From Gemmatimonadota bacterium (lineage in GTDB: Bacteria; Gemmatimonadota; Gemmatimonadetes; Gemmatimonadales; Gemmatimonadaceae), in contig JAQBYI010000012.1 of the NCBI GenBank assembly GCA_027622655.1, positions 1 to 64,000 of the forward strand: DNA of 64,000 nucleotides, in the 5' to 3' direction. The position numbers were made by a program, and so were the translations under genes. The notes under the pieces were generated by a model, which was not told the DNA's origin, did no database searches, and saw only the letters and a list, made by a program, of their open reading frames with translations. Positions within the stretch are counted from its first letter, which is position 1; each line of letters begins with the position of its first letter. This document shows positions 1 through 64,000 of the stretch, piece by piece.

Positions 1-140
1 AGATCCTTGGCGGGATTCACGCTCTAGTATCGAGACACCACCTGATGTTTTTCAACTAGATCTGGGACTTACCCGATCCGCACGCGGTGATCGGTTACTC
101 TGGGGGGACGCCCCACGCGGCGAAGGCGAGGCGCCGACGC

Positions 141-190
141 GCTACGAGGCGCTACGAGGCGCTACGAGGCGCTACGAGGCGCTACGAGGC
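141..190. repeat. Tandem repeat, five perfect 10-bp units
   Basis: Five identical head-to-tail copies of GCTACGAGGC fill this stretch. On the minus strand each unit reads GCCTCGTAGC and carries a TAG. One of these (162-164) is the stop codon of the decayed rhomboid gene that ends here. The unit length is not a multiple of three, so expansion would shift any frame running through it. The copies are perfect, which points to recent local duplication. Confidence 0.95.
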
Positions 191-560
191 GCGGATTCTC
201 GAACAGTTGCACGAGCACGACGCCGGCAACGAACCCGACGATGTGCGCCCAGAACGCGACGCCTCCTGCGATCGATGACGGGTCAACGAGCACGTGTGCG
301 GCCGACGCCGCGAGTCCGCAAACGAGGTAAAACGCGACGAACCGTCCGCGTCCCATGACATCCTCGACGTTGTTCCCGAATACCCAGAGGAACAGTGCGT
401 TTCAGGACATGCCCCCAGCTACCGTGGAGAAACAGCGGCGTCCGAAATCGCTGAAACCAGCGTTCTGCAGCACGATCCACGACGCGAGCATCGCGCCCAG
501 TAGGGAAATCGTCGCCCAGGGCGTTCGAACAGTCGGATTGTCGTCGCCGATCGGAATCAT
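162..560 (-). pseudogene. Decayed rhomboid-family intramembrane serine protease
   Basis: Three pieces of a rhomboid-like protein lie in order on the minus strand but in different frames. The first piece starts at an ATG at 558-560 and begins MIPIGDDNPTVRTPW, a typical rhomboid N-terminus followed by a membrane segment. The second piece reads TPLFLHGSWGHV (the conserved HGSWxH region). The third reads FGNNVEDVMGRGRF followed by AFYLVCGLAASAAHV and then WAHIVGFVAGVVL. The catalytic serine segment (normally GASGAI) that should lie between DPSSI and the WAHI helix is absent, and the loop between the first and second pieces is also missing. I infer at least two deletions plus frameshifts, leaving no functional protease. 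The stop codon lies inside the 10-bp tandem repeat. Family assignment rests on motif recognition only. Confidence 0.75.
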
Positions 561-779
561 CTGCCGATCTCGCCTACACTATGGCTCAGTCACCTTGGTC
601 TCTGCCAAAATGTCACCAGACGCTTGGCCGTACTCTTCCAGACGATCGCCGAAATGGCACGAAACGGTGGCCCCAAGATTGCCTCCACTCTAACCGATTG
701 GCCGCGCGTGGCGTTTGGGCCGGAGTGACCGGCACGTCGCGAGTTGGCATTACTCGTAGTGATACCCACTGAGGATCCC
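561..779 (+). promoter_or_regulatory. Upstream region of dnaK, no recognised control element
   Basis: This 219-base gap between the rhomboid remnant and dnaK should hold the dnaK promoter. I looked for a CIRCE inverted repeat (TTAGCACTC-N9-GAGTGCTAA) and for a clear sigma-32 type promoter and found neither. A Shine-Dalgarno-like GAGG sits at 771-774, five bases before the dnaK ATG. Nothing else is confidently assignable. Confidence 0.4.
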
Positions 780-2741
780 ATGGCAGACAAGGTGATTGGC
801 ATCGACCTCGGCACCACGAACTCGGTCGTCGCCGTGATGGAGGGTGGCGATCCAGTCGTGATCCCGAACGCCGAAGGCGGACGGACCACACCGTCGGTCG
901 TCGGTTTCAGCAAGGACGGCGAGCGCCTCGTCGGCCAGATCGCGAAACGGCAGGCCGTGACGAACCCGCAGAACACCGTCTTCTCGATCAAGCGCTTCAT
1001 GGGTCGCAAGATGCCCGAAGTGACGAACGAGATTCAGCGCGTGCCGTACGCTGTAAAGAGCGGCGCGAATGATCTGGCCTCAGTCGAAGTTCAGGGCAAG
1101 CGATATACGCCCCCGGAGGTCTCGGCGATGATCCTTCAGAAGATGCGCCAGACCGCCGAAGACTACCTTGGCCACCCCGTCACGAAGGCCGTTGTCACGG
1201 TTCCCGCGTACTTCAACGATTCGCAGCGACAGGCGACCAAGGACGCCGGCAAGATTGCCGGGCTCGACGTGCTCCGCATCATCAACGAGCCAACCGCAGC
1301 CGCGCTGGCGTACGGACTCGACCGCAAGGGTAAAAAGGACGAGAAGGTCGCGGTGTTCGACCTCGGCGGCGGAACGTACGATATCTCGGTTCTTGAACTG
1401 TACGAAGTTGACGGCACGAAGCAGTTCGAGGTCAAGTCCACCAACGGTGATACGCACCTCGGCGGCGACGACTTCGACCAGCGCGTTATTGACTGGCTGG
1501 TGGCGGAGTTCAAGAAGGATCAGGCCATCGACCTTTCGAAGGACCCGATGGCGCTGCAGCGGCTCAAGGAAGCTGCTGAAAAGGCGAAGATCGAACTGTC
1601 GGGAACGATGCAGACCGACATCAACCTTCCGTTCATTACGGCCGACCAGGCCGGCCCGAAGCACCTCAACTACCAGCTGACGCGTGCGAAGCTGGAGCAG
1701 CTCGTGGACGATCTCGTACAGCGGACGCTTGAGCCGATGAAGAAGGCTCTCGCGGACGCCAACCTGCAGCCTTCGGAGATCGACGAAGTGCTTCTCGTCG
1801 GTGGATCCACGCGGATGCCCAAGGTGCAGGAAATCGTGAAAGGATTTTTCGGCAAGGAGCCGAACAAGGGCGTCAATCCGGACGAAGTAGTCGCGGTCGG
1901 TGCTGCCATCCAGGGCGCCGTGCTGACTGGCGAGCAGAAGGACGTGCTGCTGCTCGACGTCTCGCCGCTTTCGCTCGGAATTGAGACGCTCGGCGGCGTG
2001 ACCACCGTGCTCATTCCCCGCAATACGACGATCCCGACCAAGAAGTCGGAGACGTTTTCAACGGCCGATGACAACCAGACGACCGTTGAGATTCACGTGC
2101 TGCAGGGCGAGCGCGAACTCGCCGTCTACAACAAGACGATTGGCAAGTTCCAGCTCACTGGAATTCCGCCAGCACCGCGCGGCACGCCGCAGGTCGAAGT
2201 GACGTTCGACATCGACGCGAACGGCATCCTGCACGTGGCCGCGAAAGACAAGGCCACCGGTAAGGAACAGAAGATTCGAATCGAGGCCTCGAGCGGTCTC
2301 ACGGACGGTGAAATCGACCGCATGGTGCAGGACGCCGAGAAGAACGCGGCCGACGACAAGCAGAAACGCGAGGAGATCGACACGCGTAACCGCCTCGACA
2401 CGCTGGCATATCAGGTGGAGAAGGAGTCCAAGGAGTGGGCCGACAAGGTCCCTGAAGAACTTCGTACGCGCCTCAACAACGCCGTGGAGCGCGCACGCAA
2501 GGCGCACCGTGGCGACGACATGAACGACATCAAGGGAGCACTCGAGGAACTGTCGGCGTCGTTCCAGGCCGCAGGCCAGGCCGTGTACGCCGCGCAGGCG
2601 CAGGCTTCGACGCCTCCTGAGGGCGGCGACGGCGCAACAGCGGCCGGGGCGGACGACAAGAAGGAAGATGTCGTCGAAGCCGACTACGAAATCGTCGACG
2701 AGAACAAGACCGACGAGACCAAGGCCGACGAGAAGAAGTAG
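780..2741 (+). CDS. dnaK: Molecular chaperone DnaK (Hsp70)
   Basis: DnaK is the cytoplasmic Hsp70 that binds exposed hydrophobic segments in ATP-driven cycles with DnaJ and GrpE. The product is 653 residues, normal for the family. The nucleotide-binding domain starts with the phosphate-1 motif GIDLGTTNS, has [11 protein letters not shown] and the phosphate-2 motif FDLGGGTYD, and ends near the linker [19 protein letters not shown]. The substrate-binding beta domain follows, and the C-terminal tail is acidic and charged, ending with several lysine and glutamate residues. I chose the ATG at 780 because it gives the usual MADKVIGID start and has GAGG just upstream; an in-frame start 36 bases earlier adds an unlikely tail. 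No dnaJ or grpE is adjacent. The next gene is a periplasmic protease, so this end of the window is a protein-quality block. Confidence 0.98.
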
Positions 2742-2747
2742 ATTCCG

Positions 2748-2778
2748 GACGGGTGGCGGGAAACTTCCGCCGCCCGTC
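2748..2778 (+). terminator. GC-rich hairpin after dnaK, weak terminator candidate
   Basis: The stem pairs GACGGGTGGCGG with CCGCCGCCCGTC with one mismatch and a short A/T-rich loop, beginning seven bases after the dnaK stop. No T-run follows, so it may act as a pause or mRNA-stabilising hairpin rather than a strong intrinsic terminator. Confidence 0.4.
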
Positions 2779-2821
2779 GCGGGTCTAACTTGGTACCGTC
2801 ACAGCGAAAGGATCTTTCTCT

Positions 2822-4414
2822 ATGAGCGTCAAGTTGAAGAGCGTCCGGATATTCGCCATCGCGACCGTGGCATTCGTCGGCAGCATCGTTTTCGCCTCGT
2901 CCATGGATTGGACACAACTGCTCGTCGCGCAGCCGAAGGCCGGCGCGCCGGTTGTCAACATGGCAGCGCCGGGCCGCGGCGACGTGCAGGGCGGATTCGC
3001 CGAGATTGCCGCGCAGGTCACGCCTGCCGTGGTTTCGATTCAGGCAGAACGTGATGCCCGTCCGTCGGCCGACAATCGCCGGAATGGACGCGGTCGGGTC
3101 CCGAACCTTCCACCGGGCTTCGAACAGTTTTTCGGTCCGGACGATCCCCAAAATGGTCCGCAGGCGTCCTCGGGCACGGGATTCCTGGTGAGCAAGGACG
3201 GCTACGTCCTGACCAACAACCACGTCGTCGCAGACATGGACCGGATTCGCGTGACGCTGACCGATAGACGCCAGTACAAGGCGCGCGTGATCGGGCGCGA
3301 TCCGCAGACCGATGTCGCCGTTATCAAGATCGAAGGCACAAACCTCCCCGCGGTTACGATCGGCAACGACGACGACACGCGCGTGGGCGAATGGGTCCTG
3401 GCCATCGGGAACCCGCTCGGCCTCGACTTTACCGTGACGGCCGGGATTGTCAGCGCGAAGGGCCGGTCCACGCCGTCCCTCGGGCGGCTGAACGGCGACA
3501 CCTACGCGATTCAGGACTTCATTCAGACCGACGCAGCCATCAACCCCGGAAATTCCGGCGGTCCGCTCATCAACGCGCGCGGCGAAGTGATCGGCATCAA
3601 CTCGGCCATCGCCAGCCAGACCGGCACGTACACGGGATACGGCTTTGCGATTCCGATTACGCTGGCCAAGACCGTGATGGACGACATCATCGCACACGGG
3701 CGTGTGCGCCGTGCAATCATGGGCGCAGCGATGAACGAAGTGACGGCTGAGGACGCCGCGGTCAACAAGCTGAACGAGATTTCCGGAGCGAAAATCCAGG
3801 ATTTTTCGGTCGGCGATCCGGCGAGCGGAATCACGTTCAAGAGCCCGGCTGAGACGGCGGGTATCGAGCGCGGTGACATCGTGGTGGCGGCCGACGGCAA
3901 GAAGGTGGACCGTGTAAGCACGCTGCAGAGAATCCTGCGCAAACATCAGCCGGGCGATGTGGTGTCGCTCGACATCGTCCGTTACGGCGACCGGAAGAAC
4001 TTCAAAGTGAAGCTCACCGAAGTTCCGACTGCTGCGCCAAGAGCCGTTGTCGCAGAGACTCCGCCCAGCGAAGACTCGTCATCGACTGGCGCCGCGTTCT
4101 CGAACATCGGCATTCGTGTGGAGGCGCTGACGGCCCGGGTGGCGGAAGCCCGTTCCATTTCCGACAAGCTGAAGGGCGTGGTGGTAACGGCGGTTACCCG
4201 CGGGTCATCCGCCGAGGGCCGGCTGTTCCCTGGCGATGTGATCTCCGCGATGCGGTTGCCAAATCGTGTGGAGATTCTGACCGTAGCCGATTTGCAACGC
4301 GAAATCGGCAAGGTGAAGGCCGGCGAGTACATCAGCCTGCTGGTGTATCGGACCACCGATTTCCAGACCGGCGCAACACAGTCGAGTGTGGTCAACCTAC
4401 TAGTCGGTGACTGA
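2822..4414 (+). CDS. Trypsin-like serine protease, HtrA/DegP family
   Basis: This is a periplasmic quality-control protease or chaperone of the Do/HtrA family, 530 residues. A hydrophobic segment at residues 9-26 is a signal peptide or membrane anchor. The protease domain has the full triad: His134 in TNNHVV, Asp164 in QTDVAV and Ser245 in GNSGGP. Two PDZ domains follow: one around residues 320-400 (ending in the motif before KNFKVKLTEV) and a second around 425-525, separated by a serine- and proline-rich linker. The start has AAAGGA eleven bases upstream. It lies 80 bases after dnaK and in the same direction, which fits a shared proteostasis role, but a separate promoter is possible. Whether it is DegP, DegQ or DegS in function cannot be told from sequence alone. 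Confidence 0.95.
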   Translation: MSVKLKSVRIFAIATVAFVGSIVFASSMDWTQLLVAQPKAGAPVVNMAAPGRGDVQGGFAEIAAQVTPAVVSIQAERDARPSADNRRNGRGRVPNLPPGFEQFFGPDDPQNGPQASSGTGFLVSKDGYVLTNNHVVADMDRIRVTLTDRRQYKARVIGRDPQTDVAVIKIEGTNLPAVTIGNDDDTRVGEWVLAIGNPLGLDFTVTAGIVSAKGRSTPSLGRLNGDTYAIQDFIQTDAAINPGNSGGPLINARGEVIGINSAIASQTGTYTGYGFAIPITLAKTVMDDIIAHGRVRRAIMGAAMNEVTAEDAAVNKLNEISGAKIQDFSVGDPASGITFKSPAETAGIERGDIVVAADGKKVDRVSTLQRILRKHQPGDVVSLDIVRYGDRKNFKVKLTEVPTAAPRAVVAETPPSEDSSSTGAAFSNIGIRVEALTARVAEARSISDKLKGVVVTAVTRGSSAEGRLFPGDVISAMRLPNRVEILTVADLQREIGKVKAGEYISLLVYRTTDFQTGATQSSVVNLLVGD

Positions 4415-4436
4415 TCCGGTCTCCTGAACATCGATT

Positions 4437-4466
4437 CGGGGGGTCCGGGAACGGGCTCCCCGTTTT
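4437..4466 (+). terminator. Intrinsic terminator after the HtrA gene
   Basis: A CGGGG/CCCCG stem encloses a second CCG/CGG stem closed by a GGAA tetraloop, followed directly by TTTT at 4463-4466. It lies about 20 bases after the protease stop codon and just before the tRNA gene. Confidence 0.7.
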
Positions 4467-4503
4467 CGTCTCGGGCAGGCGCAAAGCGGCATAGGCCGTA
4501 GGA

Positions 4504-4585
4504 GCGGGAGTGGCGGAATTGGCAGACGCGCAGGACTTAGGATCCTGTGCCGCAAGGCATCCGGGTTCGACTCCCGGCTCTCGCA
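4504..4585 (+). tRNA. tRNA-Leu (anticodon TAG)
   Basis: The acceptor stem pairs GCGGGAG with CTCTCGC (one G-T pair). The anticodon stem CAGGA/TCCTG closes a seven-base loop CTTAGGA, which places TAG at positions 34-36 and so reads CTA leucine codons. A long variable arm (TGCC-GCAA-GGCA) is typical of class II leucine tRNAs. The T arm reads CCGGGTTCGACTCCCGG. The CCA end is not encoded. The tRNA sits between the HtrA gene and trigger factor. Confidence 0.95.
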
Positions 4586-4644
4586 TCGGTGGTAGCAAGG
4601 GCACCTGAAGCCGAAGAACGTATCACGAGGTTATTTTTCGCACC

Positions 4645-5889
4645 ATGGACTTCGAAGTCACAGAACGAAAATCAACCGGGGTCGAACGGTATCTCCGCGT
4701 AAGCGTGAGCGTCTCGACCGTGAGCGCGGCCCGCGAGCGCGCGGCAACCCGGGTCGCAAAGCAGGTACGCATTCCCGGCTTTCGACCCGGGAAGGCGCCG
4801 GCGGCCGTCGTGCGCAAGCAGTACGCCGACGCCATCAAGCAGGAAGCGCTCGATGCACTCATGCGCGAGGCATACCTGCGAGTGATCGAAGCGGAGAAAC
4901 TCGATCCCGTAACGCAGCCCCACGCGCACGACGTAAAGTTCGCCGACAACGAACCGCTGACGTTCGAACTTCACTGCGAGGTTCGCCCGACAGTCGAGCT
5001 CGCGCGCGTGGAAGGGTTCAAGGTGACGCGACCTGCGGCCAAAGTCACCGACGAAATGGTGAGCGCCCAGATCGACCAACTGCGCGACCAGAAGGCCGCG
5101 TGGACTCCCGTGGAAGAGAAGCCTGTCGAGGGTGATCTCGTCACTGTGCAGCTCGCGATCACTAGCGCCGATACTCCTGCGGCCGAAGGGAAGGAGTATC
5201 AGCTCCTACTGGGCGCCGGCCAGGTAATCGGCGCGATCGAAGAACTGATTACGGAACTGGCGGCCGGCGGCTCAGTCGAACGCGCGGTCAAGTGGCCGGA
5301 CGACTTTCCCGACGAGACGCAGCGCGGACAGACCAAAACGGTCCGCGTACAGCTTACCGACGTGAAGCGAAAATCCCTGCCGCCAATGGACGATTCGTTC
5401 GCGCGCGAGATCGGCGACTTCGACACCGCCGATGCGCTTCGCGCGGCCGTGCGGACCGACATCGAGGCCGGAGCTGAACGCGAGTCCGACGCCGCGGTGC
5501 GCGGCGCCCTGCTCGACCAGATCCTGAGCGCCAACTCGTTCGACGTTCCGCCAAGCTGGGTCAAGCAGCTCATGGGCGCTTATGCCAAGGCGTACCAGGT
5601 GCCCGAGGCGGAGGCCGAGAAGTTCGCAGGCGAGTTTCGGCCGGCGGCCGAGCGCCAAGTGCGGCGCGACGTGGTCATCGACCATCTCGCGGAGCGTGAA
5701 AAACTGACGGCAACGGAAAAAGACGTTGACGAGAAGGTGGCGGAACTCGCCGAGAAGCGCGGCGCCAAGCCGGGCGAAGTGTACGCCGCGCTTCAGAAAG
5801 CCAATCGGTTGAAGGAGATCGAGCGTTCGATCACCGAGGACCGGGTCTTCGCCTGGCTGATCGAGCGCAACACGGTGGAACAGGAATAG
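4645..5889 (+). CDS. tig: Trigger factor, ribosome-associated chaperone and prolyl isomerase
   Basis: Trigger factor binds the ribosome exit tunnel and shields nascent chains. The product is 414 residues. The N-terminal ribosome-binding domain carries the signature GFRPGKAP near residue 48, which contacts ribosomal protein L23. A central FKBP-like domain spans about residues 150-245, and the C-terminal half is the helical chaperone cradle. The FKBP domain is degenerate compared with E. coli, so isomerase activity is uncertain. The gene is followed 28 bases later by clpP and then clpX, the common tig-clpP-clpX order, so these probably share transcripts. The start ATG is supported by the usual short N-terminus before the conserved beta strand. 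Confidence 0.96.
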   Translation: MDFEVTERKSTGVERYLRVSVSVSTVSAARERAATRVAKQVRIPGFRPGKAPAAVVRKQYADAIKQEALDALMREAYLRVIEAEKLDPVTQPHAHDVKFADNEPLTFELHCEVRPTVELARVEGFKVTRPAAKVTDEMVSAQIDQLRDQKAAWTPVEEKPVEGDLVTVQLAITSADTPAAEGKEYQLLLGAGQVIGAIEELITELAAGGSVERAVKWPDDFPDETQRGQTKTVRVQLTDVKRKSLPPMDDSFAREIGDFDTADALRAAVRTDIEAGAERESDAAVRGALLDQILSANSFDVPPSWVKQLMGAYAKAYQVPEAEAEKFAGEFRPAAERQVRRDVVIDHLAEREKLTATEKDVDEKVAELAEKRGAKPGEVYAALQKANRLKEIERSITEDRVFAWLIERNTVEQE

Positions 5890-5917
5890 CACGCAGGTTT
5901 CCCGAGACGACTAATCT

Positions 5918-6538
<621 letters not shown>

Positions 6539-6558
6539 CCAACAGCCGGCTGCAGCAG

Positions 6559-6590
6559 CGGGCTTGTGAATCCCTTCACAAGCCCGTTTT
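6559..6590 (+). terminator. Strong intrinsic terminator after clpP
   Basis: A perfect 12-bp stem (CGGGCTTGTGAA with TTCACAAGCCCG) closes a TCCC loop and is followed by TTTT. It separates tig-clpP from clpX, so clpX probably has its own promoter in 6591-6724, where no clear consensus promoter was recognised. Confidence 0.93.
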
Positions 6591-6724
6591 GCATCATTGT
6601 AGTGGCCAGCGTCGTGGGGTAGTGTTACTCAGGGGATTCACCGGGCGTCGAATGGGACGCGCCCCTGCGGCCGCGATTGTGTAGCCGTTCGTTGGAATTT
6701 CAAGCGGAGTGAGCGCTTCAACCG

Positions 6725-7978
6725 ATGACCTCGATGTCCCACGATCGCCACCTGCGCTGCTCGTTTTGCGGCAAGTCCAAGGATTCCGTGAGAAAGTTCA
6801 TCTCCGGCCCCTCGGTCTACATCTGCAATGAGTGCATCGCCCTCTGCAACGAGATTCTCGCCGAGGACGAAGAGCGCGAGGTTGCCGACGCCGTCACCCA
6901 GGTGCCGGCGCCGCAGGAGATCAAGGACGTGCTCGACCAGTACGTCATCGGCCAGGAGCGGGCCAAGAAGGCGCTCGCGGTTGCCGTCTACAATCACTAC
7001 AAGCGCATCAACTCGGGCGCCAAGCGTGAAGGCGAGGTCGAACTCGACAAGTCGAATATTCTCCTCCTTGGTCCAACGGGTGTCGGCAAGACGCTGCTCG
7101 CACAGACGCTGGCGCGGATTCTCGACGTTCCGTTCACAATCGCCGACGCCACGACTCTGACCGAAGCCGGCTACGTCGGCGAGGACGTCGAAAACATCCT
7201 CGTGCGATTGCTCCAGGCCGGTGACTTCAACGTGGCTGAGTGCGAGCGCGGCATCGTCTATATCGACGAAATCGACAAGGTCGCCCGAAAGAGCGAGAAT
7301 CCGAGCATCACGCGTGATGTTTCCGGTGAAGGCGTGCAACAGGCGCTGCTCAAGATTCTGGAGGGCACGGTCGCGAGCGTTCCGCCGCAAGGCGGGCGCA
7401 AGCATCCGCAGCAGGAATACATCCAGATCAACACGAAGGACATCCTCTTCATCTGTGGGGGCGCCTTCGACGGTCTCGAGAAGATCATCGAAGCCCGGCT
7501 GGGCCGCCGTCAGATTGGATTCGGCCCGTCAGATACCGCCACCGCTCGCGGCGACACGCCCAACCTGTTTTCGCACGTCGAGCCCGACGATCTGCTGCGT
7601 TTTGGTCTCATTCCAGAACTCGTGGGCCGCCTGCCCGTGGCGGTTCCGCTCGAAGCGCTCAACGAGGCCGTGCTGGTGAAGATTCTCAAGGAACCACGTA
7701 ACGCGCTCACGAAACAGTACACCAAGCTGTTCGAACTCGAGGACGTCAAGATCTCGTTCGAGGAGAGCGCGCTAAGCGCGATCGCCAAGAAGGCCATCGA
7801 ACGCGGCACTGGCGCGCGTGGCTTGCGGGCGATTCTCGAGAACCTGCTGATGGATACGATGTTCGACCTCCCAGCGCGCGACGACGTGGTCGAAGTGCGC
7901 GTTACTGAGGCGAGCGTGACGAACGGCGCGCCTCCCCTGCTCGAGCTCGCGCCGCGACGGCAGAAGAAGGAGGCGTAG
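6725..7978 (+). CDS. clpX: ATP-dependent Clp protease ATP-binding subunit ClpX
   Basis: ClpX is the AAA+ unfoldase that feeds substrates into ClpP. The product is 417 residues. The N-terminal zinc-binding domain has the four-cysteine pattern CSFC...CNEC, used for substrate and adaptor binding. The Walker A motif is GPTGVGKT near residue 120 and the Walker B is VYIDEIDK. The C-terminal small AAA domain with RGTGARGLR follows. A second ATG nine bases downstream is an alternative start; the choice does not affect the domain. The stop codon at 7976 is embedded between a perfect AGGAGG (7968-7973) and the probable start of engB, so the two are likely translationally coupled. Confidence 0.97.
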
Positions 7979-7979
7979 G

Positions 7980-8669
7980 ATTCCCGGCACGCGCGGTGCC
8001 GCAGGCGCCGCAGGCGCCGCAGGCGCCGCGGGCGCCGCGGGCGCCGCAGGGGAGCCTTCTCCTAACCCGCTCGTCATTCGCAGTCTCGAGTTCCTGGGTG
8101 GCATGGCGGAGGCGGGTGGTTGGCGCCCGCCACCAGAACTCCCCGAGATCGCCTTCGCAGGCCGCAGCAACGTCGGCAAGTCTGCGCTGCTGAACCGCCT
8201 GGTCGGCCGGCGCAAGCTCGCCCGAGTGAGCAACACCCCGGGTCGCACCCGCGAAGTCAACTTCTTTCGCGTCAACGAGGCTTTCATCATCGCCGACCTC
8301 CCGGGCTACGGCTACGCCCGCGTATCGAAGGAACGCCGCGAGTCGTGGCGTCCGCTGATTGAGGGGTACCTCGGCGGAAGCGCGATGCTGCGGGGCGTTG
8401 TGCTCCTCCTCGACTCGCGGCGAGAACCGTCGGCCGACGATCTCGCGATGCGCGAATACCTCGGCGACCTTGGCGCGCCGGCGCTTTTCGCGCTCACCAA
8501 GATCGACAAGCTGTCTGCGGCTCAGGTCGCGACGCGCGTTGCCAAGCTTGCGCAGACGCTCGATGTCGGCGAGGATCAGGTTGTGCTGACGAGTGCTGAA
8601 ACGGGCCGCGGGCGCGACGACCTCGCGGCATCGGTTGCGGCTTTACTTGAGGCGCCTCCATGGCGATAG
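7980..8669 (+). CDS. engB: Ribosome biogenesis GTPase EngB (YihA/YsxC), probable ATT start
   Basis: EngB is an essential small GTPase for large-subunit ribosome assembly. The G motifs are GRSNVGKS (G1), DLPGYG (G3), TKIDK (G4) and SAETG (G5). The first ATG in frame is at 8103, but that would delete the segment NPLVIRSLEFLGG, which aligns with the first beta strand of the family. Reading upstream, the only reasonable initiator is ATT at 7980, placed six bases after a perfect AGGAGG and two bases after the clpX stop. This gives 229 residues with an N-terminal (GAA)n tract coded by a 9-bp tandem repeat. The alternative is that the repeat expanded into the gene and the native start was lost or moved, with translation now beginning at 8103 (188 residues). 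Gene identity is sure; the start is not. Confidence 0.85.
   Translation: MPGTRGAAGAAGAAGAAGAAGAAGEPSPNPLVIRSLEFLGGMAEAGGWRPPPELPEIAFAGRSNVGKSALLNRLVGRRKLARVSNTPGRTREVNFFRVNEAFIIADLPGYGYARVSKERRESWRPLIEGYLGGSAMLRGVVLLLDSRREPSADDLAMREYLGDLGAPALFALTKIDKLSAAQVATRVAKLAQTLDVGEDQVVLTSAETGRGRDDLAASVAALLEAPPWR
7998..8051 (+). repeat. Tandem repeat, six 9-bp units at the clpX/engB junction
   Basis: Six 9-base units follow each other: three GCCGCAGGC, two GCCGCGGGC and one GCCGCAGGG. In the engB frame they encode glycine-alanine-alanine triplets. The unit is a multiple of three, so copy-number change would keep the engB frame open. Confidence 0.92.
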
Positions 8670-9319
8670 CAATGCTGGCCATCGGCGCGTTGCTCGCGGT
8701 ATTCGCGTTGCCGGTATCGGCTCAGAGCCGGGGCGCAGCCGACACCACGCTGGCGCGTACCGCTGGTACCGACCGGGCCGGGCAGCTGCCCGCCGGCTAC
8801 GGTTCGCTCCGGCGCGATGACGTCGTTATCGAAATCCATGTGCAAGGGCTGACTGTGCGTGCGATTCCACTCACCGAGGACGTGATCCGGGCGCTGGCGC
8901 CGGATTCGTATCGCGCGCTGAACGCGCTTGCCATGCTTCGTGCTCCGCAGCTCGAGCGAATACGTACCCGCCTCGGCCTTCCAGCGATTCAGGCGTGGCA
9001 CGTCGCGTTCTTCAACGTGCAGCAGGGAGAGGCACGATACGACCCACGTGGAATGCTGATCAGGAGCGCAGGCCGCGACTATCGCCCGCTCGACATCATT
9101 CCCCTCGTGCCCGGCTTCGAGGACGGCAGGCTTGGGCAGGGCAAAACGGTCGACGCGATTTTCGCGTTCGACCCCGGCGTCGCGCTTGACCAACCGCTGG
9201 TCGTCACGCTTGCCGGCGAGCAGAACGCCACTTGGGCCGACGTGCTGCAGCGACTCGAGCGGGAACGCGCGTCGATCTGGTCGCGCGCCGCCGGGGCCAG
9301 AAAGCCACCGATTGACTGA
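8660..9319 (+). CDS. Secreted protein of unknown function
   Basis: The product is 219 residues with a clear signal peptide (hydrophobic core at residues 3-17, cleavage likely after PVSAQ). I do not recognise a known domain. The mature part is soluble-looking, rich in charged residues, with GFEDGRLGQGKTVDAIFAF and a C-terminal helix with many arginines. It overlaps the last ten bases of engB and is followed 11 bases after its stop by an acyltransferase gene, so it probably sits in the clpX-engB-acyltransferase transcript. No enzymatic motif can be pointed to; a periplasmic accessory or lipoprotein-free envelope role is only a guess. Confidence 0.8.
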   Translation: MAIAMLAIGALLAVFALPVSAQSRGAADTTLARTAGTDRAGQLPAGYGSLRRDDVVIEIHVQGLTVRAIPLTEDVIRALAPDSYRALNALAMLRAPQLERIRTRLGLPAIQAWHVAFFNVQQGEARYDPRGMLIRSAGRDYRPLDIIPLVPGFEDGRLGQGKTVDAIFAFDPGVALDQPLVVTLAGEQNATWADVLQRLERERASIWSRAAGARKPPID

Positions 9320-9330
9320 GGACACTAGCC

Positions 9331-10176
9331 ATGGCCATTAAACCGCTCCGCAAGTTGCAGGTTGGCCCCTACGCCTATCTGGCTGACGAGTGGCTTGAAC
9401 GCATCGAGGCATCACTGGCGGATCCCGCTCTCGACCGGCCGGCCTTCTGCTGCAGCGTACTCTGCGATCTGGCGTATCCCGAGTACTCCATGAACTGGGC
9501 CGAGGCCGTCAGCGACACGCGATTGCCTGCGGGGACCCGACTCGCGCTCGCCGCGCTCGACCCGCGCAACGTCACGCTCGAGCCGGAGTACTACGCCGAA
9601 TGTGACGACGAGAAGTTCCAGCGCGTAAAACCGTTCCTTTGGCTCTGGTATTCGTTTGACCGGCTCCCGATTGGCGGCCAAAACGTCGACCTCGGCGTAC
9701 GGCTCCGCCGCATGCTGGCGCCCTTCATCTTCAAGCGCTGCGGCGAACGGTTCAAGGCATTTCAGCACGTGGAGTTTTCGTTCGGCTACAACATCGAGTG
9801 TGGCGATGACGTTGTCGTGCACCGGCATGTGCTGCTGGACGATCGCGGTGGAATCGTGATGGGGAACAAGGTCTCTATCGCCGACTACGCAAACATCTAC
9901 AGCCACACGCACAGCATTGTCGACCAGACCGACGTCAAGAACGCGCCGACGATTCTTGAGGACGGTGTGCGCATCACATACCACGCCACCGTGCTGGCCG
10001 GCGTTCGGGTGGGCGAGCAAGCAATGGTCGGAGCCGTTGCCGTAGCTACCAAGGATGTGCGCCCGTACCACGTGAACGTCGGCATACCGGCCAAGAGCGT
10101 CCGTGTGAAACCGAACGCGCCGCCGGATTCGTGGCAGGCGACACGGACGGCGAACGTCAACGACAAGAACGAGTAG
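9331..10176 (+). CDS. Acyltransferase with left-handed beta-helix (hexapeptide) domain
   Basis: The product is 281 residues. The C-terminal half (about 150-270) has hexapeptide-type repeats with glycine and small hydrophobics: IECGDDVVV, GIVMGNKVSIADYA, ILEDGVRITYHATVLAGVRVGE. The histidine-rich motif YSHTHS is the usual catalytic histidine region of maltose/galactoside acetyltransferase-like enzymes. The N-terminal half (1-140) is not a standard maltose acetyltransferase domain, so the acceptor is unknown. It could modify a sugar or lipid of the envelope. The gene is preceded by a secreted unknown and ends facing a convergent Nudix hydrolase. Confidence 0.85.
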   Translation: MAIKPLRKLQVGPYAYLADEWLERIEASLADPALDRPAFCCSVLCDLAYPEYSMNWAEAVSDTRLPAGTRLALAALDPRNVTLEPEYYAECDDEKFQRVKPFLWLWYSFDRLPIGGQNVDLGVRLRRMLAPFIFKRCGERFKAFQHVEFSFGYNIECGDDVVVHRHVLLDDRGGIVMGNKVSIADYANIYSHTHSIVDQTDVKNAPTILEDGVRITYHATVLAGVRVGEQAMVGAVAVATKDVRPYHVNVGIPAKSVRVKPNAPPDSWQATRTANVNDKNE

Positions 10177-10268
10177 ACGGCTTACGGTGTACGGCCGACG
10201 GTAATCGGTCGTGCGCACCGCCGACAACCGTCAGCTGCCAACCGACTGCCACTAACTCGTCGTTGTAG

Positions 10269-10730
10269 TTACTTGACGAGCAGGACGTCCTCGACCGCGC
10301 CTGCGTCGCCCGAGCGAAGCAGCCAGTTGACGTGACCGAGCAGTTCGCGCGTGCGCGGCCACGCCAGCCGCCGGCGGGCGGCCGCGAACGTTTCCCATCG
10401 CGCGCGACTGTGCTCGGCGCTGAGCGTGAACTTCGCGGACCCGACAACGGCCGCAAACGCAATGGCCATCTGCACGGTGTCGGTTCGCGGGAGATAGAAC
10501 GGATTCACCGTGATGCTGTAGAGCGCGTCAGCAGTCAGCCCTGTCTCTTCGTGCAGCTCGCGGCACGCAGCCTGAACCGGCGTTTCGCCCCGCTCAATGC
10601 TTCCGTGGACGATTTCCCATGCGCCGGTGCTCCGCGCGCCGGGTGCCCGTTCGAGTGCAAGGACGCGCCACGACCGTGCCACGCGGCGCATCACAACGAC
10701 GTCCACGACACCGGGGACGATGTTCGTCAT
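10269..10730 (-). CDS. NUDIX hydrolase
   Basis: The product is 153 residues and contains a complete Nudix box, GSIERGETPVQAACRELHEE followed by TG, with the metal-binding REXXEE core. Such enzymes hydrolyse nucleoside diphosphates linked to other groups; the substrate cannot be told from this sequence. The strand before the box (GAWEIVHGS) fits the fold. The gene is convergent with the acyltransferase (92 bases between, no terminator seen) and lies 23 bases downstream of the ATPase-receiver fusion on the same strand, so it may be cotranscribed with it. Confidence 0.9.
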   Translation of the reverse strand: MTNIVPGVVDVVVMRRVARSWRVLALERAPGARSTGAWEIVHGSIERGETPVQAACRELHEETGLTADALYSITVNPFYLPRTDTVQMAIAFAAVVGSAKFTLSAEHSRARWETFAAARRRLAWPRTRELLGHVNWLLRSGDAGAVEDVLLVK

Positions 10731-10753
10731 CCAAAACTCTCGGGCTGGACGAG

Positions 10754-13102
10754 CTATTCGCGCGTGCGGCCGAGCAGCGAGTGCAGGCGCGCCGAAAGCG
10801 CCCGCGGGCGGAACGGCTTGGTGAGGTAGTCGCTCGCGCCATACTCGAACACGCGCACTTCGCTGTCCTCGTCGCCCTTGGCGGTCAGGACTATCACCGG
10901 AAGATTGGCAGTGGCCGGCCGGGACCGGAGGTGACTCAGCACGCCGTAGCCGTCGAGCCGCGGAAGGTTGAGGTCGAGCACAATGATATCGGGGCCTGCG
11001 CGGTCGATTTCGTCGAGTGCGATCACACCGTCGGCGGCCTCGAACACCGTAAACCCCTCACGCTCGAGGAGGTCCTTCATCACGCGACGCAGAGCGTCTT
11101 CGTCTTCGACGAGCAGGACCTTCTTGGATTGACCGTTCGCTGAACCCTTATCCTCGAGCAGTTGGAAGCTGTCGCTGTCGAATCCCGGCGGGCGCGCGTG
11201 AAGCGTGCGCACTGCAGGCGCAGGGGCCAACAGGTCTGTGGCTGAGAGGTCCGCGGCACGCGCCGGTGAAGGTGGCGCGACCGACCTGAGCGGCGGTTGG
11301 GCGATGACAGCGCGTGCTGGACGTGGCGTCGCTTCGGGTGGGCCCGTAACGGCCGATTCGCCCGTGGTGTTGGTTCGCCGCGCCTGCGCCACAGAAGCCC
11401 GGTCGGTGGAATCCGTCGGTATTTCGAGCACGCGCAGGAGCTCTTCCATGCTCGTGGTGCCGTTCCTGACGTGTGACACGCCGGATTCCCACAGGCCGCG
11501 CATTCCGCCTTCGCGCGCAGCGTCGGCCAGTCGGTCGGCAGTCTCGTTGGCGGCGATGCGGCGCTCAAGTTCCGGCGTCATCACGAGTACTTCCGTGAGT
11601 GCCAACCGGCCCCGGTACCCGGTCTGCGAGCATTCCGAGCAGCCCACCGGCCGATACAGCGTGACACCCGCCGGGATCCACTTCCGGAGCCGCTCCGATA
11701 CGGCGCCGACTTCCAGCTCACGGCAGTGCGGACAAAGCCGCCGCACGAGGCGCTGAGCCAGCACGCCTTTGAGTGCCGCCGCAATCTTGTACGTCTCGAC
11801 GCCGATGTCGACCAGACGCGTCACTGAGCTCGCTGCATCGATCGTGTGCAGCGTGGAGAGCACCAAGTGACCGGTCAGCGATGCTTGCACCGTGATGCCG
11901 GCCGTTTCCTTGTCTCGAACTTCACCGACCAGGATGACGTCAGGGTCCTGTCGCAGGATCGAACGCAAAGCCGCAGGGAAAGTCAGCCCCGCCTTTTCGT
12001 TCACCTGCACCTGCACGACGCCGGCGAGCCGGTATTCGACCGGGTCTTCGACCGTCACGATGTTCACGCCGCGAGCCTGAATCGAGCGCAGCATCGAGTA
12101 CAGCGTGGTGGTCTTGCCCGAGCCCGTAGGGCCGGTCACGAGGATGATGCCTTCTCGCGTCTCAAGCAGCCCTTTGATCCGGTCGAGTTCGTCGGGGTTG
12201 AGACCGATGTTGTCGAGCGAGAGCACCGTGGAGCGCTGGTCGAGAATCCGGATGACGACCTTTTCGCCCTGCGACGCCGGAAGCGTTGAAATACGCAGAT
12301 CAACCCGGTTGCCGCTTACTGCTACGCGCGCGCGCCCGTCCTGCGGTCGAAGTCGGTCGGCGATGTCGAGCTGCGCCATGATCTTGACGCGTGAAACGAG
12401 CGGAACACCGGCCGCCTTGGGGAGCACCATCACTTGCCGAAGCACACCGTCGATGCGGTATCGCACGGCAACGCCGGCTTCTTCCGGTTCAAGATGGATA
12501 TCGGACGCTCGTGACTGAATGCCTTCTGCAACGATTCGATCGACGAGCTGAATGACCGGCCGTTCCGTCCCGCGACTCGCGCCCAGTTCCAGGTCGGCAT
12601 CTTCGACGGACTCTTCGACGTTCTCGATGTCGTAGTCGCCGGCTACGTTCTCGAGGATCTTCTCGATCACGTTCTCCGGGCGATACACCTCGTCGAGCCG
12701 CGTCGCGATCTGCGCCGGTGAGGCAAGCGACATACGGACGGTTCGACCGAGCGCAAACGCGAGGGTCCGTTCGCAATCGAGATCGTGGGGGTACGCCGTG
12801 GCGATGTCTACTATCGAGTACGATATCGCGAGCGGGAGTACGCGGTACTTGCGGACCAGCTGCTCGGGAACGAGCTCACGCGCCTGCTGCGACACCTGAG
12901 AGACGTTCGCAACCTTCATCCGGAAGCGCTTCGCGAGCGCCTCCGTGATCTTGTCGTCCGTCGTAAATTGCTTCCGGACGGCCAACTCCCAGTAGCTGTC
13001 CGTCGGCGCCGCCTTCAACTGCAAAAAATGCTCAGGGGAAAGAATTCCCTCGAGCGTTGGCAGCAGCCATTCGTCGCCTGGTGACTTGGCGGTGGTTCCC
13101 AT
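10754..13102 (-). CDS. PilB/GspE-type secretion or pilus ATPase fused to a response-regulator receiver domain
   Basis: The product is 782 residues. The N-terminal part (about 10-150) resembles the MshEN/GSPII_E N-domain, with VRKYRVLPLA. The ATPase core (about 185-560) has Walker A GPTGSGKTT, the Asp box region VEDPVEYRL, Walker B ILVGEVRDKETA, the His box STLHTIDAA and the tetracysteine pair CPHC...CSEC. A proline/alanine-rich linker (about 575-655) leads to a CheY-like receiver domain at 660-780 with the acidic pair VEDED, phospho-acceptor aspartate in VLDLNLP, VLTAKG and TKPFRP. Family members drive pilus extension, type II secretion or natural transformation. A receiver at the C-terminus is uncommon and suggests phosphorylation or localisation control. 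No pilus assembly genes are adjacent, but minor pilin genes lie at 42953-45796. Confidence 0.93.
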   Translation of the reverse strand: MGTTAKSPGDEWLLPTLEGILSPEHFLQLKAAPTDSYWELAVRKQFTTDDKITEALAKRFRMKVANVSQVSQQARELVPEQLVRKYRVLPLAISYSIVDIATAYPHDLDCERTLAFALGRTVRMSLASPAQIATRLDEVYRPENVIEKILENVAGDYDIENVEESVEDADLELGASRGTERPVIQLVDRIVAEGIQSRASDIHLEPEEAGVAVRYRIDGVLRQVMVLPKAAGVPLVSRVKIMAQLDIADRLRPQDGRARVAVSGNRVDLRISTLPASQGEKVVIRILDQRSTVLSLDNIGLNPDELDRIKGLLETREGIILVTGPTGSGKTTTLYSMLRSIQARGVNIVTVEDPVEYRLAGVVQVQVNEKAGLTFPAALRSILRQDPDVILVGEVRDKETAGITVQASLTGHLVLSTLHTIDAASSVTRLVDIGVETYKIAAALKGVLAQRLVRRLCPHCRELEVGAVSERLRKWIPAGVTLYRPVGCSECSQTGYRGRLALTEVLVMTPELERRIAANETADRLADAAREGGMRGLWESGVSHVRNGTTSMEELLRVLEIPTDSTDRASVAQARRTNTTGESAVTGPPEATPRPARAVIAQPPLRSVAPPSPARAADLSATDLLAPAPAVRTLHARPPGFDSDSFQLLEDKGSANGQSKKVLLVEDEDALRRVMKDLLEREGFTVFEAADGVIALDEIDRAGPDIIVLDLNLPRLDGYGVLSHLRSRPATANLPVIVLTAKGDEDSEVRVFEYGASDYLTKPFRPRALSARLHSLLGRTRE

Positions 13103-13139
13103 TCAGCCTTTGAAAGTACTCAAAAATACAGCGAACCGG

Positions 13140-13164
13140 GTACGCGTATAATACTAACGCGTAC
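13140..13164 (-). promoter_or_regulatory. Perfect inverted repeat over a -10-like sequence upstream of the ATPase-receiver gene
   Basis: GTACGCGT (13140-13147) and ACGCGTAC (13157-13164) form a perfect 8-bp inverted repeat around an AT-rich nine-base core containing TATAAT on the plus strand and TATTAT on the minus strand. It lies about 38 bases upstream of the minus-strand ATG at 13102. The layout suits an operator overlapping a promoter. A convincing -35 was not found, so the promoter call is inference. Confidence 0.5.
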
Positions 13165-13193
13165 GATATAGCGGCTGATACTGGCTCCGTCAG

Positions 13194-13223
13194 GCCGCCG
13201 GCTGCCGCCGGCTGCCGCCAGCC
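13194..13223. repeat. Short 10-bp tandem repeat downstream of the envelope-protein gene
   Basis: Two perfect units GCCGCCGGCT and one diverged unit lie in the 143-base gap between the two minus-strand genes, just past the stop of the 13246-15384 gene. The sequence is GC-rich and could also fold as mRNA. Confidence 0.75.
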
Positions 13224-13245
13224 CAAACGTAACTGGGATATCGGC

Positions 13246-15384
13246 TTACAGGATTGGCCAGAAGATCCGGCCGAAGTCCGCTCGCACGGCCCACCCGCCG
13301 CCGCGGTCGAGGCCGCGAGCAACGTCAATCCGCAACGCATCGTAGAGTGAAATCACGCCCAAGCCGACCGTTCGGTTCCACGCACCGCCCGTCCCAGACG
13401 CGCCGGCAGACGCGCCGGCAGACGCGCCGGCAGACGCGCCGGCATCGGCGCCGGCATCGGCGCCCGCGATCGCGACAAACGGCGCTGCACTGACGCCAAC
13501 GCTGGTCGTACCGAACCGGCCAAGTCGCAGCGGAAAGCGGACAATCGGCACCTGCCATTCGACACGCGCGGCTGCTCCGGCTTGGCCGCGGAGCGAGTGC
13601 ACCGCATATCCCGGCGCGCTCACCGGACCGGCGAGCACCGCCGCCGACTGCGCAGGCGCGCCCGCTGACGAGTTCGCTGCGCCGAGCGCCCAAACCTCGA
13701 GGCGACCCGGCCCGGCGGCATGGGTTGCCCGGAACTCTCCCGCGAAACGACCGAATGCATTGGACCCCGCTGACATAGGCGTGCCGCCGCGGTCTTCAAG
13801 AGAGGTTGCCGAAGCCGCGAGTCGCCAATCGAGCCTCACTCCCCATGGCACGTCGACGTCGCGGGCCGAAATTCCGAATCGAACGGCCGTACTGGTTACA
13901 CGCTCGGCGGCAAACGCCGCGCGGTAGCTGCCGCGGTATGGCACCGCATGCACCGCGAGCGGTGCTTCGCGCGCACGCTCAATCTCCGCCCGCCAGCGAA
14001 GCGTGGCGCCTCCCTCGGCGGCGATTGCGAATCCTGCGACGCGATACTCGTCAGTGACATCAGCCCCGAATTCCTGCGCCGCTATGGAGTTGCCAAGCGT
14101 ACTCGCTTCTTGAACGTCGCCGACCGAACGAAAATCATCGAACGCGCTGAGTATCAGCTTTCTCCTGGCAGATACGCGCCATTCGAGAGCACCGCGATAC
14201 TTCACGAGGCGATCATCGAGCCCGTACCGCCCGCCCGCGCGAATCGAGACGTCGGACGCGATCGGGATCGCACCGCCGACCCCGACAGCAAGCCCTTCGA
14301 CGCGGTTTACCCGGACGAAATCGCTGATGGAGCGTGCCGAAAGCCTTGCACGTTCCGCGCGCCGAAGCGCTTCGCCGCGCACGAGTTCGGCCGCACGGTC
14401 CTGGACGGCCGCGGCTGGGCGGTCCGAACCGGCGCGCGCGACGCGATTCGCAATCGAATCCGACAACCGGCCGGCAAACGGGTACGCCGCGAGCACGGAC
14501 GGCGATGCGAACACCACTTCCGGCCCGACGAACGTCTCGGCGGGCACCCCGCGATTCGCTTCGATGCAGCACAGGTCCCACTCTCCCCGGATAATGCCGC
14601 GCGCCGGAAACTCGAGCCAGGTGCCGGTGCGCCGGATTTCGATCTCCTGACGGCGCGGAAGCCAGAATTGCCCATCCACGAGTCCGTTGTCGAGCACGAT
14701 CGATACGTCCTCGAGCGCAGGGTCGATCAGCGCGGCCCGCGTAAACGCGACGCTGAGCCGAACTACCGACGCCGACTCCCGGTCAACGTAGGCGGTTCCA
14801 ATAGCCCGCGCGAGCCGATCGTCGCGCGGGCGGAATTCGACGGCGATGACGTCCCACACGCGCTCCGCGACGCGAATCGTGAGTGAATCGGAGAGGGCAA
14901 AGTCGTACTCCCGTTGGCCACCGGGAGAGAGCGGATGCGGGACGTCGCGCACTTCGTCACCGTCACCGATCCGAATGATCGCCGGGAAGTTGTTCTGTAC
15001 GATCGCCAGGTGATCGGCGTGGTACGCGATGTCCGTCGGGCGCAGTAGTTCCGCACGCCGCCCGATTACCCGCTGCTTGCTCTGGTTCGGCGCGCGCCAA
15101 TACACTTCGACCGCAAGCTCGTCCGCACGCACGACCGCCGGCGGATCCGGGAATCCGTCGCCGACTTGGCCGAGGAAGGTCACGTACCCGTGCGCGACGG
15201 CCCGGTAGTCGACAAGACCGGTGTCAGCGAGTTGTGCCGTGCGGCGTTCCGTCGCCCGGCGAACCAGTTCTAGTGATGGAGCGCTGTTCCACGATCGCGC
15301 AGGTCCGCCCTGTGCGACGAGCGTGGCAGCGCTGAACATCGAAGCGACTGCCGCGCACGCGGCGGCGGTCAGGCAAGGAGACAT
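13246..15384 (-). CDS. Large secreted envelope protein, probable outer-membrane beta-barrel
   Basis: The product is 712 residues with a signal peptide (SPCLTAAACAAVASMF... cleaving near LVAQ). I do not recognise a named family. The first 340 residues look like a periplasmic beta domain of alternating strands (DSLTIRVAERVWDVIAVEF, then VVRLSVAFTRA). The second half has repeated alternating hydrophobic strands with arginine-rich turns (VSIRAGGRYGL, YRGALEWRVSA), and the protein ends in the strand RADFGRIFWPIL, which suits a C-terminal beta signal. Near residues 640-663 an alanine-glycine-aspartate/serine tract coded by a 12-bp tandem repeat sits between strands, probably in a surface loop. The start is divergent from trpE with little room for two promoters. 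Function is unknown. Confidence 0.8.
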   Translation of the reverse strand: MSPCLTAAACAAVASMFSAATLVAQGGPARSWNSAPSLELVRRATERRTAQLADTGLVDYRAVAHGYVTFLGQVGDGFPDPPAVVRADELAVEVYWRAPNQSKQRVIGRRAELLRPTDIAYHADHLAIVQNNFPAIIRIGDGDEVRDVPHPLSPGGQREYDFALSDSLTIRVAERVWDVIAVEFRPRDDRLARAIGTAYVDRESASVVRLSVAFTRAALIDPALEDVSIVLDNGLVDGQFWLPRRQEIEIRRTGTWLEFPARGIIRGEWDLCCIEANRGVPAETFVGPEVVFASPSVLAAYPFAGRLSDSIANRVARAGSDRPAAAVQDRAAELVRGEALRRAERARLSARSISDFVRVNRVEGLAVGVGGAIPIASDVSIRAGGRYGLDDRLVKYRGALEWRVSARRKLILSAFDDFRSVGDVQEASTLGNSIAAQEFGADVTDEYRVAGFAIAAEGGATLRWRAEIERAREAPLAVHAVPYRGSYRAAFAAERVTSTAVRFGISARDVDVPWGVRLDWRLAASATSLEDRGGTPMSAGSNAFGRFAGEFRATHAAGPGRLEVWALGAANSSAGAPAQSAAVLAGPVSAPGYAVHSLRGQAGAAARVEWQVPIVRFPLRLGRFGTTSVGVSAAPFVAIAGADAGADAGASAGASAGASAGASGTGGAWNRTVGLGVISLYDALRIDVARGLDRGGGWAVRADFGRIFWPIL
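13397..13468 (-). repeat. In-frame 12-bp tandem repeat inside the envelope-protein gene
   Basis: Four perfect copies of GACGCGCCGGCA are followed by two related TCGGCGCC-type units. On the coding (minus) strand they give repeated alanine-glycine-alanine-serine and alanine-glycine-alanine-aspartate units. The 12-base period keeps the frame whatever the copy number. Confidence 0.93.
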
Positions 15385-15456
15385 GGTGGCATTATCGCGG
15401 CAGGTGTGGCCGGCGGCAACGGACCAGCGGGCGAACGCGGCAGCACGGCGCTTGAA

Positions 15457-16971
15457 ATGACGGATACGTTCGAATCATTTCGCGGGCGGGCTCGGGCGCG
15501 GGCGCTCGTTCCGGTGTGGCGTGACGTGCTCCTCGACCTCGACACGCCCGTAACGGCGTTTTATCGGTTGCGCGCAGCCGGAACGAGCCGCGCATCGCAG
15601 TTTGCCTTTCTCCTCGAGAGCGCACCTGCAGGCAGCGACACGTGGGCTCGGTACACGTTTCTCGGCGTCGATCCTGTCGCTGCGTGGAGACTTGCCGATG
15701 GCGTGGCCGAGGATTGGTCGAGCGACCGCGGTTGGCACGAGCGAAGAACGCCAGCTGACCCGGTGGAGGACCTCCGCCAACGACTGACTCGATACGACCC
15801 TGTTCCGGCGCCGGAGCTCGGGCCCTTCTGGGGTGGTGCCGTAGGCTATTTCGGATACGACGTCGTGAGGCACATCGAACACTTGCCGAGTCCGCCACCG
15901 CGCGGAGTCGCCGCACCTGACGCGGTGTTCGTGTTTACGCGCACTATGGTCATCATCGACAACCTGAAGTCCGAGGCGCGTGTGACGTGCGCGGTAACCG
16001 TCGACGAAGACGCATCGGAGATTGCGCTCAAGGCGCTCTACGACGCTGCCCAGCACGACATAGACAGCATCGTAGCCCGCTTGCGTACCGGCCCGTCGCC
16101 CGCACCGATTGATCTGGACGCTTCGGCTCCCGCGGCAGTCGGTCGGTCGACGTACGAACGTGTCCGATTCGAGGCCGACGTTGAACGCATCAAGGAACTC
16201 ATCCGCGCGGGCGACTGTTTTCAGACACTGCTGGCACGACGCATCATTGTTCCGCACGACTTCGATGCGGGCACTCTGTATCGCGCCATCCGCGCACTGA
16301 ATCCGTCGCCGTACATGTTCCATCTCGTGCTCGACGGCGTCGAAATCGTGGGGAGTTCACCGGAGTTGCAGGTGCGGGTCGCCGACGGCAGAGCCATCGT
16401 GCGCCCGATTGCAGGTACCTGCCCTCGCGGGCGCGACGCCGCAGACGATGCCCGGCTGGCCGACGCGCTGCTCGCCGACGAAAAGGAACGCGCCGAACAT
16501 GTCATGCTCGTAGACCTCGGCCGCAACGACATCGGCCGGGTGGCAACGTACGGGTCGGTTCGCGTCACGCGGCTGATGACGGTCGAACGCTTCTCTCACG
16601 TGCAGCACATAGTGAGCGAGGTCCAGGGCGATGTGCCGGGTCAGTCGGCGCTGTCCGTGTTCCGGGCGACGTTTCCAGCCGGCACGATGACCGGCGCACC
16701 GAAGGTCCGCGCAATGGAAATCATCGACTCGCTCGAACCGGACCGCCGCGGACCCTACTCCGGTGCCCTCGGTTACGTCGCATACGGGGACAAAACGATG
16801 GATCTCGCCATCACGATCCGGACGTGCGTGATGGCCGGAGGCGAGGCGACGATTGGAGCAGGAGCCGGCATTGTCGCCGACTCGGATCCCGCCCGCGAGT
16901 GGGACGAGACGGAAGCCAAGGCCCGGGCAATGCTTACGGCGATCGGACGCGTGCGCGGCGCACGGAGTTGA
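15457..16971 (+). CDS. trpE: Anthranilate synthase component I
   Basis: TrpE converts chorismate and an amino group supplied by TrpG into anthranilate, the first step of tryptophan synthesis. From the ATG at 15457 the product is 504 residues, usual for the family. The chorismate-binding domain in the C-terminal half has the conserved SSPELQVRV, RPIAGTCPRG, EHVMLVDLGRND and FPAGTMTGAPKVRAMEII, and the end has GAGIVADSDPAREWDE. The IAGT and GRND motifs match TrpE; PabB shares them, but overall length and N-domain favour TrpE. A longer reading from a GTG at 15406 is possible but adds a tail without conservation. No trpG or trpD is adjacent, so it is detached from a trp operon here. It is followed by an FHA-cyclase gene 46 bases later. 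Confidence 0.9.
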   Translation: MTDTFESFRGRARARALVPVWRDVLLDLDTPVTAFYRLRAAGTSRASQFAFLLESAPAGSDTWARYTFLGVDPVAAWRLADGVAEDWSSDRGWHERRTPADPVEDLRQRLTRYDPVPAPELGPFWGGAVGYFGYDVVRHIEHLPSPPPRGVAAPDAVFVFTRTMVIIDNLKSEARVTCAVTVDEDASEIALKALYDAAQHDIDSIVARLRTGPSPAPIDLDASAPAAVGRSTYERVRFEADVERIKELIRAGDCFQTLLARRIIVPHDFDAGTLYRAIRALNPSPYMFHLVLDGVEIVGSSPELQVRVADGRAIVRPIAGTCPRGRDAADDARLADALLADEKERAEHVMLVDLGRNDIGRVATYGSVRVTRLMTVERFSHVQHIVSEVQGDVPGQSALSVFRATFPAGTMTGAPKVRAMEIIDSLEPDRRGPYSGALGYVAYGDKTMDLAITIRTCVMAGGEATIGAGAGIVADSDPAREWDETEAKARAMLTAIGRVRGARS

Positions 16972-17017
16972 TGCGGCGGGTATCCGGAGCCTGCGCCAAT
17001 CTGCCATATTTGGTGAA

Positions 17018-18616
17018 ATGTCCCTGAAGCTTACCGGAATCGACAACGAATACGCGTTCGAGCTCCGGCCGGGTACCACGATGGTTGTGGGCCGCGCGGT
17101 GAACTCGGATTGCGCCGTCGTCGACGCGACGATTTCGCGCCGACACGCCGAGCTGACCATCTCGGACACCGGGATCCAGCTCAAAGATCTCGGCTCGAGC
17201 AACGGCACGTTCGTCAACGGCGTGAAGGTGGACGTGTACTTCGTTGCGCCCGGCGACTCCGTCACATTCGGCAAGGTCGCGTTCCGGCTCGAGCAGCTGG
17301 CGCCACCGGCTGCTGCGCCTGCACCGCCACCTCCCGCGCCAGCCGCTGCCAAACCCGGCGCCACGATCGTCCGGCCCATTTCCGCCGCCGGCGCCGATCC
17401 CATCGGCGCCCTTGGTCACCCCAGCGGGGGCATCAAGGCCGTCATGGCCGGCAGCATGGACCCTGCGGAGAAGGACCGGCAGAAGCTCGCGATTCTGCTT
17501 GAGGTGTCAAAGGGGCTGACGCGCGCGGTCGACGTCGATTCGCTGCTAAAGAAGGTCGCCGATTTTGCGTTTGAAATTCTCGAGGCGGATCGTTGCGCGA
17601 TCCTGCTGCTCGACGATAACCACAACTTGCTGACCAAGATTGCGCGTGACAAGCGGGGCGACGACGCCGCGCAGGCCATTCCGCAGTCCATTGCGCGAAT
17701 GGCGATTGACGAGAAATCGGCCATCGTATCGGAGAACGCTGGCGAGGATGCGCGTTTCACCGGACAGTCGATCATGATGCAGCGCGTGCGATCGGCGATG
17801 TGCATCCCGCTGATCGGATCGGAGAACAAAGTGCTCGGCGTGCTATACGTCGACAATTTCATGAGCACACACCAGTTCGGCGAGGCGGACGTTGACTTCG
17901 CCATCGCGTTCGCCAGCATCGCGGCCGTTGCCATCGAAAACGGGCAGTTCTCCGACAAGATCCGCCAACAAGCGCTCGTCCGCAGCAACTTCGAGCGCTT
18001 CTTCACGCCGCATCTCGCCGCGCGAATCGCGAACAGCGCAGACGCCGTAAAGCTCGGCGGCGACAAGCGGCGCGTTGCCGTCCTCTTCAGCGACATTCGC
18101 GGGTTTACGGCGCTCTCTGAGACGATGAACCCGGATGAGATGGCCAAGCTGCTGACTGAGTATTTCAGCGAAATGGTGGAGTGCGTGTTCCGCCACAGTG
18201 GTACGCTTGACAAGTTCATCGGTGATGCGGTGATGGCACAGTGGGGCGCGCCGCTTGGCGAATCGGATGACGCCGACCGGGCCATGTCCGCAGCGATGGA
18301 CATGATGGAAGCGCTCGACAAGCTGAACGAGCATTGGACGCAGCAGAAGCGACCCACTTTGGAGATCGGGATCGGGATCAACATCGGCGACGCATTTGCC
18401 GGCAACATCGGCAGCGAACGGCGCCTCGAGTACACGGTCATTGGCGACACGGTGAACACGGCCAGCCGGCTCTGCGGCAAGGCGGGCAAGGGCGAAATTC
18501 TTGTCAGCGAGGCCTTCAAGAACTCGCTCGTGACGCCGCCGCGGATGACGCCAGTGCCGCCGATGGAGCTCAAGAACAAGAGCCAGCCCGTCTCGGTGTT
18601 CAAAGTCGTGCGGTGA
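17018..18616 (+). CDS. FHA-GAF-adenylate cyclase (class III)
   Basis: From the ATG at 17018 the product is 532 residues and has no membrane segment. Residues 20-95 form an FHA phosphothreonine-binding domain (VGRAVNSDCAVVDATISRRH, then LGSSNGTFVNG). A proline/alanine linker leads to a GAF domain (about 160-310, with ILEADRCAILLLDD and MCIPLIGSENKVLGVLYVDN). The catalytic domain (about 345-510) has both metal aspartates (FSDIRGFT and KFIGDAV), the base-specifying Lys in LDKFIGD and Asp in TVIGDTVN, and the transition-state Asn and Arg in NTASRL. Lys plus Asp predicts cAMP rather than cGMP. The combination suggests cyclase activity controlled by a phosphorylated partner (FHA) and a small ligand or redox signal (GAF). 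It lies between trpE and LPS-core genes. Confidence 0.93.
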   Translation: MSLKLTGIDNEYAFELRPGTTMVVGRAVNSDCAVVDATISRRHAELTISDTGIQLKDLGSSNGTFVNGVKVDVYFVAPGDSVTFGKVAFRLEQLAPPAAAPAPPPPAPAAAKPGATIVRPISAAGADPIGALGHPSGGIKAVMAGSMDPAEKDRQKLAILLEVSKGLTRAVDVDSLLKKVADFAFEILEADRCAILLLDDNHNLLTKIARDKRGDDAAQAIPQSIARMAIDEKSAIVSENAGEDARFTGQSIMMQRVRSAMCIPLIGSENKVLGVLYVDNFMSTHQFGEADVDFAIAFASIAAVAIENGQFSDKIRQQALVRSNFERFFTPHLAARIANSADAVKLGGDKRRVAVLFSDIRGFTALSETMNPDEMAKLLTEYFSEMVECVFRHSGTLDKFIGDAVMAQWGAPLGESDDADRAMSAAMDMMEALDKLNEHWTQQKRPTLEIGIGINIGDAFAGNIGSERRLEYTVIGDTVNTASRLCGKAGKGEILVSEAFKNSLVTPPRMTPVPPMELKNKSQPVSVFKVVR

Positions 18617-18653
18617 GTTTGCCGGGCCATTGCGCAACTGACCCTGCCGCCCC

Positions 18654-19469
18654 GTGCCATATGTGTCGAACCGCGTGAACACCGTCCCAACCGGATACCG
18701 AGAGAGCGCATCCCACGGGATGCGACTTGTGGCGCGCCGTGAGCACCACGACGCTATTCGCTCTGCCCTCGCGAGCGGGACACTGCACGCGTGGGCCGCA
18801 ACACGCCCGGGTGCGCGGGCGATGCGCGGCCGTACAGTGGCGTGGGCCACGCAACTGGCGGACGGCACCGACGTTGTGATCCGGCACTCCCACCACGGCG
18901 GTGCGCTCGCGCGCTTGACCCGGGATCTCTTTCTGGCTCCCTCGCGCGCTCCGTACGAACTCGCCGCATCACTGCGCCTACACGCGTCCGGCGTGCACAC
19001 GCCGGACGTGATTGCGTACGTCACGTATGCGGCGATCGGTCCGCTGTGCCGTGCAGACGTGGCGACGGCGCTCGTGCCGGGAGCCGACTTCCCCGCCGCG
19101 TGGGCGGCTGACCGGTCGCCGCCTGGCCGCGCAGCGATCGTCGACGCGGTGGGAGCTCTACTCTGTTCGCTTCAGGCGGCAGGCGCGCATCACCCGGATC
19201 TCAATGCGAAGAACGTCCTCGTCTCAGGCTCGGATGACTCGCTCGCGGCGTGGGTGCTCGATGTTGATCGCGTGGCATTTTCGCGCCGAGGTGACCATGC
19301 CGTGGGCCATCGCAATACGCAGCGACTCCTGGCTTCTCTCCGAAAGTGGAATACACTGCACGGCCTCGATTTTGGTGACGCAGATGCCGAGCGGCTGCTG
19401 AGCAGTGCGCGTAACGCGGACGTAGCGCGATCCACGCCCGAACAGCGGACTGGGATGGAATCGCCATGA
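18654..19469 (+). CDS. Kdo-kinase/WaaP-like lipopolysaccharide kinase
   Basis: The product is up to 271 residues from a GTG at 18654; an in-frame ATG at 18720 (MRLVARREHHD) gives 249 residues and is an equally good start, since neither has a clear Shine-Dalgarno. The conserved kinase loop reads HHPDLNAKNVLV, matching the HxDLNxxNxL loop of KdkA/WaaP family enzymes, and the metal-binding LDVDRVAF follows like the family LIDFDR. The N-terminal beta sheet has GTDVVIRHSHHGG. Such enzymes phosphorylate Kdo or core heptose in LPS on the cytoplasmic face. The next gene, overlapping by four bases (ATGA), is a heptosyltransferase, which supports an LPS-core role. Whether the target is Kdo or heptose is unknown. 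Confidence 0.8.
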   Translation: MPYVSNRVNTVPTGYRESASHGMRLVARREHHDAIRSALASGTLHAWAATRPGARAMRGRTVAWATQLADGTDVVIRHSHHGGALARLTRDLFLAPSRAPYELAASLRLHASGVHTPDVIAYVTYAAIGPLCRADVATALVPGADFPAAWAADRSPPGRAAIVDAVGALLCSLQAAGAHHPDLNAKNVLVSGSDDSLAAWVLDVDRVAFSRRGDHAVGHRNTQRLLASLRKWNTLHGLDFGDADAERLLSSARNADVARSTPEQRTGMESP

Positions 19470-20539
19470 CGCCCGTCGCCGGCAGCCGTGACCTGCGCGC
19501 ACCGGGAGCGCATGTGTCGCTGGACCGTGTGTGTGTCGTGATGATGAGCGCCGTTGGCGACGCTGTTCACGTGCTGCCCGTTCTGCACGCGTTGAAGCGC
19601 GCCGCTCCGGCAATGCACGTCACGTGGGTCCTGCAACCTGGGCCGGCCACACTGGTGCGCGGGCATCCATTGGTGGATGACATCGTGACCTTCGATCGCT
19701 CAGCCGGGATGCGCGGATTTCTCGACGTGCGACGCGAACTGGCTCGACGTCCGGCAAGCGTCGTCATCAACCTCCAGGTCTACTTCAAGGCCGGTATCAT
19801 CACATCGTTCACGCAGGCGCCGGTCAAGCTGGGATTCGACCGAGCGCGGGCGCGTGACCTCAACTGGCTGTTCACGACGCACCGCATTCCGCCGCACCCG
19901 ATGCAGCACGTGCAGGACCAGTATCTCGAATTCTGCGAATGGCTCGGCGCACCGACAGACCGCGTGGAGTGGGGTCTCGGACCGTGGAGCGATGAGGAAC
20001 GCGAATGGCAGCGCGAGTTCACTGGTGGGTTCGATCGCCCGCTCGCGCCGATTGTCGTGGCGACAAGCAAGGCCGAGAAGGACTGGGCGCCGGAACGATG
20101 GGCGCAGGTGTGCGACGCACTCTGGTCTGACTTTGGGCTGCAGCCTGTGCTCGTCGGTGGCCGTTCGCCACGTGAAGTTGCCGCCGAGCAGGTGATCATG
20201 CGCAAGGCAGCACACGCTCCAGTGAGCGCCCTCGGGAGCGGGCTGCGCCGACTGGCCGCCATCCTTGATGCCGGCGCGCTCGTCCTGTCTCCCGACACGG
20301 GTCCGCTGCACATGGCGGTCGCGCTCGGACGACCCGTTGTATCACTGATTGGCTATTCGAACCCCAAGCGCGTCGGCCCGTATCGCCAATGCCGTGACCT
20401 GGTAATCGACGCCTACGGCGATCCGGGCGAGGACTACCCGGTATCAATGCAAAACCGGGTGGGACGAATGCCGCGCATCAGCGTGCGCGATGTGCTCGAC
20501 CGAGTCGAACACTGGAGGACGCACTACAAGACTGGATGA
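19466..20539 (+). CDS. Glycosyltransferase family 9 (heptosyltransferase type)
   Basis: The product is 357 residues. The N-terminal Rossmann strand reads VCVVMMSAVGDAVHVLPVLHAL, the usual GDxxxxxPxxxxL pattern of GT-B heptosyltransferases (WaaC/WaaF/WaaQ). The C-terminal domain has VVATSKAEKDWAPERWAQV and the nucleotide-sugar loop LSPDTGPLHMAVALGRPVVSL. It probably adds a heptose to the inner core of LPS from ADP-heptose. It overlaps the upstream Kdo-kinase-like gene by four bases, so the two are probably translated together. It ends facing the response-regulator gene, with only 13 bases between. Confidence 0.9.
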   Translation: MTPVAGSRDLRAPGAHVSLDRVCVVMMSAVGDAVHVLPVLHALKRAAPAMHVTWVLQPGPATLVRGHPLVDDIVTFDRSAGMRGFLDVRRELARRPASVVINLQVYFKAGIITSFTQAPVKLGFDRARARDLNWLFTTHRIPPHPMQHVQDQYLEFCEWLGAPTDRVEWGLGPWSDEEREWQREFTGGFDRPLAPIVVATSKAEKDWAPERWAQVCDALWSDFGLQPVLVGGRSPREVAAEQVIMRKAAHAPVSALGSGLRRLAAILDAGALVLSPDTGPLHMAVALGRPVVSLIGYSNPKRVGPYRQCRDLVIDAYGDPGEDYPVSMQNRVGRMPRISVRDVLDRVEHWRTHYKTG

Positions 20540-20552
20540 TTGCGCGCGCGAA

Positions 20553-21214
20553 TCAGCTGTCGAGCAGCTTCAGCTTGAGGGCGAACTTCACGTACTCGCT
20601 CCGGTGATGCAGGCCGAGCTTTTCGTTGATGCGCTGCTTGTACGTGTCAACCGTCTTGGGACTGATGCTCAGCTGTCTACCAATCTCCGGCGCGCTATAT
20701 CCCGACGCGACGAGCTTGAGGATCTCCTTTTCGCGGTTGGAGAGTTCCTCGAAGCGGTTTCGCTCAGCCGCCCCGTTCTCGCGCCGTTTGAACTCCTTCG
20801 CGAGCGCATGTGCCGCGCCGGCCTGGAGGTACGGGTCGCCCTTCGCAACGGTCCGAACGGCCGCAACGAGCTCCTTGTCGGCGGCGCTCTTTACGAGGTA
20901 CCCGGCGGCACCGGCTTCGAGCGCCGGAACGAGGAACTCGTCCTCGGTGTGCATGGTGAGGATGAGCACCTTTGCCTCGAGTGCACTTTCCGAGAGCGCC
21001 TTGGTGGCAGTGGCTCCATCCATTTCTCGTCCATGGACAGATCCATCACGATGACATCGGGGTGGAGACGCTCGGCAAGCGCGATCGCCTCACGCCCGTT
21101 GCGCGCTTCACCAATGACGTCAATATCCTTTGCGGTACCGAGTACTGCTTTGAGTCCCGCGCGGACCACAGCGTGGTCGTCGACGAGCAGCACCCGAATC
21201 AGGTCACCTGACAT
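20553..21214 (-). pseudogene. NarL/FixJ-type response regulator interrupted by a frameshift
   Basis: Two minus-strand frames together encode a complete regulator. From the ATG at 21214 the first frame reads [18 protein letters not shown] through [11 protein letters not shown] (phospho-acceptor Asp), then runs out of frame. The second frame resumes with [13 protein letters not shown] and carries the rest of the receiver (ILTMHTE, YLVKSA) and a LuxR-type HTH (LSNREKEILKLVASG, PEIGRQLSISPKTVDTYKQR). The shift lies at about 21023-21033: eight bases separate the DLSM and MDG codons where a multiple of three is needed. No slippery heptamer is visible, so I read this as a frameshift mutation or a base error, not programmed recoding. 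GGGGGAGG lies upstream of the start. It is divergent from a histidine kinase, its likely former partner. Confidence 0.85.
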
Positions 21215-21340
21215 CGATTGAATGCCTCCCCCGCGCGAGTATTGGGATCTCGGCGCATGCGCTGACCGGATGGATTCCACATCTTGGACATTAGGTTACT
21301 CGCGGTAGCCACCGCGTCGGGAAAATGGAGTATCCTGACG

Positions 21341-21374
21341 GGGGAATTCCGTACAGACGTGTAAGGTATTCCCC
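21341..21374. promoter_or_regulatory. Inverted repeat between the response regulator and histidine kinase genes
   Basis: GGGGAAT (21341-21347) and ATTCCCC (21368-21374) form a perfect 7-bp inverted repeat with a 20-base spacer in the 273-base divergent gap (21215-21487). A spacing of two helical turns suits a dimeric regulator site. The rest of the gap shows nothing I can name. Confidence 0.45.
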
Positions 21375-21487
21375 TACCCGGCTTTCACATGATGCCACGT
21401 TTGATCGAAAGTCGCCAGCGCTTCTGAACGCACGGTTCAACGAGCTGGGAAATGATTGGCGGTGCGACTTGACATATTCCTTTCGCA

Positions 21488-22615
21488 ATGCAGAAAAAAC
21501 CTCTTCCGGATTCAGTCGTTCGCCGCGCGGCGGCCATCTCCGCCGATGCAATCATATGCGTGGATCATCGGCGGCTGGTCACGTTCTTCAACCACGGCGC
21601 GGAAGCGATATTTGGCTGGACTGAGGCCGAGGTAATCGGCCAGCCGCTCGACATGCTGATTCCGAGCCAGTTCCACGCCGCGCACGACAAGCACATGGTG
21701 GCTTTCGCCAAGGCGAAAGAAACGGCACGGTTGATGGGCCAACGGCGCGAAGTTTTCGGCGTCCGCAAAGATGGCACCCAATTTCCGGCCGAAGCGGCGA
21801 TTGCGCGCGTTGAGCTGGGCGGAAATAACGCTTTTTCCGTCGTGCTGCGTGACGTGACCGAGAGACTTCGGTTCATCCAGGAAAACGCCGAGTTGGTGGA
21901 CGACCTCCGAGCGGCGGTGGCGGCGCGCGACGATATGCTTTCGATCGTCTCGCACGACCTTCGCAACCCGGTGAACGCCGTCAAGATGCTCGCCAGCGCG
22001 ATCCTGCGAACTGGCGAAGCCGAGGCGCTTCCGGCCGATGTCGGAGACCACGCCGCCGTCATGCTTCAGGCCGCCAGACAGATGGACGCGCTCATCCAGG
22101 ACCTGCTCGACGTGTCGAAACTGGAGTCCGGGCGCATGGCCGTGGACCCGCAGCCAGTGCAAATCGGCGAGCTCATCGACGCGGCGAGCCGAATCCTCGA
22201 GCCCATGGCCGACGCGATGGACGTCGCGCTTTCGGTATCCATCCCGGCATCGGTCCCCCTCGTCGACGTGGACGCGGATCGCATAGTGCAGGTGCTCTCA
22301 AATCTCATCAGCAACGGCATCAAGTACTCGGCGGAGGGCGGCAAGGTGCACATCTCGGCCGCCTCGGACGAGGATGTGGTGCGCATCTCAGTTGAGGACG
22401 CCGGCGTCGGGATTCCCGAATCCGAACTGCCGCGTGTGTTCGACCGGTTTTGGCAGTCAAAACGCACGAATCGCAGCGGGGCCGGTTTGGGCCTGACCAT
22501 TGCCCGCGGGCTCGTACGTGCGCACGGCGGCCGCATGTGGATCGAAAGTGCGGTCGGAACGGGGACTTCCGTGCACTTCACCGTTCCTCGCGCTGCACCG
22601 ACCCGGCGGCGCTAA
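21488..22615 (+). CDS. PAS-domain sensor histidine kinase
   Basis: The product is 375 residues and cytoplasmic (no membrane segment or signal peptide). Residues 10-125 are a PAS domain (ADAIICVDHRRLVTFFNHGA, WTEAEVIGQPLDMLIP, then VVLRDVTER). A HisKA dimerisation domain has the phospho-acceptor His in SIVSHDLRNPVN, and the ATPase domain has the N box LSNLISNGIKYS, G1 box DAGVGIPE, F box RVFDRFW and G2 box GAGLGLTIARG. It probably senses an intracellular cue such as redox, oxygen or a small ligand. It is divergent from the frameshifted LuxR-type regulator; if that gene is really dead, this kinase is an orphan or signals elsewhere. Confidence 0.93.
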   Translation: MQKKPLPDSVVRRAAAISADAIICVDHRRLVTFFNHGAEAIFGWTEAEVIGQPLDMLIPSQFHAAHDKHMVAFAKAKETARLMGQRREVFGVRKDGTQFPAEAAIARVELGGNNAFSVVLRDVTERLRFIQENAELVDDLRAAVAARDDMLSIVSHDLRNPVNAVKMLASAILRTGEAEALPADVGDHAAVMLQAARQMDALIQDLLDVSKLESGRMAVDPQPVQIGELIDAASRILEPMADAMDVALSVSIPASVPLVDVDADRIVQVLSNLISNGIKYSAEGGKVHISAASDEDVVRISVEDAGVGIPESELPRVFDRFWQSKRTNRSGAGLGLTIARGLVRAHGGRMWIESAVGTGTSVHFTVPRAAPTRRR

Positions 22616-22620
22616 AGCCC

Positions 22621-23223
22621 TCAGCCGGGGTCGACTACCCCGTGGCGGAAATCGTACTGCAGTCCGAGCTGACCGAGGAGCGCCACGACGCGCCGCAAGC
22701 CCAGACCCATCACGCTGAAGTAGTCGCCCTCGACGCGCTCGACGATAGTCGCTCCGAAGCCCTGGATGCCGTACGCGCCGGCCTTGTCCATCGGCTCGCC
22801 CGTGGCGATATACGCACGGATTTCGTCGTCGGAAAGCCGGCGGATCGTTACCTGCACTTTCTCGACTTCCGATGCGATCGCCCCACCCCGGGCCACTGCC
22901 ACCGCCGTGAACACGGAGTGAACCCGGCCACTGAGCGCGCGAAGCATGCCTGCCGCGTCTTCCTCATTTGTCGGTTTTCCCAACACTGCTCCGTCAACAA
23001 CAACTATCGTGTCGGCGCCGATAACGACGGCGTCGGGCGCAACCGTGGCCACAGCGCTTGCCTTGGCCCGGGCCAGTCGCTCGGCGTAGACGGGCGGAGC
23101 TTCGTCGGCGAACCGAGATTCGTCCAGATCGGCCGGGCGCACCTCATGGGCGATTCCGACGAGCGTGAGAAGATCGCGGCGGCGCGGCGAGGCCGACGCG
23201 AGGATTACCTGTGGCTGCCTCAC
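22621..23223 (-). CDS. maf: Maf-like nucleoside triphosphate pyrophosphatase
   Basis: The product is 200 residues. The N-terminal signature ILASASPRR, the motif [11 protein letters not shown] and the conserved KAGAYGIQG identify the Maf family, which hydrolyses non-canonical or canonical nucleoside triphosphates (dTTP/UTP or m7GTP) as housecleaning enzymes. Which subfamily applies is not settled by eye. The start overlaps the end of dtd by four bases, so dtd and maf are translated as a pair. Confidence 0.93.
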
Positions 23224-23657
23224 CGTTCGAGCCAGAGCGTCACGGGACCATCGTTGACGAGCTCAACGTCCATCATCGCACCAAACTCGCCCGTTTCGAC
23301 CGGAACACCGCGTTCGCGCAGCGCGAGGACGAAGGCATCGTAGAGCACAATCGCCGCGTCAGGATGCGCAGCCTGAATGAAACTCGGGCGCCTTCCCTTT
23401 GCCGCATCGCCGTAGAGCGTGAATTGCGACACAACCAGAAGCGCCCCGCCGACATCGGTGAGCGCGAGATTCATCTTCTCATCCGCGTCGCTGAAGAGGC
23501 GGAGGCCGACGATCTTGTCGGCCATCCACTGCAATTGCTCGGCGCCGTCGCCGTGGGTGAACCCGGCGAGGACCACGTAGCCGCGATCGATCCGGCCCGT
23601 CTCGCGCCCTGCAACAGTGACACGTGCGCGAGAGACGCGCTGGAGGAGTACCCGCAT
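23220..23657 (-). CDS. dtd: D-aminoacyl-tRNA deacylase
   Basis: Dtd removes D-amino acids (and glycine from tRNA-Ala) misloaded on tRNAs. The product is 145 residues, typical. It begins [15 protein letters not shown], has the catalytic threonine motif SQFTLYGD and the C-terminal cross-subunit motif [11 protein letters not shown]. It overlaps maf by four bases. It is divergent from the TPR membrane protein gene with 20 bases between, so regulatory signals must overlap. Confidence 0.96.
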
Positions 23658-23677
23658 TGTGCGTAGAATAGCGGGAG

Positions 23678-24322
23678 ATGGACAACGACCGCAAAGGCCT
23701 CAACCTGCTATACGGCGGGTACTACCACGCGCTGTGGGGCGCTGGCGTCATGGTCCTCTTTGTCGGCGTGGCGTTGATCGCGGGATTTCCCGTACCGCTC
23801 CGATCGCATCCGGTCGTGCTCGTGGTGCTCGCGGCGATCATTGGATTCGCGACGGGAAAGCTGGTTGGGCGGCTGCTGCTTGACGGATCCGGCATGGCCG
23901 CCAAGCAGTTCTACATGCCGGACGCCGCCGGCACGTACGTGCAGCAGCATTCGGAGATTGACACCCTCGAAGCCCGCGGCAACTACCAAGGCGCTGTGGA
24001 CGCATGGGAAGCGGTCGCGATTGCCGAACCACTCAATGCGTGGGCGCTGATCCGCGCCGGCGAACTGTACATGCGCAAGCTCAGCAAGCCCCAAATGGCG
24101 CTGGAGCGGTTCCTCGGAGCGCGCGAAATCGCCACGATCGGCGTCGAGCACCGGATGTACGCGTCACAAAAAATCATCGATCTGTATCTCGGGCCACTGG
24201 AAGAACCCGGGCGTGCGCTCGTCGAACTGCGGCGCTTTTCGGAGACGCACCCGGGGACGCGCGAGGCAGCGCACGCGCTCGAGGCGCTCGCCCGCCTCAA
24301 GGCCGAACGGCGAGATCGTTAG
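23678..24322 (+). CDS. Membrane protein with a TPR-like cytoplasmic domain
   Basis: The product is 214 residues. Two hydrophobic segments lie at about 18-38 and 46-66 ([14 protein letters not shown] and [19 protein letters not shown]). The remainder (about 90-205) is helical with TPR-like pairs ([28 protein letters not shown] and [23 protein letters not shown] read in two motifs). TPR-type domains usually bind partner proteins. No enzymatic motif was seen, so the function is unknown. The gene faces glmS convergently with only three bases between. Confidence 0.82.
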
Positions 24323-24325
24323 CCG

Positions 24326-26152
24326 CTATTCGACCGTGACGCTCTTGGCGAGGTTGCGGGGTTGGTCGACGTTCGCGCCCCGTTTGACCGCGATGTAGTA
24401 CGCGAGAAGCTGCAACGGAACGGCGGAGAGGATGGGCATAAGCATGTCCTCCGTCTCCGGAATTCGGATCTCATAGTCGATCAATCCCTTCAGCGCCGGT
24501 TCGTCGCGACTGGTGATGACGATGGTGCGCCCGTGACGAGCGCGCACCTCCTGAATGTTCGACACCACCTTGTCGAACACGGCGTCGTGCGGCGCGACGA
24601 AAACCACTGGCATACGATCGTCGATCAGCGCGATCGGGCCATGCTTCATTTCCGCCGCGGGATAGCCCTCGGCATGGATGTAGGAGATTTCCTTGAGCTT
24701 GAGCGCGCCCTCGAGAGCGGCCGGGAAGTTGTATCCGCGTCCGAGGTACAGGAAATTCGTGGACTCCTTGAACTCCTCGGCAATGGCCTCAATGGCCGGC
24801 GCCGACGCGAGTACCTCGGCCAGCTGTGCCGGCAGGCCGTGCATCGCCTGCGCGATCTCGCGTCCGCGCACGACCGACAGGTCGCGCTTGCGTGCGAGCT
24901 TGAGCGTGAAGAGCGCCAGCGCCACGACCTGACTCGTGAACGCCTTGGTGCTTGCGACACCGATTTCGGGACCGGCGTGCAGGTACACGCCGCCGTCGTC
25001 CTCTCGGGCGATCGTCGAACCGACGACGTTGACCAGCCCCAGTGTCTTCGCCCCGCGCCGCTTGGCCTCGCGCATGGCAGCGAGCGTGTCGGCGGTTTCG
25101 CCGGACTGTGAGATCACGATGCAGAGTGTACGGTCGGTGACGATCGGATTCTTGTATCGAAACTCGGAGGCGTACTCAACCTCGACGGGAATCCGACACA
25201 GCTCCTCAATCATCATCTCGCCGATTAGTGCCGAGTGCCACGATGTTCCGCACGCCGTAATGACCACATTGTCGATGTTCATGAGGTCGGCGTGCGTGAG
25301 ATTTATGCCGCCCAACTTGGCCGTGCCGTCAGCAAGGATCAGACGGCCACGCATCGTGTTCTCCACGCTCATTGGCTGCTCGAAAATCTCCTTGAGCATG
25401 AAATGGTCGTATCCGCCGCGTTCGATCTCGGCGAGGTCCCACTGGATCCGGTCTACCGTGTGCGGGATTGTGGCAGCGTGCCGATCGATGACGCGGTATG
25501 CGTCGCGCTCAATCACCGCGACGTCGCCGTCGTTCAGATACACAACGTTGCGGGTGTGAGCGAGAACCGCCGAGGGGTCGGACGCGAGAAAATTCTCGCC
25601 AACTCCGATTCCAATGAGCAGCGGACTCCCTTTGCGCGCGGCAACGATCTTCCCCGGATCACGGCTGCTGACCACCGCGAGCCCGTATGTGCCCTCAACC
25701 TTCGTCAGCGCGGCAATCACGGCTTCCTCAAGCGACCCGTCGAAAAGCTCTTCGATCAGGTGAGCGAGGATTTCAGTGTCGGTATCCGACCGGAACTCAT
25801 ATCCGAGCTCAACGAGGGCCGATCTTAACGTGTTCGCGTTCTCGATGATGCCGTTGTGCACAACCGCGACTGACTCATCTCCTGAGCGATGCGGATGCGC
25901 GTTGCGCTCCGTCGGCGGACCGTGTGTCGCCCACCGCGTATGCCCGATGCCGACCACACCGGTAATCGGCTGCGACGCTAGCGCCGCCTCAAGGTTGGCG
26001 ATCTTTCCCGCGGCGCGCCGCGTCTGCAGCCCCGTGCCGTTGAGCAAGGCGACACCGGCGGAGTCATACCCGCGATACTCCATCCGCTTGAGTCCTTCAA
26101 GAAGGATCGGGGCTACGGCCTTGGGGCCGATGTAACCGATGATGCCGCACAT
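24326..26152 (-). CDS. glmS: Glutamine-fructose-6-phosphate aminotransferase (isomerizing)
   Basis: GlmS makes glucosamine-6-phosphate from fructose-6-phosphate and glutamine, the first committed step towards UDP-GlcNAc for peptidoglycan and LPS. The product is 608 residues. Cys2 (MCGIIGYIG) is the glutaminase nucleophile after start-Met removal, and the N-terminal Ntn domain has GHTRWATHG. The two SIS domains carry CGTSWHSALIG and SQSGETADT, and the C-terminus KSVTVE is the family signature. The gene is 21 bases downstream of glmM, so the two steps are cotranscribed. No glmS ribozyme could fit in that gap. Confidence 0.98.
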   Translation of the reverse strand: MCGIIGYIGPKAVAPILLEGLKRMEYRGYDSAGVALLNGTGLQTRRAAGKIANLEAALASQPITGVVGIGHTRWATHGPPTERNAHPHRSGDESVAVVHNGIIENANTLRSALVELGYEFRSDTDTEILAHLIEELFDGSLEEAVIAALTKVEGTYGLAVVSSRDPGKIVAARKGSPLLIGIGVGENFLASDPSAVLAHTRNVVYLNDGDVAVIERDAYRVIDRHAATIPHTVDRIQWDLAEIERGGYDHFMLKEIFEQPMSVENTMRGRLILADGTAKLGGINLTHADLMNIDNVVITACGTSWHSALIGEMMIEELCRIPVEVEYASEFRYKNPIVTDRTLCIVISQSGETADTLAAMREAKRRGAKTLGLVNVVGSTIAREDDGGVYLHAGPEIGVASTKAFTSQVVALALFTLKLARKRDLSVVRGREIAQAMHGLPAQLAEVLASAPAIEAIAEEFKESTNFLYLGRGYNFPAALEGALKLKEISYIHAEGYPAAEMKHGPIALIDDRMPVVFVAPHDAVFDKVVSNIQEVRARHGRTIVITSRDEPALKGLIDYEIRIPETEDMLMPILSAVPLQLLAYYIAVKRGANVDQPRNLAKSVTVE

Positions 26153-26173
26153 GAGAGTCGATTAGTGGGTGGT

Positions 26174-27541
26174 TTACGACACGCCAGCAACGGCCTCGCG
26201 GCCTCGCGCGATCAGTTCGGCCGCTCCGTCGCGGGTTGGCGCCTCCGCGATGACCCTGATAATCGCCTCCGTCCCGGAGGGTCGCAGATGGATCCAACGG
26301 TCAGACCACGTGAGACGAAGTCCGTCGTCGGTGCCGGCTGACGCGTCCGGAAACGCAGCTTGCAGCGCCGCATAGGCGCCATCGAGCGGTCCGTCGGTGC
26401 GCGGCAGTTTGTCCTTGATGATCACGTATCGCGGCGAGTCGGCGACGAGAGTGGAAACGGGGCGGGGGTCATCAACGAGCAGTTGCAAGGTCAGTGCCAC
26501 CGCGAGCGGCGCGTCGCGGCCGAGGTGGAGTTCCGGCAGAATCACTCCGCCGTTCCCCTCGCCACCCACCACTGCGCCTTCTGCGCGCATCCGTTGCGCC
26601 ACGTTCACCTCTCCGACGGGCGCGTGTATGAGTTTCTGACCCGCCGCACGCACGGCGTCATCCACAACCTGGCTGGTCGAGAGGTTGGCTACGACGTGTC
26701 CTTTTCGATGTCGCAGCACGACACGGCAGGCGAACGCAAGTGTGTAGTCCTCCCCGATCGCGTTCCCACCGTTCGCCACTATCGCCAGGCGATCGACGTC
26801 CGGGTCCGTGGCAAATCCGACATCGGCGCCGGATTCCAGAACGAGGCGCTCGAGGTCGCCCAGATTCTCCGGAACCGGCTCGGGCGGCCTCGGAAACCGC
26901 CCGTCCGTTTCCGTGTTGATGGCGTGAACCGCGCACCCGAGGCGCTCAAGCAGTTCCGGAATGATTGCGCCACCGGCACCACGGCAGGCGTCGTACGCAA
27001 CGGAGAACTTGCGCGCGCGAATTGCGTCGGCGTTCACGTACGGCAACGCGAGCACGGCGTCGAGGTGCCTCGCAATCGCACCTGCATCCTGCGTGACAAC
27101 GCCGAGCTTGTCCCATGTCGCATACGGGATTCCGCCGTCGATCAGCGAGCGCATTGCGGTGCCTGCAGCAGCATCAAGAAAGAGTCCGTCCGGCCCGATG
27201 AACTTGAGCGCGTTCCACTCGACCGGATTGTGGCTCGCTGTGATGCAGAGCCCGCCGCCGGCACTATGGTGTTCGACGGCCATCTGCAGTGTCGGTGTGG
27301 TCGTGAGGCCGAGGTCTATTACGTCGACGCCGACCGACTGAAGCGCGGCACACGCAACGGAGTGGAACAACGGACCCGTGACCCGGCTGTCGCGGCCAAG
27401 TACGACGGATCGCGCGCCACCGGCAGCCCTGGCCCAGGCACCAAAAGCAGCCGCGTAGCTCGCTACGACGGTCGGGTTAAACCCGAAGCCGACCCGTCCC
27501 CTGATGCCGGAGACGGAAATCATGAGGCGGGGATCCGGCAT
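26174..27541 (-). CDS. glmM: Phosphoglucosamine mutase-type phosphohexomutase
   Basis: GlmM interconverts glucosamine-6-phosphate and glucosamine-1-phosphate. The product is 455 residues. The active-site phosphoserine loop reads TASHNPVEWNALKF, the magnesium loop is DPDVDRLA and the sugar loop is GEGNGGVI. The phosphate-binding loop near the end reads RPSGTEAIIRV. The pairing with glmS supports the glucosamine substrate. Phosphomannomutase/phosphoglucomutase members have the same motifs, so the name rests partly on context. It is divergent from the trans-sulfuration gene with a 47-base gap. Confidence 0.9.
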   Translation of the reverse strand: MPDPRLMISVSGIRGRVGFGFNPTVVASYAAAFGAWARAAGGARSVVLGRDSRVTGPLFHSVACAALQSVGVDVIDLGLTTTPTLQMAVEHHSAGGGLCITASHNPVEWNALKFIGPDGLFLDAAAGTAMRSLIDGGIPYATWDKLGVVTQDAGAIARHLDAVLALPYVNADAIRARKFSVAYDACRGAGGAIIPELLERLGCAVHAINTETDGRFPRPPEPVPENLGDLERLVLESGADVGFATDPDVDRLAIVANGGNAIGEDYTLAFACRVVLRHRKGHVVANLSTSQVVDDAVRAAGQKLIHAPVGEVNVAQRMRAEGAVVGGEGNGGVILPELHLGRDAPLAVALTLQLLVDDPRPVSTLVADSPRYVIIKDKLPRTDGPLDGAYAALQAAFPDASAGTDDGLRLTWSDRWIHLRPSGTEAIIRVIAEAPTRDGAAELIARGREAVAGVS

Positions 27542-27588
27542 TCCCGAAAGGTACGACAGGCGCTCGGCCAGCGGCTATCTTCAGGACC

Positions 27589-28758
27589 ATGACACGCGCC
27601 TTCGACGACGACTTCAAGTACGGTTTCTCCACCCGCGGCGTACACGCGGGCCAGCGCCCCGATCCCACGACCGGGGCCATCATGCCACCGATCGTGCAGA
27701 CCAGCACCTACGTGCAGGATGCGTTGGGGACGAACAAGGGCTACGAGTATGCCCGGGGCAAGAACCCGACCCGCGAGGCGCTGGAGCGCAACGTCGCCGC
27801 GCTTGAGGGCGGCCGCCATGGATTCGCGTTCTCGAGCGGAATGGGGTGCCTCGACACGCTGATGAAGCTCTTCAAGGCGGGCGACCACATCGTCTGCGGC
27901 GAAAACGTATACGGCGGCACCTACCGATTGTTCGACAAGATCCTGAAGAACTTCGGGCTGACGTTTGCCTTCGTGGACACCCGCGATCCGCAGAAGATCG
28001 AAGACGCCATGACGGCGAAAACCGTGGCAATCCTGGTCGAGACGCCGACGAATCCGCTTATGCGGATCACGGACCTCGCGGCCGCGTCAGTCGTCGCCAA
28101 AAAGCACGGCGCCCTGTTGATCGTAGACAACACGTTCGCCTCGCCGGTGTTTCAGCGGCCGCTCGAATACGGCGCGGACATTGTCTACCACTCGACCACG
28201 AAGTACCTGAACGGGCACAGCGACATGATCGGCGGCATCGCCGTGCTGAATGACGACGCCCTGGCAGCCCGAATTGAGTTCGCCACGAATGCTGCCGGCG
28301 CCGTCCCGGGCCCGATGGATTCCTGGCTCGCGCTCCGCGGCACCAAGACGCTCGCCCTCCGGATGCGACAGCACGATTTAAGTGGCCGGAAGATCGCTGC
28401 GTGGCTCGAACAGCGAATGGGCGCAGAACGGGTATTCTACGCCGGCCTTGCGTCCCACCCGCAGCATGCGCTCGCGGCACGGCAGATGAGTGGATTCGGC
28501 GGCATGATCTCGGTGGACATGGGTCCGCAGGCAACGGCGGCCACTGTCCTCGGCCGCGTTCGCGTCTTTTCGCTTGCCGAGTCACTCGGCGGTGTCGAGT
28601 CGCTCATAAGCCACCCTGCGTCGATGACACACGCGTCGGTGGAAGCTGCCCGTCGCGACATGCTGGGCGTGACCGAAGGATTGATCCGGTTGTCAGTGGG
28701 TGTGGAAGATGTGGAAGATCTACTCGCCGACCTCGAGCAGGCGTTCAAGGGAGTCTAG
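27589..28758 (+). CDS. PLP-dependent cystathionine gamma-synthase/lyase family enzyme
   Basis: The product is 389 residues of the Cys/Met metabolism PLP family. The Schiff-base lysine is Lys205 in STTKYLNGH. The family signatures YEYARGKNPTR, FSSGMG, GDHIVCGENVYGGT and ETPTNP are present. Candidates are cystathionine gamma-synthase (MetB), cystathionine gamma-lyase, beta-lyase or methionine gamma-lyase. These cannot be separated by eye. The neighbours (glmM upstream, divergent; M48 protease downstream) give no help. No SAM riboswitch fits in the 47-base leader. Confidence 0.92.
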   Translation: MTRAFDDDFKYGFSTRGVHAGQRPDPTTGAIMPPIVQTSTYVQDALGTNKGYEYARGKNPTREALERNVAALEGGRHGFAFSSGMGCLDTLMKLFKAGDHIVCGENVYGGTYRLFDKILKNFGLTFAFVDTRDPQKIEDAMTAKTVAILVETPTNPLMRITDLAAASVVAKKHGALLIVDNTFASPVFQRPLEYGADIVYHSTTKYLNGHSDMIGGIAVLNDDALAARIEFATNAAGAVPGPMDSWLALRGTKTLALRMRQHDLSGRKIAAWLEQRMGAERVFYAGLASHPQHALAARQMSGFGGMISVDMGPQATAATVLGRVRVFSLAESLGGVESLISHPASMTHASVEAARRDMLGVTEGLIRLSVGVEDVEDLLADLEQAFKGV

Positions 28759-28869
28759 GGCGACTTCGGGTGGCGACGCGGCTGGGCGGCGACGACTGGC
28801 GTCTCGGCTGTGGCAACTTTCGGCACTCTTCTGACGTAGGGCTTTGAGCGATACAACAGGAGTAGTCAA

Positions 28870-29850
28870 ATGGCCCGCATTGTTCTGACCGACATTTCGT
28901 CCACGGCGTGGGAACACCCGGCCGACCGCGCCGCGCTCAACACATTGCGCGCCATTCCCGGATTCGACGCACTCATCAAGCGGATCGCCGGATTCATCGG
29001 CGATCGTGCCCTGCGCCAGCTCCTTCTTGGCAGCGCCGTCCGCGTGGGCCCGACGCAGCGGCCGCAACTCGACGAGATGCTGACCGACGTCCTTACCACG
29101 CTCGATTGGCCAGAGCGACCGGAACTGTACGTCACGCAGTCGCCGGTGATGAACGCTGCGGCGGTCGGCTTTGACAAGCCGTTCGTCGTTCTCAACTCCT
29201 CGGTGCTCGAACACCTCACTGATGAAGAACAGCGGGCGATCATTGCGCATGAAGTCGGGCACATCATGAGCGGTCACGTGGTGTACCGTACCATCGCGAT
29301 CATCATCCTCTATTTCGGACTCGCGGCGCTCCCCTTCCTCGCAGCCGCGGTGATCTTCCCGTTCCAGTTGGCTCTGCTCGAGTGGTACCGTAAGGCCGAG
29401 TTCTCGGCCGACCGAGTCGCTCTCTTGGGCGCGCAAGACAGGGACACGGCAATGATGCTCCAACTCAAGCTTGCGGGCGGCGCCGAACACGGGCACGCGA
29501 TCGACCTCGATGCGTTCATGGCGCAGGCCATGGAGTACGAAACCAAGGGCGATGCGTGGGATCGCGTCATGCAGATCCTCAACACCGTCATGCGCGACCA
29601 CCCGTTCGCCACGGTGCGGGCCGGCGAACTTCAGCGCTGGATCGACGCAGGCGGCTACGACAAGATCGTCGGTGGCGAGTACGCGCGTCGTGCCGACGTC
29701 AAGGACCGGGCGTCCGACTTGAAGAAAGACTACGGCGAAGCCTCCGACTACTACGGCGACCAGGCCCGCGCGGCCATGGGAACGCTTTCGGACATGGTTG
29801 GCCGTGCGCGAGACGCCTTCGACGACGCGTTCCGCGGCGCTGGTCGGTGA
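28870..29850 (+). CDS. M48-family metalloprotease (HtpX-like)
   Basis: The product is 326 residues. The zinc motif is HEVGH at residues 127-131, and the third ligand glutamate is in AEFSADRVA. A strongly hydrophobic segment (IIILYFGLAALPFLAAAVIFPF) follows the motif, giving a membrane-anchored enzyme, as in HtpX-like proteases that act on damaged membrane proteins. The C-terminal tail (about 270-326) is charged and helical and is not part of the protease fold. ACAGGAG lies nine bases upstream of the ATG. The gene overlaps purD by four bases (GTGA), which suggests coupled translation with an unrelated biosynthetic gene. Confidence 0.92.
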   Translation: MARIVLTDISSTAWEHPADRAALNTLRAIPGFDALIKRIAGFIGDRALRQLLLGSAVRVGPTQRPQLDEMLTDVLTTLDWPERPELYVTQSPVMNAAAVGFDKPFVVLNSSVLEHLTDEEQRAIIAHEVGHIMSGHVVYRTIAIIILYFGLAALPFLAAAVIFPFQLALLEWYRKAEFSADRVALLGAQDRDTAMMLQLKLAGGAEHGHAIDLDAFMAQAMEYETKGDAWDRVMQILNTVMRDHPFATVRAGELQRWIDAGGYDKIVGGEYARRADVKDRASDLKKDYGEASDYYGDQARAAMGTLSDMVGRARDAFDDAFRGAGR

Positions 29851-31127
29851 AGGTCCTCATCGTCGGCGGAGGCGGGCGCGAACACGCGCTCGCCTGGAAG
29901 TTCCGCCGCGATGACCCCTCCATTGAGCTGATAGCCGCGCCCGGCAATCCAGGTATCGCTACGCTGGGTCGCTGTGAGGCCGTGGGCGCGTCCGACGTCG
30001 CTGGACTGCTTGCACTCGCCAAGTCCGAATCCGTAGGCCTGACGGTCGTCGGGCCCGAAGCACCACTCGACGCTGGCATTGTCGACGCGTTCAGAGCGGA
30101 ACGGCTGCCGATTTTCGGCCCGACGTGCGCTGCGGCGCGGATTGAGACGTCGAAGACGTGGGCCAAGGACCTCATGAAGCGCGCCGGCGTACCCACGGCC
30201 GCGGCGCAAACATTCTCTGACCCTGCTGCCGCGCGGGCCGAAGCGCGGCGGCTAGGCGCTCCCGTCGTGATCAAAGCCACCGGACTCGCGGCGGGAAAAG
30301 GAGTCGTGGTGGCCGTGTCGTTGAACGATGCCGACGATGCCATCGCGATGATGCTCGAACAGCGGGCGTTCGGTGATGCGGGACGCGAAGTGCTTGTCGA
30401 AGAGTTCATGACCGGCGAGGAGCTCTCGATCTTCGCGCTGACCGACGGAACGCATGCAATGCCCATGATCGCGGCCCAGGATCACAAGCGTATCGGCGAG
30501 GGTGATACCGGGTTGAACACCGGCGGCATGGGCGCCTATGCCCCGGTGTCGATTGCCACATCGGCGGTAGGTGGCGCGGTGATGGACACGGTGTTCGAGC
30601 CGACACTTGCGGCAATGAGAAAGAGCGGCTCCCCATTCACCGGGTTGCTCTACGCAGGCATCATGCTCACGCCGCAGGGGCCGAAGGTGGTTGAATTCAA
30701 CTGCCGGTTCGGCGACCCCGAAACGGAGGCGATCCTTCCGCTGCTCGACTCGTCGCTCCTCGCACCGATCCGCGCGATTGCCGAAGGCGAGTCGATTGCT
30801 TCCGCGGCGCCGTACTCGTGGCGCGCCGGGGCCGCGGTCACAACGGTCGTCGCGGCTGAGGGATACCCGCAATCCGCACGCGCCGGAGACGCGATCACCC
30901 TTCCCGCCTTGCCGCCCAACGTCACTGTGTTTCATTCGGGAACGAAGCGCGATGCCGCAGGCACGCTGTTGACTGCGGGCGGCAGAGTCCTCGCGGTCAC
31001 TGCGGTGGCGAAGAGTCTCGCCGAGGCACAGCGCGCAAGCGCGGCGTACGCGGAGTCTGTGTCGTTTGAAGGTCGCCAATTCCGACGCGACATCGGCTGG
31101 CGCGATCTCGCGCAAAACCGTGCCTGA
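29847..31127 (+). CDS. purD: Phosphoribosylamine-glycine ligase
   Basis: PurD joins glycine to phosphoribosylamine with ATP in purine synthesis. From the GTG at 29847 the product is 426 residues with the normal start KVLIVGGGGREHALAW. The ATP-grasp core has VIKATGLAAGKGVV, EEFMTGEELSIFAL and DHKRIGEGDTGLNTGGMGAY. The metal-binding end reads VVEFNCRFGDPETEAIL. The GTG overlaps the M48 gene stop as GTGA. A longer in-frame extension inside the M48 gene is not plausible. purD overlaps mutM by eight bases. Confidence 0.97.
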   Translation: MKVLIVGGGGREHALAWKFRRDDPSIELIAAPGNPGIATLGRCEAVGASDVAGLLALAKSESVGLTVVGPEAPLDAGIVDAFRAERLPIFGPTCAAARIETSKTWAKDLMKRAGVPTAAAQTFSDPAAARAEARRLGAPVVIKATGLAAGKGVVVAVSLNDADDAIAMMLEQRAFGDAGREVLVEEFMTGEELSIFALTDGTHAMPMIAAQDHKRIGEGDTGLNTGGMGAYAPVSIATSAVGGAVMDTVFEPTLAAMRKSGSPFTGLLYAGIMLTPQGPKVVEFNCRFGDPETEAILPLLDSSLLAPIRAIAEGESIASAAPYSWRAGAAVTTVVAAEGYPQSARAGDAITLPALPPNVTVFHSGTKRDAAGTLLTAGGRVLAVTAVAKSLAEAQRASAAYAESVSFEGRQFRRDIGWRDLAQNRA

Positions 31128-31947
31128 ACTCCCCGAAGTCGAGACAATCGCGCGTGACCTGAACGCGGCTGTTGCCGGAGTCGCGATAGTCGGTGTGCGC
31201 GTTTTTCGAAGCGACGTCCTTCGCGAATGCTCCCCCAGGTCGCTGGGCACACGAACGCGAGGCGCGACGATCGACAGATGGTGGCGGCGGGCAAAACACG
31301 CCGTGGCCGATTTGTCGAACGGGGAGCGAATCGTCATTTCGCCGCGATTCACCGGCGCTGTTCTGATCGAGTCCGGCGCGTGGACGGCAGGCCGCGGCGA
31401 CTACACGACCATCGCGTTCGCGCTCGCCGACGGTCGCGCGATGCGGTACCGCGATGTGCGCCGTCTGGGTACGGTGACGCTCATGGCGCCGGCCCGATTC
31501 GCCGAGTGGGAGGCCACACTCGGGCCCGAGCCGCTGGGCCGCTGGTACACCGCTGAACTGTTCACGCACGCCATGCGCGCATCACGGCGCGCCATCAAGA
31601 CGGTTCTGATGGATCAGCGCCGCGTGGCCGGAATAGGAAACATCTATGCAAACGAAGCGCTTTGGCGCGCCAAGATTCGTCCGTCACGACGCGCTTCGGC
31701 GTTGACGCGTGCAGAATACGCATTGCTGTTCAAGGAATCACGCGCCGTGCTCACCATTGCCGTGAAGCAGCGCGGCACGAGCTTTCGGGACTATCAGGAT
31801 CCATTCGGCGGCCGCGGCGGCTTTCTGGGTCTCGCCAAGGTGTACGGGCGAGCCGGTGAGCCGTGTGTCCGCTGTCGCACAACGCTACGTTCCACTCACG
31901 CCATTGAGAATCGGATTACGGTGTGGTGCCCAAAATGCCAGCGATAG
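31120..31947 (+). CDS. mutM: Formamidopyrimidine-DNA glycosylase
   Basis: MutM (Fpg) excises 8-oxoguanine and formamidopyrimidines. From the GTG at 31120 the product is 275 residues and starts with (M)PELPEVET, which places the catalytic Pro2 and Glu3 correctly. The conserved Lys lies in WWRRAKHAV. The helix-two-turn-helix has VAGIGNIYANEALW, and the C-terminal zinc finger is CVRC...CPKC. A longer start at 31066 would block the N-terminal proline that forms the Schiff base, so it is rejected. It overlaps purD by eight bases and may be translationally coupled to it. Confidence 0.97.
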   Translation: MPELPEVETIARDLNAAVAGVAIVGVRVFRSDVLRECSPRSLGTRTRGATIDRWWRRAKHAVADLSNGERIVISPRFTGAVLIESGAWTAGRGDYTTIAFALADGRAMRYRDVRRLGTVTLMAPARFAEWEATLGPEPLGRWYTAELFTHAMRASRRAIKTVLMDQRRVAGIGNIYANEALWRAKIRPSRRASALTRAEYALLFKESRAVLTIAVKQRGTSFRDYQDPFGGRGGFLGLAKVYGRAGEPCVRCRTTLRSTHAIENRITVWCPKCQR

Positions 31948-32015
31948 GAGCGCCGCCGCAGTGAAAACTGCGTGGTGCCCGGCGCAGGTGTGGCAGCAGC
32001 GCTAGACTCCGGCCC

Positions 32016-33149
32016 ATGAGTCCGCGCCGCCGTCGCCGCCGCAAGGAACTTCCGCCGCTCGTAGAGGCGCGCCGCGACGCCATGCTCGCCGTCGTGAAAT
32101 CCGACGCCAGCGACCGCCCGGGGACGTACCGATTGCTCGGTAAAGACGGCGAAGTGCTGTACGTGGGCAAATCGAAGGGCGTACGCACGCGACTCCTCAC
32201 GCACTTTCGCGCCGCGTACCCGAAGGACAAAAGCGCACGCATGATCGCCGAAGCCACGACCGTCGCGTGGGACTACGAGGCGAGTGAATTCGCAGCGTGC
32301 CTCACCGAGCTGCGACTCATCAAGCGGTGGCGCCCGCGGTACAACGTGATGATGAAGCGCGACGCGCGACACTACGCGTTCATCCGGCTGACGGACGGCC
32401 CTGCGCCAAAACTCCATGTCGTCCGCGGTTCAAGGGACAACGATGCGGCGACGTATTTCGGACCGTTTCACGGCGCCACGCAGCTCGCGGCCGCGCTGCG
32501 CGAGCTGAACGATGCGCTCGGTCTGCGCGACTGCTCGCTCGACACGAAGATGCATTTCGCCGATCAGGCAGAACTCCCAGTCGCTGCACCGCGGACGCCC
32601 GGGTGTATTCGATACGAGATCGGGCGCTGCCTCGGCCCGTGCGTTGGGGCCGTTTCGGCCGCGCACTACGATGAGCGGGTTTGGCTTTCGCGGGAGTTTC
32701 TGGCCGGCCGGCACGACGCGCCAATTGTCGCATTGCGCGAAGCGATGGAGGCGTCGAGCGCTCGACTGGAATTTGAACGGGCGGCCACGCTGCGCGACAA
32801 GGTGGCGCGCCTGGAGTCGCTGCAGAGCCAGTTTGCCAGACTGCGATTTGCCGTCGAGACACTGTCGTTCGTGTACACGGTTCCCGGCGACCGCGGCGAC
32901 GACCGGGCGTACGTAATTCGTCGCGGCCGCGTGCGCCATGAGGCGCCGGCACCAAGTACTCCGAAAGAACGTGCTCTGTTCGAGTCGAGCGTCGCCGACG
33001 TATTTGCGCCGGTGGCGCGCGAGACGGGCGCTGTGCCTGCGCATGAGATCGACGAACTGCTGTTGCTCGCCAGCTGGTTCCGGAAATTCCCGGGTGAACT
33101 CGAGCGAACTGCGCCGCCCAACGTCGGTACGCTTACACGAAGCGCGTAG
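32016..33149 (+). CDS. UvrC N-terminal-half-like (Cho-like) GIY-YIG endonuclease
   Basis: The product is 377 residues. The N-terminal GIY-YIG domain (about 30-115) reads GTYRLLGKDGEVLYVGKSKGVR, with the GIY replaced by GTY, and contains LTELRLIKRWRPRYN, typical of UvrC. A cysteine cluster (CIRYEIGRCLGPCVG) matches the UvrC region that can bind an iron-sulfur cluster, and a UVR-type helical motif follows (EFERAATLRDKVARLESL). The C-terminal RNase H endonuclease and HhH domains of full UvrC are absent, as in E. coli Cho. It could make the 3-prime incision in nucleotide excision repair or act as a repair accessory. It is next to mutM, so this is a small DNA-repair cluster. The protein begins with a basic RRRRRR tract. 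A full-length UvrC elsewhere is expected. Confidence 0.88.
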   Translation: MSPRRRRRRKELPPLVEARRDAMLAVVKSDASDRPGTYRLLGKDGEVLYVGKSKGVRTRLLTHFRAAYPKDKSARMIAEATTVAWDYEASEFAACLTELRLIKRWRPRYNVMMKRDARHYAFIRLTDGPAPKLHVVRGSRDNDAATYFGPFHGATQLAAALRELNDALGLRDCSLDTKMHFADQAELPVAAPRTPGCIRYEIGRCLGPCVGAVSAAHYDERVWLSREFLAGRHDAPIVALREAMEASSARLEFERAATLRDKVARLESLQSQFARLRFAVETLSFVYTVPGDRGDDRAYVIRRGRVRHEAPAPSTPKERALFESSVADVFAPVARETGAVPAHEIDELLLLASWFRKFPGELERTAPPNVGTLTRSA

Positions 33150-33173
33150 CGCGCCAGCGCACACCATGTCCCC

Positions 33174-33227
33174 GCCGGCAGCCGCAGAGCCGGCAGCCGC
33201 AGAGCCGGCAGCCGCAGAGCCGGCAGC
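33174..33227. repeat. Tandem repeat of 15-bp units between convergent genes
   Basis: Three perfect copies of GCCGGCAGCCGCAGA and a partial fourth lie in the 98-base gap between the UvrC-like gene (stop 33149) and the phosphoesterase gene (stop 33248). There is no coding role. The gap shows no clear terminator. Confidence 0.93.
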
Positions 33228-33247
33228 AGGGCACGACCACAGCCGTA

Positions 33248-33715
33248 CTAAGGCGCCAGGCCCACCAACGACACATCGACGACGCCTCCCTCAATCGTCA
33301 CGCGGCCGACCGAGGCCTCGAGGTCGTACCGTCGGGCACCAGCCGCACCCGGATTCACGACAATACGACCGCCGACGCGGTCCACCCGCTGACGGTGCGT
33401 GTGGCCATATACGATGAGATCGGCGTCGTACGCGGAAGCCAGCGCGCGCGCTGTCACGCGCCCCACTTCGTGACCGTGGCTGACGTGAACTCGGAGTCCC
33501 CCAAGCGTGATGTCGATGGCCAGCTCGAGTCCGGGTTCATCTACCGGATCGGTATTGCCGAATACGGCGCGCACGGGTGCGATCAGCGCGAGTTCGTCGA
33601 GAACGTCGGTGCCGCCGACGTCGCCGGCGTGCAGAATGAGATCAACGCCGGCGAGCGCCGTATGGACGTCGGGCCGGACGAGTCCGTGGGTGTCGCTGAT
33701 GAGACCGATGATCAT
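33248..33715 (-). CDS. Metallophosphoesterase (YfcE/MJ0936 family)
   Basis: From the ATG at 33715 the product is 155 residues. The metal motifs are ISDTHG, HAGDVGG, FGNTD and YGHTHRQ, in the usual order for calcineurin-like phosphodiesterases. The family hydrolyses phosphodiesters or phosphomonoesters; the natural substrate is unknown. Its start overlaps the ubiX-like stop by four bases (ATGA), making it the last gene of the quinone operon. A longer frame upstream is not needed and would overlap the ubiX-like gene. Confidence 0.92.
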   Translation of the reverse strand: MIIGLISDTHGLVRPDVHTALAGVDLILHAGDVGGTDVLDELALIAPVRAVFGNTDPVDEPGLELAIDITLGGLRVHVSHGHEVGRVTARALASAYDADLIVYGHTHRQRVDRVGGRIVVNPGAAGARRYDLEASVGRVTIEGGVVDVSLVGLAP

Positions 33716-34314
33716 GCGACCGGCGGTTCGCCCCACCGCGGTACCAATGTCTGCGCCACGCCCAGCTGGTCGAGGACGCGCGCCACGATGAAATCCACGA
33801 GCTGGTCTATCGACGTCGGCCGGTGATAGAAACCGGGCGCCGCCGGCAGCACGACCGCGCCGGCACGGGTGAGCCGGAGCATGTTCTCGAGGTGAATGGC
33901 GCTCAAGGGTGTCTCGCGGGGCACGAGCACCAGTCGGCGGCGCTCCTTCAGTGTTACGTCCGCCGCTCGCTCGACTAGCGATCGCGAAGTGCCGGCGGCG
34001 ATCGACGCCAACGTCCCCATCGAACACGGGCAGACGACCATTCCGCCGCTCTTCGCCGATCCGGATGCGGGGCCAGCACCACGATCAGCGTCATCGTACG
34101 TCGTCACGCAACGGTCCCACCCTTCAGCACCGACAGCCTGCCGCAGTTCGTCAACGCTCGACACGTCACTCTCGGTCTTGAGCAACCGGAGCCCGTGCGA
34201 CGAAATGATGAGCGACACGGGGCGCCCGGCGGCCACGAGCGTTTGTAGCAGGCGAATCCCATACGGCGCGCCCGACGCGCCGGTCATCGCGAAGACGATC
34301 GGATCGCCGCTCAT
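33712..34314 (-). CDS. UbiX/MqnM-like flavin prenyltransferase
   Basis: UbiX-type enzymes attach dimethylallyl phosphate to FMN to make the prenyl-FMN cofactor used by UbiD decarboxylases. From the ATG at 34314 the product is 200 residues; it starts SGDPIVFAMTGASGAPYGIRLL, the usual FMN-binding glycine-rich loop. VCPCSMGTLASIAAG and LVPRETPLSAIHLENMLRL are family signatures. ATG at 34323 is an alternative with three extra residues. The start overlaps the ubiA-like stop by four bases. Its job here is to serve the UbiD-like enzyme two genes upstream. Confidence 0.93.
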   Translation of the reverse strand: MSGDPIVFAMTGASGAPYGIRLLQTLVAAGRPVSLIISSHGLRLLKTESDVSSVDELRQAVGAEGWDRCVTTYDDADRGAGPASGSAKSGGMVVCPCSMGTLASIAAGTSRSLVERAADVTLKERRRLVLVPRETPLSAIHLENMLRLTRAGAVVLPAAPGFYHRPTSIDQLVDFIVARVLDQLGVAQTLVPRWGEPPVA

Positions 34315-35237
34315 CGCTGCCACACAGGCGCGTATGGTAGCGCGCGCTCGAGGAGCACGAAGACGAGAAACACGGTCGACAACGCCATGTTCACTACGAA
34401 GAACGCCTTTTGGAGATTCCCTTTCCGCACGAGCGCATGTTCATAGACAAGCGCAATCGCGGCAACAAATGCGCCTATGTAGTAGTACCGGCCCGTACCC
34501 ATCGCGAACCCGACAGTGGCGAGCGCAAGCACAGTAAGCACGTGCAGCCCGCGTGCCGCGGAGAGGGCCGGCTCGCGACCGATTCGCGATGGGAGCGAAT
34601 GCAATCCTTCGGCGCGGTCAATATCGACGTCCTGCACCGAGTAGATGATGTCGAAGCCCGCGGTCCATGTCATGACCGCGCCGGCGAGCGCGACGAGCAT
34701 CCACCACGGATCGCTCCAGGAACCGGTCACAGCGAGATAGCCACCCACCGGAGCGATCCCGAGGCCGAGCCCGAGCACCAGATGGGACCAGCGCGTGAAT
34801 CGCTTGGTGTAGCTGTAGAAGAACACCCAGGCGAGCGCGACCGGTGACAGCGCGAAACAGAGCGGATTGATCATCCACGCGGCGAAAACAAAGAGCGCCG
34901 CAGACACAGTCACCGCCGCGGAGGCCTCGCGCACGCTCATCGTCCCGGCCGGCAGTTCGCGCATCGCCGTGCGCGGATTCCGCGCGTCAAAAGCACGGTC
35001 CGCGATGCGGTTGAAGCCCATTGCCGCGAATCGCGCGGCGGTAAACGCGAGGACCACCCAGCCGACCGTCGCAGGGCTGACGTCACTGCCAAACGAACCC
35101 AGCGCCACGCCAACCAGCGCAAAGGGCAGCGCGAACAGCGTGTGCGGGAGCTTCACGAAGTTGGCATACCGCACGAACCAGCCTGTGCCCGCGAGAGTCT
35201 GCCCCTCGGCCAAGTCTCCACCGCCGCGGCCACTCAC
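34311..35237 (-). CDS. UbiA/MqnP-like prenyltransferase
   Basis: The product is 308 residues from a GTG at 35237, one base after the ubiD-like stop. There are eight or nine membrane segments. The metal and diphosphate-binding aspartate motifs are NRIADRAFDARNPRT and DVDIDRAEGLHSLP. The segment KLPHTLFALPFALVG resembles the MqnP group rather than E. coli UbiA (from memory of the families). It should transfer a polyprenyl chain to an aromatic carboxylate, here probably a 1,4-dihydroxy-6-naphthoate precursor of menaquinone. A longer frame (start 35306) would run inside ubiD and is rejected. Confidence 0.9.
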   Translation of the reverse strand: MSGRGGGDLAEGQTLAGTGWFVRYANFVKLPHTLFALPFALVGVALGSFGSDVSPATVGWVVLAFTAARFAAMGFNRIADRAFDARNPRTAMRELPAGTMSVREASAAVTVSAALFVFAAWMINPLCFALSPVALAWVFFYSYTKRFTRWSHLVLGLGLGIAPVGGYLAVTGSWSDPWWMLVALAGAVMTWTAGFDIIYSVQDVDIDRAEGLHSLPSRIGREPALSAARGLHVLTVLALATVGFAMGTGRYYYIGAFVAAIALVYEHALVRKGNLQKAFFVVNMALSTVFLVFVLLERALPYAPVWQR

Positions 35238-35238
35238 G

Positions 35239-36717
35239 TCAGCGGCCAAGCCCCAGCCGCGGCCACATCGCATCCACGCGCGCGCGCGTGTCGGCGTCCA
35301 TCTCAATCAGCGGCGGCCAGTTTCGCGTGAACCCTTCTTCCGGAAATTTCTTCGTCCCGTCGAACCCGATCTTGGATCCGTACGTGAACGCTCGACTCGA
35401 ATGGTCGAGCACGTCCACCGGACCCATGGAAAACCGCGCGTCGCGTTCAGGATCGATGTTGTTGAGCGCGACCCACCAAGCCTCTTGCGGGTTTCGCACG
35501 TTCACCCAGTCGTCTACAACCACAAGCATTTTCGCGAGCGACATCAGCCCGGCACCCCACATCGCGTTCATCACCTTGAACGCCTGTCCGGGATATTCCT
35601 TCTTGATCGACACGAATACGAGGTTGTGGAAGATCCCCTCGGCGGGCATGTGATAGTCGACGATTTCCGGAACCGTGAGCTTGAGCAGCGGGAGAAAGAT
35701 CCGCTCCGTCGCGTGGCCGAGATAGAAATCTTCCATCGGCGGGCGACCCACGATCGTCGTGACGTACACGGGATTCTTCCGCATTGTCACCGCCGTGACA
35801 TGCACCAATGGGTAGAGATCGGCCTCCGAATAGAAGCCCGTGTGATCGCCGAACGGCCCCTCGGTCACGAGAGGCTCGGCGGGGTCGATATACCCCTCGA
35901 TGACGAACTCGGCCTCTGCCGGGACTTCGAGGTCGCACGTCACCGCCTTTGCGAGGTGCACCGGCGCCTTGCGGAGGAATCCGGCAAAAATGAACTCGTC
36001 CACAGTGGGCGGGAGCGGAGCGCTTGCCGAGTATACCGACGCCGGATCTGCGCCCACGGCAATCACGACCGGCATCTTCTCGCCGCGTTCGGCCATCTCG
36101 CGCCAGTGCGCCGCGCCAACCTTGTGGCGCTGCCAGTGCATCGCAACAGTGTTCTTCGAGAGCACCTGGACGCGGTACATCCCGACGTTTCGGATCCCGC
36201 GCTTCGGATCCTTGGAGATGACCATCGGAAGCGTGACGTACGGACCGCCATCATCGGGCCAGCACGTAATGATCGGGATTTTCGTCAGGTCAACGTCATC
36301 ACCGCGCCAGACAATGTCCTGGCACGGCGGCGTGCCGCTCTTCATTCGAGGCGGAAACTTCGCGATCTCCAGCAGGCGCGGCAGCATCGACAGCTTGCCG
36401 AGCATGCCCTCGGGAACCTTCAGGTCGAGAAGCTTGGTAATGCGCGCGCCGTGCTCATCCAGCTCGTCCACGCCAAGCGACATCGCCATGCGGCGCATCG
36501 AACCGAAAAGATTGATGGCGACCGGATAAGCCGATCGCGATCCGTCATCAAGGATCACATTCTCGAAAAGCAGCGCTTTTCCACCGCCCGGCTGCTTCAT
36601 CACGCGATCTGAGATCTCGGCGAGCTCGAGTTTCGCCCGAACCGGTTCGCGCACCCGCACCAGGTCGCCCGCGGCGTCCAGGGCCGCAATGAATTCGCCC
36701 AGCGTATCGAGTGTCAC
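35239..36717 (-). CDS. UbiD/MqnL-like prenyl-FMN-dependent decarboxylase
   Basis: The product is 492 residues from a GTG at 36717, which overlaps the ubiE-like stop (GTGA). It is a UbiD-family enzyme: an aromatic carboxylate decarboxylase that needs the prenyl-FMN made by UbiX. Conserved parts are GKALLFENV, IPIITCWPDDGGPYVTLP, RVQVLSKNTVAMHWQ, VIAVGADPASVYSA, VEGYIDPAEPLVTEGPFGDHTGFYS in shorter pieces, with the catalytic EGPFGDHTG and the Glu-Arg-Glu network. As part of a gene set with UbiA, UbiX and UbiE, it fits MqnL in the futalosine route or UbiD in ubiquinone synthesis. I favour menaquinone because no other ubiquinone gene is near. Confidence 0.92.
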   Translation of the reverse strand: MTLDTLGEFIAALDAAGDLVRVREPVRAKLELAEISDRVMKQPGGGKALLFENVILDDGSRSAYPVAINLFGSMRRMAMSLGVDELDEHGARITKLLDLKVPEGMLGKLSMLPRLLEIAKFPPRMKSGTPPCQDIVWRGDDVDLTKIPIITCWPDDGGPYVTLPMVISKDPKRGIRNVGMYRVQVLSKNTVAMHWQRHKVGAAHWREMAERGEKMPVVIAVGADPASVYSASAPLPPTVDEFIFAGFLRKAPVHLAKAVTCDLEVPAEAEFVIEGYIDPAEPLVTEGPFGDHTGFYSEADLYPLVHVTAVTMRKNPVYVTTIVGRPPMEDFYLGHATERIFLPLLKLTVPEIVDYHMPAEGIFHNLVFVSIKKEYPGQAFKVMNAMWGAGLMSLAKMLVVVDDWVNVRNPQEAWWVALNNIDPERDARFSMGPVDVLDHSSRAFTYGSKIGFDGTKKFPEEGFTRNWPPLIEMDADTRARVDAMWPRLGLGR

Positions 36718-37475
36718 GGTTTCTCCCCAACGTGTAGCGCAGCAATGCCGAATGTGAGCGGGCGCCATGTGACGTTCACGAATCCGGCGCCACGCATGCG
36801 GTCGGCGAGGGTATCACACTCGGGAAATCGCGCGACCGATTCCGGCAAATATCGGTACGCCGTGGCATGCCCACTGATCGCCCCACCGATGAACGGCAAC
36901 AGACGCCGAAAATAGAAGAGGTACGCGGCGCGAATCACACCGATGGACGGCGTGGAAAGCTCCAGAATCACGAACCGTGACCCGGCCGACAGAACGCGAA
37001 AGGCCTCGGCGAGGGCGGCTTCGAGCCCCGCCACGTTTCTAATGCCGAATGCCACGAGTCCACCGTCGCACGCTTCTGCGCGGATCGGGAGGGCGACGGC
37101 ATCCGCGACCACCGGCTCGATGCGCCCGGCGGGACCCTTGCCGCGTCCGGAGCGGAGCATGGGCTCGGCAAAGTCGGCGGCGACCACGCGACCCGAGAAC
37201 CCCGGCTGCGATGCAAGCTGGGCCGCAACGTCGAGAGTCCCTGCGCAGAGGTCCAGATAGCGTCCAGCGGGACGTCGCGACCAGCCGAGCGCCGCCACAG
37301 CTGCACGTCGCCAGGAACGGTCGATCCCCATGCTGAGCAGGCGGTTGAGCAGATCGTAGCGCGGGGCGATGTCCGAAAACATTTGCCGCACGTACGCCCG
37401 CTTGACCGGCTCGCCGGCAGCGGCTGCCGACGCCTGCGCGTGAGCCTCGGTGTTGTCTGTTTCCACACTGACCAT
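36714..37475 (-). CDS. ubiE: Demethylmenaquinone/ubiquinone methyltransferase (UbiE/MenG)
   Basis: From the ATG at 37475 the product is 253 residues. UbiE/MenG C-methylates the demethylquinone as the final step. Signatures are VRQMFSDIAPRYDLLNRLLSMG near residue 30, YLDLCAGTLDVA (SAM site), ADFAEPMLRSGRGK, FGIRNVAGLEAALAE and RVLSAGSRFVILEL. The C-terminal end reads FGIAALHVGEKP. The gene starts the minus-strand quinone operon and is divergent from an ECF sigma factor gene with only 52 bases between, so both promoters are within that gap. Confidence 0.94.
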   Translation of the reverse strand: MVSVETDNTEAHAQASAAAAGEPVKRAYVRQMFSDIAPRYDLLNRLLSMGIDRSWRRAAVAALGWSRRPAGRYLDLCAGTLDVAAQLASQPGFSGRVVAADFAEPMLRSGRGKGPAGRIEPVVADAVALPIRAEACDGGLVAFGIRNVAGLEAALAEAFRVLSAGSRFVILELSTPSIGVIRAAYLFYFRRLLPFIGGAISGHATAYRYLPESVARFPECDTLADRMRGAGFVNVTWRPLTFGIAALHVGEKP

Positions 37476-37527
37476 GGGAGGTGCAAGTTGCCCGTACGGT
37501 GGAGGGCGGGCAAGTTTCGCGGACAAC

Positions 37528-38130
37528 ATGGCGCCCACGCCCGATCTCACGAACCTCCCCGATGCGGACGTCGTCGCCCTGGCACAGCGGGGGCGCGAGG
37601 TCGCCTTTCGCGAACTCGTACGCCGATACGAGCGCCCGGTCTTCTCGCTGATCTTCCGGATGGTGCGCGACAGCGCCACCGCCGAGGACCTTTCGCAGGA
37701 CGCGTTCATCAAGGTTCTCAACAACATCGACAAGTACCGGCCAGAGTTTAAGCTCTCCAGCTGGCTCTTCAAGATCGCCAACAACGTCGCGATCGATCAC
37801 CTCCGGCGCCGGCAGCTCGACACGATTTCCGTCAGCGGTTCGCCCCACGCGTCGTCGATGTCCGACATCGAGGCAACGTCGTTCGAAATCGCAGATCAGG
37901 CCGAGAGTCCCCTCGACGTCATCGAGGCTCGGGAGCTCGGCTCGGCGATCGAAAAGGCAATCGGCGCGCTGCGACCTGAATACCGTTCGTGCATCGTCCT
38001 GCGCCACGTCGAGGGACGCTCGTACGAGGAGATCGCGGCAACGCTCGACCTCCCTCTGGGCACGGTGAAGACCTACATCCACCGTGCGCGCATTGAGCTC
38101 CGTGACCTTCTGGAGCACACCCGCGCATGA
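37528..38130 (+). CDS. ECF RNA polymerase sigma factor
   Basis: From the ATG at 37528 the product is 200 residues. Region 2 has VFSLIFRMVRDSATAEDLSQDAFIKVL and region 4 has RPEYRSCIVLRHVEGRSYEEIAATLDLPLGTVKTYIHRARI in pieces. The start is the best match to the family length; an upstream in-frame start at 37450 would run through the divergent ubiE-like start. ECF factors are usually held by a cognate anti-sigma factor, which is the next gene. A binding-site consensus such as GGAAC was not found at its own promoter. Confidence 0.94.
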   Translation: MAPTPDLTNLPDADVVALAQRGREVAFRELVRRYERPVFSLIFRMVRDSATAEDLSQDAFIKVLNNIDKYRPEFKLSSWLFKIANNVAIDHLRRRQLDTISVSGSPHASSMSDIEATSFEIADQAESPLDVIEARELGSAIEKAIGALRPEYRSCIVLRHVEGRSYEEIAATLDLPLGTVKTYIHRARIELRDLLEHTRA

Positions 38131-38157
38131 CCCGAATATATGCCGTATACCACCACA

Positions 38158-38176
38158 GGTCCGTGTGCACAGGACC
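38158..38176 (+). promoter_or_regulatory. Palindromic site between sigma and anti-sigma genes
   Basis: GGTCC and GGACC (38158-38162 and 38172-38176) flank TGTGCACA, itself a palindrome, with one extra G. It can fold as a hairpin or be read as a near-symmetrical protein site. It lies in the 150-base gap between the two genes, which is unusually long for a sigma/anti-sigma pair. Confidence 0.35.
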
Positions 38177-38280
38177 GACGGCCGCCGTGAATCAACTACG
38201 GTCTCCCGCCGGTTCGTTCGTGCGTTCGCGATGTGAAACCATGCTGTCCCCCACCCCGTAAGGCACCACGAGAGGCCACT

Positions 38281-38871
38281 ATGAACCACCGCCACCTGCT
38301 TCCTAACGAGATTGACCTGCTGCTCGACAGCGAGGTCGGCTTCGGCGTTGCACCCCTCCGGGCACACGTCGAAGAGTGCGCCCCGTGTCGGGCGCAAGTC
38401 GACGAGGCGCGCGCAGTCGTCGAAGCGCTCGAGCGGATTCCGAGGTTCGGCCCTGCGCCGTCCTTTGCCAACCGCGTCATGGCCGACGTGCAGGTCATAG
38501 AGCCGTGGCACGTGGCGCTCACCGCGGCGGTATCGCGATTCATTCCGCGAACCACCGGCATGCGCGTGGTGTTTGGCGTGACCGCGTCGCTCGCATCGAT
38601 TGCGATTTCATCGGCGGCTGTTTGGCTCGCGTTCCGCGGCGACGTCGCCATGTATCTGGCGGGCCTCATCGATGAGCGCCTCCGGGCAACGCTGACGGCC
38701 GGCGCGGCTTCCGCGGTTCGCGGACTCCTGGGGTCCGGCGCCATTGAAGCGATCGGCGCGCAGGGCATGGCAGCGGTAGCCGTTGGCACCGCCGTTGCAG
38801 TGGTCGCTGCAGGATCTGCCGCGCTTGGCCTCCGGGCCATGGCGTCGGCATCCCGCCGGTCACGGGAGTAG
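38281..38871 (+). CDS. Anti-sigma factor with a zinc-finger-like N-terminus
   Basis: The product is 196 residues from the ATG at 38281 with GAGAGG a few bases upstream. The N-terminal part has AHVEECAPCRAQVDEA, the HxxxCxxC pattern of zf-HC2 anti-sigma factors. A membrane segment lies at about 95-120 (GVTASLASIAISSAAVWLAF) and another hydrophobic stretch near 160-180 (AAVAVGTAVAVVAAGSAAL). It should sequester the ECF factor at the membrane until an envelope signal arrives. The order sigma, anti-sigma, two envelope proteins is consistent. It is followed after two bases by the polymer-forming membrane protein. Confidence 0.88.
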   Translation: MNHRHLLPNEIDLLLDSEVGFGVAPLRAHVEECAPCRAQVDEARAVVEALERIPRFGPAPSFANRVMADVQVIEPWHVALTAAVSRFIPRTTGMRVVFGVTASLASIAISSAAVWLAFRGDVAMYLAGLIDERLRATLTAGAASAVRGLLGSGAIEAIGAQGMAAVAVGTAVAVVAAGSAALGLRAMASASRRSRE

Positions 38872-38873
38872 CC

Positions 38874-40025
38874 GTGCGCACCACGATGTCGTTCGCACGC
38901 CGCGCGCGTGCGCTGGTCACCGTTGGCATGCTCGTGCCTCTTGGCGGCGCCGCGACCGCGTTCGTGCCTCGCCCGCTTGCCGTTCCGCAGGGCAGCGAAG
39001 CGACTGCCGCTAAGGCCACTGAGCAGACCGCTGAACTGACGGCAACGCTCGCGCGACTCGCGAGCGAGGACATTCCGCGCCTTCCGGATGCCGCTGCGTT
39101 TCAGGCGGGCGCCCGCACGATTGCCGCGGGCGACAGGGTTGCCGGTCCGGTCGCGGTGTCCGGCGGTTCCGCCGACGTCTTTGGTACGGTCGACGGTGAC
39201 GTTGTCACGTTCCTCGGCGACATTATCGTTCACAACGGCGGGTCGGTCACGGGGAATGTGATCGCTATTGGCGGCTCCGTGCGAGTCGAAGGCGGTCAGG
39301 TACTCGGCCAGACGCTGAATCTCTCGGCCGCACCTGAAGGCGCAGCAGCGTCCTCAAGGACGACGATTTCGCACGCTTTGGTACTCGTCGCCGGATGGTG
39401 CGCGATTCTGATCGTGATCAGCATTGGCGTTCTTCTGCTGGCGTCCGAGAATCTGGCGACTGTCGCTGACGCCCTCGAACGCCACTACGGAAGTGCGCTC
39501 GTCGCCGGACTCGCCGGGCAGGTTGCGTTCGCACCATTGCTGGTGGCTGTGATCGTCGCGCTCGTCCTGTCGCTGGTCGGCATTCTCCTCGTGCCGTTCG
39601 CCGCCGTCGCGTATGTGATCATCGCGGCGGGACTCGTCACGCTTGGTTTCCTGGCGACGGCAGTCGTCGTCGGCCGCGGGTGGCGCCCGGCGCCACCTGG
39701 TAGCGATCTCGCCAAGCGCGCGACGACGCTTCGAGCACTGATTGTCGGGATTCTGGTCCTGCTGAGCCCGTGGGCGGTCGCTGCCCTCCTCTCGCCGTGG
39801 CCAACCGCCGAGTCGCTCGCGCGCGGGGCCGCATTTGCCACGACGTGGGTGGCGTGTACGGCAGGGCTGGGTGCGGCACTCGTTTCACGCGCCGGGATTC
39901 GGCGCACCAGCACTCACCATGCGCAGCGCGCCATGGCTTCAGCTGGATGGCAGACGCCGACGCCCATTTCCGGCGTGGTCGCCGCGCGACGGCCGATCGC
40001 GTCTCCATCCGCGGCGAGACAATGA
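38874..40025 (+). CDS. Bactofilin-like (polymer-forming) domain membrane protein
   Basis: The product is 383 residues from a GTG at 38874. After a signal-like hydrophobic start, residues 80-150 hold repeated glycine/valine beta turns (AGPVAVSGGSADVFGTVDGDVVTFLGD, GGSVTGNVIAIGGSVRVEGG in shorter repeats), the pattern of bactofilin/polymer-forming domains. Several membrane segments follow (ALVLVAGWCAILIVISIGVLLL, then LLVAVIVALVLSLVGILLV and VIIAAGLVTLGFLATAVVV). The C-terminal 40 residues are polar. This combination of a beta-helix-like scaffold and a membrane anchor suggests an envelope scaffold. The stop overlaps the next start as ATGA. Confidence 0.8.
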   Translation: MRTTMSFARRARALVTVGMLVPLGGAATAFVPRPLAVPQGSEATAAKATEQTAELTATLARLASEDIPRLPDAAAFQAGARTIAAGDRVAGPVAVSGGSADVFGTVDGDVVTFLGDIIVHNGGSVTGNVIAIGGSVRVEGGQVLGQTLNLSAAPEGAAASSRTTISHALVLVAGWCAILIVISIGVLLLASENLATVADALERHYGSALVAGLAGQVAFAPLLVAVIVALVLSLVGILLVPFAAVAYVIIAAGLVTLGFLATAVVVGRGWRPAPPGSDLAKRATTLRALIVGILVLLSPWAVAALLSPWPTAESLARGAAFATTWVACTAGLGAALVSRAGIRRTSTHHAQRAMASAGWQTPTPISGVVAARRPIASPSAARQ

Positions 40026-40876
40026 TGTTCGTGCTGCACCCTCGCTGGTGCCTCGCTGCTGCCTTCACGGTGCTGGCGGCGGCCCAGGGAGCGGCTGCAC
40101 AGGATTGGCGAACGTTGGAATCGTCGAGGCAGCACCGGTCAGATGCGCCGGCAAAAGTCCGGGTCGAGTACGGCGCGGGGTCCATCGAACTGGCGCCGAC
40201 TGGCGATGCCGTCCTCTACCGGATGAAGCTCCGCTACGACACCGAGCGGTCGGCGCCGATCGCAATCTTCGACGACGTTGCGAGAAGCATCACGCTCGGA
40301 ATGCGCAGCGGCGGCGAGTACCGCTGGAAGAGCGGACACCGGGAGGGAAGCACGCTTGTTGGCGCGCTCAGTAACCGAGTACCGCTCGACCTTTCGCTCG
40401 AGCTCGGCGCCGTTCGTGCCGACGTTCAGCTTGGTGGTCTCAAGATCACCGACCTCGTGCTGCAAACGGGTGCCAGCGAGGTAAAGATCGACGTGAACGC
40501 ACCGAACTCGGAGCAGCTCGTGACGTTCGACATCGACGTGGGCGCGGCGCAAGTCACGGTTCGGCGCGGGGGGAACCTGCGTGCCGAGCGCATTAAGGTG
40601 AATGTCGGAGCAGGCTCGCTCGACCTGGATCTCGACGGGGCATGGGAAGGCGATGTCTCGATATCGGCGAACGTTGCAGTTGGCGCGTTTAGGCTCCGCA
40701 CGCCGTCGGACGTCGGGATTCGTGTCAAGGCACGGACGTTTCTCGCCGATTTCAAACATACGGGGTTCGTCAAACGTGGCGACGCGTGGTATTCCGCGGG
40801 CTACGATGCGGCCGTGCGCCGCGCCGATGTGAGCGTAACTGCGGTACTCGGCGGCTTCGAAATCATTCGGCCCTGA
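40022..40876 (+). CDS. Secreted LiaF-like (toast-rack) domain protein
   Basis: The product is 284 residues with a signal peptide (WCLAAAFTVLAAAQGAAAQ). The body is a repetitive beta domain of short strands with aspartate and glycine turns: RVEYGAGSIELAPTGDAVLYR, LELGAVRADVQLGGLKITDL, VGAAQVTVRRGGN, VNVGAGSLDLDLDG, VAVGAFRLRTP. This looks like the LiaF N-terminal toast-rack/DUF2154 fold, where family members sense envelope stress. It overlaps the bactofilin-like gene (ATGA) and ends the ECF operon. The order suggests the last two proteins respond to or shape the envelope under this sigma factor. The specific ligand is unknown. Confidence 0.78.
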   Translation: MMFVLHPRWCLAAAFTVLAAAQGAAAQDWRTLESSRQHRSDAPAKVRVEYGAGSIELAPTGDAVLYRMKLRYDTERSAPIAIFDDVARSITLGMRSGGEYRWKSGHREGSTLVGALSNRVPLDLSLELGAVRADVQLGGLKITDLVLQTGASEVKIDVNAPNSEQLVTFDIDVGAAQVTVRRGGNLRAERIKVNVGAGSLDLDLDGAWEGDVSISANVAVGAFRLRTPSDVGIRVKARTFLADFKHTGFVKRGDAWYSAGYDAAVRRADVSVTAVLGGFEIIRP

Positions 40877-40898
40877 AGTCAGGGCGCGTTCAAAGCAA

Positions 40899-41666
40899 TC
40901 AGCCGGCGGGGTCGATGACGATGACCGGCATCCCCACCCCCAAACCCAGCGCGACCGCAGCGCTACCGTCGCGGACGGCGATCTCCAGAAGCCCCGCCGA
41001 TCCGACGAGCGCACACTCCTCACCGACACCAACGTCTGAAAAAGTACGGACGACGGGCACACTACGCCCCGCTACCGAAACGTCGGTCGCGGCCGTCGCT
41101 TCGAGATTCGTGATCGCGTTGCCGAATCGGTCAATCGCGATAACCTCACCAGACTGCGTTCCGTCGTCACTGCGCACGGGCACCGGCGTGTTGAGCACCA
41201 CCGACGGTCGGTAGCGCCGGCCCAGTATTTCGATCGGCTCTCCTGCGGCCAGCCGAGCAGCGGCAGGTGCAAAGACATCGCGCCCGTGGAACGTCGGTGC
41301 GGCCCCGCCGGGGACGTCGAGTTGCACGGCGTACGCCCCTTCCACTCCGAACGCCGCCGAAAGGACGCCGTTGTCGGGCCCAACGAGGAAACGTCCGTCA
41401 CTGGCGACGGCGAGCGCGACCCGGCGCGTCCCAACCCCGGGATCGACGACCGCCAAGTGGACGGTACCGCGCGGAAACCGACGCCAGTAGCGTGCCAGTG
41501 TAAGCCTGGCCCGCGCCACATCCTGCGCGGGAATGTCGTGGGTAGCGTCGACAATGTTGGCGTCCGGGGCGAGCGACGCTATCACCGCTTTCATCTCCGC
41601 GACGTAACCGTCCACCGTTCCGAAATCCGATAGCAAGGTCACCACCCGGCGCGGCACGTCGGTCAT
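40899..41666 (-). CDS. SAM hydroxide adenosyltransferase (DUF62/chlorinase-fluorinase family)
   Basis: The product is 255 residues. Motifs include LLSDFGTVDGYVAEMKAVI, VVDPGVGTRR, VGPDNGVLS and FHGRDVFAPAA. The family cleaves S-adenosylmethionine to adenosine and methionine with water; true chlorinases and fluorinases need a specific halide pocket that I cannot confirm here. The biological role of these hydrolases is not clear. The start overlaps the mrp stop by four bases, so the two are cotranscribed. Confidence 0.9.
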   Translation of the reverse strand: MTDVPRRVVTLLSDFGTVDGYVAEMKAVIASLAPDANIVDATHDIPAQDVARARLTLARYWRRFPRGTVHLAVVDPGVGTRRVALAVASDGRFLVGPDNGVLSAAFGVEGAYAVQLDVPGGAAPTFHGRDVFAPAAARLAAGEPIEILGRRYRPSVVLNTPVPVRSDDGTQSGEVIAIDRFGNAITNLEATAATDVSVAGRSVPVVRTFSDVGVGEECALVGSAGLLEIAVRDGSAAVALGLGVGMPVIVIDPAG

Positions 41667-42790
41667 CCCTTGTCGATGCGCTCGGCGACGGCGGCAATGG
41701 CCTTTGACGGCTCGCAGTCCGGCGCCGAGAGCATAATGGGGCTACCGGCGTCACCGCCCTCACGAACGGGCTGATAGAGGGGGATCTCGCCTAGCAGCGG
41801 TACGCCGAGCTCGAGCGCAAGGCGCGCGCCGCCTCCCGATCCGAAAATCGGGAGTTTCTGCCCGTCAGGCGTCTCCCACCAACTCATGTTTTCCACGACA
41901 CCGAGAATGGGCACGCCGACGCGCTCGAACATCTTGGCGCCACGCAACGCATCGCCAACCGCGACCTCCTGGGGCGTTGTAACAATGATCGCGCCGGCTA
42001 GCTGCGCGGCCTGAACGAGGGATAGCTGAGCGTCGCCGGTACCGGGTGGCATATCGACGAGCAGGTAGTCGAGCCGACCCCACAGGACGTCGCGCAGAAA
42101 TTGGTTGATGATTTTCATCACGATCGGCCCACGCCAGATGGCCGGCTGGTCGCGCTCGACGAGAAAGCCAAGCGACATCAGTTTCACGCCGTGCGCCTCG
42201 AGCGGAACGATTTTCTCGTTCGCGACTGGCGGTGGCGCCATCACGCCCATCATACGGGGAATGTCCGGTCCGTATATGTCGGCGTCGAGCACCCCGACGT
42301 GGCGGCCGAGCTTCGTGAGGGCGACCGCGAGGTTTACGGTCACGGTGCTCTTTCCCACACCTCCCTTGCCCGACGACACGGCAATGATGCGGCCGAGTGC
42401 CGGAAAAGCAATCGGGGTGGGCGCGGCCACTGCGCGCGGCGCCGATTGCGGCTCGCTCATGACCGGGAGCGGCTTCCGGCCCGGTGAAGTGGGCGGAGCC
42501 TGGGGCGGGCCGTCGGGTTTACCTGTAGCCGTGGCGGCAGACCACTCCGGGGCGGCGGTGACAGTCACGCGCACGTCCGCAACACCCTCAACGGCTTCCA
42601 CTGCCTTGCGGACATCACGTGCGATGGTGGGGTCGTCTGCGTCGCTGAGGACGAGCGTGAGCTTGACGCGCCCTTCGGTGGTGGTCGCGACGTCACGCAC
42701 CTGCTCTCCACGCACGACGTCCATCCCTGTGCGCGGGTTGATGATCGAGTACAACGCGCGATCAATACGCGCCGGAAGTGATTCAGCCAT
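41663..42790 (-). CDS. Mrp/ApbC-type iron-sulfur cluster carrier ATPase
   Basis: The product is 375 residues. An N-terminal DUF59/MIP18-type domain (about 1-85) is followed by a linker and a MinD-like ATPase with the deviant Walker A GKGGVGKST, VLDADIYGPDIPRMMG and LVDMPPGTGDAQL. Iron-sulfur carriers usually have a CxxC in the C-terminal part; here the equivalent stretch reads NMSWWETPDGQKLPIFG, with no cysteines. This may be a lineage form (actinobacterial Mrp shows similar loss) and could mean cluster binding by other residues or a different job. The gene is upstream of a SAM hydrolase gene. Confidence 0.88.
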   Translation of the reverse strand: MAESLPARIDRALYSIINPRTGMDVVRGEQVRDVATTTEGRVKLTLVLSDADDPTIARDVRKAVEAVEGVADVRVTVTAAPEWSAATATGKPDGPPQAPPTSPGRKPLPVMSEPQSAPRAVAAPTPIAFPALGRIIAVSSGKGGVGKSTVTVNLAVALTKLGRHVGVLDADIYGPDIPRMMGVMAPPPVANEKIVPLEAHGVKLMSLGFLVERDQPAIWRGPIVMKIINQFLRDVLWGRLDYLLVDMPPGTGDAQLSLVQAAQLAGAIIVTTPQEVAVGDALRGAKMFERVGVPILGVVENMSWWETPDGQKLPIFGSGGGARLALELGVPLLGEIPLYQPVREGGDAGSPIMLSAPDCEPSKAIAAVAERIDKG

Positions 42791-42889
42791 GAGTCGGTCA
42801 CGGGAACTGTCGTTGCGGCGTCGGGCGCCGGCGAACTCGACGGCATGATGCTCGTCGCCCGTGAAAGCTAGGCGCTTGTAGCAGCTCCG

Positions 42890-42926
42890 AAAAGCAAAGC
42901 GGGGCGAACCGTTGAGTCCGCCCCGC
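42890..42926 (-). terminator. Intrinsic terminator after the pilin cluster
   Basis: GCGGGGCG (42899-42906) pairs with CGCCCCGC (42919-42926). On the minus strand, after the hairpin, the sequence continues TTTGCTTTT, so it terminates the minus-strand pilin genes whose last stop is at 42953, before mrp. Confidence 0.8.
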
Positions 42927-42952
42927 CCAGATCGTGCCCGCTAAATCCGGCG

Positions 42953-44086
42953 CTAGTACACCGCGTACGTGTTGGACCAGGTGTTTTTGTACGGCCGCAT
43001 GCGGCCCATCCCGGCGACAGCGCTCGCCACAGCGCACGAATCATACAAGAAGTCCTTGTTTCCATTGCCGACGGCGTTCGTTCCGACCGTCAGGCCAAGC
43101 TTGACGTTGAGGCCAGTGATCACGGCGCCGGTGATGGTGTTGTTGCCGTTCGACGTCAACACACCGCCGACGAGCACGACCCCGGTCCAGATGTCACTCC
43201 CAGAGATCGCCATGTTCCCCTTGATTATCAACATTCCGCGCCCCGGAGGCACGGTAAACGTCTCCGTGACCAGATTGTCCACCAGGATGATCGGATACGC
43301 GCCCGGGTTCGCTGCGAACCACGTGCTGGATGGAAATCCGACGCCCGCATTGTTCGACGTGAAATCGGGTGTGATCAGCGCGCCACTGATCATCCCGGCC
43401 CAGTTCACTCCCACATTCGGCGCCATGGCCGCCGGCGTTGCACCCATAGTGGAATCAATGAGCGGCGTGCCGGCCAATACCGCGGCGATCGATCCGCCGC
43501 TTTGCGAGTAGCCGGGAACCTTTGGGACCGCTACGCCGGCGACGTTGGTCGAATCGCCACAGTTGTCAATGCCGCTTATCTCGCCCACGGCTCCATTCTT
43601 CGTGATACCCGTTAGCGACATGAAGGACGCTTTGACCGTCATCGACCCGGCTTGCCAGGTGGCGAACTGTGTCGCCGTGTACTCGGCGTTCGGAGTGCCA
43701 GCCACGTTGCTCGCCGTCGAATACCCGTGCGAGCGCACGAGGTATACCGCCGGCTCCGTACCGACGACTGGGCGAACGCGGGTCACGACGACGTCGGCGA
43801 ATCCGTGAGTCAGCGTCACGCGAACCGAATCAGTGGCCGGCGGAGTGCCCGAGGCGAGACCAAGCGACGCGCGTTCGGTCATCGCACGCTGCAGACCAGT
43901 TTCGGCGTTGCTCTGCGCGTAAACGTTGGCACGACCAGCGTCGTCAATGATGCGCTCTGACCGGGTCATCGAAAAGCCCGCCGCGAGCGCGCCGGCCAGG
44001 ACGAATACGATGATGATCACCATTGGCAGCGCGAAACCGCGGCGCCCGCACGCTGGCGGCGAGGTACAAATATGAGTGTGTGTCAT
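42953..44086 (-). CDS. PilX-like minor pilin or pilus-associated protein
   Basis: The product is 377 residues. The N-terminus has RRGFALPMVIIIVFVLAGALAAGF, the hydrophobic helix of type IV pilin-like proteins, with a GFxLP start in place of the usual GFTLIE. The remainder has repeats of glycine- and threonine-rich strands and only two cysteines (CGDSTN and DSCAVASA). It may be a PilX-type tip component. The start overlaps the PilW-like stop by four bases. This is the last gene of a four-pilin cluster and is ended by a terminator. Confidence 0.82.
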   Translation of the reverse strand: MTHTHICTSPPACGRRGFALPMVIIIVFVLAGALAAGFSMTRSERIIDDAGRANVYAQSNAETGLQRAMTERASLGLASGTPPATDSVRVTLTHGFADVVVTRVRPVVGTEPAVYLVRSHGYSTASNVAGTPNAEYTATQFATWQAGSMTVKASFMSLTGITKNGAVGEISGIDNCGDSTNVAGVAVPKVPGYSQSGGSIAAVLAGTPLIDSTMGATPAAMAPNVGVNWAGMISGALITPDFTSNNAGVGFPSSTWFAANPGAYPIILVDNLVTETFTVPPGRGMLIIKGNMAISGSDIWTGVVLVGGVLTSNGNNTITGAVITGLNVKLGLTVGTNAVGNGNKDFLYDSCAVASAVAGMGRMRPYKNTWSNTYAVY

Positions 44087-44922
44087 CCGTCCGTCCTGTT
44101 TCGGAAGAAAATTGCGGTCTTGATTGACGACGACTCGCTGGCCGGCGCCTGACCCGGAGTGGGTCGCGGCGCGAGCGCGTCAAGCAGTACTTCAATCCCC
44201 GGGATCTCTGACAGCGTTGGCACTGCGGACTGCGCGGTGTCGGCGTAGAGTCGGTAGAAGCGGAACTTGGCGGAGGTGTCAAATGGCGCGACGATCTCGG
44301 CGTACGCGCCTGTCGAGGCCTTGCGCCAGAGCCCACGCTTGCCGCTGACAAGCGTGGACGCTGCGAACTTGTAGGTCACCGTCTGATAGAGGAATATGGG
44401 CGACGCGGCGGTGCCGGACGGCGACGGCGTGAGGTTCCGGTAGGACCCACCCGTTGGCGCTGTGATCTGCACGGTACCGCCAGTGCAGTTCCCGGAAGAC
44501 CCGCTGGCCGTCGACGTGAGCGCCGTCTACACGTATGGACCTGTCGCGCTGGTGTCTTTCAGCGCAAAGCCGTCCAACGAAGCGGCCGCGAGATACATCG
44601 AGTCCGTAGGCAGTACCATCATCGTATTGGCCGAGCAGTACAGGCCAAAGGCGATCGGCACGCGGACCGTGATGGAATCGCTGGACGCCGCCACCACGCC
44701 GCCGCCGACGTCCACCATGGACAACTCGCTCTGCACGAGGTTGCGCGCCTGGCGCGTCACCGCGCGAGCATCGCGAGCATCGCGAGCGAGCGAAAGTTTT
44801 GAGAAGAAGCGTGTTTGCGTCATGAGCAATCGCGTGATCGACGCGCCGATGATCCCGACCACAACGAGTGAGATCATCAGCTCAATGAGCGACATGCCGA
44901 GGCGCCGCGAATGAGATGACAT
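44083..44922 (-). pseudogene. PilW-like minor pilin interrupted by an amber codon
   Basis: From the ATG at 44922 the frame starts MSSHSRRLGMSLIELMISLVV, a prepilin peptidase site (G before MSLIE) and pilin helix. At 44527-44529 the frame has TAG after DTSATGPYV, then continues in frame with TALTSTASGSSGN and QITAPTGGSYRNLTPSPSG to a stop at 44083. The part after the TAG is in the same frame and fits the rest of a PilW-like pilin. A tyrosine codon (TAC or TAT) changed by one base would restore it. Translation would stop after 131 of 279 residues. It may be a nonsense mutation, a base error, or readthrough with suppression, which I cannot judge. The start is two bases from the PilV-like stop. 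Confidence 0.85.
44763..44789 (-). repeat. Three 9-bp units inside the PilW-like gene
   Basis: CGCGAGCAT occurs twice and CGCGAGCGA once in a row. On the coding strand the units give alanine-arginine-aspartate in the helix (ARDARDARA). The period preserves the reading frame. Confidence 0.85.
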
Positions 44923-44924
44923 GA

Positions 44925-45329
44925 TCAGATCAGCGGATTGGCGGATGACTTGGTCCGCGTCATGAAGATCGTGTCCGGCTTGATGGACGTCCGCGTGGGC
45001 CTGAAAATCAGCGTCACGGTTCGCTTCACAGTGGATACGTCGGTCACGATTATGCAACGCTGGTTCGGCAGGTCACCGGTGGTGGTTGTCACGCAGCCAG
45101 CCCGGCCAGGGAGCGAGTCGAACGGCACCGACGAGAGCCGCACGATATGCTCCTGAAGGGCCGCCGAACGGGTGGCACCGGTCTTCACGTCCTTCACGCG
45201 GGTAGCGTAGCGCAGCGTGACCGCAGCATGTGACGTCGCGATCAGCGCGAAGATGGTGATCGCGAGAAGCACTTCGATCAGCCCTGCGCCTCGACGCATT
45301 CCGCGAGTCCGTTTCAGATCGGTAGTCAT
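44925..45329 (-). CDS. PilV-like minor pilin
   Basis: The product is 134 residues. The start MRRGAGLIEVLLAITIFALIATSHAAV contains a prepilin motif with G-A-G-LIE and the hydrophobic helix typical of PilV/GspI-like minor pilins. The rest is a small beta domain with two cysteines (RAGCVTTTTG and QRCIIVT) likely forming a disulphide. Its start overlaps the FimT-like stop by four bases (ATGA). Minor pilins initiate pilus assembly and lie at the tip. Confidence 0.88.
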   Translation of the reverse strand: MTTDLKRTRGMRRGAGLIEVLLAITIFALIATSHAAVTLRYATRVKDVKTGATRSAALQEHIVRLSSVPFDSLPGRAGCVTTTTGDLPNQRCIIVTDVSTVKRTVTLIFRPTRTSIKPDTIFMTRTKSSANPLI

Positions 45330-45796
45330 GACTTGGTTACCTGCCCCGCGATCGTCGCGCCTACAGTGCGACTATACGCGTTGTTGGAGAGGGTGATCGT
45401 GACCGCCCCTGTGGAAATCCCGGTCGGGAAAATTGTGACCCCCGCCGACGGCGAGATCGTGGCCCCGGTGAGCGCGTACGGTCCCGACTGCGACAGATTC
45501 AACGTCTTGAACGGCGTGCCCGACGCGCGATCGGCAATCGTCAGCACCCTCGTGCTCGAATTCAAGGTGACCGTTACCGGCTTCCGCGTCCGGGCGGCGT
45601 ACTGGAAGGCCAACTCGATCTGTGAGCCGACCACAAACTGGGCGCGGCCCACTCTGTCGCGGGCTACGGTCGTCGAAATCCTGGGCATGGCAAAGCTTGC
45701 CACAAGACCGACGATCACGAGAACAATAACGATCTCGATCGCCGTGAAGCCTCTCTTCCGCTCAATCTCCCGTACGTTCGCCGTGTGCCGCTCCAT
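45326..45796 (-). CDS. FimT/GspH-like pseudopilin
   Basis: The product is 156 residues. RKRGFTAIEIVIVLVIVGL is a prepilin site (G before FTAIE) followed by the hydrophobic helix. The rest has the GspH-like pattern of short strands (TVTLNSSTRVLTIADRASG, then GVTIFPTGIS). A perfect AGGAGGT lies six bases upstream of the ATG. It leads a minus-strand group of FimT-, PilV-, PilW- and PilX-like genes with overlapping ends. The ATPase that could drive such a pilus is at 10754-13102, far away. Confidence 0.9.
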   Translation of the reverse strand: MERHTANVREIERKRGFTAIEIVIVLVIVGLVASFAMPRISTTVARDRVGRAQFVVGSQIELAFQYAARTRKPVTVTLNSSTRVLTIADRASGTPFKTLNLSQSGPYALTGATISPSAGVTIFPTGISTGAVTITLSNNAYSRTVGATIAGQVTKS

Positions 45797-45845
45797 TCCG
45801 CCACCTCCTCGCCTTCCCTACGCCGGCCCGTACCCTGGCCGCCGC

Positions 45846-46865
45846 CTACCCCTCTTTCAGCAAGTCCCGCGCCACCGTGGTGACTTTCGCCTTGACTGCG
45901 GCGAGAGAGCCTTCCACCAGTGCGCCAGCCGCCTTAGCATGGCCGCCGCCACCGAAGCGGCGGGCCAGTTGATTGGCGTCTACGGTACCAAGAGTACGAA
46001 ATGAGACCTTCACCTTGCCGTGGCCCAGGTCACGGAACAAGAGTGCCAACCTGATCCCCTCAATAGATCGGGGGTACTCGACCACTCCGTCAAGGTCCTC
46101 AGGTGTCACATTGTGACGTGCAAGTTGGCCAGCCTCAATCTCGATCGTGGCAATGCCGGTTGCAAAATCCGCCTCGATCGTGCGAAGTGCCTCGCTGATC
46201 AGACGCAGCCGCCCGATCGGCACGGACGCGTAAATCCGGCGGTACATCTCCTCGGGGTCAACGCCGCATGCCACCAATTGTGATGCCACGGCCAGGCAGC
46301 GGGCGGATGTGTTGCTGAAGCGGAATCCCCCGGTATCGGTCATCAGCGCTGCGTAGAGTGCACCCGCCATCGGCGGTGTGATCTCGACTCCCATCGAGAC
46401 CGCCAGATCGAACACCAACTCTCCCGTGGCGCACGCCGTCGTGTCGGTGACGTGCAAGGTGCCCGGTGGCTCGTCGCCGGGAAGATGATGGTCGATCACA
46501 AGCGGTGGCACCGGGAGCGACCGGACGGCATCGGCGAGACCGCCCAGGCGCCTCACGTCACTGATATCAAGCACAACCAGTCTGTCGGCCTCGCGCAGAG
46601 CCGCAGCGCCGCGGGCGCTCTCGTCGCGCACGCCCGACTCGAGCAGCCAATTGAACATGGCGGGCCACGGCGTCGGATTAACGATGCGTACGTCGATTCC
46701 CTTTTGCGCCAGCAGGAGGGCGAGCGCCACTTCGGACCCGCAACCATCGCCGTCGGCGTTGATGTGCGTGGAGAGCGCAACCGTACGCGCACTCAGAAGG
46801 TGCGGAACGAGCGCGTCGATCGCGGAACGACGAAGTAGCGGGACGGCAAGCAGATCAAGGGTCAT
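45846..46865 (-). CDS. DHH-family phosphoesterase (NrnA, oligoribonuclease/pAp phosphatase)
   Basis: The product is 339 residues. Motif I is HINADGDGCGSE, the DHH motif is VIDHHLPGD, and the DHHA1 domain has FGGGGHAKAAGAL. NrnA degrades short oligonucleotides (nanoRNA) and converts pAp to AMP. It lies between the pilin cluster and the permease gene and may be the first gene of the pilin transcript or separate; 49 bases lie between its stop and the FimT-like start. The order of domains and length fit NrnA rather than RecJ (much longer). Confidence 0.92.
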   Translation of the reverse strand: MTLDLLAVPLLRRSAIDALVPHLLSARTVALSTHINADGDGCGSEVALALLLAQKGIDVRIVNPTPWPAMFNWLLESGVRDESARGAAALREADRLVVLDISDVRRLGGLADAVRSLPVPPLVIDHHLPGDEPPGTLHVTDTTACATGELVFDLAVSMGVEITPPMAGALYAALMTDTGGFRFSNTSARCLAVASQLVACGVDPEEMYRRIYASVPIGRLRLISEALRTIEADFATGIATIEIEAGQLARHNVTPEDLDGVVEYPRSIEGIRLALLFRDLGHGKVKVSFRTLGTVDANQLARRFGGGGHAKAAGALVEGSLAAVKAKVTTVARDLLKEG

Positions 46866-46875
46866 GCATATCCGG

Positions 46876-46919
46876 AAAAAGGCGACGGCGCCCGGCCGTG
46901 GAGCGTGGCCGGGCGCCGT
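46876..46919 (-). terminator. Intrinsic terminator after the permease gene
   Basis: ACGGCGCCCGGCC (46885-46897) and GGCCGGGCGCCGT (46907-46919) form a perfect 13-bp stem with a nine-base loop. On the minus strand the hairpin is followed after four bases by TTTTT (46876-46880). It ends the permease transcript whose stop is at 46935, and sits directly upstream of the NrnA-like gene. Confidence 0.92.
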
Positions 46920-46934
46920 CCGAAAGCTAGCAAC

Positions 46935-48407
46935 CTATTCTCTGTCGCCTGCCAACTGCTTCGAGAGCTTCGAGTGGTGGCGCCCGTATACGAAGTAGAT
47001 CACGACGCCGATGGCCATCCAGACTCCGAGGCGAAGCCACGTTACCAGCGGCAGGAACGCCATCATGAAAAGGCATATCCCGATGCCGAGGATAGGTACC
47101 AACGGAACAAGCGGAGTCCTGAACGGCCGCGGCAGTTCCGGGCTGCGTACGCGCATCACCCAGATCCCGGCGCAAACGATCACGAACGCAAGCAGCGTGC
47201 CAATCGACACGAGTTCGCCAAGCACGCCAATCGGGAACAGGCCACCAAACACCATCGCGACGCCACCGGTGATGATTGTGGCGAGCCACGGCGTGCGGAA
47301 CTTGGCGTGGACGCGCCCGAACACTGGTGGCAGGAGGCCGTCACGCGACATCGCGTAGAAGATTCGCGGCTGGCCGAGCAGCATGACGAGCACCACCGAC
47401 GACAACCCTGCGATGGCGCCGACGTTGATGAAGTACGTGAGCCACTTGAGCGCCGGGCCGGCAGCGTCGATGGCGACGAACACCGGGTTCGGCACGTTGA
47501 GCTGGGTGTACGGCACGATGCCGGTCATCACGAGCGTCATCAGGATGTAAAGCACCGTACACACGGCCAGCGAGGCGAGAATGCCAATCGGAAGATCGCG
47601 TTTGGGATTCTTGGCTTCCTGCGCGGCTGTGGATACGGCGTCGAATCCGATGTAGGCGAAGAACACCACGGCCGAGCCGCGCACGATACCTGTCCAGCCA
47701 AAATGACCGAAGCCCTCGGGGCCCTGCTCCGGAATGAACGGCTGCCAGTTAGCGGTGTCGACGTACTTGAAGCCGAATATGATCACGAGGAGCACGATGC
47801 TCACCTTGATGAAGACGGCAATGTTGTTGAAGGTCGCCGACTCCCTGATGCCGACCACGAGAAGCGCGGTGACCGCGGCAATGAGCGCCATTGCCGGGAG
47901 GTTCACGATCGTCCCCGTGCCCTCGAACGATTTCGTGGCTTCGACCCACTGGAGCGGCGCCGAAGCGAACCGCGCCGGCACGTCCCAACCAATGTCGTGC
48001 ATCAGAGCGACGAAGTAGCCAGACCACCCGACCGACACCGTCGAAGCGGCAAAGAGGTACTCAAGAATCAGATCCCAACCGATTATCCACGCCCAGAACT
48101 CACCGAGCGTCGCATATCCGTACGTGTAGGCTGAGCCCGCGATCGGTATCATCGACGCAAACTCGGCGTAACACAGACCAGCGAAGAGGCAGCCGAATCC
48201 GGCGATCACAAAGCTGAATACGATGGCAGGCCCGGCATACGTCGCTGCCGCCTGACCTGTCAGAACAAAGATTCCGGCGCCGATGATGGCACCGACCCCA
48301 AGCGCGGTGAGGTTAAGCGCGCCGAGGCTGCGCTTGAGGGTGTGTGCCCCCTCCTCAGACGCCTCAGCCATCAGAATGCTGAGGGGCTTTTTGGACGCCA
48401 GCGACAT
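46935..48407 (-). CDS. APC-superfamily amino-acid permease
   Basis: The product is 490 residues with about twelve membrane segments. The first helix region reads LTALGVGAIIGAGIFVLTGQAA, the conserved GAIIGAGIF loop of cationic amino-acid (CAT) type transporters, and FFAYIGFDAVSTAAQEAKNP matches the substrate-site helix 6. The protein probably takes up cationic or neutral amino acids; the substrate is not decidable. It has its own terminator downstream and a 247-base upstream gap containing a tandem repeat. Confidence 0.93.
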   Translation of the reverse strand: MSLASKKPLSILMAEASEEGAHTLKRSLGALNLTALGVGAIIGAGIFVLTGQAAATYAGPAIVFSFVIAGFGCLFAGLCYAEFASMIPIAGSAYTYGYATLGEFWAWIIGWDLILEYLFAASTVSVGWSGYFVALMHDIGWDVPARFASAPLQWVEATKSFEGTGTIVNLPAMALIAAVTALLVVGIRESATFNNIAVFIKVSIVLLVIIFGFKYVDTANWQPFIPEQGPEGFGHFGWTGIVRGSAVVFFAYIGFDAVSTAAQEAKNPKRDLPIGILASLAVCTVLYILMTLVMTGIVPYTQLNVPNPVFVAIDAAGPALKWLTYFINVGAIAGLSSVVLVMLLGQPRIFYAMSRDGLLPPVFGRVHAKFRTPWLATIITGGVAMVFGGLFPIGVLGELVSIGTLLAFVIVCAGIWVMRVRSPELPRPFRTPLVPLVPILGIGICLFMMAFLPLVTWLRLGVWMAIGVVIYFVYGRHHSKLSKQLAGDRE

Positions 48408-48530
48408 TAGGCAGTGTCTCCAAAAAAGAACGGCCGAGCTTGCCTGATCAGACCCGCTCTGCCGTCAGTGTTAATCGATAACTTCGCGTGAAGGTGAAGC
48501 GCGATCCAGACGAAGTCAAGCAGCCTCGCA

Positions 48531-48592
48531 CGACCAGCACGACCAGCACGACCAGCACGACCAGCACGACCAGCACGACCAGCACGACCAGA
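48531..48592. repeat. Intergenic 9-bp tandem repeat between guaB and the permease gene
   Basis: Six perfect copies of CGACCAGCA are followed by a partial copy. The array lies in the 247-base gap 48408-48654, downstream of guaB and upstream of the permease start. Nothing else in the gap was recognised: no terminator with a T-run and no clear promoter. A minus-strand frame through the array gives a glycine-arginine-alanine tract and is not a gene. Confidence 0.95.
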
Positions 48593-48654
48593 ACACAAGG
48601 CAATGCGCGACCCGACTCTCAATAGACAGGCGCCGGTTCCGTCAACCTGCCGGC

Positions 48655-50651
<1,997 letters not shown>

Positions 50652-50654
50652 GGG

Positions 50655-50737
50655 CGAGGAGGGCGAGCGAGGAGTGAGGAGGAAGCGATGAGCGAGGAGT
50701 CACTGGTAGGCGACGAGTGAGGCGTCAGGAGGACCCG
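50655..50737. repeat. Purine-rich degenerate repeat (GAGGAG/GAGCGAGGAG)
   Basis: Multiple imperfect GCGAGGAG- and GTGAGGAG-like units cover much of the 100-base gap between the small helical protein and the M15-like peptidase gene. Unit spacing varies, so this is diverged. Both flanking genes are on the minus strand, where the region is pyrimidine-rich; it could be part of the 5-prime leader of the small protein gene. Confidence 0.6.
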
Positions 50738-50751
50738 GTCAGCTTCGCGAC

Positions 50752-51756
50752 TCATCCTCTCCAGCGCTTTCGCTCGCCACGTACATCGATATGTACGTAC
50801 GGAACGTTGCTTCGGTTACCGTACACCCCCATTCCGCCAACAAGGCCGGGATAGTCACGCTCGACCAGTTCGACCGCCCGGGCTATGGCGAGTATGTCGA
50901 AATACGACACACGCCCATCGCCATCTGCGTCGATGGCCAGGTCGATGGCGTCGCCGTATTGGTGGCGGCTGTCACTGGCTGCCCGGGGCACTCGCAGGTT
51001 GTGCAGCGGCGTCCTGAACCCCGAATGCACGCTGACGTCCATGACCCGCTCCCTCGCGCCGAGGCGGTCCAGCACGAGTTCCACCTTGTCGAGAAGCCGG
51101 CGATCGAGGGCCAAGTACCGCGGCCACCTGTCCTGTCCGTCGTGTGCGAGAAAGTCAGCGAGTTGCAGGTGATCGGTCACCCACATCGCGGCATAGTCGG
51201 GCCACACCTCAATGAATCCGGGCGGCGGCGGGGTATTGTCGGGGCGACCTCGTTCGTTTTGGTACGTTCCGATCCGATATCCGTTTATGGTCGACCCGAC
51301 TTTCTCCGAGAACGGCACAAGCACGGCGAGCACGACGTCGTCGAGAACTGTGCGGGTGCCACCTGCAGTGACGGCGAGATGATAGAGGCCGGCGCGCGGC
51401 GGCGCCGTCACTTCGCTTCCGACAAGAGCCGTGTCCGCCGTGACGGCAACCGAATCCGTCGCACGAACCCACTGGTATTTGGCGGACCCGGATGCCGCAC
51501 GAATGTCGACGGGAAACTCAAACACCTCGCCTGGGAGCTTGAGCTGTATACGTAGTTCGCCGCTTTCGCCGAAGGCAGCTGATGCTGTCGTGATGCTCGA
51601 TGTCTCGGACACACCGAAGACAGAGCCCAGCAAACGCTGCGGCGGGAAGACAACGAGAACGGCCACACAAACTATCGCGGCGATCCCGTACAAGGCCGCC
51701 TGTCGAAGCGACAGGCGTTCGTCGCGCCGGTCGGGTGGCAGGAGGTGGCTGGTCAT
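50752..51756 (-). CDS. Membrane-anchored M15/DUF882-like D-Ala-D-Ala peptidase-fold protein
   Basis: The product is 334 residues. After a cytoplasmic start a membrane segment lies at about 22-38 (LYGIAAIVCVAVLVVF). A beta domain follows (about 50-160). The C-terminal domain has SRHQYGDAIDLAID (the HxxxxxxD zinc pattern) and PYVHIDVRG (His-x-Asp), as in the VanY/DUF882 peptidase fold. It probably cleaves peptidoglycan side chains or remodels the wall. The SH3 protein gene lies downstream on the same strand with 54 bases between. A perfect 7-bp hairpin lies eight bases upstream of the start. Confidence 0.88.
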   Translation of the reverse strand: MTSHLLPPDRRDERLSLRQAALYGIAAIVCVAVLVVFPPQRLLGSVFGVSETSSITTASAAFGESGELRIQLKLPGEVFEFPVDIRAASGSAKYQWVRATDSVAVTADTALVGSEVTAPPRAGLYHLAVTAGGTRTVLDDVVLAVLVPFSEKVGSTINGYRIGTYQNERGRPDNTPPPPGFIEVWPDYAAMWVTDHLQLADFLAHDGQDRWPRYLALDRRLLDKVELVLDRLGARERVMDVSVHSGFRTPLHNLRVPRAASDSRHQYGDAIDLAIDADGDGRVSYFDILAIARAVELVERDYPGLVGGMGVYGNRSNVPYVHIDVRGERKRWRG

Positions 51757-51764
51757 GGCTCGTA

Positions 51765-51790
51765 GTACCCGTCAGTCACGATGCGGGTAC
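51765..51790 (-). promoter_or_regulatory. Hairpin or operator before the peptidase gene start
   Basis: GTACCCG (51765-51771) and CGGGTAC (51784-51790) form a perfect 7-bp inverted repeat with a 12-base loop. On the minus strand it ends eight bases before the ATG at 51756, where no Shine-Dalgarno is visible. It could occlude ribosome binding or be an operator. Confidence 0.45.
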
Positions 51791-51810
51791 CACCGGCGCG
51801 CGAGGACATG

Positions 51811-52839
51811 TCAGCGGCGAACGATCGTAATGATGTCGAGGATCGGCGTACCGGCTGGTTCGCTGCGTCCGCTGCGAACCTTGGCCGTCACGGTGACGCG
51901 CGACAGCGGTGCGAGAGCTCTGGCTTCCGCCATCAGGCCGGGCGGAACGGCGAGATAGAGCACGACGTTTTCATCGCCGGGGCCCCGCGCCAGCAGGTAC
52001 GGCTCATCGCGCCTCATTTCGACGCGGAGTGGATCGGCCGTCTGCAACGACATGATCTCGACCTCCCACTGCACGACTTTGCCCTTGAGCCCGCTCGGGT
52101 CAGCTCTCAGATCGGCGGCCGTGATGCTCGCCGGAGCGGCGCCCTCGCCGGCCACGAGTTCCTTCTCGGCCACCCATCCGTCGGCACGCACACGAACCCA
52201 GCCAAACTGCCGGCCAAGGACCTCCACGGCGGTTCCCGGTGTGAGACCACCCACTACGCTGCCAACCGGCAGGTCTCGGACGCGAGCACCGGCCGATGCC
52301 ACAACCGTATGGGTGACGCCTGCCACGGCAGTCGACTCCGGTCGCGCCGCAGCCGGCGGCTGTACGGCCGCTTTCGCTGGGGCAGGCGGCGGTTGCGCCG
52401 CGCTTTCGGCGGCCCCGCCAACCGCGCTCGTGCGTTGGAGCGCAGAACTCGCGATCCACGCCTTCCTGCGGACGCGCATCCACGTTGCCTGACGACCCAG
52501 TGTGTGCACACCTGCGCCAGCCCGAAGGACGGCAATGATCGGGGCGTTTGGTGAACCGGCTGAACGGACACGCAGGGTCAGGCGCCCCGAAACGGAGGCC
52601 GGAAACGAGTCTCGCCTTGCACCGAGCCGCGACGCATCAACCCACCCCTCAAACGTGACCTCGGTGCTGGAGCCGCGGGCGCCGCCGACCACAAGTCGCG
52701 CGCCGGGCATGATTGCCGCCACGACGGGACCGCCGGGACGCGAGGCCACATCGGCCGTTATGGCCAGCTGAACCTGCGCCGATGCAGCCGGTGCATAGAC
52801 TAGGATCGCGGCGATCAGTTGAAGTCGGACGAGGCGCAT
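51811..52839 (-). CDS. Secreted protein with SH3-type domains
   Basis: From the ATG at 52839 the product is 342 residues with a signal peptide (LQLIAAILVYAPAASAQ). Two SH3b-like stretches are visible: LTLRVRSAGSPNAPIIAVLRAGAGVHTLGRQATWMRVRRKAWI and VVASAGARVRDLPVGSVVGGLTPGTAVEVLGRQFGWVRVRADGWV (in pieces), separated by a proline/alanine linker. A third strand-rich domain ends the protein. SH3b domains bind peptidoglycan or proteins. An ATG at 52875 is in frame but gives a non-signal leader. It is downstream of the M15-like peptidase gene in the same direction and may be its partner. Confidence 0.82.
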   Translation of the reverse strand: MRLVRLQLIAAILVYAPAASAQVQLAITADVASRPGGPVVAAIMPGARLVVGGARGSSTEVTFEGWVDASRLGARRDSFPASVSGRLTLRVRSAGSPNAPIIAVLRAGAGVHTLGRQATWMRVRRKAWIASSALQRTSAVGGAAESAAQPPPAPAKAAVQPPAAARPESTAVAGVTHTVVASAGARVRDLPVGSVVGGLTPGTAVEVLGRQFGWVRVRADGWVAEKELVAGEGAAPASITAADLRADPSGLKGKVVQWEVEIMSLQTADPLRVEMRRDEPYLLARGPGDENVVLYLAVPPGLMAEARALAPLSRVTVTAKVRSGRSEPAGTPILDIITIVRR

Positions 52840-52942
52840 CGCTGGAAGGGCTGCGTGATGGAAACTAGATTGCATCGCGCGTCGCGCCTCGAGACAGGTC
52901 GCGGACGTTTTAAGTTACCACTTCACCGGCTTCCGGTCTACG

Positions 52943-54514
52943 ATGCGTCGCGACGACAAGCGTCCTGTGGTGCTCGTTGTCCTCGACGGCTGGGGCTATC
53001 GCCCCGACCGCGAAGGCAATGCGATCGCGCACGCGCGTGTCCCGACCTGGGACCGGATCTGGGCGCGCGGGACGCGCACGCTGCTCGACGCTTCGGGGCC
53101 CGCCGTGGGGCTCCCTGAAGGCCAGATCGGCAATAGCGAGGTCGGCCATCTCAACCTTGGTGCCGGCCGAGTCGTGATTCAGGATCTGCCGCGCGTGTCG
53201 AAAGCGATTCAGAGCGGAGATTTCTTCCAGAACGAGACGCTGCGTACTGCATGCGCGCACGTTCGCGCTTCCGGAGGAACGCTGCACCTGATGGGCCTCG
53301 TTGGAGACGGTGGAGTGCACGCGCATCAGTCACACGCTATCGCGCTGGTGGATCTCGCGCATCGCGAAGGCGTCGGGCGAGTGGCGATACACGCCATGAT
53401 GGACGGGCGTGACACCATGCCGACATCCGGACTCGGCTACCTCACGGCCCTTGCCGAAGCGACGCACGGGCGGGCGTTGATCGCCAGCGTCGGTGGACGG
53501 TATTTCGGTATGGACCGGGACAATCGCTGGCCGCGCGTCGAACGGTGGTACCGGGCGTGCGTGGACGGCACTGCACCGGCGGCGGCCGACGCTCTGCAGG
53601 TGGTGCGCGACGCGTACGCGCGCGGCGAGACCGATGAGTTCATATCACCGGCGACGATTCATGCCAACGGCGCGCCCGTGGCGCCGATGCGCGACGGCGA
53701 CGCGTTGGTGACGTGGAACTACCGCGCCGACCGGATGCGGCAGATCGTACGGGCCGTCGCGATTGAGGGGTTCGACGGCTTTGTCACACAGCCACGGCCA
53801 CGAGTCCACACGGCTACCATGACGCGCTACGACGCCACGTTCCCCATTCCGGCAGCGTTCGCCCCAACGTCCATGAGCCGGATCGTGGCAGAGGTACTGA
53901 GCGACGCGGGACTCTCGACGTTGCGTACCGCGGAGACCGAGAAGTACGCCCATGTGACATACTTCTTCAACGGCGGGCTCGAGACGCCGTACAGCGGCGA
54001 AGAACGGATGCTAGTGCCCAGCCAGCAAGTGGCGACGTACGACCTGGCGCCCGAAATGAGTGCGCCGGGTATCACGGACGTGCTGTGCAAGGCGATCGAG
54101 TCCGGAGACCACGCATTCACGCTGTGCAACTATGCGAACGGTGACATGGTAGGACATACTGGAAACTTCGCGGCGACCGTGCGCGCATGCGAAATTGTTG
54201 ACGAATGCCTCGCGCGCATCATTTACAGCGCCGAACAAAAAGGAACCCGACTGTTGATCACGGCTGACCATGGAAACTGCGAAATGATGATCGACCCAGC
54301 CACGGGTGGACCGCATACGGCACATACGACGAACGCGGTTCCGTTCGTGCTCGTCGATCCTGCCGGCGCGAGCGGCGGCGCGCTTCGCGGCGGCGCGCTT
54401 CGCGCCGGCGGTGCCCTCCGCGACGTCGGCCCGACGATTCTGGAGCTCCTCGGCGTCGGTCAACCCAGCGAGATGACTGGGCGAACGCTCATGCCATCAC
54501 CGGGAGCCGCGTGA
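52943..54514 (+). CDS. gpmI: 2,3-bisphosphoglycerate-independent phosphoglycerate mutase
   Basis: GpmI interconverts 3- and 2-phosphoglycerate using two manganese ions. The product is 523 residues. The catalytic Ser65 lies in GNSEVGHLNLG, and metal motifs include VLDGWGYR, ITADHGNCE and TAHTTNAVPFVLV. The C-terminus carries an in-frame 15-bp repeat giving GGALR units just before the last conserved helix. The next gene overlaps the stop by four bases (GTGA). It starts a long plus-strand run of genes. Confidence 0.97.
   Translation: MRRDDKRPVVLVVLDGWGYRPDREGNAIAHARVPTWDRIWARGTRTLLDASGPAVGLPEGQIGNSEVGHLNLGAGRVVIQDLPRVSKAIQSGDFFQNETLRTACAHVRASGGTLHLMGLVGDGGVHAHQSHAIALVDLAHREGVGRVAIHAMMDGRDTMPTSGLGYLTALAEATHGRALIASVGGRYFGMDRDNRWPRVERWYRACVDGTAPAAADALQVVRDAYARGETDEFISPATIHANGAPVAPMRDGDALVTWNYRADRMRQIVRAVAIEGFDGFVTQPRPRVHTATMTRYDATFPIPAAFAPTSMSRIVAEVLSDAGLSTLRTAETEKYAHVTYFFNGGLETPYSGEERMLVPSQQVATYDLAPEMSAPGITDVLCKAIESGDHAFTLCNYANGDMVGHTGNFAATVRACEIVDECLARIIYSAEQKGTRLLITADHGNCEMMIDPATGGPHTAHTTNAVPFVLVDPAGASGGALRGGALRAGGALRDVGPTILELLGVGQPSEMTGRTLMPSPGAA
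54374..54403 (+). repeat. In-frame 15-bp tandem repeat near the gpmI end
   Basis: Two perfect copies of GGCGGCGCGCTTCGC are followed by a third diverged copy (with an inserted GCC). They encode GGALR repeats in the C-terminal region of GpmI. The 15-base unit keeps the frame. Confidence 0.85.
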
Positions 54515-55242
54515 TGTCGCGTTTCGTTCGCGTCCAGTTGACCAACGCGGCTACGGCCTTTGCTCTCGCCTCGGTGCTCTCGGTGACGACCGCTCCGCTT
54601 GCCGCACAGGTCGTTGGAAGGGTTCCCGAAGAGGCGGTCCTGAAGGACCTTTTCGATGGCCAGCGATTGGGCGTGTTTGGCGGGTGGCTCACGACGGGGC
54701 TCGATCCGGTGGGAGTACGAGCGCATTCGGGGCCGATCGCGGGAGTTCGGTACACGGTACTGATGGCCAGTCCGCTCTATTTCTCGATGCGACTGTTCGG
54801 CGTAAGGACAGAGCACAACGTGCTGGTGCCGAGTGCGCCGGCTGCAGCACGGCGCGCAGGTACCGCCTCCGGCAACCTGCTCGGCTTTGATAGCGGCTTC
54901 GAACTCGCGCTGACCGGCGAACGAGCCTGGCGCGGTGTGCAGCCGCTTTTGACCGGCGGCGTTGGATTCATCACAGGCGCTTTGAACAGTTTTGATGCAG
55001 GTGGCTATTCGCCCGGCGTAAGCGCCCTCTACTCGTACGGGCTGGCCATGCGGTTTCCGACCGGCCAAAACGGCGAGTTACGCGCGGACGTGGGCTGGCT
55101 GGTTCACCAGATGCGGTATCCATCGACATTTCGGACGGAGTTCTCCGGTGACGGCGCGCCGCTCCGTGCGACCGGCACGCTCACCCCGCTGACTTCGAAC
55201 CGCGCGATGACGCTGGCGTGGACTTGGGGAATATTCCGGTGA
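54511..55242 (+). CDS. Secreted protein, probable small outer-membrane beta-barrel
   Basis: The product is 243 residues from a GTG at 54511 or ATG at 54514. A signal peptide (FALASVLSVTTAPLAAQ) is followed by a series of strands with aromatic residues (LYFSMRLFGVRTEH, GVQPLLTGGVGFITG, GYSPGVSALYSYGLAMRF) and a final strand RAMTLAWTWGIFR ending in Arg. This fits a small beta barrel, but no family was recognised. It overlaps gpmI (GTGA) and has 23 bases to the PTPS gene. The function is unknown. Confidence 0.78.
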   Translation: MMSRFVRVQLTNAATAFALASVLSVTTAPLAAQVVGRVPEEAVLKDLFDGQRLGVFGGWLTTGLDPVGVRAHSGPIAGVRYTVLMASPLYFSMRLFGVRTEHNVLVPSAPAAARRAGTASGNLLGFDSGFELALTGERAWRGVQPLLTGGVGFITGALNSFDAGGYSPGVSALYSYGLAMRFPTGQNGELRADVGWLVHQMRYPSTFRTEFSGDGAPLRATGTLTPLTSNRAMTLAWTWGIFR

Positions 55243-55265
55243 CCCGCTCCGGCGCGCGCCACTAA

Positions 55266-55700
55266 GTGCGCGGCGCCACCCTCACACGGCGCGTCAGGTT
55301 CTCTGCGACGCACCGGTACCATCGCCCGGAATGGACGGACGCGCAGAACCGTGCCGCCTTTGGAGCCTGCGCCGCGCCCGAAGCGCACGGTCACGACTAT
55401 GTCTGCGACATCACGGTCGGCGGTGATCTCGACGATTCGACGGGAATGGTGATTGACCTCGGCTTGCTCGATCGCGTACTCGACGAGCAGGTGGTGCGCC
55501 GGCTGAACGGCAAGTTGGTGAACGACGCGATTGATACGTTTGCCACTGGCCGATCAATCCCGACCTGCGAAGCGATGGCAAGGGCGCTCGCCGAGAACAT
55601 TGCGGCGGCGTTGGCCACCGAGGGCGCGCGCGCGCGCGTGGCGAGCGTTCGCGTTGCAGAGGACGATTCACTTTCCGCGACGTGGACGACGGACCTTTGA
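55266..55700 (+). CDS. 6-pyruvoyl-tetrahydropterin synthase/QueD family protein
   Basis: The product is 144 residues from a GTG at 55266. Zinc-ligand histidines are in FSATHRYH and EAHGHDYV. The catalytic cysteine lies in CAAPEAHGHDY, five residues before HGH, the pattern of eukaryotic-type PTPS (C-x5-HGHxY) rather than the C-x3-HGH of E. coli QueD. The ligand-binding Glu is in VRVAEDDSLSATW. It may act in pterin or 7-deazaguanine (queuosine) synthesis. It overlaps mobA by 19 bases, placing a pterin enzyme in a molybdenum-cofactor neighbourhood. Confidence 0.88.
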   Translation: MRGATLTRRVRFSATHRYHRPEWTDAQNRAAFGACAAPEAHGHDYVCDITVGGDLDDSTGMVIDLGLLDRVLDEQVVRRLNGKLVNDAIDTFATGRSIPTCEAMARALAENIAAALATEGARARVASVRVAEDDSLSATWTTDL

Positions 55701-56377
55701 CGGCGCGCCGGCGCTGTGTTGGAGTGATCCTGGCCGGCGGTACGTCGGTGCGAATGGGTGGTGTGCCGAAGGGCCTCGAAGCGGTGGGCGGCATGCGAAT
55801 GATCGACCGCGTGGCCTCAGCGCTCTCTGATTCCACAGATTCGCTGCTTCTCGTCGCCAACGACGCGGCTGCCGGCACGTGGATCCCCGGCATCGACGTG
55901 GTCCGAGACGCCAGACCAGGAATTGGACCCCTCGGAGGAGTGCACGCGGCACTTTCGCTAGCCGAAACGGACATCATCGCGGTTGCATGGGACATGCCGT
56001 TCGTTCCCGGCGGCCTCCTGCGCAATCTGCGCGACGCCGCCGAGCTGCACGACGCCGACGCCGCGCTACCGGTGAGCAGCTCGCCCTGGGGATTCGAACC
56101 GCTCGTGGCCTGGTATTCAGCGCGCGCGCTATCCAGCGTCGTCGCCATGATAGACGCCGGTGAGGCGCGCGTAGGCGCGCTCGGGCAGCATGCCAATCTG
56201 CTCACCGTGGATGTATCGTCTTGGGGTGACCCTGATGAACTGTTCTTCAACGTGAACACAGCCGACGATCTCGCTCATGCGAACGCGTACGCAACCGCGA
56301 ACGCAGCCGCGAACGCAGCCGCGAACGCAGCCGCGAACGCGGCCGCAAGCCGGTCAGCCAACGAGCGAACTCGGTGA
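55682..56377 (+). CDS. mobA: Molybdenum cofactor guanylyltransferase
   Basis: MobA transfers GMP to molybdopterin to form the bis-MGD cofactor. The product is 231 residues. The nucleotide loop is LAGGTSVRMGGVPKGLEAV with the essential Arg and Lys, and metal-binding Asp lies in AWDMPFVPGG. The C-terminus has a long ANAA repeat tail coded by a 12-bp tandem repeat, probably dispensable. It overlaps the PTPS gene by 19 bases and dacB by four bases (GTGA). The pairing with moeA (two genes downstream) supports the Mo-cofactor role. Confidence 0.92.
   Translation: MDDGPLTARRRCVGVILAGGTSVRMGGVPKGLEAVGGMRMIDRVASALSDSTDSLLLVANDAAAGTWIPGIDVVRDARPGIGPLGGVHAALSLAETDIIAVAWDMPFVPGGLLRNLRDAAELHDADAALPVSSSPWGFEPLVAWYSARALSSVVAMIDAGEARVGALGQHANLLTVDVSSWGDPDELFFNVNTADDLAHANAYATANAAANAAANAAANAAASRSANERTR
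56297..56344 (+). repeat. In-frame 12-bp tandem repeat in the mobA tail
   Basis: Three perfect copies of GCGAACGCAGCC and one GCGAACGCGGCC follow a diverged earlier copy. They encode a C-terminal alanine-asparagine tail just before the stop and the overlapping dacB start. The unit is a multiple of three. Confidence 0.95.
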
Positions 56378-57771
56378 GTGACTGCAACGTGCGGGCATAC
56401 TCAGCTGAGGCGCGTTGCCGGCCACTGCACTCGCGACTCCGCACGTCCGTTGCGACCGCGTGCACGCTCCTGGCTGTGGCCGCTTGTGCCGGCGCCAGTG
56501 GCGCGGGAGCGGTATCAACCGCTCCGCTCCCGGCGCTCAGCGCCCGCGACTTCGCGCGATCCGTGGATGCAATGCTCACCGCCCCGAGATTCCGGAACGC
56601 GAACTGGGGCGTGCTCATCGTCGACCCGATTCGGGGCGACACGCTCTATTCCCGCAATGCCGGCAAGCTGTTCATGCCGGCGTCGAACCAGAAGTTGCTC
56701 ACCGGTGCGACCGCGCTCGCTCAGCTCGGCCCCGATTACCGATTCACCACGAGATTTGCGAGCACGGGGTCGCTCCGCGATGGTGTGATTGACGGCGATC
56801 TCGTGGTTCTCGGTACCGGCGATCCGACGTTCAGCGATTCACTCTGGTCCGGCGACCACCGGAACGCGTTTCGCGCGATGGCCGACTCGCTCGCTACACG
56901 CGGGGTGCATGCCATTTCCGGATCGCTGATTCGCGGCGGCGCACCGTTCACGGATGGCGCGTGCGGGTACGGCTGGGAAGCTGACGATCTCAACGAGCCG
57001 TTCGCCGCATGCGTCGAGGAACTGTTCGTCAATGAAGGACTTGTGCGCGTGCGCCGAGACGGCGACTCCGAAGCCACATCATCGGCTGAGGTCGCGATCC
57101 GGAATCCACGCGGCGCCTTTTTTGCCGCATTGCGAGACGCATTTGTCGAACGCGGAATAGTGGTCGCCGGCGGTACGGACAGCACTCGCGTTGCGCGCGA
57201 CTCCGCGCTGGTGCCGCTCTTCACGATGGCATCGCCGCCGCTCGCGACGATCCTGGCGCGAATGTTGAAGCCATCGCAGAACCAAATTGCCGAACTACTG
57301 TTCAAGACGATTGGCCGCGAACGGGGCGGCGCGGGTAGGGCCGACAGCGCACGCCGCGTGGTTGAACGGCAACTGGTTGCTTGGGGGGCCGACTCCGCCG
57401 GATTCGCCGTGCGCGACGGCAGCGGGGTTTCACGCCACGACTATTTGACCCCTGAGACGATCATGCGGGTCCTCGACGCGATGCGGCGTCATCCGTCGTA
57501 TGCGGATTGGCGGGCTGCACTTCCGATAGCCGGCGTAGATGGCACGCTTGCCACACGCATGCGAGGAACGGCGGCCGAGGGAAACGTCCGCGCCAAGACC
57601 GGCACGGTGGACAAGGCCCGCTCGCTGTCGGGCTACGTCACAACTGCCGATGGCAAGACGCTCATGTTCAGTTTTCTGTGCAACAACTTCACGGTCCCGA
57701 ACCGCGAAGTCGAACTCGTGCAGGACGCGATTCTCGTAACGCTCGCGTCTCGCCCGGTGCCGCGACGATGA
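56374..57771 (+). CDS. dacB: D-alanyl-D-alanine carboxypeptidase/endopeptidase (PBP4, S13 family)
   Basis: The product is 465 residues from a GTG at 56374. A signal-like hydrophobic stretch is TACTLLAVAACAGASG, with a cysteine that could be a lipobox-like site (VAACAG). The S13 motifs are SNQK with Ser104 and Lys107 (SxxK), SQN in KPSQNQIAEL (SxN) and KTG in RAKTGTVDKA. The enzyme trims or cuts peptidoglycan peptide bridges. It overlaps mobA (GTGA) upstream and moeA (ATGA) downstream, an odd position for a wall enzyme between two Mo-cofactor genes. Confidence 0.93.
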   Translation: MSDCNVRAYSAEARCRPLHSRLRTSVATACTLLAVAACAGASGAGAVSTAPLPALSARDFARSVDAMLTAPRFRNANWGVLIVDPIRGDTLYSRNAGKLFMPASNQKLLTGATALAQLGPDYRFTTRFASTGSLRDGVIDGDLVVLGTGDPTFSDSLWSGDHRNAFRAMADSLATRGVHAISGSLIRGGAPFTDGACGYGWEADDLNEPFAACVEELFVNEGLVRVRRDGDSEATSSAEVAIRNPRGAFFAALRDAFVERGIVVAGGTDSTRVARDSALVPLFTMASPPLATILARMLKPSQNQIAELLFKTIGRERGGAGRADSARRVVERQLVAWGADSAGFAVRDGSGVSRHDYLTPETIMRVLDAMRRHPSYADWRAALPIAGVDGTLATRMRGTAAEGNVRAKTGTVDKARSLSGYVTTADGKTLMFSFLCNNFTVPNREVELVQDAILVTLASRPVPRR

Positions 57772-59048
57772 CTGAACCAACGGCCGGACCCGGCGCACCG
57801 CCAAGGACCAAGCTCGACGTGGCGACTGCTGTGGCCCGCGTAACGGCCGGCGTGTCGCGTTTGGGAACCGAACAGCTTGCACCGGCAGACGCGCGCGGCC
57901 AGGTGTTGGCCGCGGCGGTGCTCTCGACAGTGGCACTTCCCCCGTGGAACAACTCGGGAATGGACGGCTATGCCGTTCGTGCCGCGGATGTTGCCGAGGT
58001 GCCCACGCGCCTCACGGTTCTGGAAACGATTGCGGCTGGTGCGTTCCCCGCTCACCGCGTGGATGCCGGCCAGGCAACGAGAATCATGACAGGTGCGCCC
58101 ATCCCGGACGGCGCAGACTCGGTCATTCGCGTCGAAGACACAGACGGCGGACGTGATTCAGTCGAAATTCGTGCGAATCGGGACGCGGGCAAGAACGTTC
58201 GCGCGCGCGGCGAAGACATCACCATAGGCGGCGAGGCGCTCCCCGCTGGAGTCACGATCGGCGCTGCACAGCTTGGCGTCCTGGCCGCGATCGGGACACA
58301 GCTCGTCGAGGTATTCCGCCGTCCCCGCGTAGCGATCCTCACGTCGGGCGATGAACTCGTGCCGCCGGAGCGTTTCAGAGAGGCGGCCACGGGTCGCAAG
58401 ATCGTATCCTCGAACAGCGTAACATTGGCTGAACTCGTGAGGGAGAGCGGCGGCGAGCCGATCGACCTCGGTATCGCGGCCGATACCCGCGAGTCGATTC
58501 GCGAACATCTGGCCGAGGCTGCCGGCGCAGACCTGATCATCACGTCCGGTGGTATATCCGTCGGCGAGTTCGACTACATGCGCGAGGTGATTGCCGAACT
58601 GGGCGGATCGCTCGACTTCTGGCGCGTCCGCATGCGCCCAGGTGCGCCAATCGGATTTGGGACGCTGGGCGGTACGCCATGGATCGGCCTCCCCGGCAAT
58701 CCCGTGTCGACCATGGTGACGTTCGAGCTCTTTGCGCGGCCCGCCATCCGCAAGATGCGTGGCCACGACGCACTCTTTCGCTCGACCGTCACCGTAACGC
58801 TCGACGAACCCGTACGCCTCGCCGCCAATCTCACGCATTACCTTCGCGCAGTGGTCACGCGACACGAGGGCGGCCGCCTCACGGCGCGACTCACCGGCCC
58901 ACAAAGCTCCGGCGTCCTGTCGTCCATGGCGCGAGCAAACGTACTTCTCATTGTTCCTCAGGGAGCGATTGAGATGAACGCCGGCGAGATACTCCGAGCC
59001 ATCCCGCTCGGCCCGGACGCCGGATACTCAGCCGTGTTCGGCGCGTGA
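57768..59048 (+). CDS. moeA: Molybdopterin molybdenumtransferase
   Basis: MoeA inserts molybdate into adenylated molybdopterin. From the ATG at 57768 the product is 426 residues. Signatures are PPWNNSGMDGYAVRAAD, RIMTGAPIPDGADSVIRVED, LTSGDELVPP, ITSGGISVGEFDYMREV and LPGNPVSTMVTFELF. The longer frame starting at 57507 lies inside dacB and is rejected. The start overlaps dacB by four bases. The stop (59046-59048) lies in the first unit of an 11-bp tandem repeat that also holds the start of the next gene. Confidence 0.96.
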   Translation: MTEPTAGPGAPPRTKLDVATAVARVTAGVSRLGTEQLAPADARGQVLAAAVLSTVALPPWNNSGMDGYAVRAADVAEVPTRLTVLETIAAGAFPAHRVDAGQATRIMTGAPIPDGADSVIRVEDTDGGRDSVEIRANRDAGKNVRARGEDITIGGEALPAGVTIGAAQLGVLAAIGTQLVEVFRRPRVAILTSGDELVPPERFREAATGRKIVSSNSVTLAELVRESGGEPIDLGIAADTRESIREHLAEAAGADLIITSGGISVGEFDYMREVIAELGGSLDFWRVRMRPGAPIGFGTLGGTPWIGLPGNPVSTMVTFELFARPAIRKMRGHDALFRSTVTVTLDEPVRLAANLTHYLRAVVTRHEGGRLTARLTGPQSSGVLSSMARANVLLIVPQGAIEMNAGEILRAIPLGPDAGYSAVFGA

Positions 59049-59094
59049 TCGGCGCGTGATCGGCGCGTGATCGGCGCGTGATCGGCGCGTGATC
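59040..59094 (+). repeat. Five perfect 11-bp units spanning the moeA stop and the methyltransferase start
   Basis: GGCGCGTGATC is repeated five times without a mismatch. Each unit contains GTGA, i.e. a GTG start overlapping a TGA stop. The first unit supplies the moeA stop (59046-59048) and the last unit the GTG start at 59089. A GTG in unit 2 (59056) is in the same frame but meets a TGA after four codons. The other units are out of frame for either gene. Confidence 0.96.
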
Positions 59095-59802
59095 GGAGAC
59101 GCCGCTCCGGCTGGCGCGTGGGACGCCGCGGCGCTGTCTCCGGACTTGACCGCACTCGACGACCGATTCACGGTTGCGTTCACCGACGTCGAAATGCCCG
59201 GCGGATCGTGCCGCATCATGCACCCGCGAAACGCCGACGACCTCATCAGTGAAGCCGACTACGTCAAGGATGAGCGACTCCCATACTGGGCCGATATCTG
59301 GCCGTCGTCGCTGGCGCTCGCGCGATCGTTTTCATCGCTCTCGGCGCAGCCGGGCCGCGTACTGGAACTTGGCTGCGGACTCGGGCTCGTGACGATCGCC
59401 GCGCTCCGGGCGGGACACGACGTGATGGCAACGGACTACTACCCCGACGCGCTCCTCTTCGCGCGGCGAAACGCGATTGCGGCGGTCGGACGCGCTCCCG
59501 GTACGCGAATGGCGAACTGGCGCCACTGGCCGCCCGACGCGGGCCGATTTGACGTCGTAGTCGCTTCGGACGTACTCTACGAACCAGCGTACGCCGGGCT
59601 GGTTGCCGGTATCATTTCGTCGTCACTTGTGCCGGACGGAGTTGCGTTCGTTGCTGATCCAGGTCGCCTGGCACTGCCGGCGTTTCTGGAAGCATGCGAT
59701 CAACGTGGGCTTGATGTAACGGTGCGGATGCAGGTCCCTCACCACGACGGAGCGATTCACCAGGTGATCACGATTCACGAGATTCGGATTCGCGTTTCAT
59801 GA
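59089..59802 (+). CDS. Class I SAM-dependent methyltransferase (METTL21/family 16-like)
   Basis: The product is 237 residues from a GTG at 59089. The SAM site reads RVLELGCGLGLVTIAALRAG and ATDYYPDALLFARRNA, and the post-I motif has VVVASDVLYEPAYAG, resembling DxxY-type protein methyltransferases (family 16, lysine methylation) or small-molecule enzymes. The target is not known. It follows moeA through the 11-bp repeat and overlaps the next gene by four bases (ATGA), so it is translated as part of this run. Confidence 0.88.
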   Translation: MIGDAAPAGAWDAAALSPDLTALDDRFTVAFTDVEMPGGSCRIMHPRNADDLISEADYVKDERLPYWADIWPSSLALARSFSSLSAQPGRVLELGCGLGLVTIAALRAGHDVMATDYYPDALLFARRNAIAAVGRAPGTRMANWRHWPPDAGRFDVVVASDVLYEPAYAGLVAGIISSSLVPDGVAFVADPGRLALPAFLEACDQRGLDVTVRMQVPHHDGAIHQVITIHEIRIRVS

Positions 59803-60572
59803 TGATCGCCCAGGGAGCGGATCCGAACTTCCTGATGTACGCGGGGTCGGCGGTTTTTCTCGTCGGTCTGGCCTGGTTTGCCATGCGGTGGATGAGCCGC
59901 ACGGTGAAGAAGGACCTCGATCCCTCGAACGCCGGCCGAATGCGCGAGTCCATGGCGCTCAAGGCTGATGTCCTACCCCCGGCGCTCGTGAAGGAGGCGC
60001 TCTCCAAGGGACTCGTCTCGTCCGCGCAGCTCGCCACCATGTCGCCCGTCGAACGGCAGTTCCTCTTCACTCAGCTTCGGTCGAAGTTGACGGGAGCGCC
60101 GACTCCGGCCGTGCCGCCGCCGCTGTCGAACACGCACCTGCCGCTCAAGCCAACCGCGAGCGCCGCGCCGCACAATGCGCCGCACAATGCGCCGCAGCTG
60201 AGAAACACGCAGGCGATCACCGCGATTCCGGGGAAACCGATGTCGCTTCCACCGCTCACGCCTGAGCAGATCGTCGCGCTCGGGCACCCACCGGGACAGG
60301 CTCGGAACCCTGCGGCGCCTCCGGCGAGGCCACGGTCCCCCACCCCGCCCGGCGCCGTCGGTGCAGTCGCCGGACACGATCCGTTCGCCGAGCCCGGACC
60401 ACTTGTTATGTTCTGCCCGTGCTGCGGCACGCAGCTCACGTTGCCGGCGTTTCCGCCGTTCGTGGCGTTTTGCGACCAGTGCGGGGCCAAAACTGCCGTC
60501 CGCACGGAGCAGCAGGGCCGCCTCGTCATCAACACAGCGCCTCCCGGCGTGACGCGGCGCCCGATAGGCTAG
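59799..60572 (+). CDS. Membrane protein with a C-terminal zinc ribbon, unknown function
   Basis: The product is 257 residues. A single membrane segment lies at about 13-33 (LMYAGSAVFLVGLAWFAMRWM). The middle is proline/alanine/asparagine rich with a 12-bp coded repeat (APHN twice). The C-terminus has CPCCGTQL...CDQCG, a four-cysteine zinc ribbon on the cytoplasmic side by topology guess. Residues 50-100 include LPPALVKEALSKGLVSSAQLATMSP, a helical domain. I do not know the family. It is between a methyltransferase and argJ; coordinates overlap the methyltransferase stop. Confidence 0.78.
   Translation: MMIAQGADPNFLMYAGSAVFLVGLAWFAMRWMSRTVKKDLDPSNAGRMRESMALKADVLPPALVKEALSKGLVSSAQLATMSPVERQFLFTQLRSKLTGAPTPAVPPPLSNTHLPLKPTASAAPHNAPHNAPQLRNTQAITAIPGKPMSLPPLTPEQIVALGHPPGQARNPAAPPARPRSPTPPGAVGAVAGHDPFAEPGPLVMFCPCCGTQLTLPAFPPFVAFCDQCGAKTAVRTEQQGRLVINTAPPGVTRRPIG
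60165..60197 (+). repeat. In-frame 12-bp repeat in the zinc-ribbon membrane-protein gene
   Basis: GCGCCGCACAAT occurs twice and is followed by GCGCCGCAG. It encodes alanine-proline-histidine-asparagine repeats in the linker. The unit is a multiple of three. Confidence 0.85.
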
Positions 60573-60599
60573 GCGGGACTCGCAGCGCTGGGGCCCGGG

Positions 60600-60629
60600 C
60601 CGCGCACAACCGCGCACAACCGCGCAAAC
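60600..60629. repeat. 10-bp tandem repeat upstream of argJ
   Basis: Two perfect units CCGCGCACAA and a third unit CCGCGCAAAC lie in the 87-base gap between the zinc-ribbon protein gene (stop 60572) and argJ (start 60660). No terminator is visible in this gap and no clear promoter. Confidence 0.85.
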
Positions 60630-60659
60630 TGGACCGCGCCGATATCATTCGCTCTCCCG

Positions 60660-61829
60660 ATGACGACATTCGACGAGCCCCCGGTATTCCCCCGCGGTTT
60701 CACCTGCGCCAGTCGCAACGTGGGGTTGAAGCCGAAGGCGAAGGATCTATCGCTGTTCGTCAGCGACATTGACTGTGCGGCGGCTGCCGTGTTCACGCGC
60801 AATCAGTTTCCCGGCGCGCCGATCATTCTCGGTCGCGAGACGATCAAAGGCGGCGTGCTGCGGGCAGTCATCGTCAACAGCAAGGTCAGCAATGTGGCGA
60901 CGGGTGCGACTGGAATCGTCCGCGCGCGTCGAATGGCGGCGGCGGCGGCGCGTGAAGTCGGCACCGATGCCGGCAAGGTGCTCGTGAGTTCGACCGGCGT
61001 AATCGGCGTGTCGCTGCCGATCGAGAAGATCGAAAACGGAATCGTCGGAATGGCATCCGAACTGCAGGCCGACCCCATGGTTGGCGCGCTCGGCATCATG
61101 ACGACCGATACTCGCCCAAAGGCCCTTTCCACGAAGGTGGGCGCGGCGACGATTACATGGATCGCCAAGGGCGCGGGGATGATCGAGCCGAACATGGCGA
61201 CGATGCTTGCCTACGTCTTCACCGATGCGGCTCTCGACGCGAGCACGCTCGACGCAATGCTCCGGCGCGCCGTGGATGTATCGCTCAACATGCTCTCCGT
61301 TGACGGCGACATGAGCACGTCCGACACGTGTGCGATTCTCGCGAATGGGCTGGCTGGACCGGTCGATGCAGACGCCTTCGAGACGGCGCTCACGGCGGGC
61401 ACGATCCGAATGGCGGAGATCATTGCGCGCGACGGTGAGGGCGCGAATCACCTCATCAAGGTTGTCGTGCGTGGCGCAGCAAAGCGGGAGGATGCGCGGA
61501 GCGTCGCGAAGGCCGTCGTGAATTCGCCGCTTGTTAAAACCATGGTGGCGGGTGCCGATCCGAACGTAGGCCGTCTGCTAATGGCAATCGGCAAGTGCTT
61601 GAGCGCAGCGATCGACCCAGCGAAAACGGACGTGTGGATCAACGGCCACCAGGTGGTGGCGGGCGGCGCACGCGGCGACTTCGAGGATGGGCTCGTCCGC
61701 ACTGCGCTTGCCGACGATGTGGTCACGATCGAGATCGCGCTCGGCCTTGGAGATGCCAACGCCACCGCGTTTGGCTGCGACTTGACCCAAGGCTACATCG
61801 ACGAAAACGCCGCGTATTACTCCAGTTGA
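60660..61829 (+). CDS. argJ: Bifunctional ornithine acetyltransferase/N-acetylglutamate synthase
   Basis: ArgJ recycles the acetyl group from N-acetylornithine to glutamate and, if bifunctional, also uses acetyl-CoA. The product is 389 residues and is processed at the nucleophilic threonine in EPNMATMLAYV, next to the conserved KGAGMIEPN. Other signatures are SSTGVIGVSLPIEKI, LSVDGDMSTSDTCAIL and DGEGANHLIKVVV. No arg gene is adjacent. Mono- or bifunctionality cannot be decided here. A Shine-Dalgarno is not obvious at the ATG. Confidence 0.96.
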   Translation: MTTFDEPPVFPRGFTCASRNVGLKPKAKDLSLFVSDIDCAAAAVFTRNQFPGAPIILGRETIKGGVLRAVIVNSKVSNVATGATGIVRARRMAAAAAREVGTDAGKVLVSSTGVIGVSLPIEKIENGIVGMASELQADPMVGALGIMTTDTRPKALSTKVGAATITWIAKGAGMIEPNMATMLAYVFTDAALDASTLDAMLRRAVDVSLNMLSVDGDMSTSDTCAILANGLAGPVDADAFETALTAGTIRMAEIIARDGEGANHLIKVVVRGAAKREDARSVAKAVVNSPLVKTMVAGADPNVGRLLMAIGKCLSAAIDPAKTDVWINGHQVVAGGARGDFEDGLVRTALADDVVTIEIALGLGDANATAFGCDLTQGYIDENAAYYSS

Positions 61830-61910
61830 CTGCGCTGAGTTCCGCGAGGGATCTGCGACTTGCGACGTGAGAGCAGATTCCATTAGGGTGAGTTGCAGAG
61901 GAAACGATAT

Positions 61911-64000
61911 ATGGGCAACAGCCGTCAACGCTTCGACATTCTCGTACCAGCACAGGCGCTGTGGGCAGCGGCCTTAATGGCCTGCGCGCTGGTCGCAAGC
62001 ACGGCTGGCGCGGCACACGCACAGACCGTTCGGGGCACCGTCGTTGATGTGGGCGCCGTGCCTGTTCCAGGCGTCATGGTGCAACTGCTTGGCGACGATT
62101 CCACAGTGGTGGCCCATTCGCTGACGGACGCGGCCGGACGCTTTCTCGTGGCCGCGACGCGCCCCGGCTCGTACCGGGTCCGCACGCTCCGCATTGGATT
62201 CCGGCCGGTCATATCGGCTCCTATTGCCCTTGGCGCGGCTCAGGAAGTTGGCCAGAAGATCCAGCTCGCCTCGGTATCGCTCGGCCTCGACACCGTGCGT
62301 GTGGGCGGTCGCAACGCATGCGGCCGCGCCGTGCCGACTGGCGGCATGACGATCGCCGTGTGGGAACAGGCGCGGGCGGCGATGGCCGCCACGCGCATCA
62401 GCAGCGCATCGCGAGACATGTTCACCCGCCGCGTGATCTACGATCAGACACTCGACGCCGCAGGATGGCGGACGCTCAAGCAGAGCACCGAGATCCAGAG
62501 CGATGCCCTCATCCAGCCGTGGCATGCCGAAACCCCCGAGAACCTCCACAAGTTCGGCTACATCGTGAGCGTTTTCGATTCCACGGTGTATCGCGCTCCG
62601 GGACTCGAGATGCTCGGCTCATCGTATTTCTTCGAGGACCATTGCTTCCGCCTGACGAACGGGCGCGACCGCAAGCTGATCGGCCTCGAGTTCACGCCGA
62701 CGCCGGAACGGCGCAACCTCGCCGACGTGCGCGGCACGATTTGGCTTGACCGAGAATCTGCCGAGTTGCGACAGGTCGAGTTCCGTTATGTGTATCCCGA
62801 CAACCCGGACATGGAACTCGGGGCACGCGGAACGATTGATTTCGTGCGGATGCGCAACGGGGCCTGGGCCGTATCGCAATGGAACATCCGCATGCCCGTC
62901 CTCGAGATGGCCAACGCGGGTACGCGGGTTCCCGGGCGCCGGTCCGGGGCCGAAGCGCAGATACGTGTCGCCAACGTCCAGGTAGCCGGCGGCGAGCTCG
63001 CGTTGGCTGTCAGTGGCCGCGACACGCTCTTCGCGCGCCCACCGCTGATGCTGCACGGCACCGTTGTCGACTCGGTCAGCGGCGACGAACTCACTGGGGC
63101 CCGCGTGGCACTGCAGGGGACGTCACTCGCCGCTGTGGCCGCCGAGGATGGCAGGTTCGTCATGCCCGGCGTACTCCCCGGCGAATACGCGCTCGTTGTA
63201 CGTACGCCGGGCCTGGACTCACTCGGCACGGCGAGCGAGACGTCGGTCACGATCACAGATGCGAAGGACGACGTACTCGTCCGGGTTCCCAGTGCACGGC
63301 AGCTTGTCGCCTCGGTCTGTGGTACCGAGCGCCCAGCGACAGCAGGAATCCCCGGAATCATCGTGGGCCAGACGGTTGGCCCCGATGATACCACGGCGCC
63401 GCCGGGAACGACCGTGAGTGTGGAGTGGACGGATGCAGCTACCGGTGGCCCGCGTGCGGCGAGTCTTCCGACCGACGCGAATGGAAATTTCCGAATCTGT
63501 GGGCTTCCGACCCGCACGGCCATTTCGCTGCGCGCCGCCACTGATTCGCTACGCTCGGAGCCGCAAAGCGTCGTATTGGCACCTGAACGGCCCGTCGAAA
63601 GCGTGCGCCTGCCGATCGTGCATCGCGCCGCCGCCACCGCCGTTTTCACAGGTCTCGTCATGGCCGACAGCGGTGCATCGGTGGTGAACGACGCCGAAGT
63701 AATCTTCCCAGATGTTCCCGTAAGCGTTCACAGCTCCGAACGCGGAGCCTTCCGGTTGCGCGACGTGCCGGTCGGCACGCACCGCGTGATCGTCCGCAAG
63801 TTCGGCTATGGGCCGCTCAACACGACACTGACGTTCGCGGCCAACGAAACTGTTGATCGTCGGATCGTGCTCTCGCGGATGACGATCCTCAACGAGGTCG
63901 TGATTACCGCGAGCGCCCGCCGGCTGGCGGCGTTTGAGGAACACCGCGCGCTCGGTTTGGGCAAGTTCTTCTCTCGAGACTTTCTGGAGACGCAGGAAGG
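61911..64000 (+). CDS. Secreted protein with carboxypeptidase-regulatory-like domains (partial, TonB-receptor-like)
   Basis: The frame opens at the ATG at 61911 (AGAGG upstream) and stays open for 696 codons to the window end, so the C-terminus is missing. A signal peptide (ALWAACALVASTAGAAHA-like, cleavage near AHAQ) is followed by a first CarboxypepD_reg/Ig-like domain (VRGTVVDVGAVPVPGVMVQLL, TDAAGRFLVAATRPGSYRV). A middle beta domain with YDQTLDAAGWRT follows, then a second (LHGTVVDSVSGDELTGARVAL, EDGRFVMPGVLPGEYAL) and a further pair of such domains at about 470-650 (including FRLRDVPVGTHRVIVRKFGYGPL). The last visible part, LNEVVITASARRLAAFEEH, resembles the start of a TonB-receptor plug. 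It may be an outer-membrane receptor or surface protein; the barrel lies beyond the window. Confidence 0.85.
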   Translation, partial: MGNSRQRFDILVPAQALWAAALMACALVASTAGAAHAQTVRGTVVDVGAVPVPGVMVQLLGDDSTVVAHSLTDAAGRFLVAATRPGSYRVRTLRIGFRPVISAPIALGAAQEVGQKIQLASVSLGLDTVRVGGRNACGRAVPTGGMTIAVWEQARAAMAATRISSASRDMFTRRVIYDQTLDAAGWRTLKQSTEIQSDALIQPWHAETPENLHKFGYIVSVFDSTVYRAPGLEMLGSSYFFEDHCFRLTNGRDRKLIGLEFTPTPERRNLADVRGTIWLDRESAELRQVEFRYVYPDNPDMELGARGTIDFVRMRNGAWAVSQWNIRMPVLEMANAGTRVPGRRSGAEAQIRVANVQVAGGELALAVSGRDTLFARPPLMLHGTVVDSVSGDELTGARVALQGTSLAAVAAEDGRFVMPGVLPGEYALVVRTPGLDSLGTASETSVTITDAKDDVLVRVPSARQLVASVCGTERPATAGIPGIIVGQTVGPDDTTAPPGTTVSVEWTDAATGGPRAASLPTDANGNFRICGLPTRTAISLRAATDSLRSEPQSVVLAPERPVESVRLPIVHRAAATAVFTGLVMADSGASVVNDAEVIFPDVPVSVHSSERGAFRLRDVPVGTHRVIVRKFGYGPLNTTLTFAANETVDRRIVLSRMTILNEVVITASARRLAAFEEHRALGLGKFFSRDFLETQE

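Follow-up and report, generated by a model that had tools for sequence, protein, structure and literature searches.

Tandem copies of a GTGA stop/start overlap form a chain of four-codon reading frames at an operon junction in Gemmatimonadota

We consider the junction between moeA and a methyltransferase gene in a stretch of 64,000 nt from a Gemmatimonadota bacterium (referred to below as the window), where five copies of an 11-bp unit carry a chain of four-codon open reading frames (mini-ORFs), each joined to the next by a GTGA stop/start overlap. We hold with moderate confidence that a GTGA overlap has been tandemly expanded into this chain, and that the methyltransferase would most likely be reached by stepwise re-initiation along it. 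The array belongs to a recurrent class, seen at operon junctions of Gemmatimonadota and chiefly in Gemmatimonadaceae.

Results

The array occupies positions 59040..59094 of the window (forward strand, as are all genes and reading frames described here) and consists of GGCGCGTGATC repeated perfectly five times, head to tail, as in a minisatellite. The next 11 bases after the fifth unit, GGAGACGCCGC, do not match GGCGCGTGATC. The first unit contains the stop codon (TGA, 59046-59048) of moeA (57768..59048), which encodes a molybdopterin molybdotransferase of 426 aa with the Pfam domains MoeA_N, MoCF_biosynth and MoeA_C. The fifth unit contains the GTG start (59089-59091) of a SAM-dependent methyltransferase of 237 aa (59089..59802; Pfam Methyltransf_23/25/16). 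This is the arrangement that the first-pass annotation had described. When the window is shuffled 100 times by mononucleotides, not one 11-mer occurs in even three perfect tandem copies, and in its own genome the junction array is a single match; its copy number of five is read from a single draft assembly, without reads.

The predicted methyltransferase start in unit 5 is sound. Its GTG is the first start past an in-frame TGA at 59068 (unit 3), which closes the frame upstream, and the N-terminus that it gives has about the same length as in the relatives. The later in-frame starts, a TTG 57 nt on and an ATG 105 nt on, both cut into the part that is conserved in the relatives. We see in the sequence no Shine-Dalgarno-like site for an independent initiation of the methyltransferase, and at this junction neither a promoter-like site nor a terminator; a search of Rfam gives no match. 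RNA folding was rejected as an explanation of the array's function, since five junctions fold no better than their shuffles.

Because 11 equals 2 modulo 3, a frame opened at the GTG of one unit reads GTG-ATC-GGC-GCG-TGA and closes at the TGA contained in the next unit's GTGA. Mini-ORF 1 (59045..59059; GTG ATC GGC GCG TGA, with M-I-G-A as its putative product) starts in the GTGA that bears the moeA stop. Mini-ORF 2 (59056..59070) and mini-ORF 3 (59067..59081) would be translated from the same codons, and each shares a GTGA overlap with the one before it. Mini-ORF 4 (59078..59092), again with these codons and the same predicted peptide, ends in a TGA (59090-59092) that overlaps the methyltransferase GTG. 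From the moeA stop through mini-ORFs 1, 2, 3 and 4 to the methyltransferase, every link is a GTGA overlap. The two genes themselves stand 44 nt apart and do not share a -4 nt overlap, in which the downstream start lies on the upstream stop as RTGA; overlaps of that kind are present in the closest relatives and at each step of the chain. Since a stop and a start are kept in each unit, both proteins are unchanged at any whole number of units.

This chain changes the effect that is to be expected of the array. Because the TGA of each inner four-codon ORF overlaps the next GTG, coupling may be relayed across the 44 nt rather than broken. The earlier view that a separation of 44 nt means weaker coupling is incomplete, as it overlooked the in-frame chain of four-codon ORFs. 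A shared mini-peptide was considered and dropped, codons 2-4 being without clear consensus across the chains; the residue found most often ahead of the stop is Pro.

The genes on either side are also joined by short overlaps. A D-Ala-D-Ala carboxypeptidase gene (S13; 56374..57771) shares an ATGA with moeA at 57768, and the methyltransferase shares an ATGA at 59799 with a downstream gene of 257 aa (59799..60572) that has no Pfam match. The statement that all neighbouring pairs in this run overlap by GTGA or ATGA holds at 54511, 56374, 57768 and 59799 and fails at 55240/55266, where there is a gap, and at 55682/55698, where the overlap is longer. More short intergenic arrays, perfect or nearly perfect, lie in the window at 48528-48591 (9 bp), 7998-8050 (9 bp), 33174-33227 (15 bp) and 60600-60626 (10 bp). 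At 56284-56346 a 12-bp array, CGCGAACGCAGC in five copies, encodes an Ala/Asn-rich tail at the C-terminus of a MobA-like gene.

The history of the junction can be read from its relatives. The host genome comprises 3.14 Mb in 115 contigs, and the relatives are Gemmatimonadaceae (phylum Gemmatimonadota), mostly metagenome-assembled. The moeA-methyltransferase pair is syntenic, the two genes being neighbours, in about 28 relatives from the same genus and family; within the genus the MoeA identity is at most 77% (the value for G010). A one-copy ATGA, GTGA or TTGA overlap is present in the three closest species (G010, G008 and G003) as well as in most other genera, and the remaining congeners have a longer overlap in which the methyltransferase starts at least 8 nt inside moeA. 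Neither the array nor the 44-nt offset is found in any of the approximately 28 relatives. With a single overlap in the closest species and in most other genera, the one-copy overlap is most likely the original state, from which the array arose; a single GTGA overlap was most likely duplicated in tandem to five copies in the host lineage. The first-pass annotation had proposed just such an origin, and the relatives agree with it. They also lack both of the patterns that it had named as speaking against that origin, namely five units at fixed number in the relatives and a conserved non-overlapping junction.

A second orthologous junction, that of a histidine kinase gene with mtaB, gives a view of the same process between species. 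In 8 of the 12 congener species compared, the junction is a plain overlap. G013 has an 11-nt relay of GTGAACGCGCG units and its sister species G015 (88% identity) has an 11-nt relay with one GTGAGCGACGC unit, so the copy number at this junction differs between sister species. An unrelated 11-nt relay (ATGACGAAACC ATGAAGAAAGC) is present in G014, and G002 has an 8-nt step. As the relays of G013 and G015 are unrelated to that of G014, the expansion at mtaB has occurred more than once, and we infer that 11-nt arrays arose there at least twice from a single overlap.

How unusual such an array is depends on the genome in which it is found. In 1.34 Mb (42%) of the host genome, the portion covered by our survey, there are 146 short tandem arrays per Mb, compared with 86-136 in congeners and 17 in the sample of G030, which belongs to another genus. 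A perfect 11-bp array is therefore not rare in this host, and it is the placement on a stop/start overlap that counts. The same abundance favours the main rival explanation, in which frequent short duplications spanning an RTGA overlap accumulate as a neutral minisatellite with no role in coupling. In a genus full of minisatellites, slippage without function could both make and keep such arrays. The perfect GGCGCGTGATC units, which indicate that the array is young, and the intact termini of both proteins at any copy number are consistent with this explanation as well.

Three arrays of 11-bp units lie on stop/start junctions in the 1.34 Mb: that of the window, one of four ACATGACGCGC units at a galactokinase start (L128) and one of three AGCGCCGTGAC units (L078). 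Further 11-nt chains in the host genome are found at L087 and L072, and the congeners have junction arrays with 11-bp units at L137, L148, L154, L156 and L157. The moeA junction had been treated as one case; with these other arrays in its genome and genus, it is no longer a single one. A search of the 18 genus genomes for RTGA-N7-RTGA-N7-RTGA returns 106 matches, which form 75 distinct arrays. We have examined the gene context of 26 of these 75 period-11 arrays, using gene calls from a simple codon-usage caller made for this analysis, and 10 of the 26 are junction relays, in which one RTGA carries the stop of the upstream gene and an RTGA further along carries the start of the downstream gene. 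Relay sites include argC-argB, tsaE-tsaB, a site before mtaB and one before a peptidase gene (names from reading the translations). The unit sequences differ between junctions, sharing only RTGA, and some RTGA chains of the genus sit away from junctions.

Other repeats were seen in the course of this survey. At L145 (G002:C34; response regulator/histidine kinase), a GTGAGAACAAG-type array of about six units has GTGC in one of them, which makes it a natural broken chain. At L141 (G014:C1:190902-190938), ATGA recurs at 11-nt intervals ahead of a gene; as the neighbour called upstream of that gene lies on the other strand, this is not an obvious coupling site. Dispersed AGTGGGAGNNN arrays, a recurrent 11-bp repeat family with up to 16 copies, are present on many contigs of G012 and G014. 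The host genome also contains similar-looking tandem repeats of 52-53 bp between genes, at L080 8846-8949 and L095 10111-10259.

The next question is whether relays at junctions exceed what base composition would give. We use a sample of 2.14 Mb from five genomes with 1364 same-strand junctions. At 93 of these the upstream gene stops in an RTGA and the next gene starts no more than 90 nt away without a direct overlap, and we shuffle the intervening bases. RTGA-overlapping mini-ORF relays are observed at 34 of the 93 junctions, against 13.2+-3.1 in the shuffles and 19.2+-3.5 when the shuffles set A at 48% after the start. At short gaps (D<=24) there are 20 relays against 6.9-9.9; at short gaps without recognisable tandem repeats there are 17 against 6.1-9.0 (p printed as 0.0000, 1000 shuffles). 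Longer gaps (D>24) have a marginal excess only, 14 against 6.3-9.3. The same pipeline applied to Sinorhizobium meliloti pSymB (850 kb, with a comparable GC of 62.4%) gives 3 relays against 3.6-4.4, and no period-11 triple is found in these 850 kb. An A follows the start in 18 of the 22 short-gap junctions with D = 2 mod 3, compared with 66 of 237 without an RTGA stop (p ~1e-6) and with 9 of 17 RTGA-stop junctions in the other two frames (p = 0.08).

The period of the arrays provides a second comparison. None of 10 period-10 RTGA arrays of the genus is a junction relay, against the 10 of 26 at period 11 (Fisher p=0.035, a preference that rests on small numbers), and against an expectation of about 5-8 for period 10 itself (P = 0.009 to 0.0004). 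The two periods are nearly equally common outside genes or at gene ends, with about 11 arrays of period 10 and about 14 of period 11; strict junction cases in the genus number one for period 8 and four for period 14. Neutral accumulation does not readily account for this, because period 10 is nearly as common and equally protein-neutral, yet makes no junction relays, and because the excess extends to short relays in which no repeat can be recognised. We consider the neutral explanation rather unlikely, although it is the strongest of the alternatives.

Some of the chains need to be read with caution. RTGA occurs twice as often as the reversed motif used as a control, a base rate that also biases the reversed-pattern counts of our genome searches, and diverged triples spaced 11,11 number only 4, where other spacings average 2.1. 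With this base rate and such a weak excess, part of the diverged RTGA chains is due to chance. The divergence of spacers (at least 3 mismatches in 7), found in 40 of 75 RTGA and 4 of 38 AGTR arrays, was rejected as a sign of strong selection. It is confounded by base rates, since with RTGA twice as frequent, chance triples are about 10 times commoner.

Beyond the genus, a four-fold period-11 RTGA chain is present in 78 of 395 Gemmatimonadota genomes, mostly Gemmatimonadaceae. There are about 100 distinct four-fold arrays, counted by eye from the match list, and the chance expectation estimated from the RTGA rate is about 5-9 for the whole set of 395 genomes. Among the matched strings, G237:C62:6351-6453 has ten RTGA at exact 11-nt spacing with all spacers different, far beyond chance. 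Orthologous six-fold RTGA chains at G346:C4:51760-51818, G373:C184:4062-4120 and G358:C263:1628-1686, again seen as matched strings, differ in their spacers and keep every RTGA. In 13 genomes of other phyla, 25 places are listed, and 5 in the control; most of these matches look like chance, and the element is not established outside Gemmatimonadota by these genomes.

Discussion

Combining the anatomy of the junction with the single overlap in its relatives, the recurrence of such arrays and the excess of relays, we propose the following mechanism. A ribosome ending moeA would re-initiate at the first GTG, read four codons, terminate and re-initiate again, so that the methyltransferase would be reached via the usual -4 steps and not by a single 44-nt jump. 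The yield would drop by a roughly constant factor per unit. With such a constant loss, the number of units could determine how much of one product is made relative to the other, and a dependence on copy number as the product of the per-step efficiencies is possible. For the class as a whole, the best supported reading is that a lineage prone to repeats has expanded RTGA overlaps in tandem more than once, and that the expansions are retained preferentially where the period hands the ribosome from unit to unit. A stronger proposal is that chains of four-codon mini-ORFs, with RTGA every 11 nt, are a regular, selected junction element in Gemmatimonadota and above all in Gemmatimonadaceae, serving as an attenuator that slippage can tune, in which the copy number governs the ratio of neighbouring products and leaves the proteins unaltered. 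We put this forward only tentatively, as an idea that may well not hold.

Translational coupling by -4 nt ATGA/GTGA overlaps, through termination and re-initiation, is known (Huber et al. 2019, PMC6728339; 2023, PMC10666635). Every link of the chain is exactly such an overlap (RTGA), and the ancestral junctions are plain RTGA overlaps; the known case has one overlap between two genes, whereas here several stand in series via four-codon ORFs whose coupling is predicted. The effect of plain distance bears on an explanation that goes back to the first-pass annotation, in which a start 44 nt from the stop weakens or ends coupling and the last GTG would be used by direct scanning or independent initiation. 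The efficiency of coupling does fall steeply with distance: a plain 38-nt distance removes 80-100% of it in E. coli, and about 20 nt nearly abolishes it in H. volcanii (PMC10666635). The chain, however, offers an in-frame GTGA step every 11 nt in its inner units, so that a different effect is to be expected, and no Shine-Dalgarno-like or promoter-like site is seen from which an independent initiation could start. We therefore regard uncoupling as improbable. Least probable by far is that the array is not a translational element at all but the binding site of a regulator of the PhoB/PhoP type: such response regulators bind direct repeats of 11-bp period, and some chains lie away from junctions, but the units have only RTGA in common between junctions, each relay begins with the RTGA of the upstream stop and ends with that of the downstream start, and the moeA/methyltransferase junction has no promoter-like site.

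Returning to stepwise re-initiation, we compare the array with other repeats and short ORFs at gene starts. Mycobacterial interspersed repetitive units (MIRUs) sit on gene starts as repeats with a short ORF, which is linked at -4 spacing to the gene that follows (review PMC12548453). The array resembles them in having a repeat unit with a short ORF tied to the flanking ORFs by stop/start overlaps, here four GTGA-linked ORFs. MIRUs vary in copy number, and their units are tens of bases long and belong to one dispersed family, whereas here the unit is 11 bp, specific in sequence to its junction and a copy of the junction's own overlap. MIRUs are the nearest known parallel, and the array itself is not a MIRU. 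Direct repeats of the heptamer TAACTGA in Beggiatoaceae and some cyanobacteria lie upstream of starts, often replacing the ribosome-binding site (PMC4679880). They are likewise short tandem repeats directly upstream of starts and sometimes overlap the upstream stop, but the heptamer is fixed and contains stops, no start codon and no mini-ORF chain, in contrast to GGCGCGTGATC with its period of 11 rather than 7 nt. Short upstream ORFs that bring the ribosome to a coupled gene (discussed in PMC12548453) have the same proposed role of delivering it to the next start; in our case there are several in series, between two operon genes, made by tandem duplication. A literature search for chains of stop/start overlaps, or for repeats at overlaps, has not found this arrangement described in the collection of papers that it covered.

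The junctions collected here, real operon junctions with anything from one to four or more overlaps in a row and including the same junction across species, form a natural series that permits a direct test of how ribosomes move after termination. If the ribosome only steps across overlaps, a chain would keep coupling where an equal plain gap loses it. The arrays also suggest a simple route by which slippage in repeats could adjust the stoichiometry of an operon's products, with both proteins left unchanged.
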